From contig NZ_FOFA01000010.1 of assembly GCF_900110855.1 (NCBI RefSeq), forward strand, positions 1 through 64,000: a stretch of DNA of 64,000 nt, read 5' to 3'. Below, piece after piece: positions 1 to 64,000 of the stretch (within the stretch, counting starts at the first letter, position 1; every line of letters starts with the position of its first letter). This DNA comes from Microlunatus flavus. Its GTDB lineage: Bacteria > Actinomycetota > Actinomycetes > Propionibacteriales > Propionibacteriaceae. Both the position numbers and the translations under genes were made by a program. The notes beneath the pieces were generated by a model. It made no database searches and was not told where the DNA came from. It saw only the letters and a list, made by a program, of their open reading frames with translations.

Positions 1-14
1 GTCGAAGGGCCTCG

Positions 15-1265
15 TTGGGTTCTCGTGATCGTTGCAACGCCTCTATTGGTGGAGGTGGATGTTGACGTTCGGAGTGGGGGTCCGTCAGCGAGTGTTCGCG
101 TTGCTGGCTCGAGGCTGGTCGCAGAAGCAGACCGCGTCGGTCACGGGCGTGTCGGCCCGGGCGATCGGGCGTTGGCGCGCCGAGGTTGGCGGGGTGGAGT
201 TCGAACCGTGCCAGGTCCAGCGCTACCTCAGCCGTGACGAGCGCTACGAGATCGCCCGGCTTCACGACAGCGGGCTCGGGGTGCGAGAGATCGGGCGCCG
301 GCTGTGCCGCTCAGCCTCGACGATCAGTCGAGAGCTGCGCCGCCCCGCACGACCCGCGGCGGCGCCGGGGCGCCCGAGCGGACGCACGCCGGGCTACCAG
401 CCCGAGGCCTGCCACCAGGCCGCGGTCCGGGCCCGGAATCGGGCCCGGGCCTCGAAGCTGGCCCGTGACGCCCGGCTACGAGTCTGGGTCCAGACCCGCT
501 TGGACCTCGGCTTGTCGCCCGAGCAGATCAGCGGGCGGCTACGCGTGGAGTTCGGTGATGATGAGCAGATGCGGATCAGCCACGAGGCGATCTATCGCGC
601 CATCTACGTCCTTCCCCGAGGCGAGCTGCGCCGCGAGCTCCGCGCCCACCTCCGCAGCGGCCGTTCCCAACGCCGGACCCGTCAGACCCGCACTCCGCGC
701 AACCGACCGGGCCAGATCGTGGGCGCGGTCTCGATCCACGAGCGGCCCGAGGAGGTCGAGGGCCGGCTCGTGCCGGGCCACCACGAGGGCGACCTGGTCT
801 GCGGCCCGGCCGGGACCACCGCCGCGATCGGCACGCTGGTCGAGCGGACCAGCGGGTTCTTGACCGCGTTCTTGCTGCCCGAGCGCCACACCGCCGAAGC
901 GACCCTGGCCGGGCTCAGCGAGGCCGTGAACCGGACCGGGTGGCCGATGGCGTCGCTGACCTGGGACCGCGGCTCGGAGATGGCCCGCCACGCCGAGTTC
1001 AGTGCCGCGACCGGTATCCAGGTCTACTTCGCCGACCCCCACGCCCCCTGGCAGCGCGGCTCCAACGAGAGCACCAACGGCTTGCTGCGCGAATACGTCC
1101 CCAAAGGACGAGACATCGCCACCGTCACCGACACCGAGCTCCAACACGCCGTCGAGCTGCTCAACAACCGGCCCCGCAAACGACACGGCTTCCTCACACC
1201 GACCGAGGTCCTCGCCGCCATACTCAAAGACCAGACCGGTGTTGCGACCACCCCGTGAATCTGGG
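15..1265 (+). mobile_element. IS30-family insertion sequence, probably intact
   Basis: A single transposase gene nearly fills the element. The two ends are imperfect inverted repeats: about 17 of 25 positions match between the left end near 17-40 and the reverse complement of 1238-1262, sharing the core GCAAC-N-CC. CTCG at 11-14 and 1266-1269 may be the target duplication, although IS30 elements more often duplicate 2-3 bp, so the exact ends are uncertain by a few bases. The flanks are the two halves of a palindromic repeat that is uninterrupted at 51456-51526. Confidence 0.75.
32..1258 (+). CDS. IS30-family transposase (DDE)
   Basis: The 408-residue protein catalyses excision and insertion of the surrounding element. 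Two helix-turn-helix-like segments near residues 25-50 and 70-100 (the second with GVREIGRRL and STISRELRR) are typical of IS30 proteins. The RNase H-like core shows HHEGD (D254), TWDRG (D312) and RGSNESTNGLLR (E346). The D-E spacing of 33 residues fits the IS30 DDE triad, and all three acidic residues are intact. The TTG start at 32 lies inside the left inverted repeat and the stop inside the right one. An in-frame ATG at 59 is an alternative start. No frameshift is visible, so the enzyme could be active. Confidence 0.9.
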   Translation: MQRLYWWRWMLTFGVGVRQRVFALLARGWSQKQTASVTGVSARAIGRWRAEVGGVEFEPCQVQRYLSRDERYEIARLHDSGLGVREIGRRLCRSASTISRELRRPARPAAAPGRPSGRTPGYQPEACHQAAVRARNRARASKLARDARLRVWVQTRLDLGLSPEQISGRLRVEFGDDEQMRISHEAIYRAIYVLPRGELRRELRAHLRSGRSQRRTRQTRTPRNRPGQIVGAVSIHERPEEVEGRLVPGHHEGDLVCGPAGTTAAIGTLVERTSGFLTAFLLPERHTAEATLAGLSEAVNRTGWPMASLTWDRGSEMARHAEFSAATGIQVYFADPHAPWQRGSNESTNGLLREYVPKGRDIATVTDTELQHAVELLNNRPRKRHGFLTPTEVLAAILKDQTGVATTP

Positions 1266-1380
1266 CTCGACGAGGTCGGCGTCCTTCCTGCCACAAGAAG
1301 AACACCAACCCCTTCGGGGCCCTTCGACAGGCTCAGGGAGCGTTCTTCGCGCCCCCTTCGACGAGCTCGGGGAGCGTTCT
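1266..1380. repeat. Dispersed palindromic repeat (right half plus extra unit)
   Basis: The unit CCTTCGACAGGCTCAGGGAG occurs near 1320-1340, with a diverged copy at 1353-1379. The same unit is seen at 51406-51540 and 18889-18907. Positions 1-14 are the left half of the same composite repeat, as shown by matching 1-14 plus 1270-1345 to 51456-51540. The stretch lies between the IS and the end of the mutase gene and has no coding potential. Confidence 0.75.
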
Positions 1381-1384
1381 CCCC

Positions 1385-2965
1385 TCAGAACCGCTCGCTC
1401 GGGCGGTAGACGCCCCAGACGTCGCGGAGGGCGTCGCAGACCTCGCCGACCGTGGCGCGCAGGGCGAGGGCCCGCTTCATCGGGGGCAGGACGTTGTCCG
1501 TCCCCCGCGCCGCCGAGCGGAGCTGCTCGAGCGCCGCGGTCACGCGCGCGTCGTCGCGGCCCTCGCGCACCCGCGCGACGCGGGCGGCCTGCGCGGCCTC
1601 CAGGGCCGGGTCGACGCGGAGCGGCTCGTACGGCTCCTCCTCGTCGAGGGCGAAGCGGTTCACCCCGACCACCACCCGCTCGCCCGCGTCGATCTCGCGG
1701 GCGACCTCGTACGCGGACCGCTCGATCTCGCCCTTCTGGAAGCCCTGCTCGATCCCGGCGACGGCACCGCCGAGGGCGTCGACCGCGTCCATCAGCGCGA
1801 CCGCGGCCGCCTCGACGTCGTCGGTCAGCGACTCGACCACGTACGAACCGGCGAACGGGTCGACCGTCTTCGTCAGGTCGGTCTCGTGGGCGAGCACCTG
1901 CTGGGTGCGGACGGCGAGCCGGGCCGACTTCTGCGTCGGGAGCGCGAGGGCCTCGTCGTAGGAGTTCGTGTGCAGCGACTGGGTCCCGCCGAGGACGGCG
2001 GCGAGCGCCTGGACGGTCACCCGGACGAGGTTGACCTCGGGCTGCTGCGCGGTGAGCTGCACGCCCGCCGTCTGGGTGTGGAAGCGCAGCATCTGCGACT
2101 TGGGGTTCTTGGCGCCGAAACGCTCGCGCATCACGCGCGCCCAGATCCGCCGGGCCGCCCGGAACTTCGCCACCTCCTCCAGCAGCGTGGTGCGGGCGAC
2201 GAAGAAGAAGGACAGCCGCGGCGCGAACTGGTCGACGTCCAGCCCGGCGGCGAGCGCCGCCTCGACGTAGGCGATCCCGTTCGCGAGCGTGAAGGCGATC
2301 TCCTGCGCGGGCGTCGCCCCCGCCTCGGCCATGTGGTAGCCGGAGATCGAGATCGTGTTCCAGCGCGGCAGGGCCTGCGCGCAGTAGGCGAACGTGTCCC
2401 CCACCAGGCGCAACGAGGCCTGCGGCGGGTAGATGTACGTCCCGCGGGCGATGTACTCCTTCAGCACGTCGTTCTGGATCGTGCCGGCGAGCAGGGCGGG
2501 GTCGATCCCGTTCTCCTCCGCGACCAGCTGGTAGAGCAGCAGCAGGACCGCGGCGGGCGCGTTGATCGTCATCGAGGTGGAGACCTGCGCCAGGTCGATG
2601 CCGGCGAACAGCACCCGCATGTCCACCACAGAGTCGATGGCGACGCCCACCTTGCCGACCTCGCCGGCCGCCAGCGGGGCGTCGGAGTCCATGCCCATCT
2701 GGGTCGGCAGGTCGAAGGCGACCGACAGCCCGGCGCTGCCGTGGGCGATCAGCTCCAGGTAGCGGGCGTTCGACTCCGCGGCCGTGCCGAAGCCCGCGTA
2801 CTGCCGCGTCGTCCAGGGCCGCGTCGTGTACATGCCGGGGTGCACGCCGCGGGTGAAGGGGTACGCCCCGGGCTCGCCGAGCGACGTGGCCGGGTCGAAG
2901 CCGGCCGGGTCGCCGGGCCCGTAGACGTCCTCGAACGGCGTGCCCGACTCCGTCTGTCCGCTCAC
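1385..2965 (-). CDS. Methylmalonyl-CoA mutase, large (catalytic) subunit
   Basis: The 526-residue protein is an adenosylcobalamin-dependent acyl-CoA mutase interconverting methylmalonyl-CoA and succinyl-CoA in propionate and odd-chain metabolism. It holds only the substrate-binding TIM-barrel domain. The B12-binding domain is a separate gene at 28596-29036. Substrate-diagnostic positions favour methylmalonyl-CoA over isobutyryl-CoA: Tyr56 in TTRQYAGF and Arg174 in [12 protein letters not shown]. Their spacing of 118 equals that of Tyr89/Arg207 in the Propionibacterium enzyme, whereas isobutyryl-CoA mutases carry Phe and Gln. The GTG start at 2965 is preceded by a GCAGGGG-like site. Longer reading would run into the divergent antiporter gene. 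The specificity call is inference from two residues. Confidence 0.9.
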
Positions 2966-3023
2966 CCCTGCATGGTCCCAAACCCCGTCCGGGGCGCGGG
3001 GAGGGCTTGCCCGGGCTGACAGC

Positions 3024-4928
3024 ATGTGCGCCGTGGAGATCGCGCTGGAGATCCTGGGCATCGCGGCGGTGGTGATCGCCGTCAGCGGTCTCGCCGACAA
3101 GATCAAGGTCTCGGCGCCGCTGCTGCTGCTCGTCGTCGGGGTCGGGGTGTCGTACGTCCCGTTCATCGACGAACCGGTCCTGACCAGCGAGGTCGTGCTC
3201 CTCGGCTTCCTGCCACCGCTGCTCTACTCCGCGGCCATCCGGACCTCGATCCTGGACTTCCGGCACAACCTGCGTCCGATCGCGTACCTGTCGGTCCTGC
3301 TCGTCCTCATCACCGCGCTCGGGGTCGCGCTCGTCGCCTGGGCGCTGCTGCCGATCGGCTTCGCGCTCGCCCTGGCGCTCGGGGCCGTCGTCGCCCCGCC
3401 CGACGCCGTGGCGGCCACCTCCATCGCCCGACGGATCGGGCTGCCGCGGCGCGTCGTGACCATCCTCGAGGGCGAGTCGCTCGTCAACGACGCCACGGCC
3501 ATCACCTGCCTCAGGGTCGCCCTCGCCGCTCTCGCCCTGGGCCAGTTCTCCGCCTTCGACGCCGGCGTCGGCTTCCTCATCGCGCTGCTGGGCGGGGTCG
3601 CCGTGGGCCTGGGCGTGGGGCTGCTGGCCGTCGTCGTCCGCCGCAAGGTCCGCAACGCGGTCTACGACACCGCCATCTCGTTCATGGTGCCGTTCGCGGC
3701 CTACCTGCCCGCCGAGGAGATCGGCTACCACGACCTGCACGGCTCCGGCGTGATCGCCGTCGTCACCGCCGGGCTCCTGCTGGGCCACAAGAGCCAGGTG
3801 ATCCAGACCGGCCAGAGCCGGCTCAACGAGCGGATCAACTGGGGCACGATCCAGTTCCTCCTGGAGAACACCGTCTTCCTGCTCATCGGGCTGCAGGCCC
3901 GGCGGATCGTCGCCGCCCTGGCCGACGCACCGCTGTCGGGCGGGCGGATCGCGCTCTTCTGCGTCGCCGTCTTCCTCACCGTGATCGTGCTGCGGATGGT
4001 GTGGGTCTTCCTCATGCGCATCTCGCTGTTCCGGCGGCACCGCGACGAGGGCGAGCAGGTCGAGGTCCCGTGGCAGGCGACCCTCGTGGTCGGCTGGGCC
4101 GGGCTGCGAGGAGTGGTCACGCTGGCCACGGTGCTGCTCATCCCGGAGACGGTCGAGCTGCGCGAGGTGCTGATCTTCGCGGCCATGGTCGTGACCTTCG
4201 GGACGCTGCTGCTGCAGGGCCTGACCCTGCCCCCGCTGGTCCGCGTGCTCAAGCTGCGCGGACCGGACGCCCGCTCGGACGCGCTGCAGGCCGCGACCGT
4301 GCTGACCACGTCCACCACCGCGGCCCTGCGCGCCCTGGACGACCTGAGCGGGGGCGACGACAACCCGGACGCCGTCGAGCGCGTGCGCGACCGCATCTCG
4401 TCCGGCCCCGAACGACTGTGGGAGCGCCTCGGCGACCACAGCAACGGCGAGACCCCCGCCGAGACGTACCGGCGCCTGCGCCTGGAGACCCTGCAGGTGC
4501 AGCGCGACGCCGTGCTCAAGGTCCGTTCCAACGGCACCGTCGACCACGAGGTCGTCGAGGAGGTCCTCGACTCCTTCGACATCGAGGAGTCGATGCTGAC
4601 CATCGCCGGCGACCGTTCGGACCGGATCAGCGAGGCCGACGCCGACGTGCGTACGCCCGTCGACCCGGTCGGCCCCTGCGACCACCTCGCCGCGGCTCCG
4701 TGCGAGATCGCGGCGGACGGCGACGGCCGCTGCCTCGACTGCGTCCGCGAGGGCACCACGCCCGTCCACCTCCGCATCTGCCTGACCTGCGGCAACGTGG
4801 GCTGCTGCGACAGCTCTGTCGGCCGCCACGCCGACAAGCACTTCCACGGCACCCACCACCCCGTCATGCGCTCCTTCGAGCCCGGCGAGGACTGGCGCTG
4901 GTGCTACAAGGACGAACGCCTCGGGTGA
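3024..4928 (+). CDS. CPA1-type Na+/H+ antiporter with C-terminal UBP zinc finger
   Basis: The 634-residue protein has an N-terminal membrane part of about 400 residues with some 12 hydrophobic segments. It carries CPA1 signatures such as [14 protein letters not shown] and [11 protein letters not shown], so it should exchange cations for protons across the plasma membrane. A cytoplasmic region of about 130 residues rich in charged residues follows. Residues from about 550 to the end form a UBP-type zinc finger, with [22 protein letters not shown] and the histidines [13 protein letters not shown]. The finger is known in eukaryotic deubiquitinases and occurs in some bacterial proteins, where its ligand is unclear to me. 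ATG 3024 is chosen. GTG 3033 is possible. The gene is divergent from the mutase. Confidence 0.88.
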
Positions 4929-5350
4929 GAGCGCTTGCCGCTCCCCTCCGCAGGAAGTGGTCACTCCCGGTCGCGACACGCCGCGAGCGAGCGCCCGCGC
5001 CTGACCACTTTCGTACGAGACGGCCCTCCCGCAAGCTCAGGGTCGTGGCTCCGCACTCCGAGAGGCTCGGGACGGGGGTGCTCGCGCACGTGCGGCAGGT
5101 GCATCCCGACCAGAGCCAGATCGGGCGCCGGTGCCTGGACGAGGAGCGGGTGACGACACGCTTTTCGTCGTCACCGGCGACGAGGAAGGCATCGGATCAG
5201 AGCCCGATCTGCGTCCGAGCGGAGCGAGGACAGAAGACTCGCGTATCACCACTCGCCCCCCACCCTCTTCTGCGGTATGAATGCGCACAGGTCGGAGCCG
5301 CGGGACTCGAGGAGCCCGTGAGCCGCGAGCCCGGAGGGTGCCATGGACGC
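4929..5350. other. 422-bp intergenic region with repeat elements, no gene
   Basis: Positions 4955-4963 (AAGTGGTCA) and 5002-5010 (TGACCACTT) form a 9-bp inverted repeat that shares two segments with a similar repeat at 10796-10846. The structured element described separately lies at 5117-5234. Open frames crossing the stretch lack codon bias and family resemblance. A GGAGGG at 5333-5338 is the likely ribosome-binding site of the following sigma factor. Confidence 0.6.
5117..5234 (+). repeat. Structured dispersed element, copy A
   Basis: There are three nested helices. P1 is 5117-5126 paired with 5202-5211 (10 of 10). P2 is 5128-5135 with 5188-5195 (8 pairs, one G-T). P3 is 5149-5157 with 5167-5175 (9 of 9), closing the nonamer loop ACGCTTTTC. 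The P2-P3 joint carries CTGGACGAGGAGCG and CGACGAGGAA. The 3' flank CGTCCGAGCGGAGCGAGG is shared with copy B. Copies B (11294-11410) and C (60378-60467) keep the same architecture with different stem sequences. Its function is unknown to me. Confidence 0.75.
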
Positions 5351-5362
5351 GTGGGCGCGGTG

Positions 5363-5962
5363 ATGGACGGCGGCGCGGGGGGTGCGGTCGAGGACAGCCT
5401 GTCGGTGCGCGCCGGGAGGCTCTTCGCCGCGTACCGGGGTGGTGACGAGGCGGCGATGAGCGACCTCGTCCGGGCGCTCGCACCGGTCCTGTGGCACACC
5501 GTCCGGGGGACCCGGCTCGACACGGCCGCCGCGGAGGACGTCCTCCAGACCGTCTGGCTCAGCCTCGTGCGGCACGCCGACACCATCGTCGAGCCGAACG
5601 CGGTCCTGCAGTGGCTCGTCGTGTCGACCAAGCGCGAGGCGTGGCGCGTCTCGCGCGTCCAGGACCGGGCGCGGCCCGAGGACGTGGAGACGACCCGTGC
5701 GCAGCAGGGCGACGGCAGCACTCCCGTGGCGGAGCAGGTCGCCGACGCCGAGTCCGACGACGTGCTGTGGCGCCACGTCGCCGAGCTCCCGGAACGGTGC
5801 CGGGCGCTGCTGCGCGTGATCGCCTTCGCGGCGAAGCCCGACTACGCCCAGATCGCGCGCGCCCTGGGCATGCCCGTGGGCAGCATCGGCCCCACGCGTG
5901 GGCGCTGCCTGGCCAAGCTCCGCCTCGCTCTCGCCGCCGACCCGCAGTGGGGGTCGGCGTGA
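5363..5962 (+). CDS. ECF-like sigma-70 family RNA polymerase sigma factor
   Basis: The protein has about 199 residues. Region 2 resemblance is seen in VRALAPVLWHTVRGTRLDTAAAEDVLQTVWLSLVRH, and region 4 in LPERCRALLRVIAFAAKPDYAQIARALGMPVGSIGPTRGRCLAKLR. It should direct RNA polymerase to a small alternative regulon. The next gene overlaps its stop by GTGA (5959-5962), so the two are probably translated together. No membrane anti-sigma factor or zinc-binding HxxxCxxC anti-sigma motif follows, so control must differ from classical ECF pairs. ATG 5363 is listed. GTG 5351 lies better with respect to GGAGGG at 5333-5338, with 12 nt spacing. Confidence 0.85.
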   Translation: MDGGAGGAVEDSLSVRAGRLFAAYRGGDEAAMSDLVRALAPVLWHTVRGTRLDTAAAEDVLQTVWLSLVRHADTIVEPNAVLQWLVVSTKREAWRVSRVQDRARPEDVETTRAQQGDGSTPVAEQVADAESDDVLWRHVAELPERCRALLRVIAFAAKPDYAQIARALGMPVGSIGPTRGRCLAKLRLALAADPQWGSA

Positions 5963-6480
5963 ACGCGCGCCCGCAGGGACCCGGCGACGACGGGCCGGGG
6001 CCGGACGAGACCGCGCTGGCCGGCGGGCCGCTGGACGACGACGACCTCGCGCTGCTCGAGGCGGTCCGCGTCCTGTGGGAGGCGCGCGACCCCGTGCCGG
6101 AGGGGCTGGCCGCGCGGATCGAGTTCGCGCTGACCCTCGACGCGCTGGAGACGGAGGTCGCGACGCTGACGCAGGTCGACCTCGCCACCGCGGGTTCGCG
6201 CGCCGGGGAGACCGAGACCGTACGGACGGTGACGTTCAGCACCGAGACCCTCGACGCGATGGTCACGCTGACCGACGCGCCGGACGGGACCGTACGGGTC
6301 GACGGGTGGATCGCTCCGGGCGCGGCGATGCGGGTCGAGCTCGTGGTCGCGGGCTCGACCCTGAGCGTGGACGCCGACGAGGACGGACGGTTCGTGCTCG
6401 AGGCGGTGCCCAAAGGGCTGGCGAAGTTCGCCCTCCATCCCGGTGGGCGCACCGTGCTCAGCCCGACGATCGAGCTCTGA
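5959..6480 (+). CDS. Small soluble protein coupled to sigma factor (carboxypeptidase-regulatory-like fold suspected)
   Basis: The 173-residue acidic protein has no signal peptide or membrane segment. The N-terminal half is rich in Asp, Gly and Pro and then helical. The C-terminal half, from about residue 95, reads as a beta-sandwich with TVRVDGWIAPGAAMRVELVVAGSTLSVDADEDGRFVLEAVPKGLAKFALHPGG. This resembles the carboxypeptidase-regulatory/DUF fold seen beside sigma factors in other actinobacteria. Start GTG 5959 overlaps the sigma stop. The context suggests a regulator or effector of that sigma factor, but that is inference. Its 3' end overlaps the convergent EamA gene by 23 bp. Confidence 0.75.
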   Translation: MNARPQGPGDDGPGPDETALAGGPLDDDDLALLEAVRVLWEARDPVPEGLAARIEFALTLDALETEVATLTQVDLATAGSRAGETETVRTVTFSTETLDAMVTLTDAPDGTVRVDGWIAPGAAMRVELVVAGSTLSVDADEDGRFVLEAVPKGLAKFALHPGGRTVLSPTIEL

Positions 6481-7603
6481 CCCCTCGGTCCGGGCCGTCG
6501 CCCGCGTCGCCGTCCGGCTCCTCGTCGGGGACGGGACCGACCGGCGCGGCGCCCGCCGGCGCGCCACCGGCGGTCTCGAGGCCACGCGTGCCCGGCGCCA
6601 GGTAGAGCACGGCCACCGCGCCGAGGAGCAGCCCGGCCCCGGCCGCGGTGCCGACCCCGAACGGTTCGGCGAGGACGGTCACGGCCAGCACGGCGGCGGT
6701 CAGCGGCTCGACCAGCGTCAGCACCGCGGCGACGCTGCTCGGGGTGCCCCGCAGCCCGCGGTTGAACAGCACGTACGCCACCGCCGTCGCCAGCGCGCCC
6801 ATCCCCACGATCCCCGCCCAGGCGACGCCGACCCCCAGGGGCGCGTCGGCGGGGACGACGGCGGGAGCGGCGAGCAGGGCGAAGGGCGCGAGGCAGACGG
6901 CGCCCACCACCGAGGTGAGGGTCGTCATGGCCACGGCGGGCGTGTGCTGGGCGAGGTGGCGGCCGAGGATCGTGCTGACGCCGTAGATCGTGCCGGAGGC
7001 GACCGCCGCCAGCACGCCCAGCGTCTGGTGCGGACCCCCGGGTCCGCCGTGCCCGCCGGCGACGAGCACCAGGCCGACGACGGCGACCACCAGGACGAGG
7101 CAGGAGAGCCGGCCGGGCGCCCGGCGGCGCCGGAACGCCTCCCACACGGCGGCCACGACGGGCGCCGTGCCGAGGCTCACCATGGTGGCGACGTTGACGC
7201 CGGCCGTGGTCACGGACAGGAAGTAGAGCGCCTGGTACGCCGCCAGCGCCGCCCCGGCGGCCGCCAGCGGTCCGGGGTCGCGCCGGGCGGCGGCGACCAC
7301 GCTGCGCAGGCGTGGGGCCGCGACCAGCAGCATCGTGGCCGAGGAGACGGCGAGGCGCCAGAAGCTGATCTCCAGCGGGCCGAGGCCCGTCGAGCGGTGG
7401 ACCAGGGACGCGACGACGCCGGCGGTCCCCCAGAGGACGGCGGCGAGCGTGATCTGGAGCAGGCCGACGCGCGCGGAGGTCGGGCGCGGCGCGGGCCGGG
7501 CGGAGGTGGGGGCGGACAGGTTCCGGGTGGACCGGTGGCGGGTGGTGGGCACGGACGTCGGCTCTCGGGTGGGTTCCGTCGGTGGGCCTGGGCGGGCGCG
7601 CAC
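6458..7603 (-). CDS. EamA (DMT superfamily) transporter
   Basis: The protein has about 381 residues and ten hydrophobic segments between residues 47 and 340, arranged as two EamA halves. The first half starts at LLQITLAAVLWGTAGVVASLV, the second at TLGVLAAVASGTIYGVSTILGR. Family members export small metabolites or amino acids; the substrate cannot be told. The first 45 residues are Pro/Arg/Thr-rich and may be untranslated, since GTG codons within them are alternative starts. The last 40 residues are a Gly/Ala/Pro/Asp tail. The 3' end overlaps the convergent gene. Confidence 0.85.
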   Translation of the reverse strand: MRARPGPPTEPTREPTSVPTTRHRSTRNLSAPTSARPAPRPTSARVGLLQITLAAVLWGTAGVVASLVHRSTGLGPLEISFWRLAVSSATMLLVAAPRLRSVVAAARRDPGPLAAAGAALAAYQALYFLSVTTAGVNVATMVSLGTAPVVAAVWEAFRRRRAPGRLSCLVLVVAVVGLVLVAGGHGGPGGPHQTLGVLAAVASGTIYGVSTILGRHLAQHTPAVAMTTLTSVVGAVCLAPFALLAAPAVVPADAPLGVGVAWAGIVGMGALATAVAYVLFNRGLRGTPSSVAAVLTLVEPLTAAVLAVTVLAEPFGVGTAAGAGLLLGAVAVLYLAPGTRGLETAGGAPAGAAPVGPVPDEEPDGDAGDGPDRGVRARSSG

Positions 7604-7728
7604 GACGAGACCGGCACCGGCGCACCGGTGCCCGTGCGGGGCGCGCCTAGGCGCCCGGGGGCGGCAGGACCAGCGAGAGCGAGCTCACGAGCCACAGCCT
7701 AGGGCACCGCTGCCGCCCGTCGGCAGGC

Positions 7729-9069
7729 TCAGTCCGGGACCGGGCTGAACTCGCCGCCGTCCACCCGGTGCGCTGCGAACCGTGCCGCGCGCCGGCCGTC
7801 GAGCTCGGTCACCCGCAGCTCGATACGGACCGTCTCGGCCTCGTCGTCGTCGAGCGGGCGCCCGTCGGCCACCACGGTGTCGCCCACCGCGGGCAGCTGC
7901 CCGAGCCGGGCCATGAAGAAGCCGGCGAGGGTGTCGTACGGGCCGTCCTCGAGCCCGAAGCCCGTCTCCTCGGCGAACTCCTCGACCGTCGTCAGGCCGT
8001 CGAGGCTGAGGTCGCCGCGCAGGCCGGGACGCTCGGGCTGGACCACGTCGTACTCGTCGCTGATGTCGCCGACGAGCTCCTCGACGAGGTCCTCCATCGT
8101 GACGATGCCGGCCGTGCCGCCGTACTCGTCGACGACGATCGCGAGGTGCGAGCGGTCGCGGCGCATCTCGGACAGCGCGTGCAGGACGCGCACGGTGTCG
8201 GGCATCCGCACGACCGGACGCACGATGTCGGACAGCCGCGTGCCGCTGCTGCTGACGTCGGGGTCGAGCAGGTCGCGCACGTGGACGAAGCCGAGGATGT
8301 CGTCGGCCGACTCCCCCGTCACCGGGTAGCGCGAGTGCGGCGACCGGGCGAGCTCGCGGACGGCCTTGTGCGCCGGCATCGCGCCGGGCAGGAAGTCGAC
8401 CTCCGTACGGGGCAGCATCACCTCGCGCAGGCTGCGATCGCCGGCGTCGAAGACGTCGTCCACGATCCGGCGCTCCTCGGCGCCCAGCGTGGTCGAGCCG
8501 CTGACCAGCGCGCGGATCTCCTCGTCGCTGACCTCCTCGCGGCCCGCACCGGGGTCGCCGCCGAGGAGCTTGACGAGGACGTTCGTCGAGGCGCCCAGCA
8601 GCCAGATGACCGGGCGCAGCACCTTGGCGATGAAGTCGACCGACGGCGCGAGAGCGAGCGCGAACGCCTCGGTCCGCTGCAGCGCCAGCCGCTTGGCGGT
8701 GAGCTCGCCGACGACGATGGAGACGTACGAGATGAGGATCGTGATGACGATCAGCGAGACCGTGCGGGAGACGCTCGGCTCGAGGCCGAACCAGCGCACG
8801 AGCAGCGGCGATACCGACTCCTCCAGCGTCGCGCCACCGAAGGCCGCGCTGAGGAAGCCGGTGAGGGTGACACCGATCTGGACCGCGGAGAGGAAGCGGT
8901 TGGGGTTGCCGTTGAGGCGCGCCACGGCCTGGCCGCGCCGGCCGTGGTGGGCCATCTGCTTGACCTGGCTGTCGCGCAGCGAGACCAGCGACATCTCGGC
9001 CGCGACGAAGACGCCGCCGACGAGGATCAGCAGGAGGACGAGCAGGACGTCCTGCAGGGTGGGGTTCAT
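7729..9069 (-). CDS. CNNM/CBS-domain transporter-like protein (hemolysin C / CorC family)
   Basis: The protein has 446 residues. The first part, about 1-190, is a DUF21/CNNM membrane domain with segments LLVLLLILVGGVFVAAEMSLVSL, IGVTLTGFLSAAFGG and VIWLLGASTNVLVKLL. A CBS pair follows at about 210-335 with REVMLPRTEVDFLPG and VDEYGGTAGIVTMEDLVEELVGDISDEYD, then a CorC_HlyC C-terminal domain. Family members are linked to Mg2+/Co2+ efflux or adaptation; the older hemolysin name is not a functional claim. ATG 9069 is used. The gene is divergent from the sugar dehydrogenase. Confidence 0.92.
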   Translation of the reverse strand: MNPTLQDVLLVLLLILVGGVFVAAEMSLVSLRDSQVKQMAHHGRRGQAVARLNGNPNRFLSAVQIGVTLTGFLSAAFGGATLEESVSPLLVRWFGLEPSVSRTVSLIVITILISYVSIVVGELTAKRLALQRTEAFALALAPSVDFIAKVLRPVIWLLGASTNVLVKLLGGDPGAGREEVSDEEIRALVSGSTTLGAEERRIVDDVFDAGDRSLREVMLPRTEVDFLPGAMPAHKAVRELARSPHSRYPVTGESADDILGFVHVRDLLDPDVSSSGTRLSDIVRPVVRMPDTVRVLHALSEMRRDRSHLAIVVDEYGGTAGIVTMEDLVEELVGDISDEYDVVQPERPGLRGDLSLDGLTTVEEFAEETGFGLEDGPYDTLAGFFMARLGQLPAVGDTVVADGRPLDDDEAETVRIELRVTELDGRRAARFAAHRVDGGEFSPVPD

Positions 9070-9382
9070 CGGGTGGTGCTCAGGTGGGCGGTGCTCACGC
9101 GGTTGGTGTGCAACGGAATGGTGTGCACGGGGGTGGTGTGCACGGGGGTGCAGCTCGAGGGCGCTCGACGGTCCGGGCGTCTGGTCACGGGCTTTCAGGT
9201 GCTCCTGTCAGGGTGGCTGGGGCACGTCCATGGTGGCCCATCGGAGCCGTTAACACAGGGACGCCCGGGGTCGTTACCACGGGGGTCCCCCGGGCGCCAC
9301 TTCAGGGGCGTGACATGATTCACCCACGCGGGCGGGTATGAAGAAATACCCTCCGGCGTACGAAGCATGCCAAGATTCAGCC
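9070..9382. promoter_or_regulatory. Divergent intergenic region with tandem repeat and inverted repeats
   Basis: The stretch contains three tandem 15-bp units of GGTGTGCACGGGGGT type (9105-9119, diverged; 9120-9134; 9135-9149). It also has an 8-bp perfect inverted repeat GCCCGGGG/CCCCGGGC at 9263-9295. A short palindrome GGGTAT-N6-ATACCC lies at 9334-9351, about 30 bp before the dehydrogenase start, where it could be an operator. I see no convincing -35/-10 pair and no gene. Confidence 0.45.
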
Positions 9383-10699
9383 ATGACCCTCAACGTCAGC
9401 GTCATCGGCACCAGCTACCTGGGAGCCACGCACGCCGCCGGCATGGCGGAGTTCGGCCACCAGGTGGTCGGTATCGACATCGATGAGGACAAGGTCAAGA
9501 TCCTCAACGCGGGCCAGTCCCACATCTTCGAGGTCGGGCTCGAGCCGCTGCTGGAGAAGCACACCTCCACCGGTCGGCTGCGCTTCACCACCGACTACTC
9601 CGAGATCGCCGACTGGGCCGACGTCCACTTCCTCGCCCTCGGCACCCCGTCGCAGAAGAGCGGGGCCGCCGACCTCGGCCAGCTCTACTCCGCGATCGAG
9701 AGCCTCGCGCCGCTGCTGACCAAGCCCTGCCTGGTGGTCGGCAAGTCGACCGTCCCGGTCGGCACGGCCCTCGAGCTCGAGAAGCGCATCCGCGAGCTGG
9801 CCCCGGCCGGCGACGCGATCGAGGTCGCGTGGAACCCCGAGTTCCTGCGCGAGGCGTACGCCGTCGAGGACACCCTGCACCCCGACCGGCTCGTCTTCGG
9901 CACGCACTCCCAGCACGCGCTGGACGTGCTCGCCGAGATCTACGCGCTGCCGATCAGCGACCGCACGCCGGTCGTGCGCTGCGACATCGCCACCGCCGAG
10001 CTCATCAAGGTGGCTGCCAACTCGTTCCTGGCGACCAAGATCAGCTTCATCAACGCCATGGCGCAGATGTGCCAGGCCGCGGGCGGCGACGTCACCCTGC
10101 TCGCCGACGCCATCGGCTTCGACAAGCGCATCGGGCGCGAGTTCCTCAACGCCGGCCTCGGCTTCGGCGGCGGCTGCCTGCCGAAGGACATCGCCGCGCT
10201 CGCGTACCGCGCCGACGAGCTGGGCGTGAACGTCCTCTCCGAGTTCATCCACGCGGTCGAGGCCATCAACGACGGCCAGCGCAGCGAGATCGCCGACCTG
10301 GCCATCGAGCAGGCCGGCGGCGACGTCACCGGCAAGCGCATCGCCGTCCTCGGCGCCGCCTTCAAGCCGGGCACCGACGACACCCGCAACTCCCCGGCCC
10401 TCACGGTCGCCGACCGGCTCCACGCGCACGGCGCGGACGTCCGGATCTACGACCCCGAGGCCCGGCTCCCTCCCCGCGAGGGCTTTACCCAGGTCGCCAG
10501 CGTCGAGCAGGCCATGCTCGGGGCCGAGGTCGTGCTGCACCTGACCGAGTGGCCCGAGTTCCGTCAGCTCGACCCGGAGAAGTACTCGCCGCTGGTCAAG
10601 TCCAAGGTCATGATCGACGCCCGCCTCAAGCTGGACGCCTCCACCTGGCGCGGTGCCGGTTGGAAGGTCGTCCAGATCGGCCGCGCCGCAACCTTGTGA
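9383..10699 (+). CDS. UDP-glucose 6-dehydrogenase family protein
   Basis: The 438-residue protein oxidises a nucleotide sugar, most likely UDP-glucose to UDP-glucuronate, with two NAD+, supplying precursors for envelope polysaccharide. The N-terminal Rossmann motif is VSVIGTSYLGATHAAG. The middle dimerisation helix contains AELIKVAANSFLATKISFINA. The catalytic cysteine is C265 in GFGGGCLPKD. The C-terminal UDP-binding domain contains VLGAAFKPGTDDTRNSP. ATG 9383 is chosen over an in-frame upstream ATG at 9338 because MTLNVSVIGT is the usual beginning. UDP-ManNAc dehydrogenase is a less likely alternative. Confidence 0.9.
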   Translation: MTLNVSVIGTSYLGATHAAGMAEFGHQVVGIDIDEDKVKILNAGQSHIFEVGLEPLLEKHTSTGRLRFTTDYSEIADWADVHFLALGTPSQKSGAADLGQLYSAIESLAPLLTKPCLVVGKSTVPVGTALELEKRIRELAPAGDAIEVAWNPEFLREAYAVEDTLHPDRLVFGTHSQHALDVLAEIYALPISDRTPVVRCDIATAELIKVAANSFLATKISFINAMAQMCQAAGGDVTLLADAIGFDKRIGREFLNAGLGFGGGCLPKDIAALAYRADELGVNVLSEFIHAVEAINDGQRSEIADLAIEQAGGDVTGKRIAVLGAAFKPGTDDTRNSPALTVADRLHAHGADVRIYDPEARLPPREGFTQVASVEQAMLGAEVVLHLTEWPEFRQLDPEKYSPLVKSKVMIDARLKLDASTWRGAGWKVVQIGRAATL

Positions 10700-10902
10700 G
10701 AACCGCCCGGAGCACTCCGGGCCCGAAGCACTCCCCGCGGGGCACGACACCTTCGTCGTGCCCCGCTCGGCGTTCCCGCCGCCTGCTCCGCTCGTCCTCG
10801 AGCGACCACTCGCTCGCGGCGGGGAGTGACCAGTGGTCGCCTCGAGAGCAAGCGGCGAGCCCGCCCGACCTCGGTCGGGCGGGCTCGACCATGCTGGGGG
10901 CC
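10700..10902. terminator. Hairpin-rich spacer after the sugar dehydrogenase
   Basis: There are three hairpins. One is a 12-bp stem GCGGGGCACGAC/GTCGTGCCCCGC near 10736-10766. The second is an inverted repeat at 10796-10846 with arms GCGACCACT/AGTGGTCGC, related to 4955-5010. The third is a perfect 13-bp stem AGCCCGCCCGACC/GGTCGGGCGGGCT at 10858-10885. No T-run follows any of them. The last ends 17 bp before the cupin start and could terminate or influence translation. Confidence 0.5.
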
Positions 10903-11292
10903 ATGGAGCACTTGAGGATCGCGACCGTCGCCGAGGAGAGCGCCGACTTCCGGCGCGTGCTGTGGACCGGGGCGCACAGCCAGCTGGTCAGCATGACCAT
11001 CCCGCCGGGCGGCGAGATCGGCGAGGAGACCCACCCCGACAACGACCAGATCCTGATCTTCCTGAGCGGGGTCGGCGAGGCCCGCATCGACGGCGAGACC
11101 CAGGCGGTCGCCGACGGCGACCTCGTCTGCGTACCCGCCGGGGCGCTGCACAACTTCGTGAACACGGGTCCGAACCCGCTCGTCCTCTTCACGGTCTACG
11201 GCCCGCCGGACCACTCCCCGGGCGCCGTGCACCACACCAAGGAGGAGGCCGACGAGGCCGAGGAGTCCGGCGAGGACGAGCCGCCTGCATGA
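10903..11292 (+). CDS. Cupin-domain protein
   Basis: The 129-residue protein is a single small cupin barrel. The first motif region is GGEIGEETHPDNDQILIFLSGVGEARIDG, with the metal-ligand-like positions H, Q and E. The second is VPAGALHNFVNTG with its histidine. The last 20 residues are strongly acidic. Small cupins can be metal-dependent enzymes or sensors; the substrate is unknown. The start at 10903 is preceded by CTGGGGG. An in-frame ATG at 10891 is possible. Structured element B begins at its stop codon. Confidence 0.85.
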   Translation: MEHLRIATVAEESADFRRVLWTGAHSQLVSMTIPPGGEIGEETHPDNDQILIFLSGVGEARIDGETQAVADGDLVCVPAGALHNFVNTGPNPLVLFTVYGPPDHSPGAVHHTKEEADEAEESGEDEPPA

Positions 11293-11293
11293 T

Positions 11294-11410
11294 CTGTCCT
11301 CGCTCCGCTCGGACGCGGTCCGGGCTCTGACCCGCTGCCTTCGTCGTCGACCGGGGCGACGGAAAGCGTGTCGCCCCGCTCTCCTCCTCCAGGCACCGGC
11401 GCCCGGACCG
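11294..11410 (-). repeat. Structured dispersed element, copy B
   Basis: Read on the minus strand it aligns with copy A over about 118 bp with high identity. P1 is 11401-11410 with 11316-11325 (10 of 10, CGGTCCGGGC against CAGATCGGGC in A). P3 is 11352-11360 with 11370-11378 (9 of 9), with loop ACGCTTTCC. P2 CCGGTGCC/GGCAGCGG has 7 of 8 pairs. The stem bases differ from copy A at several positions but remain paired. It lies in the cupin-icd spacer, opposite to both genes, which argues against it being the leader of either. Confidence 0.75.
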
Positions 11411-11503
11411 GCGAGGGTCGGGCAACAGGCGCGTTCCGGGGCGGCCGGCTCGACGGCACGGGCGCGCAGGAGGCCCGACAGGCTCTCGCGGTAGGTTCCT
11501 CAG

Positions 11504-13723
11504 GTGAGCGACTCGACGATCATCTACACCCACACCGACGAGGCGCCGATGCTGGCGACCTACTCCTTCCTGCCGATCATCCAGGCCTACACGGGCCAGG
11601 CGGGCGTGGAGGTGGAGACCCGGGACATCTCCCTGGCGGGGCGGATCCTCGCGCAGTTCGCCGACCTCCTGCCGGCCGACCAGCAGGTGCCCGACTCCCT
11701 GAGCGAGCTCGGCGAGCTGGCGAAGACGCCGCAGGCGAACATCATCAAGCTCCCGAACATCTCCGCCTCGGTCCCCCAGCTCAAGGCGGCCGTCGCCGAG
11801 CTGCAGTCCCAGGGCTTCGCGCTGCCCGACTACCCCGACTCCCCCTCGACCGAAGAGGAGCGCGACGTCCGGGCGCGGTACGGCAAGGCGATGGGCAGCG
11901 CGGTCAACCCGGTCCTGCGCGAGGGCAACAGCGACCGCCGGGCGCCCGCCTCGGTGAAGCAGTACGCCCGCACCCACCCGCACTCGATGGGCGCGTGGTC
12001 GTCGGACAGCAAGACGAACGTCGCGCACATGAGCGCCGACGACTTCCGCTCGAGTGAGACCTCGGCGATCGTGGAGAAGGCGCAGACCCTGCGCATCGAG
12101 CTCGTCGGCGACGACGGCGAGACCACCGTCCTCAAGGACGCGGTCGCCGTCCGGGACGGCGAGGTCGTCGACGCGACCGCGATGCACGTCGCCGCGCTGG
12201 ACGCGTTCCTGGCCGACCAGATCGCCCGCGCCCGGGCGGAGGGCGTCCTCTTCTCCGTGCACCTCAAGGCCACGATGATGAAGGTCTCGGACCCGATCAT
12301 CTTCGGCCACGTGGTGCGGGCGTTCCTGCCCGAGGTGTTCGAGCGCTACGGCGACGTCCTGCTGCCGGCCGGGCTCAACGGGAACAACGGCCTCGGCGCG
12401 ATCCTCTCCGGGCTCGGCTCCCTCGAGCAGGGCGACGAGATCCGCGCGGCGATCGACGCCGGGCTGGCCGCCGGTCCGCCGCTGGCCATGGTCGACTCCG
12501 ACCGCGGCATCACCAACCTGCACGTCCCCAGCGACGTGATCGTCGACGCCTCGATGCCGGCGATGATCCGCATCGGCGGCCACATGTGGGGCCCCGACGG
12601 CGCCGAGGCCGACACCCTCGCGGTGATCCCGGACTCCTCGTACGCCGGCATCTACCAGGTCGTCCTCGACGACTGCCGCGCGCACGGCGCGTACGACCCC
12701 ACCACGATGGGCTCGGTGCCCAACGTCGGGCTGATGGCGCAGGCGGCCGAGGAGTACGGCAGCCACGACAAGACCTTCGAGGTCGACCGCCCGGGCACGG
12801 TCCGCGTGGTCGGCGAGGACGGTTCCGCGGTCCTCCAGACCCGGGTCGAGGCCGGCGACGTGTGGCGCATGTGCCAGACCAAGGACGTGGCCATCCGCGA
12901 CTGGGTCAAGCTCGCCGTCTCGCGTGCCCGCGCCACCGGCAGCCCCGCCGTCTTCTGGCTGGACGCGAGCCGCGCCCACGACGCGAACCTGATCAGCCTC
13001 GTCGAGCGCTACCTGCCCGAGCACGACACGGACGGCCTGGACATCTCGGTCAAGACGCCGGTGGAGGCGACGGCCTTCTCGCTCGAGCGGATCCGCCGCG
13101 GCGAGGACACCATCTCGGTGACCGGGAACGTGCTGCGCGACTACCTGACCGACCTCTTCCCGATCCTCGAGCTCGGGACGTCGGCCAAGATGCTCTCGGT
13201 CGTGCCGCTCATCAACGGGGGCGGGCTCTTCGAGACCGGCGCCGGCGGTTCCGCGCCCAAGCACGTGCAGCAGCTCGTCAAGGAGAACTACCTGCGCTGG
13301 GACAGCCTCGGCGAGTTCCTCGCGCTGGCCGTGAGCCTGGAGCACCTCGCGCAGTCGACGGGCAACCCGCGGGCGCAGGTGCTGGCCGACACCCTCGACC
13401 GGGCGACGGGGACGTTCCTCAACGAGAACCGCTCCCCCGGCCGCCGGCTCGGGACGATCGACAACCGCGGCAGCCACTTCTACCTGGCGCTCTACTGGGC
13501 GCAGGAGCTCGCGGCGCAGTCCCAGGACGCCGAGCTCGCCGCGACGTTCGGCGAGCTGGCCACGCGGCTCGCGGACGACGAGCAGACGATCGTCGACGAG
13601 CTCCTCGGCGTGCAGGGCCACCCGGCGGACATCGGCGGCTACTACCGGCCCGACGACGCCAAGGCCGACGAGGTCATGCGCCCCTCGGCCACGCTCAACC
13701 AGGTGCTCGCCACCCTGGCCTGA
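11504..13723 (+). CDS. icd: NADP-dependent isocitrate dehydrogenase, monomeric type
   Basis: The 739-residue cytoplasmic TCA enzyme decarboxylates isocitrate to 2-oxoglutarate and makes NADPH. The length of about 740 residues and the start [22 protein letters not shown] are characteristic of the monomeric class, which is unrelated in fold arrangement to the 45-kDa dimeric enzyme. Conserved stretches include [57 protein letters not shown] and [20 protein letters not shown]. The GTG start at 11504 is supported by homology to the family N-terminus. A strong hairpin at 13732-13782 follows the stop. Confidence 0.97.
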
Positions 13724-13731
13724 TCGGTCCA

Positions 13732-13782
13732 GGGCGGCGCCGCGCGATTCCGACCTCTCGTCGGGGTCGGGCGGCGCCGCCC
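13732..13782. terminator. Bidirectional hairpin terminator between icd and kinase gene
   Basis: A 12-bp perfect outer stem GGGCGGCGCCGC/GCGGCGCCGCCC (13732-13743 with 13771-13782) encloses a second CCGACC/GGTCGG stem. It sits between convergent genes. There is no long T-run, as is common in this base composition. Confidence 0.65.
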
Positions 13783-13816
13783 CCGCTCAGCCCGCTCCGG
13801 CTTGTTCGACGAACGG

Positions 13817-14353
13817 TCAGAATTCCGCGACCACGATCGCGTCCACGCGCTGCTGCGGACGCTGCGCGGCCTCGTACGCGTCCTCCGCGGGCATCCAGCG
13901 CCCGACCCACTGCTCGCGCATGCCCTCGCCGTCGCGGGCCAGGGCGCGGGCGAGCCGGACCTCGCGCGGCACGTCCACCCACAGCGTGACGTCCCACGGG
14001 ACCCCGAGCCGGACGTCGGTGCTGGAGACGCCCTCGACCACGACGGGCACCCCGACCGGGACCGTCGCCCAGCCGAGCGAGGCGTCGGTGCCCCAGTCCC
14101 AGCGCTCGTAGCGGCCCGGCCGCCCGGCCAGCAGCGGCTGCAGCACCTGCCCGACGAAACGTTCCCGCTCCCACGTCTCGACCGACGGCCGCGCGAAGTC
14201 GTCGACATGCACGACGACCGCCCCCGGGACGGCGGCCGCCACCCGCTCGGCCAGCGTCGTCTTGCCCGACGCCCCCTTGCCGTCGATGCCGACCCACCGG
14301 GTCCCGGCCAGCCCGGCGAGCCGCTCGCGCACCAGCGCCGGCACCGCGCCCAT
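13817..14353 (-). CDS. Uridine kinase-like P-loop protein
   Basis: The protein has about 178 residues. The Walker A motif GIDGKGASGKTTLAERV lies near the N-terminus, VVVHVDDFARPSVE and a WDWGTDASLGW segment follow, and the VPVVVEGVSSTD strand resembles uridine/phosphoribulokinase-type NTPases. Phosphorylation of a nucleoside or other small molecule is inferred; no substrate can be assigned. I chose the internal ATG at 14353. The frame stays open to 14410, but that would intrude on the promoter space of the divergent mdh. GTG codons in between are possible. Confidence 0.75.
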   Translation of the reverse strand: MGAVPALVRERLAGLAGTRWVGIDGKGASGKTTLAERVAAAVPGAVVVHVDDFARPSVETWERERFVGQVLQPLLAGRPGRYERWDWGTDASLGWATVPVGVPVVVEGVSSTDVRLGVPWDVTLWVDVPREVRLARALARDGEGMREQWVGRWMPAEDAYEAAQRPQQRVDAIVVAEF

Positions 14354-14442
14354 CCCGACCCGGACCACCACCGCACCACCGTACGGACTAGCGTCGGTCC
14401 TCGGACCCACGAGCCAGACCGCTGACGAAACGAGGAGAACCC

Positions 14443-15456
14443 TTGAGCACCACCGCCGCCGCGACCGCGAAGCAGCCCGTCAAGGTCGCCGTGACCGGAG
14501 CCGCCGGGCAGATCTGCTACAGCCTGCTGTTCCGGATCGCGAGCGGCGAGCTGCTCGGCCCCGACCAGCCGGTGCAGCTGCGGCTGCTGGAGATCACGCC
14601 CGCGCTCAAGGCGCTCGACGGCGTGGTCATGGAGCTCGACGACTGCGCCTACCCGTTGCTCGACTCCGTGGTGACCGGCGACGACCCGAACGTGGTCTTC
14701 GACGGCGTCAACCTCGCGTTCCTCGTGGGTGCCCGCCCGCGGAGCAAGGGCATGGAGCGCGGCGACCTGTTGGAGGCCAACGGCGCCATCTTCAAGCCGC
14801 AGGGCCGCGCGCTCAACGACCACGCCGCAGACGACGTCAAGGTCCTCGTCACCGGCAACCCGGCGAACACCAACGCCCTCATCGCCCTGAGCAACGCCCC
14901 GGACATCCCCGCCGAGCGCTTCAACGCGCTCACCCGGCTCGACCACAACCGGGCCGCCGGCCAGCTCGCGATCAAGGCCGGCGTGGCCGTCAGCGAGGTC
15001 AGCCAGGTGACGATCTGGGGCAACCACTCCGCCACGCAGTACCCCGACATCTTCAACGCCCGCATCGGCGGCCGCAGCGCCGCCGAGGTCGTCGACGACC
15101 AGGCGTGGCTGGAGAGCGACTTCCTGCCCACCGTCCAGAAGCGCGGCGCCGCCATCATCGAGGCCCGCGGCGCGAGCTCGGCGGCCAGCGCCGCCAAGGC
15201 CACCATCGACCACATGCACGACTGGGTGCTCGGCACCCGCGAGGGCGACTGGGTCTCCATGGCCGTGCCGTCCGACGGCTCGTACGGCGTGGCCGAGGGC
15301 ATCGTCAGCTCGTTCGCCTGCACGACCAGCGGCGGCGCCTGGTCGATCGTCCCGGGCCTGGAGGTCAACGACTTCTCCCGCGCCAAGATCGACGCCTCCG
15401 TCGCCGAGCTCGTCGAGGAGCGCGAGGCGGTGCGTTCGCTGGGGCTCGTGCCCTGA
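14443..15456 (+). CDS. mdh: Malate dehydrogenase
   Basis: The 337-residue NAD-dependent malate/oxaloacetate oxidoreductase of the TCA cycle has a Rossmann start [21 protein letters not shown]. The substrate-binding loop is [14 protein letters not shown]. The catalytic region contains [19 protein letters not shown] and [11 protein letters not shown], whose His is the proton acceptor. The TAGGQ-free, GAAGQI-containing sequence is the actinobacterial/cytosolic MDH type. TTG start 14443 follows AGGAGAACCC. Icd is about 700 bp upstream on the same strand, with the kinase gene between on the other strand. Confidence 0.97.
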
Positions 15457-15524
15457 CCGCATGAGCAGCGGGTCGTGCGCCCACCTCGCGGCGCCCGACC
15501 CGCCGATGCGCCATGATGTCGGCC

Positions 15525-16334
15525 ATGAGCGAGCCGAACCAGCCCAGCAGCGAGCCGAGCAGCGGCCAGTCCTCCCCGTACGAGCCGCCGTCCTCGAGCG
15601 ACCCGACGCCGTCGTCCTCCGGCTCCTCGGCGGTCGACCCGTCCTCGTACGGCTCGGACCACGCCTCCGGCTCGGGGTCGCAGGAGTCCGCGGGCTACGG
15701 CGAGCACAGTGGCTACGGCGAGCAGGGCGGCTACGGCCAGCCGAACGCTTACGGACAGGCGGGCGAGTACGGCCAGCAGGCCGACCCCTACGGTTCCCAG
15801 CCCGACCAGCAGGGCGGGCAGCAGCCCGACCAGTACGGTTCGCAGCCCGACCAGTACGGTTCGCAGCCCGACCAGTACGGCTCCCAGCAGGGCTACCAGC
15901 AGGCGGGCGAGTACGGGCAGCAGACCGGCTACGGCCAGCCGGGTGACGCGGGCGCGTACGGCCAGCCCGCCCCCTACGGCCAGCCCACCCCGTACGGCCA
16001 GCCGGCGCCCTACGGGCAGCCCGCCTACGGCGGCTACCAGGGCGGCTACGGCGCGGCGCCGCAGCCGCACCCCCGGGCGATCGCCGTGCTGGTGCTCGGC
16101 ATCGTCAGCGTGGTCTTCTCCTGGTTCTGCGGGATCGGCCTGATCACCGGCATCATCGGGGTCGTGCTCGCCGTCGGGGCCCAGCGGGAGGTCGACGCCA
16201 ACCCGACCGCGTACACCGGGGCCCAGCAGATCCGGGTGGGCAAGATCCTGTCCATCGTGGGGCTCGGTCTCGCGGCGCTCCTCCTCGTCATCTTCCTGGC
16301 GACGGGGATCTACGGCTCGATCATGAACAGCTGA
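15525..16334 (+). CDS. DUF4190 membrane protein with long Gln/Gly/Tyr-rich N-terminus
   Basis: The protein has about 269 residues. Residues 1-180 are low complexity and disordered, first Ser/Pro/Glu-rich, then repeats of the form QPDQYGS and YGQPxP. The last 85 residues hold two transmembrane segments, [34 protein letters not shown] and [24 protein letters not shown], joined by a short loop [19 protein letters not shown], the DUF4190 pattern. Its role is unknown. Such proteins are common in actinobacterial membranes. In-frame ATGs at 15513 and 15516 are alternative starts. It lies 2 bp from a second DUF4190 gene, an evident tandem pair. Confidence 0.85.
15822..15884 (+). repeat. Three tandem 21-bp coding repeats
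   Basis: Units at 15822-15842, 15843-15863 and 15864-15884 are nearly identical and encode QPDQYGS three times. A partial related unit precedes them. They lie within the disordered part of the DUF4190 protein, where unit number could vary between strains by slippage. Confidence 0.85.
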
Positions 16335-16336
16335 GC

Positions 16337-16675
16337 GTGTCCGTCCCCCCTCCCGGTCCCTACGGGCCGTCGGGCGGCGCCTGGTACCCGGGCGGCTACC
16401 CCGTCCCGCGGGACCACCCGTCAGGGACGACGGTCCTGGTGCTGGGCATCCTCTCCCTCGTGATCTGCCCGTTCACAGGGATCTTCGCGATCACCATCGG
16501 CAACCGCACCCTGCGCGAGATCAACGCGAACCCGGCGGTGTACCTCAACCGGCAGAGCGTCGTCGTGGGGCGGATCCTCGGCATCGTGGCGGTGGCGGTC
16601 TACGGCACCGCCGTCGTCGGCTACCTGGTCTTCGTCGTCCTCATCCTCGGCATCGTCGGCCTGCAGAACTACTGA
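16337..16675 (+). CDS. DUF4190 small membrane protein
   Basis: The 112-residue protein has a short Pro/Gly/Tyr-rich N-terminus of about 30 residues. Two membrane segments follow, TTVLVLGILSLVICPFTGIFAITIG and ILGIVAVAVYGTAVVGYLVFVVLILGIVGL, separated by NRTLREINANPAVYLNRQSVVVGR. It parallels the C-terminal domain of the preceding gene and is probably a paralogue. GTG start 16337 lies 2 bp after the preceding stop, indicating co-translation. Function is unknown. Confidence 0.85.
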   Translation: MSVPPPGPYGPSGGAWYPGGYPVPRDHPSGTTVLVLGILSLVICPFTGIFAITIGNRTLREINANPAVYLNRQSVVVGRILGIVAVAVYGTAVVGYLVFVVLILGIVGLQNY

Positions 16676-16723
16676 CGCACGTCTCCGGCGCGGCCGGACG
16701 GCGACGTCTCCTGCCCGTCGGCC

Positions 16724-17041
16724 CTAACGGCCGGCGGGCACGACCACGCTCAGGACGAGGATCGCGCCGCCGCCGAGGAGCATGACGCCGACGTCGAAGG
16801 CCTTGCTGCGCACGCGCAGCAGGCCGGCCCGGCGGGTGCTCAGCACCAGCCGCAGGAACGCGCCCAGCACGAGCGCGCCCCCGACCACGAAGCAGCCCGC
16901 GCGCCAGGTGTCGGGCCCCAGCAGCGCGGCGACGACCCCGCCGAGGACGAGCGCGGCGACGAGCAGCAGCGGCCACTGACGCCGGGGGCGGACGGAACCT
17001 CCGCCCGCCGGGTCGCGCGGACGCGCGCCCGGGGCGCTCAC
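16724..17041 (-). CDS. DUF3017 family membrane protein
   Basis: The 105-residue protein has three hydrophobic segments: [41 protein letters not shown] and [25 protein letters not shown] start 17041 overlaps the folD stop as GTGA. The position directly after folD is the usual place of DUF3017 genes in actinobacteria. Function is unknown; the linkage to folate metabolism is positional only. Confidence 0.85.
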
Positions 17042-17898
17042 GCCCGGGTGGACGCCAGCGCCTCGGCGCGCTCGACGACGTTGGTCAGCAGCATCGCCCG
17101 CGTCATCGGCCCGACACCACCGGGGACCGGCGCGACCCACGAGGCGACCTCGTGGACGCTCGCGTCGACGTCGCCCTGCAGGCCGGCGTCGGTCCGCGTG
17201 ATGCCGACGTCGACGCAGACCGCGCCCGGCTTGACCATCTCGGCCGTGAGCAGGCCGGGGCGGCCGGCCGCGGCGACGACGATGTCCGCGCGGCGCGTGT
17301 GCGCGGCCAGGTCGACCGTGCCGGTGTGGCACAGCGTCACGGTGGCGTTCTCGCTCTTGCGGGTCAGCAGCAGCCCGAGCGGGCGGCCGACCGTGGTCCC
17401 GCGGCCCACGACGCAGACCTCGGCCCCGGCGAGCTCGATGCCGTTGCGGCGCAGCAGCTCGACGATGCCGCGCGGCGTGCACGGCAGCGGCGCGGGCTCG
17501 CCGAGGACGAGGCGGCCGAGGTTGACCGGGTGGAGGCCGTCGGCGTCCTTGCCCGGGTCGACCAGCTCGAGGGCCCAGGCGTCGTCGAGCGCGCCGGGCA
17601 GCGGCAGCTGGACGATGAAGCCCGTGCACGCCGGGTCGTCGTTCAGCTCGCGGATGCGGCTCTCCAGCTCCGCCGCGCTGGTGGAGGCGGGCAGCTCGAC
17701 CTCGATCGAGGCGATGCCGACCTGCGCGCAGTCGCGGTGCTTGCCGCGGACGTAGGAGTGCGAACCCGGGTCGTCGCCGACCAGGACGGTGCCGAGCCCG
17801 GGCACGATGCCCTGCTCGGCGAGGGCGGCGACCCGCTCCTTGAGCTCGGCCTTGATGGTGGCGGCCAGCGCCTTGCCGTCGAGGATCTCTGCGGTCAT
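17038..17898 (-). CDS. folD: Bifunctional methylene-tetrahydrofolate dehydrogenase/cyclohydrolase
   Basis: The 286-residue enzyme converts 5,10-methylene-THF to 10-formyl-THF, the one-carbon donor used by PurN and PurH encoded immediately upstream. Family motifs are [17 protein letters not shown] with the catalytic-lysine region, [44 protein letters not shown] and [19 protein letters not shown] 17898 begins [16 protein letters not shown], the standard FolD start. A 38-bp gap separates it from the purH stop, so it is probably in the same transcript. Confidence 0.97.
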
Positions 17899-17936
17899 GG
17901 TTCTGCTCCCGTGGTCGAGGGGCTGGGTGAGCGGGC

Positions 17937-19547
17937 TCAGTGGAAGAAGTGGCGGGCGCCGGTGAGGTAGAGCGTCGCGCCGGCCTGGCGGGCGGCCTCG
18001 ACCACCGCGTCGTCGCGGACCGAGCCGCCCGGCTGCACGACGGCCCGGACCCCGGCCTCGAGCAGGATCTCCAGCCCGTCGGGAAAGGGGAAGAAGGCGT
18101 CGGACGCGGCCACCGAGCCGGCGGCGCGCTCCCCCGCCCGGCTGACGGCGAGGCGGCTGGAGTCGACCCGGTTGACCTGCCCCATGCCGATGCCGACGGA
18201 CGCGCCGCCGGAGGCGAGCAGGATCGCGTTCGACTTGACCGAGCGGCAGGCCTTCCACGCGAACTCGAGGTCGGCCAGGGTCGCGTCGTCGGCCGGCTCG
18301 CCGCAGGCGAGCGTCCAGCCCTCCCGGCCGTCGTGCGCGGCGTCGACCGTGTCGCGCTGCTGCAGCAGCAGGCCGCCGTCGATGCGACGGAACTCGGTCC
18401 CCTGCGCCGGCAGCGGGGCCACGACGAGGATGCGGATGTTCTTCTTGGCCTGCAGCACCTCGACCGCACCGTCGGCGTACGAGGGCGCCAGGATCACCTC
18501 CGTGAACACCTCGGCGACCTGCTGGGCCATCTCCACGCTGACCTCGGTGTTCGTGGCGATGACGCCGCCGAAGGCCGACACCGGGTCGCAGGCGTGCGCC
18601 TTGCGGTGCGCCTCGGCCACGTCCGCGCCGACGGCGATGCCGCACGGGTTGGCGTGCTTGATGATCGCCACGGCCGGCGCGCTGAAGTCGTACGCGGCCC
18701 GTCGTGCCGCGTCGGCGTCGACGTAGTTGTTGTAGGACATCTCCTTGCCGTGCAGCTGCTCGGCGCCGGCCAGGGAGCCCTCGGAGCCCGGCGAGCGGTA
18801 GAGCGCGGCGGCCTGGTGCGGGTTCTCGCCGTAGCGCAGCCCGGTCGCCTTGTCCCACGTCGCCCCGAGCCAGGCCGGGAAGCGGTGTCCTGAGCCTGTC
18901 GAAGGAGTGTCGCCCCCGCTGGAGTCGGTGAGCACGCTGCCCATCCAGCTGGCCACCGCGACGTCGTACGTCGCCGTGTGCACGAACGCCGCCGCCGCGA
19001 GGCGCTGGCGCTGCGCGAGGGTGGTGCCGCCCTCGTCGAGCGCCGCGAGGATGTCGCCGTACTGGTCCGGGGAGGTGAGCACCGCGACGTTCGCGTGGTT
19101 CTTGGCGCTGGCCCGGACCATCGCGGGCCCGCCGATGTCGATCTGCTCGATGCACTCCTCGGGCGTCGCGCCCGAGGCGACCGTCTGGGTGAACGGGTAG
19201 AGGTTGCTCACCAGCAGCTGGAACGGTGCGATGCCGAGCTCCTCGAGCTGGGCGCGGTGGGTGTCGAGCCGGAGGTCGGCCAGCAGGCCGGCGTGCACCT
19301 TCGGGTGCAGCGTCTTGACCCGCCCGTCGAGGCACTCGGGGAAGCCCGTCACGTCCTCCACCGCCGTCACGGGGAGCCCGGCGGCGGCGACGGTCTTGGC
19401 CGTCGAGCCGGTGGAGACGATCTCGACGCCGTGCTCGACCAGGGCGCGGGCCAGGTCGACCAGGCCGGTCTTGTCGTAGACGGAAACGAGGGCGCGCCGG
19501 ACGGCGACGCGCCCGGGTGCGGTGGTGGCTGCGGTTGCTTCGGTCAC
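17937..19547 (-). CDS. purH: AICAR formyltransferase / IMP cyclohydrolase
   Basis: The 536-residue protein catalyses the last two steps of IMP synthesis. The N-terminal MGS-like IMP cyclohydrolase domain contains [43 protein letters not shown] and [15 protein letters not shown]. The C-terminal AICARFT domain contains [27 protein letters not shown] and [12 protein letters not shown]. The connecting loop, about residues 212-223, reads [12 protein letters not shown] and is encoded by a copy of the CCTTCGACAGGCTCAGG repeat that keeps the frame. GTG 19547 overlaps the purN stop (GTGA). Confidence 0.97.
18889..18907. repeat. Dispersed repeat copy inside purH coding sequence
   Basis: CCTGAGCCTGTCGAAGGAG is the same core unit as at 1320, 51419, 51451 and (inverted) 51518. 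Here it lies in the interdomain loop of PurH and encodes part of DTPSTGSGH without disturbing the frame. Confidence 0.8.
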
Positions 19548-20209
19548 TGGTCCCAGTGGACCTTCCTGCCGACCACGCGCCAGAGGCGGGTGACCAGCGC
19601 GTGGGTGGTGGCGACCAGCAGGTCGCGCTCGGCGGTCTTGATGCGTTCGTGGAGCGTCTCGACGGTGTCGTCGTCCTCGACGGGCACGACGGCCTGGTCG
19701 AGCACGACCCCGGTGTCGACGCCGGCGTCGACGAGGAAGACGGTCGCCCCCGTGAACCGCACCCCGTAGGCCAGCGCGTCGCGCGGGCCGTGCATGCCGG
19801 GGAAGGCGGGCAGGAGGGCGGGGTGGGTGTTGATCGTGCGGCCGCCGAACCGGGCCAGGAAGTCCTCGCCCAGCAGCTTCATGAAGCCGGCGCTGATCAC
19901 GAGGTCCGGCTCGTACGCGGCCACCCGCTCGGCGAGCGCGGCGTCCCAGGCCGCCCGCCCGGAACGGTCGGCGAGCGGGTGCACGAACGTCTCGACCCCG
20001 GCGGCAGCGGCCCGGTCCAGTCCGGCGACGCCGGGGCGGTCCGAGCCGACGGCGACCACGCGGGCGCCGTACGCGGGGTCGGCGGAGGCGTCGAGGAGCG
20101 CCTGGAGCAGCGTCCCGGTGCCGGAGAGGAGGACGACCAGGCGCGCGGGCCGGCGGCTGCCCGGCTCGGCGCCACGCAGGTCGGGCTCGGGCGCAGGCAC
20201 GGCCGCCAC
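19544..20209 (-). CDS. purN: Phosphoribosylglycinamide formyltransferase
   Basis: The 221-residue enzyme transfers formyl from 10-formyl-THF to GAR in purine synthesis. Motifs are [19 protein letters not shown], the folate-site region [36 protein letters not shown] with the catalytic Asn/His, and [18 protein letters not shown], whose Asp completes the active site. The first 20 residues are poorly conserved, so the true start may be a little downstream. It is translationally coupled to purH. Confidence 0.95.
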
Positions 20210-20239
20210 CCTACCGAGCGGGGCCGTCGGCCCCCGCGC

Positions 20240-21571
20240 TCACCGGGCCTCGAGCACCTCGGTCGCCTCGGCGTCACCGATCACCTCGGTCGCCTCGCCG
20301 TCCGGCGCCTCCGGCCCGAGGGCGTCCGCGTCGTCCGGGGCGGGACCGCGCAGGTGCCGCACGACCCCGACGACGGCGCCGGTCAGCATGCCCGACAGCC
20401 CCAGCGTGGTGCTGCTCATCACGAGCAGCGGGAGCAGCCGCGGGCCCAGCCCGGTCAGGCGGAGCGACCCGAGGTCGCCGCTGGTGGTCCAGGCCAGGCC
20501 GGTGAAGACGAGGGCGGCGGCGACGCCGGCGAGCCCGCCGAGCAGCGTCGTCGCGTCGACGCGGCGGACGGGGGCGCCACGCAGCGCCAGCAGGGCGGCG
20601 ACGGCCCCGGCGACGGCGCCCGACACCAGCCACCACAGCTGCAGCGTGCTGCCCGGCCCGGCGGCCGGCAGCGCGCCCAGCAGGGGCAGCCCCGGCAGCA
20701 CGCCGAGCGAGGTCGCCGCCGGGGCGACGACGGAACCGCTGCCCAGGCTGAAGCCGGCGCCGAGCGCGTACGAGCCGGACCAGACGAGGGCGTTGGGCAG
20801 CAGCGCCAGCTGGACGACGACGAGCAGCGCGGTGCCGAAGGAGCCCGCCTGCAGGGCGCTGCCGAGCGCGACGACACGGTCCCACCCGGCGACGAGCGCG
20901 AGGGCCAGCACCGCGGCGCCGGCGAGCAGGAGCACCCCCTGGGCCGCGGCGACCGCGCGGGGCAGGCCGCGCAGCGGGGCCGGCCACGACGAACCGATCG
21001 CCCGCCCGGAGCGGCGGGCGGCCCCGCCCCACGCCGCGACCAGCAGCACGAGCACCACCGCGGCCCAGCGGCCCGGCGCGCGCCACGGCTCGCCCAGGAA
21101 CACCGCGGTCGCCAGCACGGGCAGGGTGTGGGCGGTCGTGACGACCAGCGCCACCGCCAGCGGGCCGCTCGACCGGTCGGTGACACGGCGCACCGCGTAA
21201 CCGCCGAAGCGCCACAGCAGCGCCGCGCTCAGCACGGTCACGCCCCAGGGCACGAGGCTGACGTCGAGGCCGGCGACGGGCACGGGCACGCCGCAGGCGA
21301 GCAGCCAGAGCCGGGTGCCGAGCTCCAGGGCCGACGACAGCTCGGCGTCGTCACCCATGAGCCACCCGCACACCACCAGCCCGGTGACCACGAGCCACCC
21401 CACGGCGGCGGTCGCGAGGCCCCCGACCACGGCGGCGACCGGCCAGCTGACCGGGTCGACCTCGACGCGCTCGGTCTCCGTGACGGCCTCGGAGGCCTGC
21501 AGGACGAGCCTGCGCCGTTCGGCCGCGTCCGGGCGTCGGGGCGAGGTGAGCTGAGGGGTGGAAGAAGCCAT
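20240..21571 (-). CDS. DUF6350 (PerM-like) polytopic membrane protein
   Basis: The 443-residue protein has about ten to twelve hydrophobic segments, for example PVAAVVGGLATAAVGWLVVTGLVVCGWL and LLVVVQLALLPNALVW, and a short acidic C-terminus. The conserved WSGSYALGAGFSLGSGSVVAP region and the position next to purN identify the actinobacterial DUF6350 family, related to mycobacterial PerM, which is linked to cell division and persistence. ATG 21571 is selected. An upstream extension to 21691 lacks coding character. It is probably co-transcribed with purN, 30 bp away. Confidence 0.85.
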   Translation of the reverse strand: MASSTPQLTSPRRPDAAERRRLVLQASEAVTETERVEVDPVSWPVAAVVGGLATAAVGWLVVTGLVVCGWLMGDDAELSSALELGTRLWLLACGVPVPVAGLDVSLVPWGVTVLSAALLWRFGGYAVRRVTDRSSGPLAVALVVTTAHTLPVLATAVFLGEPWRAPGRWAAVVLVLLVAAWGGAARRSGRAIGSSWPAPLRGLPRAVAAAQGVLLLAGAAVLALALVAGWDRVVALGSALQAGSFGTALLVVVQLALLPNALVWSGSYALGAGFSLGSGSVVAPAATSLGVLPGLPLLGALPAAGPGSTLQLWWLVSGAVAGAVAALLALRGAPVRRVDATTLLGGLAGVAAALVFTGLAWTTSGDLGSLRLTGLGPRLLPLLVMSSTTLGLSGMLTGAVVGVVRHLRGPAPDDADALGPEAPDGEATEVIGDAEATEVLEAR

Positions 21572-21741
21572 GTCCGACCCATCGTTTCCCACCGGCGTAC
21601 GGCGACCGGGTCGAGACACGCGCGACCAGGGGTAAAGTTTGGTGGTCCTCGCCTGAGGTGGACCGACGCCCGGGCTCAGCACCGACGACACGTGGCGACG
21701 CGGTGTGCCCGCGACACGCCACGAGGAGCACGTTCCCCCCC

Positions 21742-23571
21742 ATGGCCGACGACCGATCCCCGTACAGCCCCCGACGAGCCTCGAGCCCCGGCTCGGACGA
21801 CGCGCCGGCCACCTCGGGCGCCGGCGGCTCCACCCCTGGCTCGAGCCCCACCTCCGGCTCGACGCCCACCCCGGGCTCGGCTCCCGGCACCGCGCCCGAC
21901 GCGGACCGCGCGGGCCGTTTCACCGAGGACGAGGCCCGCCCCATCTTCCGCGAGGACGCCGCGGACGCGGACGCCGCGACCGTCCGGACCCCGGCCGCGG
22001 AGCCGTCGACCGTCACGGGCGCCTCCGCCGCCGGCGCGACGGACGCACCGGCCGGGTCGGACGACCCGCACGCCTCGGACGCCGGCGACGGCTCCGACCT
22101 CCCGCCCGCACGCCGTCCCAGCCGCCTGAACTTCACCCCGCGGGCCCGGCCGGACGACGAGGACGCGACGACGCTCCTCCCCGCCACCACCGGCCGCGAC
22201 GCCACGAGCACGGTCGGTCACGACCCGGACGACCTCGACGACCTGGACGACGGCCCGCGCCGGCTGGGCCGCCGCGGCCGCATGGCGCTGCTGGCCGCCG
22301 CCGTCGTCGCGGTGATCGTGGTCGGGCTGGTCGTCGGCCGCGCCGTCCTCGGCGTGGGCGGCGAGCCGGGCGCGACCGGCGACCCCGGTGCGAGCAGCGC
22401 CAGCAGCTCGGCTGCCGGTACGCCCAGCGCCGCGGCCCTGCTCGACGACGCCTCGATGCTGACGCCCGAAGGTGCCCGCCCGACCGACCCGAAGCGCACC
22501 TGGACCGTCGGCGCCACGACCCGCGGCCCGGTCCCGGCCGGCTCCGGCCCGGCCTGCCTGGGCAGCGACCCGCTCGAGGGCGCGCCCACCCCGCAGCAGA
22601 CGATCTCGCGCACGCTCACGTCGGACGGCAACGAGGCGCGCAGCGCGCTGCACGTCGCCCAGGCCTACCAGACGCCGGCGGACGCGACGCAGGCCTTCGC
22701 CGTCACCGCCCGGGCGCTCGGCACCTGCTCGGTGCCCGGCGACTGGATCTTCACCGGCCGCGGCGTCACGGGCGTCGGCGACGAGTCGGCGGCCGTGGCC
22801 GTGCACTCCACCGCCGACGGCAAGACGACGCAGCACTGGGTCGTCGTGAGCCGTACGGGGCGCGCCGTCGACGTCCTGGACGCCTCCACCCCCGGCAAGA
22901 CCGCGCTCAACGTCAACAACGTGACGGCCAGCCTCGCCTCGGTCGTCGGTGCGCAGTGCTCCGCCGCCGGCGGCACCTGCCCCACCACCCCGGCCACCAC
23001 CGACGCCCCGCCGCCGGTGGGGGGCGACGAGCCCGGGTTCCTGGCGACCGGCGACCTGCCGCCCGCCGGCTCGAGCACCGCTCCCTGGGTCGGCACGCCG
23101 GTCGAGCCGCCGAGCGAGGACTTCACCGGCTCCCAGTGCGAGTCGGTCAACTGGTCGACCACGGCCGCCGCCGACCGGAGCTCGCGGGTCTACCTGCTGC
23201 AGGACGTGCCCGGGATCTTCGGGCTGAACGAGATCGTCCTGACGGCCCGGGACGAGGCCGGCGCGTCCAAGCTCGTCGACAAGGTCAAGAGCGACTGGGC
23301 GAGCTGCAAGGAGCGCAAGCTGACGGCCAGCGTCGACTCCCCCACCAAGGTCACCGGCGTCGCCACCGACGGCGCCAAGGTCGAGGGCTGGACGACCGAG
23401 GTCGAGCAGAAGGCGGGCAGCACCACGACCCGGTTCCGCGTCGGCGTCGCCGCCTCGGGCACCAAGGTCGCCTTCGTGTTCCTGAACCCGCAGAAGGGCC
23501 TCGACGTGGACTCCGACGACTGGAACGTCGTCGCCGTCCGCGCGGTGCAGCGGATGACCCAGCAGAGCTGA
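21742..23571 (+). CDS. Membrane-anchored protein with disordered acidic N-terminus and duplicated extracellular sensor-like domain
   Basis: The protein has 609 residues. Residues 1-180 are Ser/Pro/Thr/Asp-rich and probably cytoplasmic. One transmembrane helix (RMALLAAAVVAVIVVGLVVGRAVLG) lies at about residues 184-210. The outside part has two related domains of about 170 residues, each with a Cys pair: PACLGSDPLEG with ALGTCSVPG, and SQCESVNW with WASCKERK. They are joined by a Thr/Pro linker. The pattern recalls PknH-type extracellular sensor domains, without a kinase. I cannot name a ligand. ATG 21742 is chosen. The gene is divergent from DUF6350. Confidence 0.8.
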   Translation: MADDRSPYSPRRASSPGSDDAPATSGAGGSTPGSSPTSGSTPTPGSAPGTAPDADRAGRFTEDEARPIFREDAADADAATVRTPAAEPSTVTGASAAGATDAPAGSDDPHASDAGDGSDLPPARRPSRLNFTPRARPDDEDATTLLPATTGRDATSTVGHDPDDLDDLDDGPRRLGRRGRMALLAAAVVAVIVVGLVVGRAVLGVGGEPGATGDPGASSASSSAAGTPSAAALLDDASMLTPEGARPTDPKRTWTVGATTRGPVPAGSGPACLGSDPLEGAPTPQQTISRTLTSDGNEARSALHVAQAYQTPADATQAFAVTARALGTCSVPGDWIFTGRGVTGVGDESAAVAVHSTADGKTTQHWVVVSRTGRAVDVLDASTPGKTALNVNNVTASLASVVGAQCSAAGGTCPTTPATTDAPPPVGGDEPGFLATGDLPPAGSSTAPWVGTPVEPPSEDFTGSQCESVNWSTTAAADRSSRVYLLQDVPGIFGLNEIVLTARDEAGASKLVDKVKSDWASCKERKLTASVDSPTKVTGVATDGAKVEGWTTEVEQKAGSTTTRFRVGVAASGTKVAFVFLNPQKGLDVDSDDWNVVAVRAVQRMTQQS

Positions 23572-23625
23572 CGCTCGCCGCGGCGGTGCCGCACCGCCGT
23601 CGCGCGGGGCTGACGTCCGCCGTGG

Positions 23626-24016
23626 CTACGCGCGAGGCGCCGCGCCGGACGCCTGCGCGGCCGGGTCAGGCCGACGACGACGAAGGCGAGGGCGCCGAGG
23701 CCGACGAGGACGACCCCCGTCCACGTCCAGGTCGGGGCCACGAGCAGCGCCGTGCTCCCGCCGGACCACCGGCAGGTCGCGGTGGGCGGCAGGAACCCGT
23801 GCTCGAGCACCAGCTGCTCGTTGATCCGGTACGACGTGCTCCAGCGTCCGGTCGCGGCCTCGGCGCACGAGCCCAGCTCGCTGGACGCGGTCAGCCCCCG
23901 GCCTCGAGGACGTGGTAGCAGGAGTAGAGGTAGACCGCGAGGCCGAGGCCGAGGAGCGCGCCACCGACAGACCGCAGCCGTTCGCGCAGCACCCGGGCCC
24001 TCGTCCACCCCGTCAC
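23626..24016 (-). pseudogene. Small two-helix membrane protein gene, apparently frameshifted
   Basis: From GTG 24016 the frame reads VTGWTRARVLRERLRSVGG, a hydrophobic helix, then YSCYHVLEAGG and a stop at 23891. One base back (-1) at the GGGGG run near 23895-23899 the reading continues TASSELGSCAEAATGRW and ends with a second helix, TWTGVVLVGLGALAFVVVGL. A plausible C-terminal stop at 23626 is in yet another frame. Either this is one broken two-helix gene, a sequencing indel in the G-run, programmed slippage, or overlapping small genes. No family is recognised. Confidence 0.4.
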
Positions 24017-24080
24017 GTCTCGAGCATCGGGCGGCCCGACCGCCTGGGCCAGTACGCGTACGCCCCAGCCCGGCGCGCCC

Positions 24081-25313
24081 TCAGACCTTGAGGTCGCGGC
24101 GCCAGGCGCTGTAGCTGCCGATCCCGGCCGGCCGGGGCCGTACGAGCCACGGCCAGGGGTGGACCTCGACGGGCTCCAGCCGGGCGGCGCGCCGCCGCCA
24201 GCCGGGCACGTAGGTCCAGGTCGTGGCGAGGCTGCGGCCGACGAGCTCGGCGACGACGTCGCCGCGGCGCACCTCCAGCTCGCGGCGCCCCGCCAGCTCG
24301 CCGAGGGTCTGCGCCAGGAACACCAGCCGCTTGCCCGAGAGGCGCAGCCGGGCCAGCAGCGGCTCGTCGAAGACGAACACCGCCGGCCGGGACCCGTCGG
24401 CGGCCAGCGCCGGGTCGGCGTCGCCGAGGGACTCCGCCGTCAGCCACACCGCGTCTGCGCCACCGCCCTCGACCTGCTCAGGACCCGCCGGGATCGGGCC
24501 GCGGCTGAGGTCGGCCCGGTCGGCGACCGGGCGCAGGCGCGCCTCCGGCCAGTCCTCGATCGGGCAGGCGTCGCGCAGCGGGCAGCGCCGGCACAGCTGC
24601 GGCGCCCGCTTCTGCACCTGCCAGCGGCTGAACCCGTACGGCTTGCCGCTGCCGGTCCCGACCGTCCACTGCCACCCCAGGCCGTTGGCTGCGCGGGAGC
24701 CGTCGAGCAGGTGGACGAACATCTCCTGCTCGCCCTCCCGCCAGTCGCGCCCGGCCCGGACCGCCCACTGGGACGCGAGCCACATGCGGGTCTGGTTGAC
24801 GACCCAGCCCTGCTCGTGGAGCTCGTCGGTGACGAAGTCCATGCAGGCCATCTCCGAGTCCCAGGCCGGCCGGTGCCACGTCTCGCGGCCCTCGGTCGGG
24901 GACTGGTTGCGCACCGAGTCACGGAACCGTCGCCCGAGCCGCGCGTACACGTGACGGGCGTACTCCTGCCACAGCAGCTCGTCGCGGTAGCGCTTGCGGT
25001 CGAACGACGGCGCGCCCTGGACGGCGGCCCAGACGTCCGGCAGCGGCAGCAGCCCGTGGCGGATGTACGGCGACAGCCGGCTGGCGCCCCGGCGCTCCTC
25101 CGGCAGGACCGTGCTGCGCCGGTTCGCGTAGCCCTCGACGTCGAGGCCGACCAGCGCGGCGTCGGCTGCGGTCTGCCCGCCGTCGAACCCGCCCGCGCGT
25201 ACGCCGTCCGGCCCCTCGAGCGTCAGGTCGCCGAGGTGCTGCGCGACCCAGGCCTCGACGTCGCCCAGGCTCGCGCCGTCGACGGTGGACGGGGGCGTGG
25301 GCAGAAGAGGCAC
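24081..25313 (-). CDS. FAD-binding photolyase/cryptochrome-like protein
   Basis: The protein has about 410 residues. It resembles the C-terminal FAD-binding helical domain of photolyases: GGQTAADAAL, RRGASRLSPYIRHGLL, YRDELLWQEYARHVYARLG, WVVNQTRMWLASQW and WQWTVGTGSGKPYGFSRWQVQKRAPQLC. The usual N-terminal antenna-binding Rossmann domain is replaced by only about 60 residues, and a C-terminal domain of about 140 residues follows instead. Cys241, Cys244 and Cys250 (C-x2-C-x5-C) sit where an iron-sulfur or metal site could be. DNA repair or light sensing is inferred. GTG 25313 lies within a perfect inverted repeat (25299-25329). Confidence 0.75.
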   Translation of the reverse strand: MPLLPTPPSTVDGASLGDVEAWVAQHLGDLTLEGPDGVRAGGFDGGQTAADAALVGLDVEGYANRRSTVLPEERRGASRLSPYIRHGLLPLPDVWAAVQGAPSFDRKRYRDELLWQEYARHVYARLGRRFRDSVRNQSPTEGRETWHRPAWDSEMACMDFVTDELHEQGWVVNQTRMWLASQWAVRAGRDWREGEQEMFVHLLDGSRAANGLGWQWTVGTGSGKPYGFSRWQVQKRAPQLCRRCPLRDACPIEDWPEARLRPVADRADLSRGPIPAGPEQVEGGGADAVWLTAESLGDADPALAADGSRPAVFVFDEPLLARLRLSGKRLVFLAQTLGELAGRRELEVRRGDVVAELVGRSLATTWTYVPGWRRRAARLEPVEVHPWPWLVRPRPAGIGSYSAWRRDLKV

Positions 25314-25329
25314 AGGAGGTCTTCTGCCC
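25299..25329. promoter_or_regulatory. Perfect inverted repeat around the photolyase start codon
   Basis: GGGCAGAAG (25299-25307) and CTTCTGCCC (25321-25329) are perfect 9-bp arms with a 13-bp spacer. The spacer contains the GTG start of the minus-strand gene. On the plus strand it lies about 50 bp before the nucleotidyltransferase. It could be an operator serving both divergent genes or an mRNA hairpin hiding the start. Confidence 0.5.
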
Positions 25330-25376
25330 CCGACCTCCGCCGGGATGCCGGGCCCGCCGTGCGGGAGGATGCTGCC

Positions 25377-26204
25377 GTGCTGAGCGAGGAGCGGCTGGCC
25401 GCGCACGCCGAGCGCCTGGTCGCCGTGCCCGGCGTCGTCGGCGTGGTCCTGGGCGGCAGCCGCGCCCGCGGCGACGAGCAGGCCGGCTCCGACGTGGACC
25501 TCGGCCTGCTGTACCGCCCGCCGCTCGGCGTCGGCGCGCTGCGCGACCTCGCCGAGCAGGAGGCGGACGCGCGGCCGGGCGACGCCGGCAGCCCGGGCGA
25601 CTCCGTCACCGAACCCGGGGCCTGGGGTCCGTGGGTCGACGGCGGCGCGTGGCTGAGCGTCGAGCAGACCCCGGTCGACTGGCTCTACCGCGACCTCGAC
25701 CGCGTCGCCCGCTCGTCGGCCGACGCGCACGCCGGCCGGCTCGACTTCGCCTTCCAGGTCGGGCACCCGCTCGGCGTCAGCACGGTGGCGTACGCCGGCG
25801 AGCTCGCCCTGGCGCGCGTCCTGGCCGACCCCACCGGGGAGATCACGACGCTGCAGGCCGAGCTGCGGGTCTACCCCGACGCGCTCCGCGCCGCCGTCCT
25901 GGACCGGCTCGACGAGGCGCGCTTCCTGCTCGGCGCCGTCGGGAAGTCCGCGGGCCGGGGCGACGCCGCGTACGTGGCGGGGGTGCTGTTCCGGGTGGTC
26001 GGGCTGTGCGCGCACGCCGTGCACGCCCGCGCCGGCCGCTGGGTCGTCAACGAGAAGGGCCTGGTCGACCAGGCCGGCCGGCTGGCGACCGCGCCGGAAC
26101 GGTTCGCCGAGCGGGCGCACGGCGTCTTCGCGCTGGTCGGCCGGGACCCCGACGCCCTCCACCGCGCGGTCACCGAGGCCGCCGCGCTCGTCGACACCGT
26201 CTGA
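25377..26204 (+). CDS. Nucleotidyltransferase-domain protein
   Basis: The 275-residue protein starts with a Pol-beta-like NTase motif: VVLGGSRARGDEQAGSDVDLGLLYRPP, that is GS..RG..x9-10-D-x-D. A second aspartate may lie in TPVDWLYRDLDRV. The C-terminal half is helical with GVLFRVVGLCAHAVHARAGRWVVNEKGLVDQAGRL, resembling antibiotic nucleotidyltransferase-type helical domains. It would transfer an NMP to a small molecule or RNA; the substrate is unknown. GTG 25377 is preceded by GGGAGG with about 9 nt spacing. The gene is divergent from the photolyase-like gene. Confidence 0.8.
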   Translation: MLSEERLAAHAERLVAVPGVVGVVLGGSRARGDEQAGSDVDLGLLYRPPLGVGALRDLAEQEADARPGDAGSPGDSVTEPGAWGPWVDGGAWLSVEQTPVDWLYRDLDRVARSSADAHAGRLDFAFQVGHPLGVSTVAYAGELALARVLADPTGEITTLQAELRVYPDALRAAVLDRLDEARFLLGAVGKSAGRGDAAYVAGVLFRVVGLCAHAVHARAGRWVVNEKGLVDQAGRLATAPERFAERAHGVFALVGRDPDALHRAVTEAAALVDTV

Positions 26205-26264
26205 TTCCCCTGAGGGCCCCTGCTGCTGCTCCCCCGCCCCCGCACCCCTGCCCCGCCCCCGACG

Positions 26265-26327
26265 CACGAACCGCTGACTCCCGACCCCCGGATCGGCGTC
26301 CGGGATGTCGGGAGTCAGCGGTTCGTG
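26265..26327. terminator. Long perfect palindrome between convergent genes, family copy 1
   Basis: Arms of 21 bp (26265-26285 with 26307-26327), core CGAACCGCTGACTCCCGAC, are perfectly complementary. The 21-nt spacer itself contains CCGGA/TCCGG. The position between the nucleotidyltransferase and sucD stops suggests a bidirectional terminator. Related copies lie at 37481-37539 and 39008-39066, both also between convergent genes. Confidence 0.75.
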
Positions 26328-26363
26328 GTGCTGAGGGGCCCGCCGTGCAGGGCCCCGGTGGGC

Positions 26364-27245
26364 TCAGAGACCCTGGATGACCTCGCGCATCAGCTGGGCG
26401 GTCTCGCTCGGGGTCTTGCCGACGCGGACGCCGGCGGCCTCGAGGGCCTCCTTCTTGCCCGCCGCGGTGCCGGCGCCGCCGGACACGATCGCGCCGGCGT
26501 GGCCCATCGTCTTGCCCTCCGGCGCCGTGAAGCCGGCGACGTAGCCGACGACCGGCTTGGTGACGTTGGCCTTGATGAACTCCGCCGCCCGTTCCTCGGC
26601 GTCGCCGCCGATCTCGCCGATCATGACGATCGCGTCGGTGTCCGGGTCGGCCTGGAACGCGGCCAGCGCGTCGATGTGCGTCGTCCCGATGACCGGGTCG
26701 CCGCCGATGCCGACGGCGGAGGAGAAGCCGATGTCGCGCAGCTCGTACATCATCTGGTAGGTCAGCGTGCCCGACTTGCTGACCAGGCCGATGCGCCCGG
26801 GGGGCGTGATGTCGGCGGGGATGATGCCGGCGTTGGACTGCCCGGGCGAGATGAGCCCGGGGCAGTTCGGGCCGATGAGGCGGGTCTCGGAACCCTGCGA
26901 CAGCGCGAAGAACTCGGCGCTGTCCTTGACCGGGACGCCCTCGGTGATGACCACGGCCAGCGGGATCTCGGCCTCGATGGCCTCGACGACCGCGCCCTTG
27001 GTGAACTTCGCCGGGACGAAGATCACGGTGACGTCGGCGCCGGTCTGCTCGACGGCCTCGCCGACCGAGCCGAAGACCGGGATCGACCGGCCGTCGAAGT
27101 CGACGCTCTGGCCGCCCTTGCCCGGCGTCACGCCGCCGACGATGTTCGTGCCCGAGGCGAGCATGCGCGCGGTGTGCTTGCGGCCCTCCGAGCCGGTCAT
27201 GCCCTGCACGATGACCTTGCTGTCCGCGTTGAGGAAGATCGACAT
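26364..27245 (-). CDS. sucD: Succinyl-CoA synthetase, alpha subunit
   Basis: With SucC the 293-residue subunit interconverts succinyl-CoA and succinate with formation of ATP or GTP. The CoA-binding N-terminus is [25 protein letters not shown], followed by [23 protein letters not shown] and ISPADIT-like residues. The phosphohistidine site is [14 protein letters not shown]. It lies 42 bp after sucC and is clearly co-transcribed with it. Confidence 0.97.
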
Positions 27246-27287
27246 CTACGTGTGCTCCTAGTGCTCTCTGGTTCTCGTCCGCGGGGC

Positions 27288-28466
27288 TCAGGCGGCCGCG
27301 AGCTCGGCGGCCCGGGCGGCGGCGCCGTCCATGGTGTCGACCTGCTCGAGGCCCGGCAGGGCCGCGTCGGTGAGGATCTGGCGGCCGAGCTCGGCGTTGT
27401 TGCCGTCGAGGCGCACGACGACGGGCTTGGTGACGGGCTCGCCGCGGCCCTCGAGCAGCGAGAAGGCCTGCACGATGCCGTTGGCCACCGCGTCGCAGGC
27501 GGTGATGCCGCCGAAGACGTTGACGAAGACGCTCTTCACCTGGGCGTCGCCGAGGATGATCTCGAGGCCGTTGGCCATGACCTCGGCGCTCGCGCCGCCG
27601 CCGATGTCGAGGAAGTTCGCGGGCTTGGGCGTGCCGGGCAGTCCCTCGCCCGCGTACGCGACGACGTCGAGCGTGCTCATCACGAGCCCCGCGCCGTTGC
27701 CGATGATCCCGACCGAGCCGTCGAGCTTGACGTAGTTGAGGCCCTTGGCCTTGGCCGCCGCCTCCAGCGGGTCCTCCGCGGAGGTGTCGGCCAGCGCGGC
27801 GTGGTCGAGGTGGCGGAAGGCCGCGTTCTCGTCGAGCGACACCTTGCCGTCGAGGGCGACGATGTCGCCGGAACCCGTCTTGATGAGCGGGTTGACCTCG
27901 ACCAGGGTCGCGTCCTCGGCCTCGTAGACCGTGCCGAGCTGCTTGAGCACCGCGGCGACCTTGGGGGCGACGTCGGCGTCGAAGCCGGCCGCGCGCACGA
28001 TCTCGTCGGCCTTCGCGTCGTCGATGCCGACCTGCGGGTCGACGGGGATCCGCGCCAGGGCCTCCGGGCGCTCGACGGCGAGCTGCTCGATCTCCATGCC
28101 GCCCTCCTTGGACGCCATGGCGAGGTAGCGGCGGTTGGCCCGGTCGAGGAGCAGCGAGAAGTAGTACTCCTCGCCGATGTCGGCGCCCTCGGTGACCATG
28201 ACGGTCTCGACGGTCAGGCCCTTGATGTCCATCCCCAGGATCTCGGCGGCGCGCTCGCCGGCCTCCTCCGGGCTGCGCGCGAGCTTGACGCCGCCGGCCT
28301 TGCCGCGGCCGCCCGTCTTCACCTGCGCCTTGACGACCACGACGGGGGTGCCGAGCTGACGCGCCGCCTCGACCGCCTGCTCCGGGGTGGTGGCGGTGAT
28401 GCCGCGCAGCACCGGGACCCCGTGGGCCTCGAAGATGTCGCGCGCCTGGTACTCGAACAGGTCCAT
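27288..28466 (-). CDS. sucC: Succinyl-CoA synthetase, beta subunit
   Basis: The 392-residue subunit has an ATP-grasp fold. [22 protein letters not shown] starts the nucleotide-binding part, [19 protein letters not shown] is the ATP-grasp loop, [10 protein letters not shown] lies in the metal site, and [14 protein letters not shown] plus DIGGGASAE contact the alpha subunit. It precedes sucD, the normal order. A GAGGACC-like site precedes ATG 28466. Confidence 0.97.
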
Positions 28467-28595
28467 CCGTGGTCCTCCTGAGGCGGGGCCCGTCCCGGGC
28501 CGCCCGCCTTCGCTGCTGGTCGTGGTCGGTGGACGAGCCTAGTGCGTGGTCCTGGACGGCCGACCGGCCCATGGACCCGGCCGGGGCGGAGGGCC

Positions 28596-29036
28596 CTACC
28601 CCACCTCGCGCTCGGGGACGTGCTCGCGCACCCACTCCACGATCGCGGCCATGCTCGTGCCGGGGCCGAAGACGCCCGCCACGCCGCGCTCGAGGAGCTG
28701 GGACCGGTCGGCCTCCGGGATGATCCCACCGCCGAACACGACGATGTCGGACGCGTCCTCCGCGGCGAGCAGGTCGAGCACGCGGGCGAACAGGGTCAGG
28801 TGCGCCCCGGACAGGACCGACAGCCCGATGGCGTCGGCGTCCTCGGCGAGCGCGGTCGCCACGATCTGCTCGGGGGTCTGGTGCAGGCCGGTGTAGATGA
28901 CCTCCATGCCGGCGTCGCGGAGCGCGCGGGCCACGATCTTGGCGCCCCGGTCGTGGCCGTCGAGCCCGGGCTTGGCGACGACCACCCGCCGGGGCACGGC
29001 GGACCCCGGACCCGTCTGCGTCGGCCCCGCCACCAT
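28596..29036 (-). CDS. Cobalamin-binding small subunit of acyl-CoA mutase
   Basis: The 146-residue protein carries the base-off/His-on B12 motif DGHDRG (D26-H28-G31), followed by [10 protein letters not shown] and the VFGGGIIP loop. It therefore supplies the cobalamin domain missing from the large subunit at 1385-2965. In some actinobacteria a free small subunit works with a distant large subunit (isobutyryl-CoA mutase IcmA/IcmB), so the pair here is plausible but another partner elsewhere cannot be excluded. ATG 29036 is used, with a GTG one codon later. It precedes sucC on the same strand by 130 bp. Confidence 0.9.
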
Positions 29037-29090
29037 GACGTTCAGCCTAGTCAGCACCCGCCCGGGCCGCGGCGCCGGTAGGTTGGGGCG

Positions 29091-29993
29091 GTGGTGTTCG
29101 CGGCTCCCACCCCGGTGCGCGCGGCCGGGCGGCTGCTGCCCGCCGTACGCCCGGTGCTGGGCGCGGCGCCCGGGCTGGCCCGCGAGGTCGGCTGGGCCGC
29201 GGCCCACCTGGTCACCTACCCGCTGGGGGCGCTGCCCGGGTCGGCGGCCCGGACGTCGCGCCGCCGCGGCAGCGCGGCGGACCCCGGCCAGCGCGGCCTG
29301 CTCCACCTGGACCCGGCCGCCGCGACCACGCCGATCCTGCTCGTGCACGGCATCGTCGACAACCACGCGATCTTCGCCCGGCTCGACCACCTGCTGCGGG
29401 CCCGGGGGTTCGCCACCGTGGCCGCGCACGACTACGGGCTGCTGATCTCCGACGTCGCGCGAGCCGCGACCGCCCTCGGCGACGTGGTGCGCCGGCTGGC
29501 CCGCGACACCGGTCACGAGCGGGTCCACGTGGTCGGGCACAGCCTGGGCGGGCTGCTGGCCCGCTGGTTCGTCCAGCGGCAGGGCGGCGACGACGTCGTC
29601 AACACCCTCGTCACCCTGGGCACGCCGCACGGCGGCACGGAGGTGGCCCGCCTGGGCCGCCTGGTCCCGCTGCTGCCGATGGCCCGCCAGCTGGAGCCCG
29701 GGAGCGCGGTCGTGCGCGCCCTGGCCGAGCCGGCGCCCGGCTGCCGGACCCGGTTCGTCGCGTACGCGAGCGACATCGACCACCTCGTCGTGCCCGCGCG
29801 CAACGCCCGCGTCGACCACCCCGACCTCGACGCGACGAACGTCGACGTCCGCGGCGTGGGGCACCTCTCCATGCCCCACGACCGCGCCCTGGCGCACGAG
29901 ATCGCCGCCCTGCTGTCAAGGGCGTCCGAGCGGGGTGAACACACCGGTCCCGATTCGGTCACGGAACCCGCGCGACGGCCCTCGCGCGCCTAG
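29091..29993 (+). CDS. Alpha/beta hydrolase, lipase-like
   Basis: The 300-residue protein has the oxyanion motif [15 protein letters not shown], nucleophile elbow [14 protein letters not shown] (Ser), TLGTPHGGT, a probable acid in SDIDHLVVP, and a late histidine in [12 protein letters not shown]. This is the pattern of extracellular triacylglycerol-lipase/esterase-type proteins in actinobacteria. No clear signal peptide is seen, although the N-terminus is Ala/Arg/Leu-rich. GTG 29091 was chosen as the first start after the divergent small-subunit gene. The natural substrate is unknown. Confidence 0.85.
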
Positions 29994-30090
29994 AATTCTG
30001 GGGTCGGAGCGACGCGCCCCCGGGACCGGGACTCGCCCGCCGACCGGCGTCGACTCCCCCGGCGACGCCATCGAGATCCAGGAGAGCGCC

Positions 30091-31050
30091 GTGTCCTCCA
30101 CCGCCGTGCTGCACCGTGCGTCCGCGCACGGCTGGAGCGAGTCGCGCACCCTGGCCACCAACACGATCCTCGCGCTGCTCATCGCGGTCGCCGGCCTCCT
30201 CGCCGCGAGCTCCCTCTCGCTCACCAGCCGCGCCGACACCACCGCCGCCCGACCGGCCCGCGTCCAGGCGGAGGCCGCCGACCCGGGCACCGCGGCACGG
30301 CGCAGCGCCGCCTTGCAGTCCGCCCTGCTGGCCGAGGTCGCGGCGCAGCGCGGCGACGCCCTGGCCCGCAACGCCACGAGCATCGCGCGCGCCTCGCTCA
30401 GCGAGGCGGGCACCGCGCGCCAGCAGCAGCTGACCGCCGCCCAGGCCGCCGTGTCCGCCGAGGCGGCCAAGATCGCCCAGCAGCGCCTCGAGGCCGCGAT
30501 CGCCGCCCGCCAGGCGGCGGTCGACGCCGGGGTCGTCACCGGCACCGCCCCCGACCCGAACGTCGACCCCACGCTGTCGGGCCAGGCGCTCACCCCGGTG
30601 ACCGCGACCTCGGGCACGCTCCCGGCGGGCACCCACGGGGTGCTCCCGATCGCCAGCGGGGTCGTCGGGTCCAAGTTCGGCGCGACGGGGTCGTGGGCGA
30701 CCTACCACACGGGCCTCGACTTCCGCGCCGCGTACGGCACGCCCATCCACTCCGTCCTCGGCGGCACCGTCGTCTTCGCGGGCAGCTCGGGCGACTGGTC
30801 GGGCACCCACGTGGCCGTGCGGCACGCGGACGGGCGCACGACGATGTACTCCCACATGTCCCGCCTGGCGGTGACCACCGGGCAGACGGTCCAGACGGGC
30901 CAGGTGCTCGGCTACGTCGGCCAGACCGGGCGGGCGTTCGGCGCCCACCTGCACTTCGAGCTCTACCCGGTCGGCGTGCGCTACGGCGACGTCTACAAGG
31001 CGGTCGACCCCGCGCCGTTCCTGCGCAGCATCGGCCTGCAGACGCGCTGA
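30091..31050 (+). CDS. M23 family metallopeptidase, membrane-anchored
   Basis: The protein has 319 residues. A transmembrane or uncleaved signal segment lies at about 22-44 (TNTILALLIAVAGLLAASSLSL). An alanine-rich coiled coil of about 100 residues (60-155) follows, then a LytM domain with TYHTGLDFRAAYGTPIHSVLGG (His, Asp ligands) and FGAHLHFELYPVG (the HxH signature). It should act on peptidoglycan cross-bridges outside the membrane or activate amidases. All metal ligands visible to me are present. GTG 30091 follows CCAGGAGAGCGCC. TAGAAT at 29991-29996 may be a -10 element. Confidence 0.9.
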   Translation: MSSTAVLHRASAHGWSESRTLATNTILALLIAVAGLLAASSLSLTSRADTTAARPARVQAEAADPGTAARRSAALQSALLAEVAAQRGDALARNATSIARASLSEAGTARQQQLTAAQAAVSAEAAKIAQQRLEAAIAARQAAVDAGVVTGTAPDPNVDPTLSGQALTPVTATSGTLPAGTHGVLPIASGVVGSKFGATGSWATYHTGLDFRAAYGTPIHSVLGGTVVFAGSSGDWSGTHVAVRHADGRTTMYSHMSRLAVTTGQTVQTGQVLGYVGQTGRAFGAHLHFELYPVGVRYGDVYKAVDPAPFLRSIGLQTR

Positions 31051-31172
31051 TCCCGCGTCCGGCGGAACGGTCGGTCGTCGGTCGACCGCCCGGGCAGGGC
31101 CGCCCGCCCGTACCCGTGGGGGTCACGGTCACGCCAGGCCGATGAGACCTCTTCAGGTGCTGGTCTGCGAAA

Positions 31173-31203
31173 GTTTGGCCTCTCGTTACGGTTCCGTTAT
31201 GGT
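31173..31203 (+). promoter_or_regulatory. Putative promoter overlapping an MtrA-like direct repeat
   Basis: GTTAC at 31185-31189 and GTTAT at 31196-31200 are direct repeats with an 11-bp period. This resembles the two-half-site arrangement reported for the actinobacterial response regulator MtrA, which controls M23-type peptidase genes in corynebacteria. TTGGCC (31175-31180) and TATGGT (31198-31203), 17 bp apart, make a weak -35/-10 pair overlapping the repeats. This is inference from pattern only. Confidence 0.4.
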
Positions 31204-31209
31204 TCAGGA

Positions 31210-31250
31210 GCCCGCTCGCCACACCCCCCTGGTGGCGACGGGCCCTTTTC
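31210..31250 (+). terminator. Hairpin with T-run in the leader of the second M23 gene
   Basis: GCCCGCTCGCCAC (31210-31222) pairs with GTGGCGACGGGC (31232-31243) with one bulged base and is followed by CCTTTTCC. This looks like an intrinsic terminator. It could end the upstream M23 transcript, or act as an attenuator if transcription starts at the promoter near 31200. Confidence 0.55.
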
Positions 31251-31327
31251 CGTCCGCGAACCCCCACGAACCGCGGCAGGACGACCGTCCAGGTTGGGTC
31301 GGTCATGCCCGCTGCACGAGGTGATCA

Positions 31328-32263
31328 GTGCCGAGTACGTCCCCGACGCAGCGCCACCAGGCCAGACGTGCGCTCATCGACGACGTCCGTGTGAACAAGC
31401 GAGGCTGGCTCCAGCACGGGGTCGCCGCCATGGCGGTCTCGGTGCTCGGTCTCGGGGTCGCAGGGTCGTTCGCCCTCACCGGCAACGCGCAGGACACCGG
31501 CGCCGCGCACGACCAGACGGCGGGCACAGCGGCCGTCGCGGGCCCCGGCACCGCCGCCCGGGACAGCGCGCTCACGAGCCGGTCCAGCAACCGCGCCCCG
31601 CTGGACCCGGCCAAGGTCAAGAGCATCGCCGACCAGCGCGCCGAGGAGCTGGCCAAGACCGACGACAAGATCAGCGCCGCCGCCGCCGGCAAGAAGGTCG
31701 ACCAGCGCGAGAAGGAGCTGGCCGAGACCTCCGACGCCGCGCAGGAGCAGGCCCGCCGGATCGCCGACGACAAGAAGAACGGCACCAGCACCGCCAAGGA
31801 CGACCAGCCGGCCGCCGACGCCAACCAGGGCGCGGGGAACGGCAAGACCTGCGAGCCCGCCGCGCACTACCGCATCGCCGCGACGTTCGGCCAGGTCGGC
31901 AGCTGGGCGCGCTACCACACCGGCTTCGACTTCGCCGCCCCGATCGGCACCACGCTGCGCGCTCCGGCGTCCGGCGTCGTCACCAACGCGGGCCGCGGTC
32001 CGGCCAGCGGTTGGGCCGGCAACTACGTCGCGATCAAGTACCCGGACGGCACGCAGAGCCTGATGGCCCACATGTCCACGGTCTCGGTCTCCGTCGGCCA
32101 GCAGGTCTCGGGCTGCCAGACCGTCGGCGCGGTCGGCATGACCGGTCGCACGTTCGGCCCGCACGTCCACTTCGAGATCTACCCCGCGGGGATCACGCCG
32201 GGCGACGTCTACCGCGCCGTGAACCCCCTCGGCTGGCTGAAGGCGCACGGGCTCAACCCGTAG
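31328..32263 (+). CDS. M23 family metallopeptidase, secreted/anchored
   Basis: The protein has 311 residues. A basic N-terminus of about 30 residues precedes a hydrophobic segment (GVAAMAVSVLGLGVAGSFAL). A Lys/Glu/Ala-rich coiled coil follows at about 90-165, then a LytM domain with RYHTGFDFAAPIGTTLRAPASGVV and FGPHVHFEIYPAG. It is a paralogue of the preceding peptidase, with similar spacing of modules but a charged rather than Ala-rich coil. It probably remodels peptidoglycan. GTG 31328 is the start, with GAGGTGATCA upstream. Confidence 0.9.
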   Translation: MPSTSPTQRHQARRALIDDVRVNKRGWLQHGVAAMAVSVLGLGVAGSFALTGNAQDTGAAHDQTAGTAAVAGPGTAARDSALTSRSSNRAPLDPAKVKSIADQRAEELAKTDDKISAAAAGKKVDQREKELAETSDAAQEQARRIADDKKNGTSTAKDDQPAADANQGAGNGKTCEPAAHYRIAATFGQVGSWARYHTGFDFAAPIGTTLRAPASGVVTNAGRGPASGWAGNYVAIKYPDGTQSLMAHMSTVSVSVGQQVSGCQTVGAVGMTGRTFGPHVHFEIYPAGITPGDVYRAVNPLGWLKAHGLNP

Positions 32264-32569
32264 GTCGCAGCAGGAGCCTCCGACTGACGGGAACAACGGC
32301 GGTCGGAACCCTGTTGAGGAGTGCGTCGGCCGGTCCACGGCCCCGGGCCTCACCCTTCGCCGCTCCGAGCGGCCACTCGCCGAGAGGCGCCTGCCGGTCG
32401 ACACGAACGTCCCGCCCCGTCCCTCCTCGTGAGGGGCGGGGCGTCGTGCGTCCGGGACCGCGGCGCCGAGCGCTGAGGCCGGCTATGCGGTTTCGGCCCG
32501 CGCGGACCGGTGCGGCCGTACAGTGCGCACGCGGCCACCGCTCCGGGGCCGCAGCCACGGAGGTGGAGC
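32264..32569. terminator. 306-bp spacer with terminator hairpin
   Basis: CGCCCCGTCCCTC pairs with GAGGGGCGGGGCG (32413-32443, 12 of 13) around a short loop, a likely terminator of the M23 gene. Nothing else in the spacer looks coding. GGAGGTGGAGC just before 32570 is a strong ribosome-binding site for the next gene. Confidence 0.6.
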
Positions 32570-33469
32570 GTGTCCGGGTTGTTCCTGTCGGCGGTCGTGC
32601 TGTTCGTCGCGGGCCTCGCCGTCCTCGTGGTCTGCATCGGCGGCAACCGGCGTACCGGGCGCCTGGTCGGCATCGCCACGGCCGCCCTCGGCGTGATCAT
32701 GGTGCTGGCCTCGAGCGTGACCCAGGTCCAGGCCAAGTCGGTCGGCGTGCAGGTGTCCTTCGGCAAGCCGGTGCACGAGTTCTCACCCGGCCTGCACTGG
32801 AAGTCGCCGTGGAGCCGGGTCGTGCAGATGGACGGCAGCACCCAGATCGACGACCACCTCGGCGACCAGCGCACCGAGATCCGGCTCGGCAACCAGGCCA
32901 CCGGCTTCGTGCAGAACGCCCTGCGCTGGAAGATCAAGCCCGAGGCGGCCGGCGAGCTCTACGCGGAGTACCGCGGCTTCGACAACATCGGCCCGGGCCT
33001 GGTCAACCAGGAGCTGGCCGCCGCGCTGAACTTCGCGTTCAGCGGGTACGACCCGTTGACGCAGGCCAAGGCGGCGAGCGGCGACCCCACCGCTCCCAAG
33101 ATCAGCAACGACCAGGTGGCCGACGCGGTCAAGGCCCGCCTCGTCGCCCGGATCGGGGACCGCATCGACATCGAGTCGGTCATCATCCCGAAGGTCGACT
33201 ACGACGACGCGACCCAGCAGCGGATCAACCAGCTGCAGCAGGAGATCGGGAACACCCGCATCGCCCAGCAGCGCGAGCAGACGGCCGCCGCCGAGGCGAA
33301 GGCCAACCAGACCATCGCCGACAGCGTGTCCAAGGACCCGAACGTGCTGGTCAGCAAGTGCCTGGACCAGCAACGGGAGATGATCGAGAAGGGCCAGGCG
33401 ATCCCCGTCGGCGGCCTGGGGTGCTGGCCCGACAGCGGCAAGGCCCCCGTCATCGTCCAGCAGCGCTGA
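32570..33469 (+). CDS. SPFH/prohibitin-like membrane protein
   Basis: The protein has 299 residues. Two hydrophobic segments at the N-terminus (LFLSAVVLFVAGLAVLVVCIGG and LVGIATAALGVIMVLASSV) precede an SPFH domain: VQAKSVGVQVSFGKPVHEFSPGLHWKSPW. A helical region with NQLQQEIGNTRIAQQREQTAAAEAKANQTIADS follows. Such proteins form membrane-associated scaffolds. Here the C-terminal CLDQQREMIEKGQAIPVGGLGCWPDSG resembles phage-encoded and bacterial variants, so a phage origin is possible but not shown. GTG 32570 is supported by GGAGGTGG. Confidence 0.85.
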   Translation: MSGLFLSAVVLFVAGLAVLVVCIGGNRRTGRLVGIATAALGVIMVLASSVTQVQAKSVGVQVSFGKPVHEFSPGLHWKSPWSRVVQMDGSTQIDDHLGDQRTEIRLGNQATGFVQNALRWKIKPEAAGELYAEYRGFDNIGPGLVNQELAAALNFAFSGYDPLTQAKAASGDPTAPKISNDQVADAVKARLVARIGDRIDIESVIIPKVDYDDATQQRINQLQQEIGNTRIAQQREQTAAAEAKANQTIADSVSKDPNVLVSKCLDQQREMIEKGQAIPVGGLGCWPDSGKAPVIVQQR

Positions 33470-33530
33470 CCGCTGCGAGGCGTCCCGGCGCTACGGTTCA
33501 ACGCCACGACCGCGCGACGATGACGTCGTC

Positions 33531-33578
33531 GAGAGTCAGCGACTACCTGAACCCCCGAGCAGGCAGTCGTTGACTCTC
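33531..33578. terminator. Palindrome between convergent SPFH and pcrA genes
   Basis: GAGAGTCAGCGACTACCTG (33531-33549) and its near-complement at 33560-33578 pair at 17 of 19 positions around a 10-nt loop. It lies between converging stops, so a bidirectional terminator is likely. Its sequence differs from the CGAACCGCTGACTCCCGAC family. Confidence 0.65.
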
Positions 33579-33619
33579 GTCACGTCCGGACCCCGGGTGG
33601 GCCTCCGCAGGAGCGAGGC

Positions 33620-36163
33620 TCAGAGCTTCTCGAGCGGCGCGAACTTGAGCGCCAGCCGCTTGACCCCGCTCGAGCCGAAGTCGACGTCGGCCTTGACGTC
33701 GTCGCCGCTGCCCGACGTGCTGAGCACCTTGCCCATCCCGAAGGTCGCGTGCAGCACCCGGTCCCCCGCCTCGACGACCGGGATCACCCGGACCTTCGGC
33801 TTGGGCGACGCGTACGCCGTCCGGTCGCGCCAGGCCCCGTCGTCGCGCCGGGCCGCCGTCGCCGACGTGTTGCGCCAGCTCGTCACCGCCCGCTCCGTGC
33901 GGCGCCAGTGCACGAGGTGGCCGGGGATCTCGTCGAGGAACCGGCTCGGCGGGTTGTGCTGCGGGCTCCCCCACGCCGCCCGCGTGATCGCGCGCGAGAC
34001 GTAGAGCCGCTTGCGGGCGCGGGTGATGCCGACGTACGCCAGCCGGCGCTCCTCGGCCTGCTCGTCCGCGTCCTGGAGGGCCCGCTGGTGCGGGAACACG
34101 CCCTCCTCCAGCCCGGTCAGGAACACCTGGTCGAACTCCAGGCCCTTGGCCGTGTGGAGCGTCATCAGGGTCACGACGCCCTGGCTGCGGCCGCCGTCGT
34201 CGGAGGGGATCTGGTCGCTGTCGGCGACGAGCGCGACCCGCTCCAGGAAGGCCCCGAGCGAGGCGTCCGGCTCGGCCGCGCCGGCGGCGAGGTCGGCCTC
34301 GGGGTCGAGGACCTCGGTGTCCTCGGCCGGGACCGCGTCCGACGCCTCGGTCGTCTCGCCCGGCGCCGGCGGGAGCCCGGCGAGCTCCGCGGCCTCCAGC
34401 GCCTCCAGCTCGTCGAGCTCGCCCGCGGCGAGCGCGGCCACGCCGTCGACGAACTCGCGGGCGACGTTCACCAGCTCGACGAGGTTCTCCAGCCGGCTCT
34501 GGTCCTGCGGGTCGGGCGAGTCCTGCAGGGCCGCGAGCAGCCCGGAGTGCTCGAGCACGCTGGTCAGCACCTGGTCCGCGGGCGCACCCTCGGCCACCAT
34601 CGCCTCGTGCTGGTCGAGGAAGCTGGCGAAGGCCCGGATATGGTTGGCCGAGCGCGTCGCCAGGCCGGGCACGTCTTCCACACGCCGCAGCGCCTCGCCG
34701 AAGCTGATGCGCTCGCGCGCCGCCAGCTCCGACACGGCCCCCTCGGCCCGGTCGCCGATGCCGCGCTTGGGCACGTTGAGGATCCGGCGCACGGAGACGT
34801 CGTCGCTGCGGTTGCTGATCGCGCGGAGGTAGGCGATCGCGTCGCGCACCTCGCGGCGCTCGTAGAAGCGCGTGCCGCCGACGACCTTGTAGGCCAGGCC
34901 GGAGCGGATGAACACCTCCTCGAACGTCCGCGACTGCGCGTTCGTGCGGTAGAAGACGGCCGCGTCGCCGAGCCGGGCCTCTCCCGCGTCACGCAGCCGC
35001 GCGACCTCCCCGGCCACGAACTGCGCCTCGTCGTGCTCGGTGTCGGCGACGTAGCCCTCGATGAGGGCGCCGTCGCCGGAGTCGGACCACAGGTTCTTGG
35101 GCTTGCGCCCCGAGTTGAGCCGGATGACCGCGTTCGCCGCGGAGAGGATCGTCTGCGTCGAGCGGTAGTTCTGCTCGAGCATGATCACCGACGCGCCCGG
35201 GAAGTCGGTCTCGAAGTCGTTGATGTTGCGGATCGTGGCGCCGCGGAAGGCGTAGATCGACTGGTCGGAGTCACCGACCACCATCAGCTCGGGCGGCTCG
35301 ATCGCCAGCCCGTCGGCCCCGCCGGCCGCAGCGGGGTCGTCGGGGTCGTCCTCGCCGCAGAGCTCGCGCACGAGGACGTACTGCGCGTGGTTGGTGTCCT
35401 GGTACTCGTCGACGAGCACGTGCCGGAACCGTCGCCGCAGCGTCTCCCGGAGGTCGGGGAAGGCCTGGATCAGGTGCACCGTCGTCATGATCAGGTCGTC
35501 GAAGTCGAGCGCGTTCGCCGCGGTCAGGCGCCGCTGGTACTCCGCGTACGCGCTCGCGTGGATGATGTCGAGCGGTGTCTCGGCCCGGCTCGTCGCCGTC
35601 TCGTGGTCGACGAGCTCGTTCTTGTTGTTCGAGACCCAGGTCATGATCGCCCGGACCGGGAACTGCTTGGCGTCCAGGTCGAGGTCGTTGGCGACGAGCT
35701 GCATGAGCCGCTTGCTGTCGGCGTCGTCGTAGATGGAGAAGGTCCGTGAGATCCCGAACCGTCCGATCTCGGAGCGCAGGATCCGGACGCAGGCGGAGTG
35801 GAACGTCGAGACCCACATCAGCTTGGCCCGGTTGCCCACCAGGTCCATGACCCGCCCGCGCATCTCCGCCGCGGCCTTGTTGGTGAACGTGATGGCCAGG
35901 ACCGAGCCGGGGTGCGCCCGCCGCTCCCCCACGAGGTAGGCGATCCGCCGGGTCAGCACCCGCGTCTTGCCCGACCCCGCCCCCGCGACGACCAGCACCG
36001 GGCCGCCCTCGTGCAGGACCGCCTGGCGCTGCGGGGGGTTGAGGCCCGCGAGCAGCTCGTCCGCACCCGGTCGGTGCCGCGCCGACGGCGCCTGCCCGCT
36101 GCCGGCGAACGCCTTGGCCCCGTCCTTCACGAGGGCGGACCGGACGGCGGAGGGAGTGCTCAT
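33620..36163 (-). CDS. pcrA: ATP-dependent DNA helicase PcrA/UvrD
   Basis: The 847-residue protein is an SF1A 3'-5' helicase for nucleotide excision repair, replication restart and RecA filament control. Motif I is VAGAGSGKTRVLTRRIAYL, then ITFTNKAAAEMRGR, motif II LVDEYQDTNHAQY, VVGDSDQSIYAFRGA, motif IV LEQNYRSTQTIL, and TLMTLHTAKGLEFDQVFLTGLEEGVFPHQRAL. The C-terminal GDRVLHATFGMGKVLSTSG module is the PcrA Tudor-like RNA-polymerase contact. An acidic insertion, around residues 580-640, contains ETTEASDAVPAEDTEVLDPEADL. It starts at ATG 36163, divergent from the PLD gene. Confidence 0.97.
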   Translation of the reverse strand: MSTPSAVRSALVKDGAKAFAGSGQAPSARHRPGADELLAGLNPPQRQAVLHEGGPVLVVAGAGSGKTRVLTRRIAYLVGERRAHPGSVLAITFTNKAAAEMRGRVMDLVGNRAKLMWVSTFHSACVRILRSEIGRFGISRTFSIYDDADSKRLMQLVANDLDLDAKQFPVRAIMTWVSNNKNELVDHETATSRAETPLDIIHASAYAEYQRRLTAANALDFDDLIMTTVHLIQAFPDLRETLRRRFRHVLVDEYQDTNHAQYVLVRELCGEDDPDDPAAAGGADGLAIEPPELMVVGDSDQSIYAFRGATIRNINDFETDFPGASVIMLEQNYRSTQTILSAANAVIRLNSGRKPKNLWSDSGDGALIEGYVADTEHDEAQFVAGEVARLRDAGEARLGDAAVFYRTNAQSRTFEEVFIRSGLAYKVVGGTRFYERREVRDAIAYLRAISNRSDDVSVRRILNVPKRGIGDRAEGAVSELAARERISFGEALRRVEDVPGLATRSANHIRAFASFLDQHEAMVAEGAPADQVLTSVLEHSGLLAALQDSPDPQDQSRLENLVELVNVAREFVDGVAALAAGELDELEALEAAELAGLPPAPGETTEASDAVPAEDTEVLDPEADLAAGAAEPDASLGAFLERVALVADSDQIPSDDGGRSQGVVTLMTLHTAKGLEFDQVFLTGLEEGVFPHQRALQDADEQAEERRLAYVGITRARKRLYVSRAITRAAWGSPQHNPPSRFLDEIPGHLVHWRRTERAVTSWRNTSATAARRDDGAWRDRTAYASPKPKVRVIPVVEAGDRVLHATFGMGKVLSTSGSGDDVKADVDFGSSGVKRLALKFAPLEKL

Positions 36164-36222
36164 GACGGGACAACCCTAGACGTGAGCCCCGACGAAAGTC
36201 GCACGCTGCGTACCCTGAAGCC

Positions 36223-37455
36223 ATGCGGTTCCGACGTACCACGGTGGGTTCCGTGGTGCGTCGCGTGGCGCTCGGCGTCGCGGCGGTGCAGGGCGCGACG
36301 ATGCTCACGCTCGTCGCCATCGACCAGTACCGCAAGCGCGGCCGCCCGCCCGTCCACTTCCCCCGCGTGCCACCGCGCTCGGTGACCGCGGGCAGCTCCG
36401 AGGTCACCCTCTACACCTACGGGGAGGACCTCTACCGCGACATGCTCGACGCCATCGGGCAGGCGCGCTCGCGGGTGTTCTTCGAGTCCTTCATCTGGAA
36501 GGGCGACACCGTCGGCCAGGCCTTCAAGGACGCCCTCGTCGCGGCCGCCGACCGTGGGGTCAAGGTCTACGTGGCGTACGACCACTTCGCCAACCTCGTC
36601 GTGCGCCCCAGCTTCTACAAGCTGCCCAGCAACGTCGCGGTCCGCCGCCACCCGCTCATCGCCTCGCCGTTCCGGCCGCTGCGCAACTCGGGCCGCGACC
36701 ACCGCAAGATCCTCGTGGTCGACGACGCCGTCGGGTTCGTCGGCGGCTACAACGTCGGCAGCCTCTACGCCACCGACTGGCGCGACACCCACGCCCGCCT
36801 GACCGGCGACGCCGTGTGGGAGCTGCAGAACGCCTTCATCGACTACTGGAACCTGTACGCCTCCCGGCGCCGCGCGTCGCTGCCGGACCTGGGCGGGCAC
36901 AGCTGGCACGCCGACCTGCGGGTGCACCGCAACGTCCCGCGCAACCTCGTCTACCCCATCCGCGCGATGTACCTCGAGGCGTTCGACCGGGCGTCGCACC
37001 ACATCTACCTGACCCACGCCTACCTGATCCCCGACGCCGACATGGTCCGGGCGCTCGTCCGGGCCGCCCGCCGCGGCGTCGACGTGCGGATCATCGTGCC
37101 GGCCGAGTCGAACCACATCGTGGCCGACTGGGTCTCGCGCGGCTTCTACGGCGTCCTGCTGCGCGGCGGCGTCCGGCTGTTCCTGTACCAGAACGCGATG
37201 GTGCACGCGAAGACCGCGACCGTCGACGGCCAGTGGTCGACCATCGGCACGGCGAACCTCGACCGGCTGAGCCTGCACGGCAACTACGAGATCAACGCCG
37301 AGATCTACAACGAGGCCGTCGCCCGCCAGATGGAGACGATCTTCGAGGTCGACTCCAGCAACACCGTCGAGCTCACCTGGGAGGTCTGGCGCGCCCGCCA
37401 CCCGCTCGCCAAGGTGAGCGAGGCGGTGCTTTCGCCGTTCCGGCCCCTCCTGTAG
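36223..37455 (+). CDS. Phospholipase D-like (cardiolipin synthase-type) protein
   Basis: The 410-residue protein has two HKD motifs, DHRKILVVDDAVGFVGGYNVGS (H160) and VHAKTATVDGQWSTIGTANLDRLS (H328), both with the HxK-x4-D pattern. One N-terminal hydrophobic segment, ALGVAAVQGATMLTLVAI, is followed by a catalytic domain with no further membrane helices. Probably it condenses phosphatidyl donors into cardiolipin or a related phospholipid at the inner membrane face, but phospholipase activity is also possible. ATG 36223 is the first start after the divergent pcrA promoter. Confidence 0.88.
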   Translation: MRFRRTTVGSVVRRVALGVAAVQGATMLTLVAIDQYRKRGRPPVHFPRVPPRSVTAGSSEVTLYTYGEDLYRDMLDAIGQARSRVFFESFIWKGDTVGQAFKDALVAAADRGVKVYVAYDHFANLVVRPSFYKLPSNVAVRRHPLIASPFRPLRNSGRDHRKILVVDDAVGFVGGYNVGSLYATDWRDTHARLTGDAVWELQNAFIDYWNLYASRRRASLPDLGGHSWHADLRVHRNVPRNLVYPIRAMYLEAFDRASHHIYLTHAYLIPDADMVRALVRAARRGVDVRIIVPAESNHIVADWVSRGFYGVLLRGGVRLFLYQNAMVHAKTATVDGQWSTIGTANLDRLSLHGNYEINAEIYNEAVARQMETIFEVDSSNTVELTWEVWRARHPLAKVSEAVLSPFRPLL

Positions 37456-37480
37456 CCGGAGGTTGGTGACCCAGACCCGA

Positions 37481-37539
37481 CGAACCGCTGACTCCCGACA
37501 GCCGATCGGGCCCGGACGCCGTCGTCTCTCAGCGGTTCG
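37481..37539. repeat. Convergent-gene palindrome, family copy 2
   Basis: The left arm CGAACCGCTGACTCCCGAC (37481-37499) is identical to copy 1. The right arm ends CAGCGGTTCG (37530-37539) but its inner half has diverged, so about 11 outer pairs remain perfect. It lies between the PLD and Rrf2 stops and is probably a terminator. Confidence 0.7.
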
Positions 37540-37554
37540 CCGGGGGGGGTGCGG

Positions 37555-38001
37555 TCAGCTCCAGGCGGCCGGGTTCGCGACCAGGTCGACGACCATGGCC
37601 GGCATCTCGCGTCCGGCGACATGGGCGAGGGACACGCCCTCGAGGATCTGGCGCTCAGAGGCGCGCAGCGCGATCCAGACCTGCTGGAGCGACTCGGCCG
37701 CCCCGGTGTACTCGAGGTTCTCCGGCCGGCTGCCACGGACGTTCGCGAGCTCGCCGTCGAGGGCGCGGATCACGTCCGCGATGCTGATGGCGTCGGCCGG
37801 GCGGGCGAGCCGGTAGCCGCCCTCGGGCCCGCGCTGGCTCCGCAGCAGCCCGTCGCGGCGGAGCTCGCCGAGGATGCTCTCCAGGTACTTGTTCGGGATG
37901 TGCTGCGCGGCCGAGAGCTGGTCCACGGTGCGCGGCGCGTCGGCGGCGGCGAGCTCGCTGAGGGCACGCAACGCGTAGTCGACACGGGCGGAGAGCCTCA
38001 C
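37555..38001 (-). CDS. Rrf2-family transcriptional regulator without cysteines
   Basis: The 148-residue protein has a winged helix-turn-helix: RLSARVDYALRALSELA, TVDQLSAAQHIPNKYLESILGELRRDGLLRSQRGPEGGYRLAR. The C-terminal dimerisation helix contains ASERQILEGVSLAHV. Fe-S-sensing Rrf2 proteins (IscR, NsrR) use cysteines after the wing; this protein has none at all, so it cannot hold a cysteine-ligated cluster. It must respond to another signal or partner, as CymR does. GTG 38001 was chosen because VRLSARVDYAL aligns with the family start. Its target genes are unknown. Confidence 0.85.
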   Translation of the reverse strand: MRLSARVDYALRALSELAAADAPRTVDQLSAAQHIPNKYLESILGELRRDGLLRSQRGPEGGYRLARPADAISIADVIRALDGELANVRGSRPENLEYTGAAESLQQVWIALRASERQILEGVSLAHVAGREMPAMVVDLVANPAAWS

Positions 38002-38107
38002 GGGCGCACCTGGCAGGGACACGGACGGCTCGGCACGGCACCCATCCTCTCGCGGGCCGTCAACCCGCGCGCCCGCCCCGGCCCAGGGCCTCGACGCCAG
38101 CAGCACC

Positions 38108-38449
38108 TCACCACAGGACCGCCACGGCGGCGTCGGCCAGCACGAGCAGCGTGATGAGGCGCAGCAGGCCCCGCGGGATGGAGAAGAAGCGCCGGTTGAG
38201 CACGACCAGCAGCGTCACGAAGGCCGACATGAGGGTCTTGACCACCATCGCGGCAAGCGAGAGGCGGACGTCGAAGGTGTCGGCGAGGACCCACAGGGCC
38301 ACACCGCTCACCAGCGCGACCCAGGCGCCGTGCAGCATGGCGGCGTTGATCTCGGGCTCGGCGCTGCGCAGCTGGACGAGCGCCCCTCCGAGGAGCGCGG
38401 CGAAGGCCACCAGGTGGAGCAGCACCAGCAGGTGGTGCACCACGTCCAT
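38108..38449 (-). CDS. Small four-helix membrane protein
   Basis: The 113-residue protein is almost entirely hydrophobic. Helices lie at about 5-27 (HLLVLLHLVAFAALLGGALVQL), 38-58, 64-84 and 92-112, with MDVVHHLLVLLHLVAF at the start. Histidines near the first helix recall small haem- or quinone-associated membrane proteins, but no family is certain. It lies 106 bp upstream of the Rrf2 gene on the same strand. Function is unknown. Confidence 0.75.
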   Translation of the reverse strand: MDVVHHLLVLLHLVAFAALLGGALVQLRSAEPEINAAMLHGAWVALVSGVALWVLADTFDVRLSLAAMVVKTLMSAFVTLLVVLNRRFFSIPRGLLRLITLLVLADAAVAVLW

Positions 38450-38614
38450 GGGCGCGACCCTACGGGAAAGACCTGATCTCCCCTGGTTCCGACGCGGACG
38501 CGCCCCTCAGCACACCGCTGCACGGGGGTCGAGGCACTAACGTTGATCTGCGATAACCGCGCCCGAACGGCAGACGCCGACCCCACCGGGCGCCCCACCA
38601 GCAAGGAGAACCAC

Positions 38615-38881
38615 ATGCTCGGCTTCATCATCACCCTCATCGTCGTCGGCCTCATCGCCGGCGCCCTGGCCCGGCTCATCGTCCCCGGCCGCCAGAACAT
38701 CTCGATCCCGATGACCATCCTGCTCGGGATCATCGGGTCGTTCGTCGGTGGCTTCCTGGCCAACCTGATCTTCCACGGCCGCATCGCCCTGGACACGTCC
38801 GGCATCATCGGCTCGGTCATCGGCGCGATCATCGTGCTGCTCATCTACGTCCGCGTGCGCGCTCGCGGCGCTCGCGCCTGA
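38615..38881 (+). CDS. GlsB/YeaQ/YmgE family stress-response membrane protein
   Basis: The 88-residue protein has three membrane helices: LGFIITLIVVGLIAGALARLI, MTILLGIIGSFVGGFLANLIF and IIGSVIGAIIVLLIYV. The glycine-rich GxxG helix pattern and the VPGRQNI loop are typical of the transglycosylase-associated GlsB/YeaQ family, often induced by stress. ATG 38615 is preceded by AAGGAGAACCAC, an excellent ribosome-binding site. Confidence 0.92.
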   Translation: MLGFIITLIVVGLIAGALARLIVPGRQNISIPMTILLGIIGSFVGGFLANLIFHGRIALDTSGIIGSVIGAIIVLLIYVRVRARGARA

Positions 38882-39007
38882 CGCTCGTCCGCAGCACACG
38901 ACCCCGGCTGGTCCTCGGACCGGCCGGGGTTCTGCTTTCTCCCGCTCGCACCGCATCCGGTGCTCGCTCCGCCGCGCTCGCGCGCTGATCTCGCGGTAGC
39001 GCCCCCA

Positions 39008-39066
39008 CGAAACGCTGACTCCCGACCTCCGGAACGTCGATCCGGGTGCCGGGAGCCAGCGTTTCG
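39008..39066. repeat. Convergent-gene palindrome, family copy 3
   Basis: The left arm is CGAAACGCTGACTCCCGAC (39008-39026), the right arm GCCGGGAGCCAGCGTTTCG (39048-39066). Compared with copy 1, a C-G pair has become A-T in both arms, keeping the stem. It lies between GlsB and the response regulator, which converge. Confidence 0.75.
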
Positions 39067-39086
39067 CCAGGTGAGGCCGGCGGGCC

Positions 39087-39815
39087 TCAGACCAAACGGC
39101 GGTCGGTGGCCCAGCGGGTGAGCTGGTGGCGGTTGGAGAGCTGGAGCTTGCGCAGCACGCTGCTGACGTGGGTCTCAACGGTCTTGATCGAGATGAACAG
39201 CTCCTTGGCCACCTCCTTGTACGCGTAGCCGCGCGCGATGAGGCGCATCACCTCGCGCTCGCGGACCGACAGCCGGTCGAGGTCCTCGTCGACGCTCGCC
39301 ACGTCGATGGCGCCGGAGAAGGCGTCGAGGACGAAGCCGGCGAGCCGCGGGGAGAAGACCGCGTCGCCCTCCGCCACGCGGCGGACCGCGTCGACGAGCT
39401 CGGGCCCGCTGATCGACTTGGTGACGTAGCCGCGCGCGCCGCCCCGGATGACCCCGATGACGTCCTCGGCCGCGTCGGAGACCGACAGCGCCAGGAAGCG
39501 CTGCTCCGGCTCGCGCTCGTGGACGCGGCGCAGCACCTCCACGCCGCCGCCGCCCGGGAGGTGGACGTCCAGGAGCACGACGTCCGGGCGCTGCTCGAGC
39601 ACGACCCGGACGGCCCGGTCGACGTCCTCCGCCTCGCCGACCACGGCGAGCGACCGGCCGATCTCGGCCTTGACCCCCGTGCGGAACATCGCGTGGTCGT
39701 CGACGACCACCACGCGCAGCGGGTGGGTCGCCGGTTCGGCGGGGCCGGCGGGCGACGCGGCGGGCGCGGCGCCCAGACGGTCGGGCTGCGGGCTCGCCGG
39801 CGAGGCGGTCGTCAT
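39087..39815 (-). CDS. NarL/LuxR-type response regulator
   Basis: The protein has 242 residues, including an N-terminal tail of about 30 residues rich in Ala and Pro. The receiver domain contains VVVDDHAMFRTGVKAEI, the phospho-acceptor D83 in VVLLDVHLPGGGG, and ARGYVTKSI with the conserved lysine. The C-terminal LuxR helix-turn-helix has LSVREREVMRLIARGYAYKEVAKELFISIKTVETHVSSVLRKL. Its start overlaps the stop of the histidine kinase gene as ATGA, so the two form a pair. The PspC genes next door are likely targets or sensors, as in envelope-stress systems. Confidence 0.95.
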   Translation of the reverse strand: MTTASPASPQPDRLGAAPAASPAGPAEPATHPLRVVVVDDHAMFRTGVKAEIGRSLAVVGEAEDVDRAVRVVLEQRPDVVLLDVHLPGGGGVEVLRRVHEREPEQRFLALSVSDAAEDVIGVIRGGARGYVTKSISGPELVDAVRRVAEGDAVFSPRLAGFVLDAFSGAIDVASVDEDLDRLSVREREVMRLIARGYAYKEVAKELFISIKTVETHVSSVLRKLQLSNRHQLTRWATDRRLV

Positions 39816-41221
39816 CGGGTGACCTCCAAACGTACCTCGGTGCCGTCCCCGGGCTGGGAACGGATGCTGGCCCGGCCACCGTGCCGGTCCATGCGGTTCA
39901 GGATGCTGCCGCGGACGCCGTGGCGGTCGTCGGCGACGGAGTCGACGTCGAAGCCCCGGCCGCGGTCACGGACGAAGACCTCCACGAGCGTGTCGGTCAC
40001 CTCCGCGTACACGTCGATCTTGTCGGCGCCGGAGTGCTTGGCGGCGTTGACCATGGCCTCGCGCGCGGCCCGCACGAGCGCCTGCACGGCGTCGGAGGTG
40101 TCGCAGTCGCCGACGACGACGAGCTCGACGGGGATGCCGCGCTCGTCCTCGACCTCCGCCGCGGCCGCGACGAGGGCGGCCTTGAGGCTCGCCTCGGGCA
40201 CGTCGTCGGCGTAGAGCCAGCCGCGCAGCTCCCGCTCCTGGCGGCGGGCGAGCTGCGCGACCGCGCGCGGGTCGTCGGACTGCTTCTGGATCATCGCCAG
40301 GGTCTGCAGCACGGAGTCGTGCAGGTGGGCGGCCATGTCGGCGCGGGCGTCGGCACGGACCTTCTCGGCGCGGGCCTCGTTGAGCGCCGTCCTCGAACGG
40401 TGCAGCCACGGGGCGATGACGACGGCGATGCCGGCCAGGGCCAGCAGCGTCATGGCCAGGACCTGCGGCAGCTGCGCGAACGCGTTGTACTGGGCCACGA
40501 CCAGGCCGAACGACGCGCCGACGAGGCCGAGCCCGACGATCACCCGCACCAGCGCGGGCCAGCCGCCGCGCGCCACGAAGGGCGCCAGCCAGACCCGGCC
40601 GCCGGCCTCGGCGCGCCAGCGCTGCTGCGCCGACGAGTCCGCCTGCCGCCAGACCAGCGCCGCCCCCACGCAGGCGAACGCGACCGGCCAGAAGAGCCGC
40701 TGCGAGACCCCGAGCCCGCTGGTCTGCACCAGCCACAGCAGCCCGGTGCCCAGCGCGGCGAGCGCCAGGACGGCGCCCCAGTCCACGGAACGTCGGCGTG
40801 GCCGGCCGTCCGTCCGCATGCCCGTCCGGGTCGCGGCCTCGAGCCCCGGGGCGTCGACGGTGCTGGCCGCAGGCATCAGCAGCCACAGGGCCCCGTACGC
40901 CAGCACACCGAACAGCTGGGCGATCGCCAGCCCGACGAAGACGATGCGGACCACGAGCACGGGCCAGCCGAAGTACTGCGCGAGCCCGGTGCAGACGCCG
41001 CCGAGCACGGCGCCCTCGCTGACCCGTACGGCGCGCCGGCGCGGTTCGACGGCGGGGGCGCCCGCGGCGCCGGGGCCGCCGGTGGGCGCAGCGGCGGGGA
41101 GCGGCAGGCGCGGGGAGCCGCCCGCGTCGGCGGGCCGGGCCGGGGCGCCCGGGCCGGGGGCCGGACGGGCGACGTCGGCACCGGCGGCCTGCGGGGGTCG
41201 GCCGGGCTCGAGTGTGGTCAT
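39812..41221 (-). CDS. PspC-domain sensor histidine kinase (DesK type)
   Basis: The protein has 469 residues. A Pro/Ala-rich start of about 70 residues precedes a PspC domain with AVLGGVCTGLAQYFGWPVLVVRIVFVGLAIAQLFGVLAYGALWLLMP. Further helices follow. The HisKA_3 region HLHDSVLQTLAMIQKQ carries H301, and the ATPase domain shows VRAAREAMVNAAKHSGA and VRDRGRGFDVDSV. An N-terminal PspC fused to the kinase suggests direct sensing of membrane stress. ATG 41221 has CTGGAG upstream and lies in a 14-bp palindrome GTGGTCATGACCAC, probably coincidence. The gene is divergent from the next PspC gene. Confidence 0.93.
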   Translation of the reverse strand: MTTLEPGRPPQAAGADVARPAPGPGAPARPADAGGSPRLPLPAAAPTGGPGAAGAPAVEPRRRAVRVSEGAVLGGVCTGLAQYFGWPVLVVRIVFVGLAIAQLFGVLAYGALWLLMPAASTVDAPGLEAATRTGMRTDGRPRRRSVDWGAVLALAALGTGLLWLVQTSGLGVSQRLFWPVAFACVGAALVWRQADSSAQQRWRAEAGGRVWLAPFVARGGWPALVRVIVGLGLVGASFGLVVAQYNAFAQLPQVLAMTLLALAGIAVVIAPWLHRSRTALNEARAEKVRADARADMAAHLHDSVLQTLAMIQKQSDDPRAVAQLARRQERELRGWLYADDVPEASLKAALVAAAAEVEDERGIPVELVVVGDCDTSDAVQALVRAAREAMVNAAKHSGADKIDVYAEVTDTLVEVFVRDRGRGFDVDSVADDRHGVRGSILNRMDRHGGRASIRSQPGDGTEVRLEVTR

Positions 41222-41394
41222 GACCACTCCAGGGTCCCACCCCGGCGCAGGCGCAGCCAGCAGGGACGTCCCCGAGCGGTCCCGGACCTCGACCCGGAGC
41301 AGGGCGCGCACCCGGCGTCCCCGGGTCGGGTCTGCGGGACGGACGGGGGTCGTCCCCGATGCCCTCGGAACCTCCCGACCGTCACGATGGAGGC

Positions 41395-42795
41395 ATGTCC
41401 TCCCCCTGGGTCTTCCAGCGCGCCGCCGACGACGCCAAGCTCGGCGGCGTCTGCGCCGGCCTCGCCGGTCGCTGGGGCGTCGACCCCGTGCTCGTCCGGG
41501 TGGCCGCCGTCCTGCTCGCGCTGACCGGGGGGATCGGCGTCATCCTCTACCTCGCCGGCTGGCTCCTGCTGCCCGTGGCCGGCACCGACCGGGCCGCCGT
41601 CGACGACCTGCTCGGCGGCGCCGCCGCCCGCTGGCCCCGCGAGCTGTGGATCACCCTCGTCGTGCTCGCCTGCATCGTGTCGTTCGCCGTCTTCGGCGCG
41701 GTCAGCCCCTTTGGGGTGGCACCCGCCCTGGTCCTCGCGGCGGTGTGGTGGTTCGGGTTCCGCCGGCCGCGCACCCGCCGCGCCCGTCAGCAGGCGTGGA
41801 CGGACCCGGGCGCCGGCCCGGCCGGACAGACGCCGCCGCCGCCGTACGCCATCGCTCCCCCGCCCACGTTCTCCGGCCCGCCGACCCCGTTCACCCAGGC
41901 CGCCACCGCCTGGCAGCAGCGCGTGGCCCAGGTCCGACTCGGCGTCTGGACGCCCGCCCCCGGGGAGGCGGGCGCCGCGACCTGGGACCCGATCCCCGGC
42001 ACCCGTCCCGCGGCAGCCCCCGCGCCGCAGCCCTACGCCCCCGCAGCACCGCCCTACCCCACGGTCGCCCCGGACCCCGAGGCGGCGGCCCGTGCGGCGT
42101 TCCTGGCCGAGCCGGACCCCGTCGGCCTCTACACCGAACCTGCGCCGGTCCCCCTCGTCCGTCCTGGCGCCAGCCTCGCCGCCCGGCGCCTGCGGCTCGT
42201 CACCGTCGTCGCCCTCGGCCTCACCTGGCTCGGCCTCGGGATCGCCGACGCGGCCGGCGCCGCCGTCAGCGCCGCCGTGTACGCCGCCGCCGGTCTGCTC
42301 GTCGTGGCCCTCGGACTGGTCGCCGCCACCCGCTTCGGCCGGGCCCGCGGGCTGCTCCCGGCCGGGCTCGCGCTCGCGCTCGCCTCGGTGGTCGCGTCCG
42401 GGCTGCTCGGCCCGTCGCTGGCCCGGCCGGCGCAGGAGGCCAGCCGGATGATGGCCCACCCCGTCAGCTACAGCACCGCCGCCGCCTTCCCCGCCGGCGG
42501 CGACCGCGTCGACGTCGGCAGCCTCGAGGTCGACCTCCGCGACCTGACCCTCGCCACGGACGCCACCTACCGCGCGCGGGTCGACACCGGCCGCATCACC
42601 GTGCGCACCCCGCCGGGGACCGGGGTGACCCTGCGCTTCCACACCGACACCGGGAGCGTCACCGCGTACGGTCAGCGGCTCGCTGACGGCGGCGAGACGT
42701 CCGCCGAGAGAGTGCTCGTGCCCGCGGCCGCCGGTCAGCACACCCTCACGCTCGACCTCGCCGTCGACACCGGCGCGATCGAGGTGGCCTCGTGA
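41395..42795 (+). CDS. PspC-domain membrane protein with C-terminal adhesin-like/DUF domain
   Basis: The protein has 466 residues. An N-terminal PspC module (RAADDAKLGGVCAGLAGRWGVDPVLVRVAAVLLALTGGIGVILYLAGWLLLPV) is followed by two helices, a long Pro/Ala linker (about 140-260) and four helices around 265-350. The C-terminal part of about 110 residues (DRVDVGSLEVDLRDLTLATDATYRARVDTGRITVRTPPGTG) reads as a beta-helix of the LiaF/DUF4097 kind. In LiaRS-type systems such proteins modulate the kinase, which fits its place beside the kinase gene. ATG 41395 is preceded by ATGGAGG. Confidence 0.88.
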   Translation: MSSPWVFQRAADDAKLGGVCAGLAGRWGVDPVLVRVAAVLLALTGGIGVILYLAGWLLLPVAGTDRAAVDDLLGGAAARWPRELWITLVVLACIVSFAVFGAVSPFGVAPALVLAAVWWFGFRRPRTRRARQQAWTDPGAGPAGQTPPPPYAIAPPPTFSGPPTPFTQAATAWQQRVAQVRLGVWTPAPGEAGAATWDPIPGTRPAAAPAPQPYAPAAPPYPTVAPDPEAAARAAFLAEPDPVGLYTEPAPVPLVRPGASLAARRLRLVTVVALGLTWLGLGIADAAGAAVSAAVYAAAGLLVVALGLVAATRFGRARGLLPAGLALALASVVASGLLGPSLARPAQEASRMMAHPVSYSTAAAFPAGGDRVDVGSLEVDLRDLTLATDATYRARVDTGRITVRTPPGTGVTLRFHTDTGSVTAYGQRLADGGETSAERVLVPAAAGQHTLTLDLAVDTGAIEVAS

Positions 42796-42968
42796 GCCGC
42801 TTCGACGTCGTCGCGCTCGTCACGGGCGTCTGCTTCGCCTGCCTGGCCCTGGCCGTCCTCGGTGACGCGCTCGTCGCGCCCCTCACCTGGGGCCTGGTCA
42901 AGGTCGTCGTCCCCCTCGTGCTCGTCGTGGTCGGCGTCGTCGGCCTCGCCCTGTCCCGTCGCTCCTAG
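42792..42968 (+). CDS. Small two-helix membrane protein between PspC genes
   Basis: The protein has 58 residues, with helices VVALVTGVCFACLALAVLGDALV and GLVKVVVPLVLVVVGVVGLALS, ending RRS. GTG 42792 overlaps the stop of the preceding PspC gene as GTGA, and the next PspC gene begins 12 bp after its stop, so it belongs to the same transcript. No family is recognised. It is an easily missed gene because of its size. Confidence 0.75.
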   Translation: MSRFDVVALVTGVCFACLALAVLGDALVAPLTWGLVKVVVPLVLVVVGVVGLALSRRS

Positions 42969-42980
42969 GAGAGGAACCTC

Positions 42981-43319
42981 ATGTCCCAGCCCACCTACGG
43001 GCCCAAGCAGCTGCGCCGCAGCCGCACCGACCGCTACATCGGCGGCGTCTGCGGCGGCGTCGCGCAGTACCTGAACATGGACCCGACGCTGGTCCGCATC
43101 CTCACCGTCGTCATCACCCTCTTCACGGGCGTGCCGGTGGTGCTCTACCTCGTGGCCCTGTTCCTCATGCCCGAGGAGGACGTCGCCCCCGCGCGTCCGG
43201 CCGGCCAGGTGCCGGGCAGCGACCCGGTCTGGGGCGCCGGCGGCCCGCCGTGGGCGCAGCAGCCGACCACGCCTCCGGCCCCGGCGGACCCGCCTCGTCG
43301 CGAGGGCGACACCTTCTGA
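42981..43319 (+). CDS. PspC-domain small membrane protein
   Basis: The 112-residue protein is a stand-alone PspC module: RSRTDRYIGGVCGGVAQYLNMDPTLVRILTVVITLFTGVPVVLYLVALFLMPEE. A Pro/Ala-rich cytoplasmic tail follows. Phage-shock-protein C proteins sense or stabilise stressed membranes. It is the third PspC module within 3.5 kb, together with the kinase and 41395-42795. ATG 42981 is preceded by AGGAGAGGAAC. Confidence 0.92.
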   Translation: MSQPTYGPKQLRRSRTDRYIGGVCGGVAQYLNMDPTLVRILTVVITLFTGVPVVLYLVALFLMPEEDVAPARPAGQVPGSDPVWGAGGPPWAQQPTTPPAPADPPRREGDTF

Positions 43320-43366
43320 CGGAACGTTCCGGGTCCTGATCGTCCAGCGCCGGCCCGAGCGGTGGG

Positions 43367-43401
43367 TTGCCGCGCCCGAGACGGCTCGGGGGCGCGGCGA
43401 C
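43367..43401. terminator. Hairpin terminator between convergent operons
   Basis: GTTGCCGCGCCCGAG pairs with CTCGGGGGCGCGGCGAC around a short ACGG loop with one bulge (43367-43401). It separates the PspC operon from the convergent ABC-transporter operon. There is no T-run. Confidence 0.65.
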
Positions 43402-43421
43402 CTACCTCTCGTCGCGCTCGG

Positions 43422-45116
43422 TCAGCGCGCCTGCTCGGCGAAGAACTCCGCCCCGGGGATCGCGTCGAGCAGGTCGCGCGTGTACGCGGTCCGCGGCTCC
43501 GCGTACACCTGCTCCACCGCGCCCTCCTCGACCACGGTGCCGCCCTGCATGACGAGGACGTCGTCGGCGAGCTGGCGGACCACGGCCAGGTCGTGGGTGA
43601 TGAACAGGTAGGTCAGGCCCAGCCGGTCCTGCAGGTCGGCCAGCAGGTCGAGGGTCTGCTCCTGCACCAGCACGTCCAGCGCCGACACCGCCTCGTCGCA
43701 GACGACGAGGCGCGGTTCGAGGGCCAGCGCGCGGGCGATCGCCACGCGCTGCCGCTGGCCGCCGGACAGCTCGTTGGGCCGGCGCTGGGCCAGCGAGCCC
43801 GGCAGCGCGACCTGGTCGAGCAGCTCGGCCACGCGCCGGCGGCGGGACGCGCGGTCGCCGATCCGGGCCACCCGGAGCGGCTCGTCCACGATGTGCTCGA
43901 TCGAGTACGTGGGGTCCAGGGACGCGTACGGGTCCTGGAACACCGGCTGCATCGCCCGCCGGATCGCCCGGCGCCGGGCCCCGCGGGCGGTCTCGACGAC
44001 CTCGCCCTCGATGCGGACCTCGCCGGCCGTCGGCGCCACCAGCCCGAGGACGAGCTGGGAGAGCGTGGTCTTGCCCGAGCCCGACTCGCCGACGACGGCC
44101 GTGGTCCGGCCCCGGCCGACCCGGAACGACACGTCGTCGACCGCGACGACCTCCTGGCCCCGCTGTCCGCGCAGCCGGTACCGCTTGGTCAGCCCGACCG
44201 CCTCGAGCAGCGTGTCCGAAGCCCGCTCCCCACTGGCTTGCACCCCGGCCGGGGCCTCGCCCTGACGCACGGACACGCGGGCCCGGGCGCTGGAGACCGA
44301 CGGGGCGGCCTCCACGAGCCGCTGGGTGTACGGGTGCTGCGGGCGTCGGAGGATCTGCTCGGTGGGTCCGGCCTCGACGATCTCGCCGGCCGACATGACG
44401 ACGACCGTGTCCGCGCGGTCGGCGGCCAGGCCCAGGTCGTGGGTGATGAGCATCAGCGACGTGCTCCGCGCGGCCCGGAGCGTCTCCAGGTGGTCGAGGA
44501 TCTGGCGCTGGACGGTCACGTCGAGCGCGGAGGTGGGCTCGTCGGCGACGAGCAGCTCGGGGGCGCAGGCCAGCCCGATCGCGATGAGCACCCGCTGGCG
44601 CATGCCGCCGGAGAACTCGTGCGGGTACTGCCGCGCACGGCGGGCGGCGTCGGGGATGCCGGCCTCCTCCATGAGCTCGACGGCCCGCTGCGTCGCCGCC
44701 TTGCCGGTGGCCACGCCGTGCGCCGCGAGCGTCTCGCTGATCTGGCGGCCGACGCGGAGCACCGGGTTGAGGTTGGACATCGGGTCCTGCGGGACGAGCC
44801 CGACCTCGCGGCCGCGGAGCCGGAGCAGCCGCTCCCGGCCCGGCCGGGTGATGTCCTCGCCCTTGAAGGTGATGGACCCGCCCGTGACCCGGCCCGAGCC
44901 GGGCAGCAGACCGAGCAGCGCGGCCGCGGTCGTCGACTTGCCCGAGCCCGACTCGCCCACGACGGCCAGGCGCTCGCCGGGCGCGATCGAGAACGAGATG
45001 CCGTGCAGCACGGTGCGCTCGTGGCCCTCGGTGGTGTAGGCGACCTCCAGGTCGCGCACCTCGAGCACCGGGGTGACGGCCTGCGTCGACCCGGTCGCCT
45101 CGGCCCGCGCGCTCAT
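43422..45116 (-). CDS. Peptide ABC transporter, fused double ATP-binding protein
   Basis: The 564-residue protein carries two complete ATPase domains (OppD-OppF fusion). First: VVGESGSGKSTTAAALLGL, HEFSGGMRQRVLIAIGLACAPELLVADEPTSALD. Second: VVGESGSGKTTLSQLVLGL, NELSGGQRQRVAIARALALEPRLVVCDEAVSALD. In the second, the Walker B aspartate and Glu are intact (VVCDEAVSALD replaces the usual DEP). C-terminal oligopeptide-transporter segments (HPYTQRLVEA, RTAYTRDLLDAIPG) follow each. It energises import by the two permeases upstream. The start overlaps the gamma-glutamyltransferase stop as ATGA. Confidence 0.95.
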   Translation of the reverse strand: MSARAEATGSTQAVTPVLEVRDLEVAYTTEGHERTVLHGISFSIAPGERLAVVGESGSGKSTTAAALLGLLPGSGRVTGGSITFKGEDITRPGRERLLRLRGREVGLVPQDPMSNLNPVLRVGRQISETLAAHGVATGKAATQRAVELMEEAGIPDAARRARQYPHEFSGGMRQRVLIAIGLACAPELLVADEPTSALDVTVQRQILDHLETLRAARSTSLMLITHDLGLAADRADTVVVMSAGEIVEAGPTEQILRRPQHPYTQRLVEAAPSVSSARARVSVRQGEAPAGVQASGERASDTLLEAVGLTKRYRLRGQRGQEVVAVDDVSFRVGRGRTTAVVGESGSGKTTLSQLVLGLVAPTAGEVRIEGEVVETARGARRRAIRRAMQPVFQDPYASLDPTYSIEHIVDEPLRVARIGDRASRRRRVAELLDQVALPGSLAQRRPNELSGGQRQRVAIARALALEPRLVVCDEAVSALDVLVQEQTLDLLADLQDRLGLTYLFITHDLAVVRQLADDVLVMQGGTVVEEGAVEQVYAEPRTAYTRDLLDAIPGAEFFAEQAR

Positions 45117-46948
45117 CAGCGGCCCACCGCGTAGCCCTGCTCGCCGCGCGGGTTCGCCGCCGCGAAGAGGACGCCCGTCGTCGGGTCGCGGGTCACCGAC
45201 GACAGCCGGCCCAGCGTCCAGCCGCCGACGACGTCCACCGCGTGGCCGCGGGCGGCGAGCCCCTCGAGCACGGCCGCCGGCAGCCGGTCCTCGGCCACCA
45301 CGCCGCGCGGCGTCCAGGTCCGGGGCCAGAACGAGCCCGCCATCGCCGTCGTGTGCAGCGTCGGCGCGTCGATCGCCTGCTGCGGCGACCAGCCGCCGAC
45401 GAGCACGCGCAGCAGGTAGGCCAGCTGCCACTGGTCCTGCTGGTCGCCGCCGGGGGTGCCCAGCGCGGAGACGCCCACCCCGTCGCGCAGCAGCAGGGTG
45501 GGGCTGAGCGTGGTGCGCGGGCGCCGGCCGGGGCGCAGCGCCGACGGCGACTCCTCGTCGAGCCAGGTCATCTGCAGCCGGGTGCCGAGGCAGAAGCCGA
45601 GCTCGGGCACGTGCGGCGACGACTGCAGCCACCCGCCGCTCGGGGTGACCGAGACGAGGTTGCCCCAGCGGTCGACGACGTCGACGTGGCAGGTGTCGCC
45701 CCGGACGACACCGCTGCTCTCGCCGGCGCGGGACACGGTCGGCTCGCCGACCCCCTCGGCGGCGGGGTCGGGCGACTCCTCGCGCAGCGGCGCGCGGTAC
45801 GGCTCGCGGCCGGGGACGCTGCCGGGCTGCGGCTCGGCGGACGCCTCCTGGCCGACCAGCGCGCGCCGGTCCGCCGCGTACGCGTCGGAGAGCAGGAGCT
45901 CGAGCGGCACCGGCGGCTGGTGGCCGTCCGGGTCGGGGTCGCCGTACCAGGCGTCGCGATCGGCGAGCGCGAGCTTGAGCGCCTCGACGAGGTGGTGGGC
46001 GCCGAGGTCGGTCTGCGGGTCGAGCTCCTCGTCGGCGTAGCCCTCGAGGACCTTCAGGGCCTGGAGCAGCACAGGCCCCGAGCCCCAGGCCCCGGTCTTG
46101 GCCACGGTCCAGCCGCGGAACGTCGCCGTGGTCGCCGGCTCCCAGGTCGCCCGGTGGACGGCGAAGTCGGCCGGCGTGATCACGGCCGCGTGGTCGCCGC
46201 CGTCGCTGTGCCGGTGCGGACGCCCGAGCAGGGCGGTGGCGGCCTGCGGCACGACGCCCGTCGCCCACGCCTCGCGGACGGCGTCGATGCGCTCCTCGCG
46301 GGTAGCCGCGCCGGCCCCCGCGTCGAGCAGGCCGCGGAGCACGGCCGCGTACGCCGGGTTGGTCGCCGTGCCGCTGCGCGGCTTCCCGTCGACGAGCCAG
46401 AAGTCGGCCGAGGTCGTCCAGTGCCGCTCGAAGAGCTCGCGCACGGAGGCGACGGTCGCGGCGACGCGGTCGACCAACGGGTAGCCGTGCTCGGCGTAGT
46501 CGAGGACGAAGGACCAGACGTCGGCGAGCTCGAAGGTGCCGTGGTCGCGCAGCAGCAGCAGCCACGCGTCGACCGCGCCGGGCACCGCGGCGGCCAGACC
46601 ACCGGCGCCGGGCACCAGGTCGAGGCCCTCGGCGCGGTAGCGCGCGACGCTCGCCGCGGCCGGCGCGGGTCCCTGGCCGACGAGCACCTTCGCCGCACCG
46701 TCGCCGCTCACCGCCACGAGGCCGCAGAGGTCGCCGCCGGGACCGTTCAGGTGCGGCTCGACCAGGTGCAGGACGAAGCCGGCGGCGACCGCGGCGTCGA
46801 ACGCGTTGCCGCCACGCTCGAGGACGGCCTGGCCGGTGGCGCTGGCCAGCCAGTGCGTGGTGGCGCACATGCCGAACGACCCGCGGAGGTCGGGGCGGGT
46901 GAGCGGCGCGGGCGGGTTCGGGAACACGGGGGAACTCCTGGTCGTCAT
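45116..46948 (-). CDS. Gamma-glutamyltransferase family protein
   Basis: The 610-residue protein is an N-terminal nucleophile hydrolase. The predicted self-processing nucleophile is T419 in GVVRGDTCHVDVVDRWGN, leaving a small subunit of about 192 residues as in other family members. GLNGPGGDLCGL-like sequence (HLNGPGGDLCGLVAV), LVGQGPAPAA, and LGTPGGDQQDQW are further signatures. No signal peptide is visible, so it may act in the cytoplasm on imported gamma-glutamyl or related peptides. It lies within the peptide-importer operon with ATGA overlaps on both sides, which supports a joint role. Confidence 0.9.
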   Translation of the reverse strand: MTTRSSPVFPNPPAPLTRPDLRGSFGMCATTHWLASATGQAVLERGGNAFDAAVAAGFVLHLVEPHLNGPGGDLCGLVAVSGDGAAKVLVGQGPAPAAASVARYRAEGLDLVPGAGGLAAAVPGAVDAWLLLLRDHGTFELADVWSFVLDYAEHGYPLVDRVAATVASVRELFERHWTTSADFWLVDGKPRSGTATNPAYAAVLRGLLDAGAGAATREERIDAVREAWATGVVPQAATALLGRPHRHSDGGDHAAVITPADFAVHRATWEPATTATFRGWTVAKTGAWGSGPVLLQALKVLEGYADEELDPQTDLGAHHLVEALKLALADRDAWYGDPDPDGHQPPVPLELLLSDAYAADRRALVGQEASAEPQPGSVPGREPYRAPLREESPDPAAEGVGEPTVSRAGESSGVVRGDTCHVDVVDRWGNLVSVTPSGGWLQSSPHVPELGFCLGTRLQMTWLDEESPSALRPGRRPRTTLSPTLLLRDGVGVSALGTPGGDQQDQWQLAYLLRVLVGGWSPQQAIDAPTLHTTAMAGSFWPRTWTPRGVVAEDRLPAAVLEGLAARGHAVDVVGGWTLGRLSSVTRDPTTGVLFAAANPRGEQGYAVGR

Positions 46949-47868
46949 CGGCTCGAGGTCGTCGGGTCGAGGGCGTCGCGGAGCGCGTCGCCGAAGAAGT
47001 TGAAGCCCAGGCAGATGACCGCGATGGTCACGCCGGGGATGACCGCGGCGGCGGGCGCCCGGAAGATGTACTGCTGCGCGTCGGAGAGCATGATGCCCAG
47101 GCTGGGCGCGGGCGGGCGGATGCCGAGGCCGAGGAAGGACAGCGTCGCCTCGCCGATGATCGCGACGGGCATGATCACCGTGGCCTGGACGATCACCGCG
47201 GACGCGGCGTTGGGCAGGATGTGCCGCCCGAGGATCCAGCCGCTGCCGGCGTCCATGGCCCGCGCCGACGTCACGAAGTCCGCGCCGCGCCAGCGCAGCG
47301 TCTCCGCGCGCACCACCCTGATCATGGTCGGCACCTGCGCGATGCCCAGCGCGAGCGCGGCGTTGGTGAGGCTCGGCCCGCGGACGGCGGCCAGGCCGAC
47401 GGCCAGGATCAGGAAGGGGAACGCCAGCAGCAGGTCGGTCAGGCGCGAGACGAAGGTGTCGAGGAGGCGCCACCAGCCCGAGACCAGCCCGAGCGGCACC
47501 CCGACGACCACGGCGAGCGCGACCGAGAGGACGCCCACCTCCAGGGAGGCGCGGGTGCCGTAGAAGACGCGCGACATGAGGTCGCGGCCCAGGTCGTCGG
47601 TGCCCAGCCAGAAGCCCTTCGTCCCCAGCCGCTGGAACGGGGTGTCGAAGTGCACCTGCGTCGGCGGGTAGGGCGCGATGAGCGGGGCGAGGAGCGCGAC
47701 GAGCACGACGACGAGCAGCAGCCCGGCGCCCACCAGCCCGAGCGGGTTGCGCAGCAGGCTGCGCAGCGCGCGACCCCGGCCGCTGCCGAGGTCGTCGCCA
47801 CCGCCCGCACCCTCGCCCGGTGTGCTCGACGCGCCCAGCGCCTCGGCGGGCACCACCTGGATCGCCAC
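46945..47868 (-). CDS. Peptide ABC transporter permease (OppC/DppC type)
   Basis: The 307-residue protein has a first helix (LVGAGLLLVVVLVALLAPLIAPYPP), an OppC N-terminal segment, then the permease domain with FWLGTDDLGRDLMSRVFYGTRASLEVGVLSVALAVVVGVPLGLVSGWW. The EAA loop is ARAMDAGSGWILGRHILPN. It pairs with the following permease gene. GTG 47868 has GGGGAGGCGTA upstream and shares one base with the stop of the upstream gene. Its own stop overlaps the gamma-glutamyltransferase start. Confidence 0.95.
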   Translation of the reverse strand: MAIQVVPAEALGASSTPGEGAGGGDDLGSGRGRALRSLLRNPLGLVGAGLLLVVVLVALLAPLIAPYPPTQVHFDTPFQRLGTKGFWLGTDDLGRDLMSRVFYGTRASLEVGVLSVALAVVVGVPLGLVSGWWRLLDTFVSRLTDLLLAFPFLILAVGLAAVRGPSLTNAALALGIAQVPTMIRVVRAETLRWRGADFVTSARAMDAGSGWILGRHILPNAASAVIVQATVIMPVAIIGEATLSFLGLGIRPPAPSLGIMLSDAQQYIFRAPAAAVIPGVTIAVICLGFNFFGDALRDALDPTTSSR

Positions 47869-48821
47869 TACGCCTCCCCTCCCACGCGGATGCGTGGGTT
47901 GATCACCGAGTAGAGGACGTCCACCGCGAGGTTGATCACGATGTACGCGGCCGTGACGATGATGACGACCGCCTGGATCACCGGGTAGTCGCGCGTGAAC
48001 ACCGAGTCGAGCGTGAGCTTGCCGAAGCCGGGCAGGCCGAAGATGCGCTCGGTCACCACCGCGCCGGAGATCAGGCCGCCGAGCTGCAGGCCGATGATCG
48101 TCACGACGACGATCAGCGAGTTCCGCAGCGCGTAGTCGCGCAGCACCCTCGCCCGGGGCAGCCCCTTGGCCCGCGCGGTGCGGACGTAGTCGGTCGACAG
48201 CGTCTCCAGCATCGACGAGCGCGTCTGGCGCATGACCACCGCCGCCAGCGCCGTGCCGAGGATGACCGCGGGCAGCGTCAGGTAGTAGAGGGCGCGCAGC
48301 GGGTTCTCGGTGACGGGCACGTAGCCCGACGCGGGGAACAGCCCGAGCGAGACCGACAGGTAGAGGATCGCGAGCAGGCCGAGCCAGAAGTGCGGCACGC
48401 TCAGCCCGGCGAGGGAGAAGCCGTTGGCCACCCACTCCGGCCAGCGGCCGCGGTAGACCGCCGCCAGGGCACCGCCGGCGACACCGATGACCACCGCGAG
48501 CACCGTCGCGTACAGGGCGAGCCACAGCGTGACCGGCAGCGTCGCGGCGATGAGGTCCGTCACCGGGGTCCCGGTGCGGATCGACGTGCCGAGGTCCCCG
48601 TGCGCCAGGTTGCTGAGGAAGCGCCAGAACTGCACGATCACCGGCTGGTCGAGGCCGAGGTCGGTGCGGACCTGGGCGAGGGTGGCCGGGTCGGCCTCCT
48701 CGCCGGCCAGCGCCAGTGCCGGGTCGCCGGGCAGCAGCCGGACGCCGACGAAGACGACGAGCGCGGACAGCAGCAGCGTGATGGCCGCCTGCCAGAGCTT
48801 GTTGAGCAGGTAGCGCGCCAT
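47868..48821 (-). CDS. Peptide ABC transporter permease (OppB/DppB type)
   Basis: The 317-residue protein starts MARYLLNKLWQAAITLLLSALVVFVGVRLLPGDPA, the OppB N-terminus. Six helices follow, with EAA loop YVRTARAKGLPRARVLRDYALRNSL and IFGLPGFGKL. It forms a heterodimeric channel with the OppC-like protein. It lies 12 bp after the binding-protein gene in the operon. Confidence 0.96.
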   Translation of the reverse strand: MARYLLNKLWQAAITLLLSALVVFVGVRLLPGDPALALAGEEADPATLAQVRTDLGLDQPVIVQFWRFLSNLAHGDLGTSIRTGTPVTDLIAATLPVTLWLALYATVLAVVIGVAGGALAAVYRGRWPEWVANGFSLAGLSVPHFWLGLLAILYLSVSLGLFPASGYVPVTENPLRALYYLTLPAVILGTALAAVVMRQTRSSMLETLSTDYVRTARAKGLPRARVLRDYALRNSLIVVVTIIGLQLGGLISGAVVTERIFGLPGFGKLTLDSVFTRDYPVIQAVVIIVTAAYIVINLAVDVLYSVINPRIRVGGEA

Positions 48822-48833
48822 GGCGGGAACGGT

Positions 48834-50543
48834 TCAGCCCTCCTGGAGGAACGCGGCGCGGCTGAGCCGGACGACGCCGTCGGGGAAGATCTCGACGCCG
48901 CCGGTGTCGCGCGTGTACGCGGCGAGGTTGCGCACCCGGTAGAGGTAGATGATCGGGTTGTCCTCGCGGACCTGGGTCATCACCTTGCCGTAGAGCTCGG
49001 CGCGCTCCGCGGTGTCGGTCGACCTGGCGGCCTCGGCCATCGTGTCGTCGACCGTCTGGTTGCTGTAGCCGGCGTAGTTGTTGCCGCCCCCGCTGACGAG
49101 GAAGCTGTTCATGTTGCCGTGCGGGTCGATGCGGCCCGACCAGCCGAGCAGGATCGCGTCGAAGTCGCCCGCGCTCTGCTGGTCGAGCAGCGTGGAGTAC
49201 TCCACGGGCTCGATCTGCAGCGCGAAGCCGCCCGGCTCGAGGGCGGCCTGCAGCGCCGCCGCGAACCGCAGCGACTCGGCGGTGTTCGACGTCTTCACCG
49301 TGATCGGGAAGGGGATCTGGACGCCGGCCTGCTGGAGCAGCTCGCGGGCCTTGGCCGGGTCGTGCGGCACGCAGGCCTCGCCCGCGGGGCTGGCGTACGG
49401 CGACGTCGGCGGGATCGGCGAGCAGGCGGGTGAGTACCAGTTGTTGAAGACCGAGTTGACGAGCGCGTCGCGGTCGACGGCGTAGGCCAGCGCCAGGCGC
49501 ACGCGCGGGTCCCTGGCCAGCGGGGTGTCGATCTGCTTCGGCGGTTCGCCGGCGCCGTCGGTGTTGCCGAGGTTGATCGTCATCGCCTGGTAGCCCAGCG
49601 AGCTCGTCTGCAGGACGCCGACGTCGCGCTCCTTGACCAGGGCGTCGACGTCCTGGGTGGAGATGCTGTCGGCGACCTGGATGTCGCCCGAGCGCAGGTT
49701 GGCCGCGCGGATGTTGGCGTCGGCCATGATCCGGTAGGTCACGGTGTCGAGGTGCACCTGGTCGGCGGCGTAGTAGAGCGGGTCGCGCCGGACGGTGATC
49801 GAGGTCTGCGGCACCCGCGCGACGAAGCTGAAGGGCCCGACGCAGGTCGGGTGCTCGCTGAACTTGTCGCCGAGCGCGTCGAGCGCCTTGGGCGACATGA
49901 TCATGCCGGCGCGGTCGGCGAGCGCCGCGGTCAGCGGGGCGAACGGCGTCTCGTACCGCACGACCACGGTGCGGGCGTCCTTCGCCTCCACCGAGCTGAT
50001 CGGGCCGAGCTCGCTCTTGCGGGCGGAGGTCTTGAGGGTGAGGTTCCGCTCGAACGTCGTGCGCACGGCCTCCGCGTCGAGGTCGGTGCCGTCGGCGAAC
50101 TTCACGCCGTCGCGCACCGGGATGGTCACGGTGCGCCCGCCGTCGGTGATGGTGGGCAGGGCGCTGGCCAGCTGCGGCACGACCGTTCCCGAGGCGTCGA
50201 TGTCGTAGAGCTTCTCGCAGATCGTGTTCATCACGTAGCGCGTGTAGAGCGAGGAGGACGTCGTCGGGTCGAGCTTGTCCGGCTCGGCCGACAGGCCCAT
50301 GACCAGGTCGCCGCCCGCCCGGACGGCGCGGTCGCCCAGGGGGTCGGAAGGCTGGTCCGGTCGTTCGGGCGCGGGTCCGGACAGCTGGACGTCGTAGCAC
50401 CCGGGCAGCAGCAGGACGGCCGCGACGAGCGCAAGCAGGGGTGCGCGGCGCCGTCGGCGCGGGGTCGCGGAGGTGCCTCGGTGGCTCGGCAGGGCGGGCT
50501 CCTCGGGTCGACGTGGGGGCGATCGTTCAACGAAACCAACCAC
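48834..50543 (-). CDS. Peptide ABC transporter substrate-binding lipoprotein
   Basis: The protein has about 569 residues and belongs to solute-binding family 5. The lipobox is LLLPGC after the hydrophobic stretch APLLALVAAVLLL and a run of five arginines, so it is an exported lipoprotein. The mature domain shows GGDLVMGLSAEPDKLDPTTSSSLYTRYVMNTICEKLYDID, LPTITDGGRTVTIPVRDGVKFADG and LAYAVDRDALVN. It delivers a peptide-like ligand to the permeases. GTG 50543 gives a long n-region; GAGGAG 7 nt before a CTG nearer the arginines could mean a CTG start. It is the first gene of the operon. Confidence 0.9.
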   Translation of the reverse strand: MVGFVERSPPRRPEEPALPSHRGTSATPRRRRRAPLLALVAAVLLLPGCYDVQLSGPAPERPDQPSDPLGDRAVRAGGDLVMGLSAEPDKLDPTTSSSLYTRYVMNTICEKLYDIDASGTVVPQLASALPTITDGGRTVTIPVRDGVKFADGTDLDAEAVRTTFERNLTLKTSARKSELGPISSVEAKDARTVVVRYETPFAPLTAALADRAGMIMSPKALDALGDKFSEHPTCVGPFSFVARVPQTSITVRRDPLYYAADQVHLDTVTYRIMADANIRAANLRSGDIQVADSISTQDVDALVKERDVGVLQTSSLGYQAMTINLGNTDGAGEPPKQIDTPLARDPRVRLALAYAVDRDALVNSVFNNWYSPACSPIPPTSPYASPAGEACVPHDPAKARELLQQAGVQIPFPITVKTSNTAESLRFAAALQAALEPGGFALQIEPVEYSTLLDQQSAGDFDAILLGWSGRIDPHGNMNSFLVSGGGNNYAGYSNQTVDDTMAEAARSTDTAERAELYGKVMTQVREDNPIIYLYRVRNLAAYTRDTGGVEIFPDGVVRLSRAAFLQEG

Positions 50544-50676
50544 GTCATACCCAGCCAGGGGAAGGGCTCTCACGGTTTCCTTGGGAATCGTCCGCGGCGG
50601 CGAGCGACCTCCGCGGAGCGCCCGCCGACCGGTAACGTCCGGCGCCGGACGCAGGACTCGAGGCGGGTGGACGGGC

Positions 50677-51396
50677 ATGGCGGCGAGCGCACAGACCTGG
50701 GCGGAGCGCGAGTACGGGCTCGCGCTGCTCGTGCTGACGGCGGCGACGGGGGCGGTGGACGGCGTCAGCTACCTGGCGCTGGACCGGGTGTTCACGGGCA
50801 ACATGACCGGGAACGTCCTGTTCGTCGGCTTCGGCCTCACCGGCGTCGACGACATCCCGGTCGTCAACAACCTGGTCGCGCTGCTGACGTTCCTGCTGGG
50901 CGCCGCGCTCGGGTCGCGGCTGACCCGGCGTGACGCGGGCGGACCCGTACGGCTCCCCCGCTCCTCGCTGGTCGTGCAGCTCGTGGTCGTGGTGGGGATG
51001 TTCGCGCTGGCCGGGGTGTGGCTCGGGGTCGGACGGCTCGGCACGACCGTGATGATCGTGATCACCGGCCTGCTGGCGCTGCTGCTCGGCGCCCAGGCCG
51101 CGGCCGTGCGGCACACGGCGATCCGCGACCTCTCCACCGTCGTCGTCACGATGACGATGGTCAACCTGGCCGCCGACAGCCGGCTCGCCGGCGGGGCCGG
51201 GGCGGCGTGGTTCCGCCGGGTGGGCGCCGTCGTCACCATGGGCCTCGGCGCGCTCGCGGCGGCCGCGGTCATCCGCTGGCTCGGCGGCCCGTACGCGCTG
51301 CTGCTCGCCGGCCTCCTCATGGGCCTCGGCACCCTGCTGCTCGTCCGCGCCCGCCGTGCTGACGCGGGGTACGCAGAGGCGGCCACGACCGCCTGA
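50677..51396 (+). CDS. DUF1275 (YoaK) family membrane protein
   Basis: The 239-residue protein has six hydrophobic segments. Family signatures are LVLTAATGAVDGVSYLALDRVFTGNMTGNVLFVGFGL and LLALLLGAQAAAVRHTAIRDLSTVVVTMTMVNLAADSR. DUF1275 proteins are of unknown function and are often regulated by stress. ATG 50677 is chosen because MAASAQTWAEREYGLALLVLTAATGAVDG fits the family. The gene is divergent from the binding-protein operon, with a 133-bp gap. Confidence 0.9.
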   Translation: MAASAQTWAEREYGLALLVLTAATGAVDGVSYLALDRVFTGNMTGNVLFVGFGLTGVDDIPVVNNLVALLTFLLGAALGSRLTRRDAGGPVRLPRSSLVVQLVVVVGMFALAGVWLGVGRLGTTVMIVITGLLALLLGAQAAAVRHTAIRDLSTVVVTMTMVNLAADSRLAGGAGAAWFRRVGAVVTMGLGALAAAAVIRWLGGPYALLLAGLLMGLGTLLLVRARRADAGYAEAATTA

Positions 51397-51405
51397 CCAG
51401 GCTCT

Positions 51406-51540
51406 GAGGAACGCTCCCTGAGCCTGTCGAAGGCTCCGAGGAACGCTCCCTGAGCCTGTCGAAGGGCCTCGAAGAGGTCGGCGTCCTCCGGCTCGAGCAA
51501 CGCCGACCCGTTCCGGGCCCTTCGACGGGCTCAGGGAGCG
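51406..51540. repeat. Composite palindromic repeat cluster before guaA 3' end
   Basis: Two direct copies of GAGGAACGCTCCCTGAGCCTGTCGAAGG start at 51406 and 51438 (32-bp period). An inverted copy CCCTTCGACGGGCTCAGGGAGCG lies at 51518-51540. Between the second and third copies, the stretch beginning GAGGTCGGCGTCCT at 51475 matches the sequence right of the IS at 1270-1345. The array lies between convergent DUF1275 and guaA genes and may double as a terminator. Confidence 0.8.
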
Positions 51541-51581
51541 TCGCTGCCGTCCTGCGCCCTACGAGGGGCGCAGCGAACCTC

Positions 51582-53198
51582 CTACTCCCACTCGATCGTG
51601 CCCGGCGGCTTGCTGGTGATGTCGAGGACCACGCGGTTGACCTCGCGGACCTCGTTGGTGATGCGGGTGCTGATGGTCTCGAGGACCTCGTACGGCAGCC
51701 GGCTCCAGTCCGCGGTCATCGCGTCCTCGCTGCTGACCGGGCGCAGGACGACGGGGTGGCCGTACGTGCGACCGTCGCCCTGGACGCCCACGGAACGGAC
51801 GTCGGCGAGCAGCACGACCGGGAACTGCCACACGTCGCGGTCGAGGCCGGCGGCGGTCAGCTCGGCGCGGGCGACGGCGTCCGCGGCCCGCAGGATCTCC
51901 AGGCGGTCGCGGGTGACCTCGCCGATGATGCGGATGCCGAGGCCGGGACCCGGGAACGGCTGGCGCCACACGATCTCCGGCGGCAGCCCGAGCTCGAGAC
52001 CGACCGCACGCACCTCGTCCTTGAACAGCGTCCGCAGCGGCTCGACGAGGGCGAACTGCAGGTCGTCGGGCAGGCCACCCACGTTGTGGTGGCTCTTGAT
52101 GTTGGCCGCACCCTCGCCGCCGCCGGACTCGACGACGTCGGGGTAGAGCGTCCCCTGCACGAGGAACTCGACCTCTCCCCCGTCCCCGCCCTGCGCCGCG
52201 GCCCGCTCGACGACCCCGCGGGCGGCCACCTCGAACGTCCGGATGAACTCGCGCCCGATGATCTTGCGCTTGGTCTCGGGGTCGGTGACCCCGGCGAGCG
52301 CGTCGAGGAACTGCTCGGCGACGTCGACGACGACGAGGTCGACCCCGGTCGCCTCGACGTAGTCGCGCTCGACCTGCTCGGCCTCGCCCGCGCGCAGCAG
52401 CCCGTGGTCGACGAACACGCAGGTGAGCTGGTCGCCGACCGCGCGCTGCACGAGCGCGGCGGCGACGGCGGAGTCGACGCCGCCGGAGAGCCCGCAGACG
52501 ACCTGCTTGTCGCCGACCTGGTCGCGGATCGCACTGACCGCGTCGTCGACGATGCTCGCCGGCGTCCAGTCGGGGCGGCAGCCGGCGAGGTCGAAGAGGA
52601 AGTGCTCGAGCACCTTCTGCCCGGCCTGGGTGTGCAGCACCTCGGGGTGCCACTGCACCCCGGCCAGGCCGCGGTCGGTGTCCTCGAAGGCGGCGATCGG
52701 CGCTCCCGCGGTGCCGGCCAGCGCCGCGAACCCGGGCGGCGCGGCCTCGACCGAGTCGCCGTGGCTCATCCAGACGGCGAGCTCGTCGGGCAGGCCCTGC
52801 AGCAGGGTGCCGGGCACGTCGACGCGGGCCTTGGTCCGGCCGAACTCGCTCAGCCCGGTCCGCGCGACGTCCCCGCCGAGCGCGGAGGCCATGGCCTGGA
52901 AGCCGTAGCAGATGCCGAACGCCGGCACGCCCGCCTCGAACAGCCCGGCGTCGACCTGCGGGGCGCCGGGCGCGTACACCGACTGCGGGCCGCCGGACAG
53001 GATGATCGCCTTCGGCCGCTTCGCCATCACCTGCTCGACGGTCGCGGTGTGCGGCATGATCTCGGAGAACACGCGCGCCTCGCGCACCCGCCGGGCGATC
53101 AGCTGCGCGTACTGCGCGCCGAAGTCGATCACCACGACCAGGTCGTGGTCCCCGGCCTGCTGCAGCGGGGTCGGCTCGAGGGTCTCGGTGCTCGTCAT
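51582..53198 (-). CDS. guaA: GMP synthase (glutamine-hydrolysing)
   Basis: The 538-residue enzyme aminates XMP to GMP with glutamine and ATP. The class I amidotransferase part has [32 protein letters not shown] (nucleophile Cys) and [10 protein letters not shown]. The ATP pyrophosphatase P-loop is [17 protein letters not shown], and the C-terminal dimerisation part has [17 protein letters not shown]. It forms the GMP branch with guaB (58642-60219). Confidence 0.97.
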
Positions 53199-53271
53199 GG
53201 GCGTCCTTCGGTCGGGCGACTGGCCAGTCTAGGAGGGTGCGGGACGACCGCCCCGGTGCACCGACGGACCA

Positions 53272-53601
53272 TCAGACGGTCGTGTCCCGCAGCACCGCTT
53301 CGTGGTGGCGGACGACCTCGGCGACGATGAAGGCCAGGACCTTCTCCGCGAACTCCGGGTCGAGGCGGGCGTCGACCGCGAGGGCCCGCAGCCGCGCGAT
53401 CTGCTGCGCCTCGCGCGCGGGGTCGGCCGGCGGCAGCCCGTGGGCGGCCTTGAGGACCCCGACCTGCTGCGTGACGGCGAACCGTTCGGCGAGCAGGTGG
53501 ACCAGGGCCGCGTCCATGTTGTCGATGCTGTGCCGCAGGCGGGCCAGCTCGTCCGCGACGTCCGGTTCGACCCCGAGAGGAGCAGCAGCCATGGCCGTCA
53601 T
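53272..53601 (-). CDS. Chorismate mutase (AroQ class)
   Basis: The 109-residue protein converts chorismate to prephenate for Phe/Tyr synthesis. The all-helical AroQ pattern is visible in ELARLRHSIDNMDAALVHLLAERFAVTQQVGVLKAAHGLPPADPAREAQQIARLRALA, with an R..D..L..R..K spacing like monofunctional actinobacterial enzymes. No signal peptide is present, so it is cytoplasmic. The start is either 53601 or ATG 53592. The gene is separated from guaA by 73 bp. Confidence 0.85.
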   Translation of the reverse strand: MTAMAAAPLGVEPDVADELARLRHSIDNMDAALVHLLAERFAVTQQVGVLKAAHGLPPADPAREAQQIARLRALAVDARLDPEFAEKVLAFIVAEVVRHHEAVLRDTTV

Positions 53602-53664
53602 CCTAGTGAGGACGGCGGTCGGCACCCCCGCGCCCGCTCGCGGGTCGAACCGTCGACGTGCGGC

Positions 53665-56484
53665 TCAGCGCCCGAGGACCGCCTCCTCGGCGTCGACCAG
53701 CCCGTAGCCGTCGACCGGGCTCCAGCCCGAGCCGAGCTTGTTGCGCAGCTGGCCGGTCGTCGACCTCCCGCTGGTGCGCCGCACCGTGAGCGAGAGCCCG
53801 GAGGAGCGCGTCTTGCCCGAGGGCAGGAGCACGCCGCCGCCGAGCTCGTCGGCGCCGTTGCCCTCGTTGGAACCGCCGTAGCCCGACACCGCGAGGTCGC
53901 GGTCGACGCCGAACCGCAGCGTCTGGCCCTTCTTCAGCCCCTTGGCGAAGGTGAGCGTCATCCGGCCGAACTGCCCGGTGCCGTTCGGGCGGGAGTACGA
54001 GGCGCTCACGCCCGACGCGTCGAGGCCGCCGTCCGTGCCGCCCACCGTGAAGGGGAAGCCGACCTCGCGCCGCGGCTGCCCCGGGTCGTACGGGCGGGGG
54101 TCGAAGACGATCCCGGCGGAGGTGGACGAGCCCGCCTCGCCCGGCGCGGTCGGGCTGGCGGTGCGCCCGTCGAGCGTCACCGAGCGCACCGTCTTGCCGC
54201 TGCCGTTGCGCAGGGTGAAGAAGTCGGGGTCGGTCATCGAGCCCGGGAGCAGCTCGCTCTCCCCCGACTGCGCGCCCTCCGCGGTGAGGGTGACGCCGTC
54301 GACCTTGCCCTTGGCGAGCGTCGGGTCCAGGTCGTGGGCGAAGGTGGAGTCCTCGAGCTGCGAGCGCAGCTTCGCCGGGCTCAGCGACCGGTCGCGCGAG
54401 CGGGCCCGCTGCACGGCCAGCGCGGCGATCCCGGCGGCGTGCGGCGCGGCGGCGCTGGTGCCGAAGAAGTTCGGCTGGTCGTCGGGGTCGAGCGCGGAGT
54501 CGGCGTAGAAGAACGTCGTGTTGCCGCCGTCGGCGCTGGCCACCTGGGGCGTGCGGCGGGTCTGCTGGGACTTCGGGAGCCGACGGCCCGCGGAGTCGAA
54601 CAGGACGCGCAGCGAGCCGCCGGGCGAGGTGAAGCCCTCGGGCAGGAACGGCCGGAACGGGTCGTACGCCGCGACGCCGGTCGCTCCGCGGGCTGCGGCG
54701 TGGCCGTAGGTGGCGGGGGCCAGCGGATCGGAGTGCTCGGCGAAGCCGACCGCGCCGTACAGGACGGTGCGCAGGCGCGTCGCGCCCGGCTTCCCCGTGC
54801 CCGCCCGGGCCACCACCAGCTGCACCTCGGGGGCGCCGGCGAGGTTCGCGAGCTCCTGCGGGCGGCCGGTGAGCGCGTTGTCGTCGGCGATCTCGGTGAG
54901 GAAGGTGCCGTCGGCGTCGAAGAGCAGGACGTTGAAGTCGGTCGTGACGGCCGAGGGGGCCAGGACCGGCCGGACGTCGACGGTGAAGTCGCCGGTCTCG
55001 TCGGCGAAGCCGCTCACCGTGACCGTGTACGTCCCCGCCTGGTCCAGCACGGTCCCGAGCACCTCGGGCGAGGAGCCGGTGTCGACCGTGCCGAGGTCGG
55101 TGCCGTCCGGTGCCGTCACCGACAGGACGAGATCGGTGTTGCCGCTGGGGATCCCGTCGGTGCGGATCTGCACGGGCGTGCCGAGCTGGTCGGGCGTCGC
55201 GGTGAACGAGAACGTCTCCGTAGGGTCCTCCGCGGTGATGATGCCCTCGTCGGTGAGGTAGGGGTCGCCGAGCGTCGGGCCGTCGAGGTCGACGGGGTCG
55301 TCCCACTGCAGGTTCAGCAGGCCGCCGCCGGCGCCGATCGCGACGGTCTGGGCCACGTCGACGCCGGCGCCGTTGCGCAGGTCCTGGAAGCCGCCGCTGT
55401 AGAGCGCGGGGTCGACGCCGTCGAGCTTGATGTTGCTGGTGGCGAGGGCCTTCTCGGTCGAGACGAGCTTGACCTTGGACGCCCAGGCCTGGTCGACGCC
55501 CTCGTTGCCGGCGGAGGTGAAGTAGTGCACACCCGCGGCGGCGACGTCGTCGATGGCGTCGGAGATCGGCCCGTCGGAGAACATCGGCTCGTCGAAGTAG
55601 GTGACGTCGTCGACGATCACGTCGGCGCCGCAGGCGTCGGCCGGGTCGGCCAGGCGACGGATGTTCTGCGCGAACCCGAGGGGACCGGTGGACGCGGTGG
55701 CGAAGCACAGCCTGGCGGCGGGGGCGACGTCGTGGGCGATCTGGAGCATGGCCCGTCCCTCGTCGGTGGCGCCCGGGCGGTAGTCCTCGAGGACGGCGAC
55801 CGGCGTGGGGTTGGCCGGGTTGCCGGGCCCGGGCAGGTCGCCGCTCGCGACGTCCTGCGCGGCGTGGACCGCCAGCAGGGCGCCGTCGGCGGTCCCGGTC
55901 GCCTCGTCGTAGGAGTCCGAGAGGGCGCCGATGGTCACGCCGGCGCCGTCCAGCCCGCGCTTGTTCACCTGGCTCACGCGCTGCAGCGCGACGCCCTGGG
56001 AGGTCGCGCTGCCGACGCGGGTCGCCGGCCTGACCGCCGCCGACAGGGACCCGCGCCCGGGCAGGGCCTTGAGCGCCGGCACCGCGTCGAGGGCCACGAA
56101 GCCCTCCAGCGTCCCGCGGTCGGGGTCGGTCGCGCGCACGTCGAGCCCGGCCCGCTCCGCGGCACGGCGGAACGCCGCCCGGTCGGTCCCGGCCTGCGGC
56201 GTGAGGTCGACGAGCACCCGCCCGTCCGCGTCGCGGATGGCGAGCCCGGCCTGGTCGGCGCGAGCGCCGGCGGCCCGGCGCTGAGCCCGTCCCTGCGTCG
56301 AGCCCTGCTGCTGCGCGAGGAGCTGCCCGAGGCCCCCGCCGAGGGACCGGTCGACCTTCGCGGGGCGGGCCGGCGGGGGCGCGGCCTGCGTGGAGGTCGG
56401 GACCGTCACCACGGTCACGCCGACGGCCAGCGCGGCGAGTCCGGCCACCCACCCTCGTGCTGCTCGGGACACGGAGCTCTCCAT
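53665..56484 (-). CDS. Secreted subtilisin-like (S8) peptidase with atypical triad
   Basis: The protein has 939 residues. A signal peptide (residues 1 to about 33, GWVAGLAALAVGVTVVTVPTSTQAA) precedes a propeptide-like region. The catalytic-domain motifs are GALSDSYD (D190), DEGRAMLQIAHDVAPAA (E242), the oxyanion asparagine in TSAGNEG, and FGTSAAAPHAAG (S677). At the position of the classic HGT histidine there is E in DEG, giving Ser-Glu-Asp as in sedolisins. About 430 residues separate E242 and S677, including a beta-rich PPC-like insert. The C-terminal part of about 260 residues is of unknown role. ATG 56484 was preferred over GTG 56502. Confidence 0.88.
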   Translation of the reverse strand: MESSVSRAARGWVAGLAALAVGVTVVTVPTSTQAAPPPARPAKVDRSLGGGLGQLLAQQQGSTQGRAQRRAAGARADQAGLAIRDADGRVLVDLTPQAGTDRAAFRRAAERAGLDVRATDPDRGTLEGFVALDAVPALKALPGRGSLSAAVRPATRVGSATSQGVALQRVSQVNKRGLDGAGVTIGALSDSYDEATGTADGALLAVHAAQDVASGDLPGPGNPANPTPVAVLEDYRPGATDEGRAMLQIAHDVAPAARLCFATASTGPLGFAQNIRRLADPADACGADVIVDDVTYFDEPMFSDGPISDAIDDVAAAGVHYFTSAGNEGVDQAWASKVKLVSTEKALATSNIKLDGVDPALYSGGFQDLRNGAGVDVAQTVAIGAGGGLLNLQWDDPVDLDGPTLGDPYLTDEGIITAEDPTETFSFTATPDQLGTPVQIRTDGIPSGNTDLVLSVTAPDGTDLGTVDTGSSPEVLGTVLDQAGTYTVTVSGFADETGDFTVDVRPVLAPSAVTTDFNVLLFDADGTFLTEIADDNALTGRPQELANLAGAPEVQLVVARAGTGKPGATRLRTVLYGAVGFAEHSDPLAPATYGHAAARGATGVAAYDPFRPFLPEGFTSPGGSLRVLFDSAGRRLPKSQQTRRTPQVASADGGNTTFFYADSALDPDDQPNFFGTSAAAPHAAGIAALAVQRARSRDRSLSPAKLRSQLEDSTFAHDLDPTLAKGKVDGVTLTAEGAQSGESELLPGSMTDPDFFTLRNGSGKTVRSVTLDGRTASPTAPGEAGSSTSAGIVFDPRPYDPGQPRREVGFPFTVGGTDGGLDASGVSASYSRPNGTGQFGRMTLTFAKGLKKGQTLRFGVDRDLAVSGYGGSNEGNGADELGGGVLLPSGKTRSSGLSLTVRRTSGRSTTGQLRNKLGSGWSPVDGYGLVDAEEAVLGR

Positions 56485-56601
56485 CGGTCGTCGTAGGGGC
56501 ACTGGCGACGAAACCTAGGTGATAAGTACGGGTCGTGGAGGAGTGTCCGGCGAATTGGCCGCGAACGTTCTCCGACGCCTCGGAGGCCCGGGTGGGGCGG
56601 G

Positions 56602-57708
56602 TCAGCCCAGCACGACCTCGACCCGCTGGAACTCCTTGACGTCGGAGTAGCCGGTCGTGGCCATGGCCTTGCGGAGCCCGCCGACGAGGTTCATGGTGCC
56701 GTCGGAGACGGTCGAGGGGCCCAGCACGATCTCCTCGAGCGTGCCGACGGTGCCGTAGTGCGCCCGCTCGCCGCGCGGCAGGGTCGCGTGCCACGCCTCC
56801 GGTCCCCAGTGGAACCCGCGACCCGGAGCCTCCACGGCCTTGGCCAGCGGCGAGCCGACCATGACCGCGTCCGCGCCGCAGGCGATGGCCTTGGCGATGT
56901 CGCCGGACCGGCCGACCGAGCCGTCGGCGATGACGTGGACGTAGCGGCCGCCGGACTCGTCGAGGTAGTCGCGGCGCGCCGCCGCGACGTCGGAGGTGGC
57001 CGACGCCATGGGCACCGCGACGCCGAGGACCGAGCGCGTGGTGTCCGCCGCTCCCCCGCCGAACCCGACGAGCACGCCCGCCGCGCCCGTGCGCATCAGG
57101 TGCAGCGCGGCCTGGTAGGTCGCGCACCCGCCGACGATCACGGGGACGTCGAGGTCGTAGATGAACTGCTTGAGGTTCAGCGGCTCGACCTCACGGCTGA
57201 CGTGCTCGGCCGACACCGTCGTGCCGCGGATGACGAAGAAGTCGACGCCGGAGTCGACGACGTGCTTGGCGTACGCCTGGGTGTTCTGCGGCGAGAGCGC
57301 GCCGGCGGCGACGACGCCCGCGGAGCGGATCTCCGCGATGCGCGCGCCGATGAGCTCGGGCTTGATCGGCTCGGCGTAGATCTCCTGCATGGTCCGCGTC
57401 GCCGCGGTGGGGTCGGGCTCGGCCGCGATCGTCTCGAGCAGCGGCTCCGGGTCCTCGTAGCGGGTCCACAGGCCCTCGAGGTTCAGCACGCCCAGCCCGC
57501 CGAGGCGCCCGAGCAGGATCGCGGTCTGCGGCGACATCACCGAGTCCATCGGCGCGGCCAGCAGCGGGAACGCGAACGTCCCGGCGTCGATCCGCCAGCT
57601 CAGCGAGACCTCCTCCTCGCCGCGCGTGCGCCGCGAGGGCACGATCGACACGTCGTCGAACGCGAACGCCCGCTCGGCCCGCTTGTTCCGCCCGATCTCG
57701 ACCACCAT
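56602..57708 (-). CDS. GuaB3 family IMP dehydrogenase-like protein
   Basis: The 368-residue protein is a TIM barrel related to IMP dehydrogenase but without CBS domains. It has AFDDVSIVPS, LAAPMDSVMSP, VPVIVGGCATYQAALHLMRTGAAGVLVGFGGGAADTTRSVLG and GACADAVMVGSPLA-like sequence. The catalytic loop cysteine of true IMPDH (GSICTTR in the guaB here) is replaced (GGGAADTTR), so ordinary IMPDH chemistry is doubtful. The gene lies with ctaG-like and guaB as in mycobacteria. Start ATG 57708 begins MVVEIGRNKRAERAFAFDD. Confidence 0.92.
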   Translation of the reverse strand: MVVEIGRNKRAERAFAFDDVSIVPSRRTRGEEEVSLSWRIDAGTFAFPLLAAPMDSVMSPQTAILLGRLGGLGVLNLEGLWTRYEDPEPLLETIAAEPDPTAATRTMQEIYAEPIKPELIGARIAEIRSAGVVAAGALSPQNTQAYAKHVVDSGVDFFVIRGTTVSAEHVSREVEPLNLKQFIYDLDVPVIVGGCATYQAALHLMRTGAAGVLVGFGGGAADTTRSVLGVAVPMASATSDVAAARRDYLDESGGRYVHVIADGSVGRSGDIAKAIACGADAVMVGSPLAKAVEAPGRGFHWGPEAWHATLPRGERAHYGTVGTLEEIVLGPSTVSDGTMNLVGGLRKAMATTGYSDVKEFQRVEVVLG

Positions 57709-57751
57709 GCCGGTGATTCTCGCGCATCGCGCGGCGCGTGTCCTCGCGCGC

Positions 57752-58633
57752 TCAGCGACCGCCGCGCAGGTGCTCCTGCATGAGCGCCTCGAGCTCGTCC
57801 TCGGTGAGCCCGTCGGCACGGTCCGCGTGGTGGCGGTCGGAGCGCACCCAGCGCACGAACAGGGCCAGCAGGATCGGCAGGTCGGCGACCTCCGCGATCG
57901 ACCAGAGCAGGTCGCCGGACCAGTGCTGGTCGGTCAGCGGCCCCGGGAACCACGTCGGCAGCGCGCCGGCCACGGCCCCCACCCCGTCGAGCACGTGCCC
58001 GGTGAGCCGCAGCACGAGGCCCGGGATCGAGTCCAGCACGAGCTCCAGGAACGCGAAGAGGAACTCCGCGGCGAGGAAGACCTCGCTGCGCAGCCCCGAG
58101 TGGGCCGCGATCGGCAGCACGAACAGCAGGCCGAGGACCGGCAGCACCAGGCTCGTCCCCTCCTCCGCGAGCACGCTGGTGCGCCAGGCGCCGGCCAGCG
58201 GGGTGAGGAACACGCAGAACAGCGCGCACCCCGCCACCGGGGCGACGATCGCGTTGCCCAGCAGCCGCACCGGGCGCGAGCCGACCACCCGCCGAACCCC
58301 GTCCGCACCCCGGTCGGGCAGGGCCGCGTAGGCGAGGTCGAGCGGGCGCCCGAGCAGGCTCAGCAGGGGCACGACCAGCAGCAGCAGCGCGACCCGCGTG
58401 GTGAAGGCCCAGCGCAGCGCCGTGCTCTCGGCCCCGAGGAAGCCGAAGGAGATGGCCGCGTACGAACCGAGGCCGGCCAGCACGAAGCCGAGGGTGCGCC
58501 GTACCGGCCACCGGCCGCCCGCCGCGCGGACACGGCGCACGCCGGCGACGTACGCGAGCAGGACGAGCGCCATCGCCACGGCCGCGGCCGGGTCGAGCCG
58601 CCAGGTGGAGAGGTAGGTCGCTGCCGGGGGCAC
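57752..58633 (-). CDS. CtaG-like cytochrome c oxidase assembly protein
   Basis: The 293-residue protein has about seven hydrophobic segments, starting AAAVAMALVLLAYVAGVRRV. FGFLGAESTALRWAFTTRVALLLLVVPLLSLLGRPL, AHSGLRSEVFLAAEFLFAFLELVLDSIPGLVLRL and HWSGDLLWSIAEVADLPILLALFVRWVRSDRHHADR mark the caa3_CtaG family, possibly for copper delivery to cytochrome oxidase. GTG 58633 is 8 bp after the guaB stop, so the two are co-transcribed. The C-terminal tail resembles actinobacterial members. Confidence 0.88.
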   Translation of the reverse strand: MPPAATYLSTWRLDPAAAVAMALVLLAYVAGVRRVRAAGGRWPVRRTLGFVLAGLGSYAAISFGFLGAESTALRWAFTTRVALLLLVVPLLSLLGRPLDLAYAALPDRGADGVRRVVGSRPVRLLGNAIVAPVAGCALFCVFLTPLAGAWRTSVLAEEGTSLVLPVLGLLFVLPIAAHSGLRSEVFLAAEFLFAFLELVLDSIPGLVLRLTGHVLDGVGAVAGALPTWFPGPLTDQHWSGDLLWSIAEVADLPILLALFVRWVRSDRHHADRADGLTEDELEALMQEHLRGGR

Positions 58634-58641
58634 GCGGGCGC

Positions 58642-60318
<1,677 letters not shown>

Positions 60319-60377
60319 TCAGGCTGGGCGGAACGGCCGAACCAGTCGTGCAGGGAGCGGACGCGAAGCGAGCGTCC

Positions 60378-60467
60378 GGGCCGCGGCGGCGTCTGGACGA
60401 GGAGCGAGGGCCGGACACGCTTTTCGTCCGGCCCTCGCGACGAGGAAGACGCCGTCAGGAGCGGCCC
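60378..60467 (+). repeat. Structured dispersed element, copy C
   Basis: P1 GGGCCGC/GCGGCCC pairs 60378-60384 with 60461-60467. P2 GGCGTC/GACGCC pairs 60388-60393 with 60448-60453. P3 is 60404-60416 with 60426-60438 (13 of 13), closing loop ACGCTTTTC. The joints CTGGACGAGGAGCG and CGACGAGGAAG match copy A. The stems differ from A and B in sequence but pair fully. It lies between sigD and guaB, oriented opposite to both genes. Confidence 0.75.
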
Positions 60468-60483
60468 AGCGAGCGAGCCAAGG

Positions 60484-61107
60484 TCACGCCGCGACAGGAG
60501 CCTTCCACCGGTCGGCGAAGCGCTCGCGGTGGTCCTCCGACTCCGCGACCAGGCGGCGCAGCCGCGTGAGCGCGCGGTGCTGGGTGACGCGCACGGCGTT
60601 GGCGGTGAGGCCGACGATGGCGCCGACGTCCTCCGCGCTCATCCCCTCGGCGCGCAGGCGCACGACCTGCGCCATCCGCGGGGGGAGCCGCTCGAGGAGG
60701 GCGAGCGCCGCCTCGACGTCGGAGCGCGCCATCGTCTGCTGCTCGGGGTCGAGCGAGGGCTCGGCCTGCTCCGGCAGCTCCTCGACGACCTGGAACGGCG
60801 TACGGGCGTAGCGGCGCTGGGCGTCGGCGACCTTGTTGGAGGCGATCGCGTAGACGAGGGCCGCGAAGGGCGCGCCCTGGTCCTGGTAGCGCGGCAGGAC
60901 GTCGACCACGGCGAGGCAGACCTCCTGGGTCACGTCCTCGGCCACCTCGACGCCACCGCTGTAGGTCGCCAGCCGGGCGCGGCAGTAGCGGTGCACCGCC
61001 TTGCGCACGGCGGCGATGAGCTGGTTGAGCGCATGGGCCTCACCGGCGCGAGCACGCGCCACGAGGTCGTGGTCAGAGAGAGCCTGGCCGAGATCCGTGT
61101 TCGTCAC
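60484..61107 (-). CDS. sigD: Sigma factor, SigD-like
   Basis: The 207-residue protein has region 2 as LVARARAGEAHALNQLIAAVRKAVHRYCRARL, VAEDVTQEVCLAVVDVLPRYQDQGAPFAALVYAIASNKVADAQRR. Region 4 is LERLPPRMAQVVRLRAEGMSAEDVGAIVGLTANAVRVTQHRALTRLRRLV. It is similar in context to mycobacterial sigD, which also lies near guaB2 and groEL1. GTG 61107 follows GGAGTCCTCTC. TTGACA on the minus strand at 61301-61296 could be its -35 element. No adjacent anti-sigma gene is present. Confidence 0.88.
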   Translation of the reverse strand: MTNTDLGQALSDHDLVARARAGEAHALNQLIAAVRKAVHRYCRARLATYSGGVEVAEDVTQEVCLAVVDVLPRYQDQGAPFAALVYAIASNKVADAQRRYARTPFQVVEELPEQAEPSLDPEQQTMARSDVEAALALLERLPPRMAQVVRLRAEGMSAEDVGAIVGLTANAVRVTQHRALTRLRRLVAESEDHRERFADRWKAPVAA

Positions 61108-61655
61108 GAGAGGACTCCATTCACTCCCCGAGTGGATGGTCAGTGCACGAGCTGCCGCAGGGCTCCGGCGGGGTCCGCCGGGAGTGGTCCACGGGTCTTG
61201 CTGGGTGGTTCAGGAGGTTCCCGACCTCCGAGCCATCGCTGCCCCTTGTGAGCGATCCCCCGAACGCCTCACGGATGATTCTCATGGAACACCGTTGTCA
61301 ATTACCAGTCAGGGGGTCATCGTTATCGAATCGTGATCGCTCGACTGTTGCGCTACTTCCCCAAGTAGTTCTCAACAGCGCGTACTACACGCTTCAACGA
61401 TCACTCGAAGATCTGCTGGCCCGAACGCCGTACGGTTCCGGCCCGCCGCGCCCGTGAGGTCGCCGCCTGCTGCCGCCAGCACTCCTCGGCCCCGACCGGC
61501 CGAGCCCCTCGTCCGTCGAGCGGTGGTTCCTCCCGGTCGCAGGCTCGCGCGGCCCGGGAACCGCTACCGCTCGCCCAGGAGGGGGTCCTGAGGCTCGCGC
61601 GCGACTTCTGGCAGCCCATGGCACGTCGGGGCCCACGAACAAGCCCCGGAACGGC
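61108..61655. promoter_or_regulatory. Non-coding stretch between sigD and groEL, lower G+C
   Basis: From about 61260 to 61420 the base composition is clearly lower in G+C than elsewhere. It contains TTGACA on the minus strand (61301-61296), and CTACTT-CCCC-AAGTAG, a 6-bp inverted repeat near 61355-61370. Short open frames on both strands lack codon bias. No WhiB-like cysteine pattern is present, although a whiB gene lies between sigD and groEL in mycobacteria. Confidence 0.5.
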
Positions 61656-61691
61656 ACGAGGCCGCCCCGCCGGGTGGCGGGACGGCCTCGT
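61656..61691 (-). terminator. Terminator of groES-groEL
   Basis: ACGAGGCCGCCCCGCC and GGCGGGACGGCCTCGT pair almost perfectly (15 of 16) around a 4-nt loop. The hairpin begins about 35 bp beyond the groEL stop. Confidence 0.75.
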
Positions 61692-61726
61692 GAGGGTCTT
61701 GCTGGTGCTACCGGGCGAGAGGTTCC

Positions 61727-63674
<1,948 letters not shown>

Positions 63675-63787
63675 GTCAGGCCCCTTTCAGGATGTGTGCG
63701 GATGTTCTGCGGTCAAGAGCTGTGCTGCCGGGGTGCGGGGCGCCGTCGCGGGGCCGTCCCGTCCACCCACGCCGACCGAGGCCGGCG

Positions 63788-63814
63788 TTGGCACACTCCT
63801 CGTCGGAGTGCTAA
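63788..63814 (-). promoter_or_regulatory. CIRCE operator 1 (HrcA site)
   Basis: TTGGCACAC-N9-GAGTGCTAA matches the CIRCE consensus TTAGCACTC-N9-GAGTGCTAA at 7 of 9 in the left and 9 of 9 in the right arm. It lies about 115 bp upstream of groES. Confidence 0.85.
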
Positions 63815-63821
63815 TCCGACA

Positions 63822-63848
63822 TTAGCACTCGCCCAACCTGAGTGCCAG
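63822..63848 (-). promoter_or_regulatory. CIRCE operator 2 (HrcA site)
   Basis: TTAGCACTC-N9-GAGTGCCAG matches the consensus 9 of 9 in the left and 7 of 9 in the right arm. Its centre lies 34 bp from that of operator 1, suggesting cooperative HrcA binding. Confidence 0.85.
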
Positions 63849-63857
63849 AACGCCGAA

Positions 63858-63886
63858 CGGCCCCGGGTCGAGGGGAACCGGGGCCG
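63858..63886. terminator. Hairpin at the window edge
   Basis: CGGCCCCGG (63858-63866) and CCGGGGCCG (63878-63886) form a perfect 9-bp stem with an 11-nt spacer. It probably terminates a gene outside the window. The last 25 bases of the window are AT-rich. Confidence 0.45.
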
Positions 63887-64000
63887 CACGCCGGCGCGGC
63901 CCCCGGGGGGTGGGAGGACGGCTCGGCCGGCGCGGGCGTTCGCGGGTGCACTCCGCGGACCACGCGCCGAGGACAATTATTCGCGATCTGGCCGAATACA

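What the first reader, a model, noticed from the sequence alone, without database searches (positions are those of the whole stretch)
5117..5234. Dispersed structured element with covarying stems: copy A
Three copies in 64 kb (5117-5234, 11294-11410 minus, 60378-60467) share the same nested helices. The outer stem is CAGATCGGGC/GCCCGATCTG in A, CGGTCCGGGC/GCCCGGACCG in B and GGGCCGC/GCGGCCC in C. The inner stem ends are likewise different but fully paired, and the apical nonamer ACGCTTTYC plus joints CTGGACGAGGAG and CGACGAGGAA are kept. Stem sequence changes that preserve pairing indicate selection for structure. This could be a non-coding RNA, a REP-like mobile element handled by a transposase, or a protein-binding fold. 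I know of no name for it.
Basis: partly seen in the sequence, partly recalled or inferred. Interest (0 to 1): 0.82.

Follow-up and report, generated by a model that had tools for sequence, protein, structure and literature searches.

The report
Mobile DNA hairpins beside stop codons
Some bacteria of one actinobacterial genus carry dozens of copies of a ~140-base self-folding DNA element that often sits right behind a gene's stop codon and keeps its fold while its sequence changes; it is probably a miniature mobile element whose moving enzyme is unknown.

Summary
The three copies belong to a large family: at least 60 in the window's genome, matches in 13 of 20 genomes of its genus, 0 of 177 other genomes of the family, no Rfam match. 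Covariation is overwhelming (80 two-sided changes in 15 copies; 0 of 500 shuffles as high).

The element is about 137 bp: CCCGACC, a nested hairpin with a G.A internal loop, a small GCGNAGC hairpin, tail AGAAGACACG.

Best explanation: non-autonomous REP/MITE-like mobile DNA whose conserved fold acts as single-stranded DNA rather than RNA: dispersal, empty sites, hairpin-deleted remnants, no conserved promoter, few G.U pairs (2.1-2.7% against 14.1% in RNase P, 7.1% in tRNA). In 41 convergent-gap copies the 3' end lies a median 6 nt from an antisense stop codon, the 5' end 45 nt from the other gene; element-free gaps measure 46 nt, so insertion seems to occur at the stop codon.

No Y1 transposase in 20 genus genomes; TIRs, GTAG/CGTC tags, attC cores and target duplications not found. 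Mobilising enzyme unknown. New variant of a known kind.

The parts
5105..5241 (+). copy A, whole element (CCCGACC ... tail AGAAGACTCG)
   Evidence: CM hit 5112-5233, 133.5 bits; ends from the logos of copies
5117..5126 (+). copy A outer stem P1, 5' arm CAGATCGGGC (3' arm 5202-5211)
5128..5136 (+). copy A stem P2, 5' arm CCGGTGCCT (3' arm 5187-5195)
5137..5148 (+). copy A, 5' side of the purine-rich internal loop (3' side 5176-5186): G.A mismatches around two isolated covarying pairs
5149..5175 (+). copy A stem P3 (5149-5157 / 5167-5175) with loop ACGCTTTTC (5158-5166)
5213..5231 (+). copy A small hairpin P4 GTCC-GA-GCGGAGC-GA-GGAC
11294..11422 (-). copy B from CCCGACC (11422) to the model end; the stop codon (11290-11292) of the + strand gene 10891-11292 follows directly
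   Evidence: CM hit 11294-11415, 122.1 bits
60371..60491 (+). copy C, divergent subtype without P4; 3' end overlaps the stop codon (60484-60486) of the predicted - strand gene there
   Evidence: CM hit 76.0 bits; absent from the syntenic sites of G003 and G015, native stop kept

Best explanation
A family of non-autonomous miniature mobile DNA elements (REP/MITE-like, about 137 bp, a long class of about 157-171). One strand folds, when single-stranded (replication fork, transcription bubble or a transposition intermediate), into P1-P2-G.A internal loop-P3 plus the small GCGNAGC hairpin P4, and that fold is what the spreading machinery recognises. SHOWN: family, copy number, genus restriction within what was searched, structure-preserving change among paralogues and at the same locus in related genomes, presence/absence at orthologous loci, hairpin-deleted remnants, and frequent placement of the 3' tail at the native stop codon of an antisense gene. 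INFERRED: the fold acts as DNA; insertion is directed to gene ends rather than only tolerated there; an unidentified trans-acting enzyme (not a Y1/RAYT type detectable by Pfam) moves it. After insertion copies may also serve as 3'-end structures or terminators, a side effect rather than the reason for spread.
For: Copies: 60 in G000, 43 in G003, 43 in G018, 53 in G019, 76 in G001; 13 of 20 genus genomes. Unlinked copies up to 95% identical; a 92% pair has flanks at background (0.62 and 0.65 against a median of 0.6). Empty sites: C and the C4:98824 copy absent from both G003 and G015 with flanking genes kept. Structure: 93.3% of cells paired, 362 two-sided changes in 57 copies, 0 of 500 shuffles (alignment fitted to the model). 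DNA rather than RNA: G.U 2.1-2.7% of standard pairs against 14.1% (RNase P, n=9) and 7.1% (tRNA, n=11); one-sided:two-sided changes 18:362 and 26:439 against 42:68 in RNase P. In 29 syntenic pair comparisons: 146 compensated double changes, 31 single changes via G.T, 44 breaking. P4: GCGNAGC in 104 of 117; flanking mismatches GA/GA 63, GGA/GGA 25, mixed 3. No conservation upstream of about -8. Placement: element-bearing gaps 47 convergent, 37 tandem, 12 divergent, against 195, 768, 232 without (p 3e-14); of 54 convergent copies, the 41 with both distances under 200 have the model's 3' end a median 6 nt from the antisense stop codon and the 5' end 45 nt from the other gene, 36 of 41 closer on the 3' side; empty convergent gap 46. 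Opposite orientation in the same gap in different species in 12 pair comparisons at five gaps.
Against: No enzyme, no terminal inverted repeats, no target duplication found. Many copies are old: 29 syntenic pair comparisons; median paralogue identity 0.71. A and B give no clean empty site: in relatives lacking them neighbouring sequence is missing too. G.T mismatches exceed A.C ones (93 against 38), so some wobble tolerance or mutational bias exists; with MAFFT plus RNAalifold alone one set gives 5.6% G.U, close to tRNA. The sense strand folds better under RNA parameters too (93 of 97; DNA 88 of 97), so energy does not separate DNA from RNA. The stop codon rule is not universal: 30 of 111 copies have a sense gene on the 3' side, and in 13 divergent copies the 3' end is a median 14 nt from a predicted start codon. 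Hugging gene ends could be survivor bias. The G.U control rests on one RNA from nine genomes and 11 tRNAs.
Confidence: 0.66

Rival explanations
1. A structured cis-acting RNA family (3'-UTR element) that acts after transcription, for example as a terminator, an RNase block or a protein-binding 3' end for convergent gene pairs, and has been duplicated around the genome.
For: Strong covariation; location downstream of genes, convergent gaps over-represented; 71 of 112 copies have a sense-strand gene upstream whose read-through RNA would carry the folding strand; many copies kept at the same locus in related species (29 syntenic pair comparisons); copies between rplK and rplA in three genomes.
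Against: Few G.U pairs against RNase P and tRNA; opposite orientations in the same gap between species (12 pair comparisons at five gaps), odd for a cis-acting RNA; no conserved upstream promoter; no U tract in the conserved ends; the folding strand is antisense to the gene on its 3' side in 81 of 111 copies.
Confidence: 0.22
2. A plain inverted repeat whose arms are kept alike by DNA-level arm-to-arm correction (template switching or hairpin gene conversion), with no selection on the fold.
For: Two-sided changes far exceed one-sided ones, as arm correction would give; hairpin-deleted derivatives exist.
Against: Specific unpaired motifs are conserved (ACGCTTTTC-like apex in the short class, G.A loops, P4 with GA/GA or GGA/GGA switching together); isolated pairs inside the G.A loop covary while neighbouring mismatches stay, which arm correction would erase.
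Confidence: 0.07
3. MITE of a DDE insertion sequence in the same genomes.
For: Size, dispersal, intergenic placement.
Against: Outermost 20 nt are not inverted repeats (match 0.42, mixed-copy control 0.41); no target duplication in 83 lone copies (best 3-mer offset 11, permuted maximum 11). DDE transposases were not searched for.
Confidence: 0.05

Closest known systems
REP / REPIN elements (GTAG superfamily) with RAYT (TnpA-REP, Y1) transposases
   Same: Small folded repeats, many copies, intergenic, next to gene 3' ends; GTAG termini often provide the stop codon of the neighbour (PMC3733652, section on genome distribution read).
   Different: About 137 bp with three nested stems plus a second hairpin, against 20-40 bp; no GTAG end; no Y1_Tnp in 20 genomes; only the 3' end hugs a stop codon, whereas that section reports convergent REPs within 20 bp of both genes.
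CGTC-tagged REPs
   Same: Repeats without a dedicated transposase, between convergent and unidirectional genes (PMC3733652, abstract and passages).
   Different: CGTC in the first 14 nt in 9 and in the last 14 nt in 5 of 113 copies; the words 'actinobacteria' and 'streptomyces' do not occur in that paper's text.
MIRU (mycobacterial interspersed repetitive units)
   Same: Actinobacterial mobile-looking repeats that insert at gene boundaries with little effect on the gene (one passage of PMC12548453).
   Different: By that passage MIRUs insert at start codons and carry an ORF coupled to the gene; here most 3' neighbours are antisense genes met at the stop codon, and the element is strongly folded.
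MITEs / small mobile sequences (RU, Correia, ERIC type; names recalled, RU and MITE also in the listing)
   Same: Non-autonomous, dispersed, can fold.
   Different: No terminal inverted repeats or target duplication found.
d(GCGNAGC) DNA mini-hairpins and tandem sheared G.A motifs (recalled, not from a call)
   Same: P4 has C(GNA)G with N = G 84, A 15, C 5, flanked by GA/GA or GGA/GGA.
   Different: Recalled as biophysics of short oligonucleotides; here part of a dispersed element, and no structure was measured.

Membership tests
REP/REPIN with RAYT | Y1 (PF01797) transposase in the carrier genome | tested here: not met
   0 of 20 genus genomes; control rings in 5 of 14
REP/REPIN with RAYT | GTAG at one end | tested here: not met
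   0 of 113 in the first 14 nt, 1 of 113 in the last 14; reverse complement CTAC 4 and 2
REP/REPIN with RAYT | dispersed, many copies, intergenic, folded | tested here: met
CGTC REP | CGTC at one end | tested here: not met
   9 and 5 of 113 (reverse complement GACG 11 and 13), not a fixed end
MITE | terminal inverted repeats | tested here: not met
   median 0.42 against 0.41 in mixed-copy control
MITE | target-site duplication | tested here: not met
   83 lone copies: best 3-mer offset 11 (permuted maximum 11), best 4-mer 4 (permuted maximum 5); an earlier scan of 113 copies with tandem ones showed up to 8 against 1.1, gone without them
MIRU | inserted at start codons with an ORF in the repeat | tested here: not met
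   3' neighbour antisense in 81 of 111, 58 of these within 30 bp of its stop codon; 5 of 117 copies overlap a predicted gene; but 13 divergent copies lie near predicted start codons
Rfam RNA family | reaches gathering score of a family | tested here: not met
   0 matches in the window; at E up to 5 on three loci only five weak matches far below gathering score, one of them over copy C (antisense, 21.4 of 65.5 bits)
integron attC | paired core sites RYYYAAC / GTTRRRY (motif recalled) | tested here: not met
   0 of 113
mobile DNA element in general | occupied and empty sites at orthologous loci | tested here: met
   C and C4:98824 empty in G003 and G015, flanking genes kept
mobile DNA element in general | observed movement | not testable with these tools
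   needs strains or culture
retro-element moved by a reverse transcriptase | RT present in carriers | tested here: not met
   RVT_1 in 12 of 20 genomes but 0 in G000, which has at least 60 copies, and present in five of the seven element-free genomes
IS91-type (Y2) elements | Y2_Tnp in carriers | tested here: inconclusive
   0 of 20, but no control genome rang either

The most novel reading that the evidence does not exclude
A new class of single-stranded-DNA mobile element that inserts directionally at stop codons, is recognised through a fold held together by tandem sheared G.A pairs and a GNA-loop mini-hairpin rather than by sequence, and is moved by an enzyme unrelated to Y1/RAYT transposases.
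Probability: 0.25. Interest if true: 0.78.

Novelty: new variant of a known kind. Interest (0 to 1): 0.52.

Why it matters
If right, it adds an actinobacterial, RAYT-free member to the small folded mobile DNAs, with an unusually elaborate and strand-specific fold and a clear insertion tendency (antisense, at the stop codon). It poses a sharp question: what recognises a stop codon or gene end at DNA level, and which enzyme reads a G.A-rich DNA hairpin? It also suggests a way to tell DNA folds from RNA folds by G.U depletion against an RNA control in the same genomes; without that, strong covariation would have been taken as proof of a non-coding RNA.

Tried and rejected
Rfam at gathering and E-value thresholds: nothing convincing. 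Y1 transposase: not found. Reverse transcriptase: does not track the element. Y2 transposase: control silent, so nothing can be said. Plasmids and phages: no match to one copy at blastn sensitivity. An autonomous copy with a gene between half-elements: in 1.47 Mb of fetched sequence the two half-element patterns fell outside CM hits only six times, all looking like coding sequence by eye; six P4 pieces lay outside CM hits, three of them behind neighbouring copies. Partner gene next to the element: recurrent neighbours (at most the 45 largest clusters were printed) come mainly from orthology or clustered copies, plus a few protein families that recur at non-orthologous places; by eye none is a mobility enzyme, and no family search was run on them except on the two ribosomal protein genes. 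Target duplications and terminal inverted repeats: none. Pattern scan of genome contigs gave 43 stretches; I read two (L019, L047); by titles seven come from Propionibacteriaceae or Friedmanniella, and I took the other 36, by taxon only, as chance hits of a gapped pattern. DDE transposases, recombinases and other enzyme families were not searched for in the genus. Correction made on rechecking: the remnant at G003:248904 lies behind the stop codon of a different gene (8930-10246 in L109) from the one next to copy B, so it is not copy B's counterpart.

Full report
OBSERVATION. The three copies are present as described and fold as described. The window alone would not be convincing: with two mismatches the apical pattern is expected 1.35 times by chance. 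The genome settles it: 18 exact matches of ACACGCTTTYCGT against 0 for the reversed pattern.

FAMILY. A covariance model from 15 copies finds at least 60 copies in the window's genome (4.79 Mb, 26 contigs) and matches in 13 of 20 genomes of the same genus; seven have none (150 candidates scored per genome, so counts are lower bounds). Of 197 genomes of the family, 13 have matches, all in this genus, 0 of 177 outside it. Of 394 genomes of the class, 2 match, both in the genus. Both wide searches used stricter filters and scored only 18 and 9 candidates per genome, so weak or distant relatives could be missed.

ANATOMY. In the logos of 113 copies of over 100 nt, conservation runs from CCCGACC (-7 to -1) to a tail AGAAGACACG and falls to background outside about -8 and +10. 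Between lie P1 (10 bp), P2 (9 bp), a purine-rich internal loop with G.A mismatches around two isolated pairs, P3, and in the short class an apex of the ACGCTTTTC type; then the small hairpin P4. Of 57 copies read in the window's genome, 43 are 110-130 nt in model length, 11 are 138 nt or more, with a longer variable apex, and 3 are shorter. P4 holds GCGNAGC in 104 of 117 copies, N being G 84, A 15, C 5; its flanking mismatches are GA/GA in 63, GGA/GGA in 25 and mixed in 3. From memory, C(GNA)G and tandem G.A are known stable DNA motifs. Some of the 13 copies without GCGNAGC, such as L159:3792, can instead form a tandem-GA extension of the outer stem (by eye).

COVARIATION. On A1, aligned by MAFFT without structure: 87.5% cells paired, 80 two-sided changes, shuffles 29.8, 0 of 500 as high; sliding partners by 1-3 columns drops pairing to 36-46%. 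On 57 copies fitted to the model: 93.3% paired, 362 two-sided changes, 0 of 500. The isolated pairs inside the G.A loop flip C:G to G:C. Shuffles ignore relatedness; R-scape was not available. At syntenic loci in different genomes (29 same-orientation pair comparisons, not independent): 146 compensated double changes, 31 single changes through G.T, 44 single changes that break the pair, 28 other double changes.

DNA OR RNA. G.U makes 2.1-2.7% of standard pairs in the elements, 14.1% in RNase P of nine genus genomes and 7.1% in 11 tRNAs; one-sided to two-sided changes are 18:362 and 26:439 against 42:68 in RNase P. MAFFT plus RNAalifold alone gives 2.5% and 5.6% for the two sets. Against the DNA reading, G.T exceeds A.C (93:38), and the sense strand is the better folder under both RNA (93 of 97) and DNA (88 of 97) parameters. 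I conclude DNA more likely than RNA, not proven.

PLACEMENT. Of 117 copies, 5 overlap a predicted gene (own gene finder). Element-bearing gaps: 47 convergent, 37 tandem, 12 divergent; gaps without: 195, 768, 232 (p 3e-14). The gene on the 3' side is antisense in 81 and sense in 30 of the 111 copies that overlap no predicted gene and have a 3' neighbour; 58 of the 81 lie within 30 bp. Of 54 copies between convergent genes, 41 have both distances under 200: their model end is a median 6 nt from the antisense stop codon (so the 8-10-nt tail usually overlaps it), their 5' end is 45 nt from the other gene, 36 of 41 are closer on the 3' side, and element-free convergent gaps have a median of 46. The old gap thus seems to lie intact on the 5' side. 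In tandem context antisense copies have a median 3' distance of 14 to the upstream gene's stop; sense copies show no such hugging (60 and 56). In 13 divergent copies the 3' end is a median 14 nt from a predicted start codon, so the rule is 'gene edge', mostly but not only stop codons. Where syntenic relatives could be read, the native stop codon is kept: copy C, G003:141307 and the remnant at C4:127471. In 12 pair comparisons at five gaps the same gap holds copies in opposite orientation in different species.

MOBILITY. Copy C and the copy at C4:98824 are absent from both G003 and G015 with flanking genes kept. Copy A is shared with G015; in G003 it is missing together with about 1.5 kb. Copy B is missing from both relatives together with its neighbour gene. 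So A and B do not give clean empty sites. Unlinked copies reach 95% identity; that pair also shares its 5' flank (0.93) because both follow another copy's tail, while the next unlinked pair of that rank (92%) has background flanks. Tandem arrays occur: five copies 135 bp apart in G011, two 126 bp apart in G000. Remnants without the long inner hairpin: C4:132079 (P1 and P4 kept), C4:127471 and G003:248904 (P4 and tail kept), the latter two directly behind stop codons.

PARTNER. None found. Y1_Tnp 0 of 20 with a working control; RVT_1 does not track the element; Y2_Tnp inconclusive; other enzyme families not searched. No autonomous copy in 1.47 Mb. No match in plasmids or phages.

COMPARISON WITH THE KNOWN. 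It works like a REP: PMC3733652 (abstract, passages and the genome-distribution section seen) reports REPs within 20 bp of the 3' ends of both convergent genes, GTAG termini that provide stop codons, and CGTC REPs without a dedicated transposase. It is not a member by tag or transposase. MIRUs (one passage of PMC12548453) insert at start codons. The other papers were seen only in search listings; none of those listings names this element. Only openly licensed full texts are held, so absence from print is not shown.

VERDICT. A real, genus-restricted family (within what was searched) of folded miniature DNA elements that I could not find described; new variant of the REP/MITE kind. Family and fold are near certain (about 0.95), mobility likely (0.85), DNA-level action probable (0.65), targeting of gene ends rather than survivor bias plausible (0.6), partner enzyme unknown. 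On rechecking, confidence in the main reading was lowered from 0.68 to 0.66 and that in the RNA rival raised from 0.20 to 0.22, because copies A and B turned out not to give clean empty sites and divergent copies hug start codons.

Noticed in passing
window 1321-1371, 18889-18905, 51417-51535: A second dispersed repeat, CCTTCGACARGCTCAGG type: 9 matches with up to 3 mismatches in the window against 0.09 expected; also seen in C4 near 117600 and in G015.
   Followed up: no
L146:1757-1871, L186:4231-4349, L200:4079-4197: Element copies lie between the genes of ribosomal proteins L11 and L1 (Pfam PF00298/PF03946 and PF00687) in three genomes, antisense to both, only 50-63% identical to each other.
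   Followed up: partly
L125:8480-9135 (G011): Five head-to-tail copies at a 135-bp period, followed by repeats of a tail piece of the type AGCACAGCGGAGCGAGGACAGAA.
   Followed up: partly
L160, L163-L168, L141:1886, L142:1306, L159:15997: Long class (11 of 57 copies read in the window's genome): the apical loop is replaced by a variable, often self-complementary extension.
   Followed up: partly
L142:7860-8360, L168:3730-3822, L145:15734: Truncated 3' parts of the element repeat in tandem beside full copies, some joined after a tail such as AAGACACG; the patterns used found no convincing stray 5' halves.
   Followed up: partly
G003 and G015 sites syntenic to window 10700-11500: The region at copy B's site in G003 and G015 holds an inverted pair of GGTAGGTTGCGG-like sequences; in the window the motif is near chance (12 against 5.0 expected, 1 of 100 shuffles as high).
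   Followed up: partly
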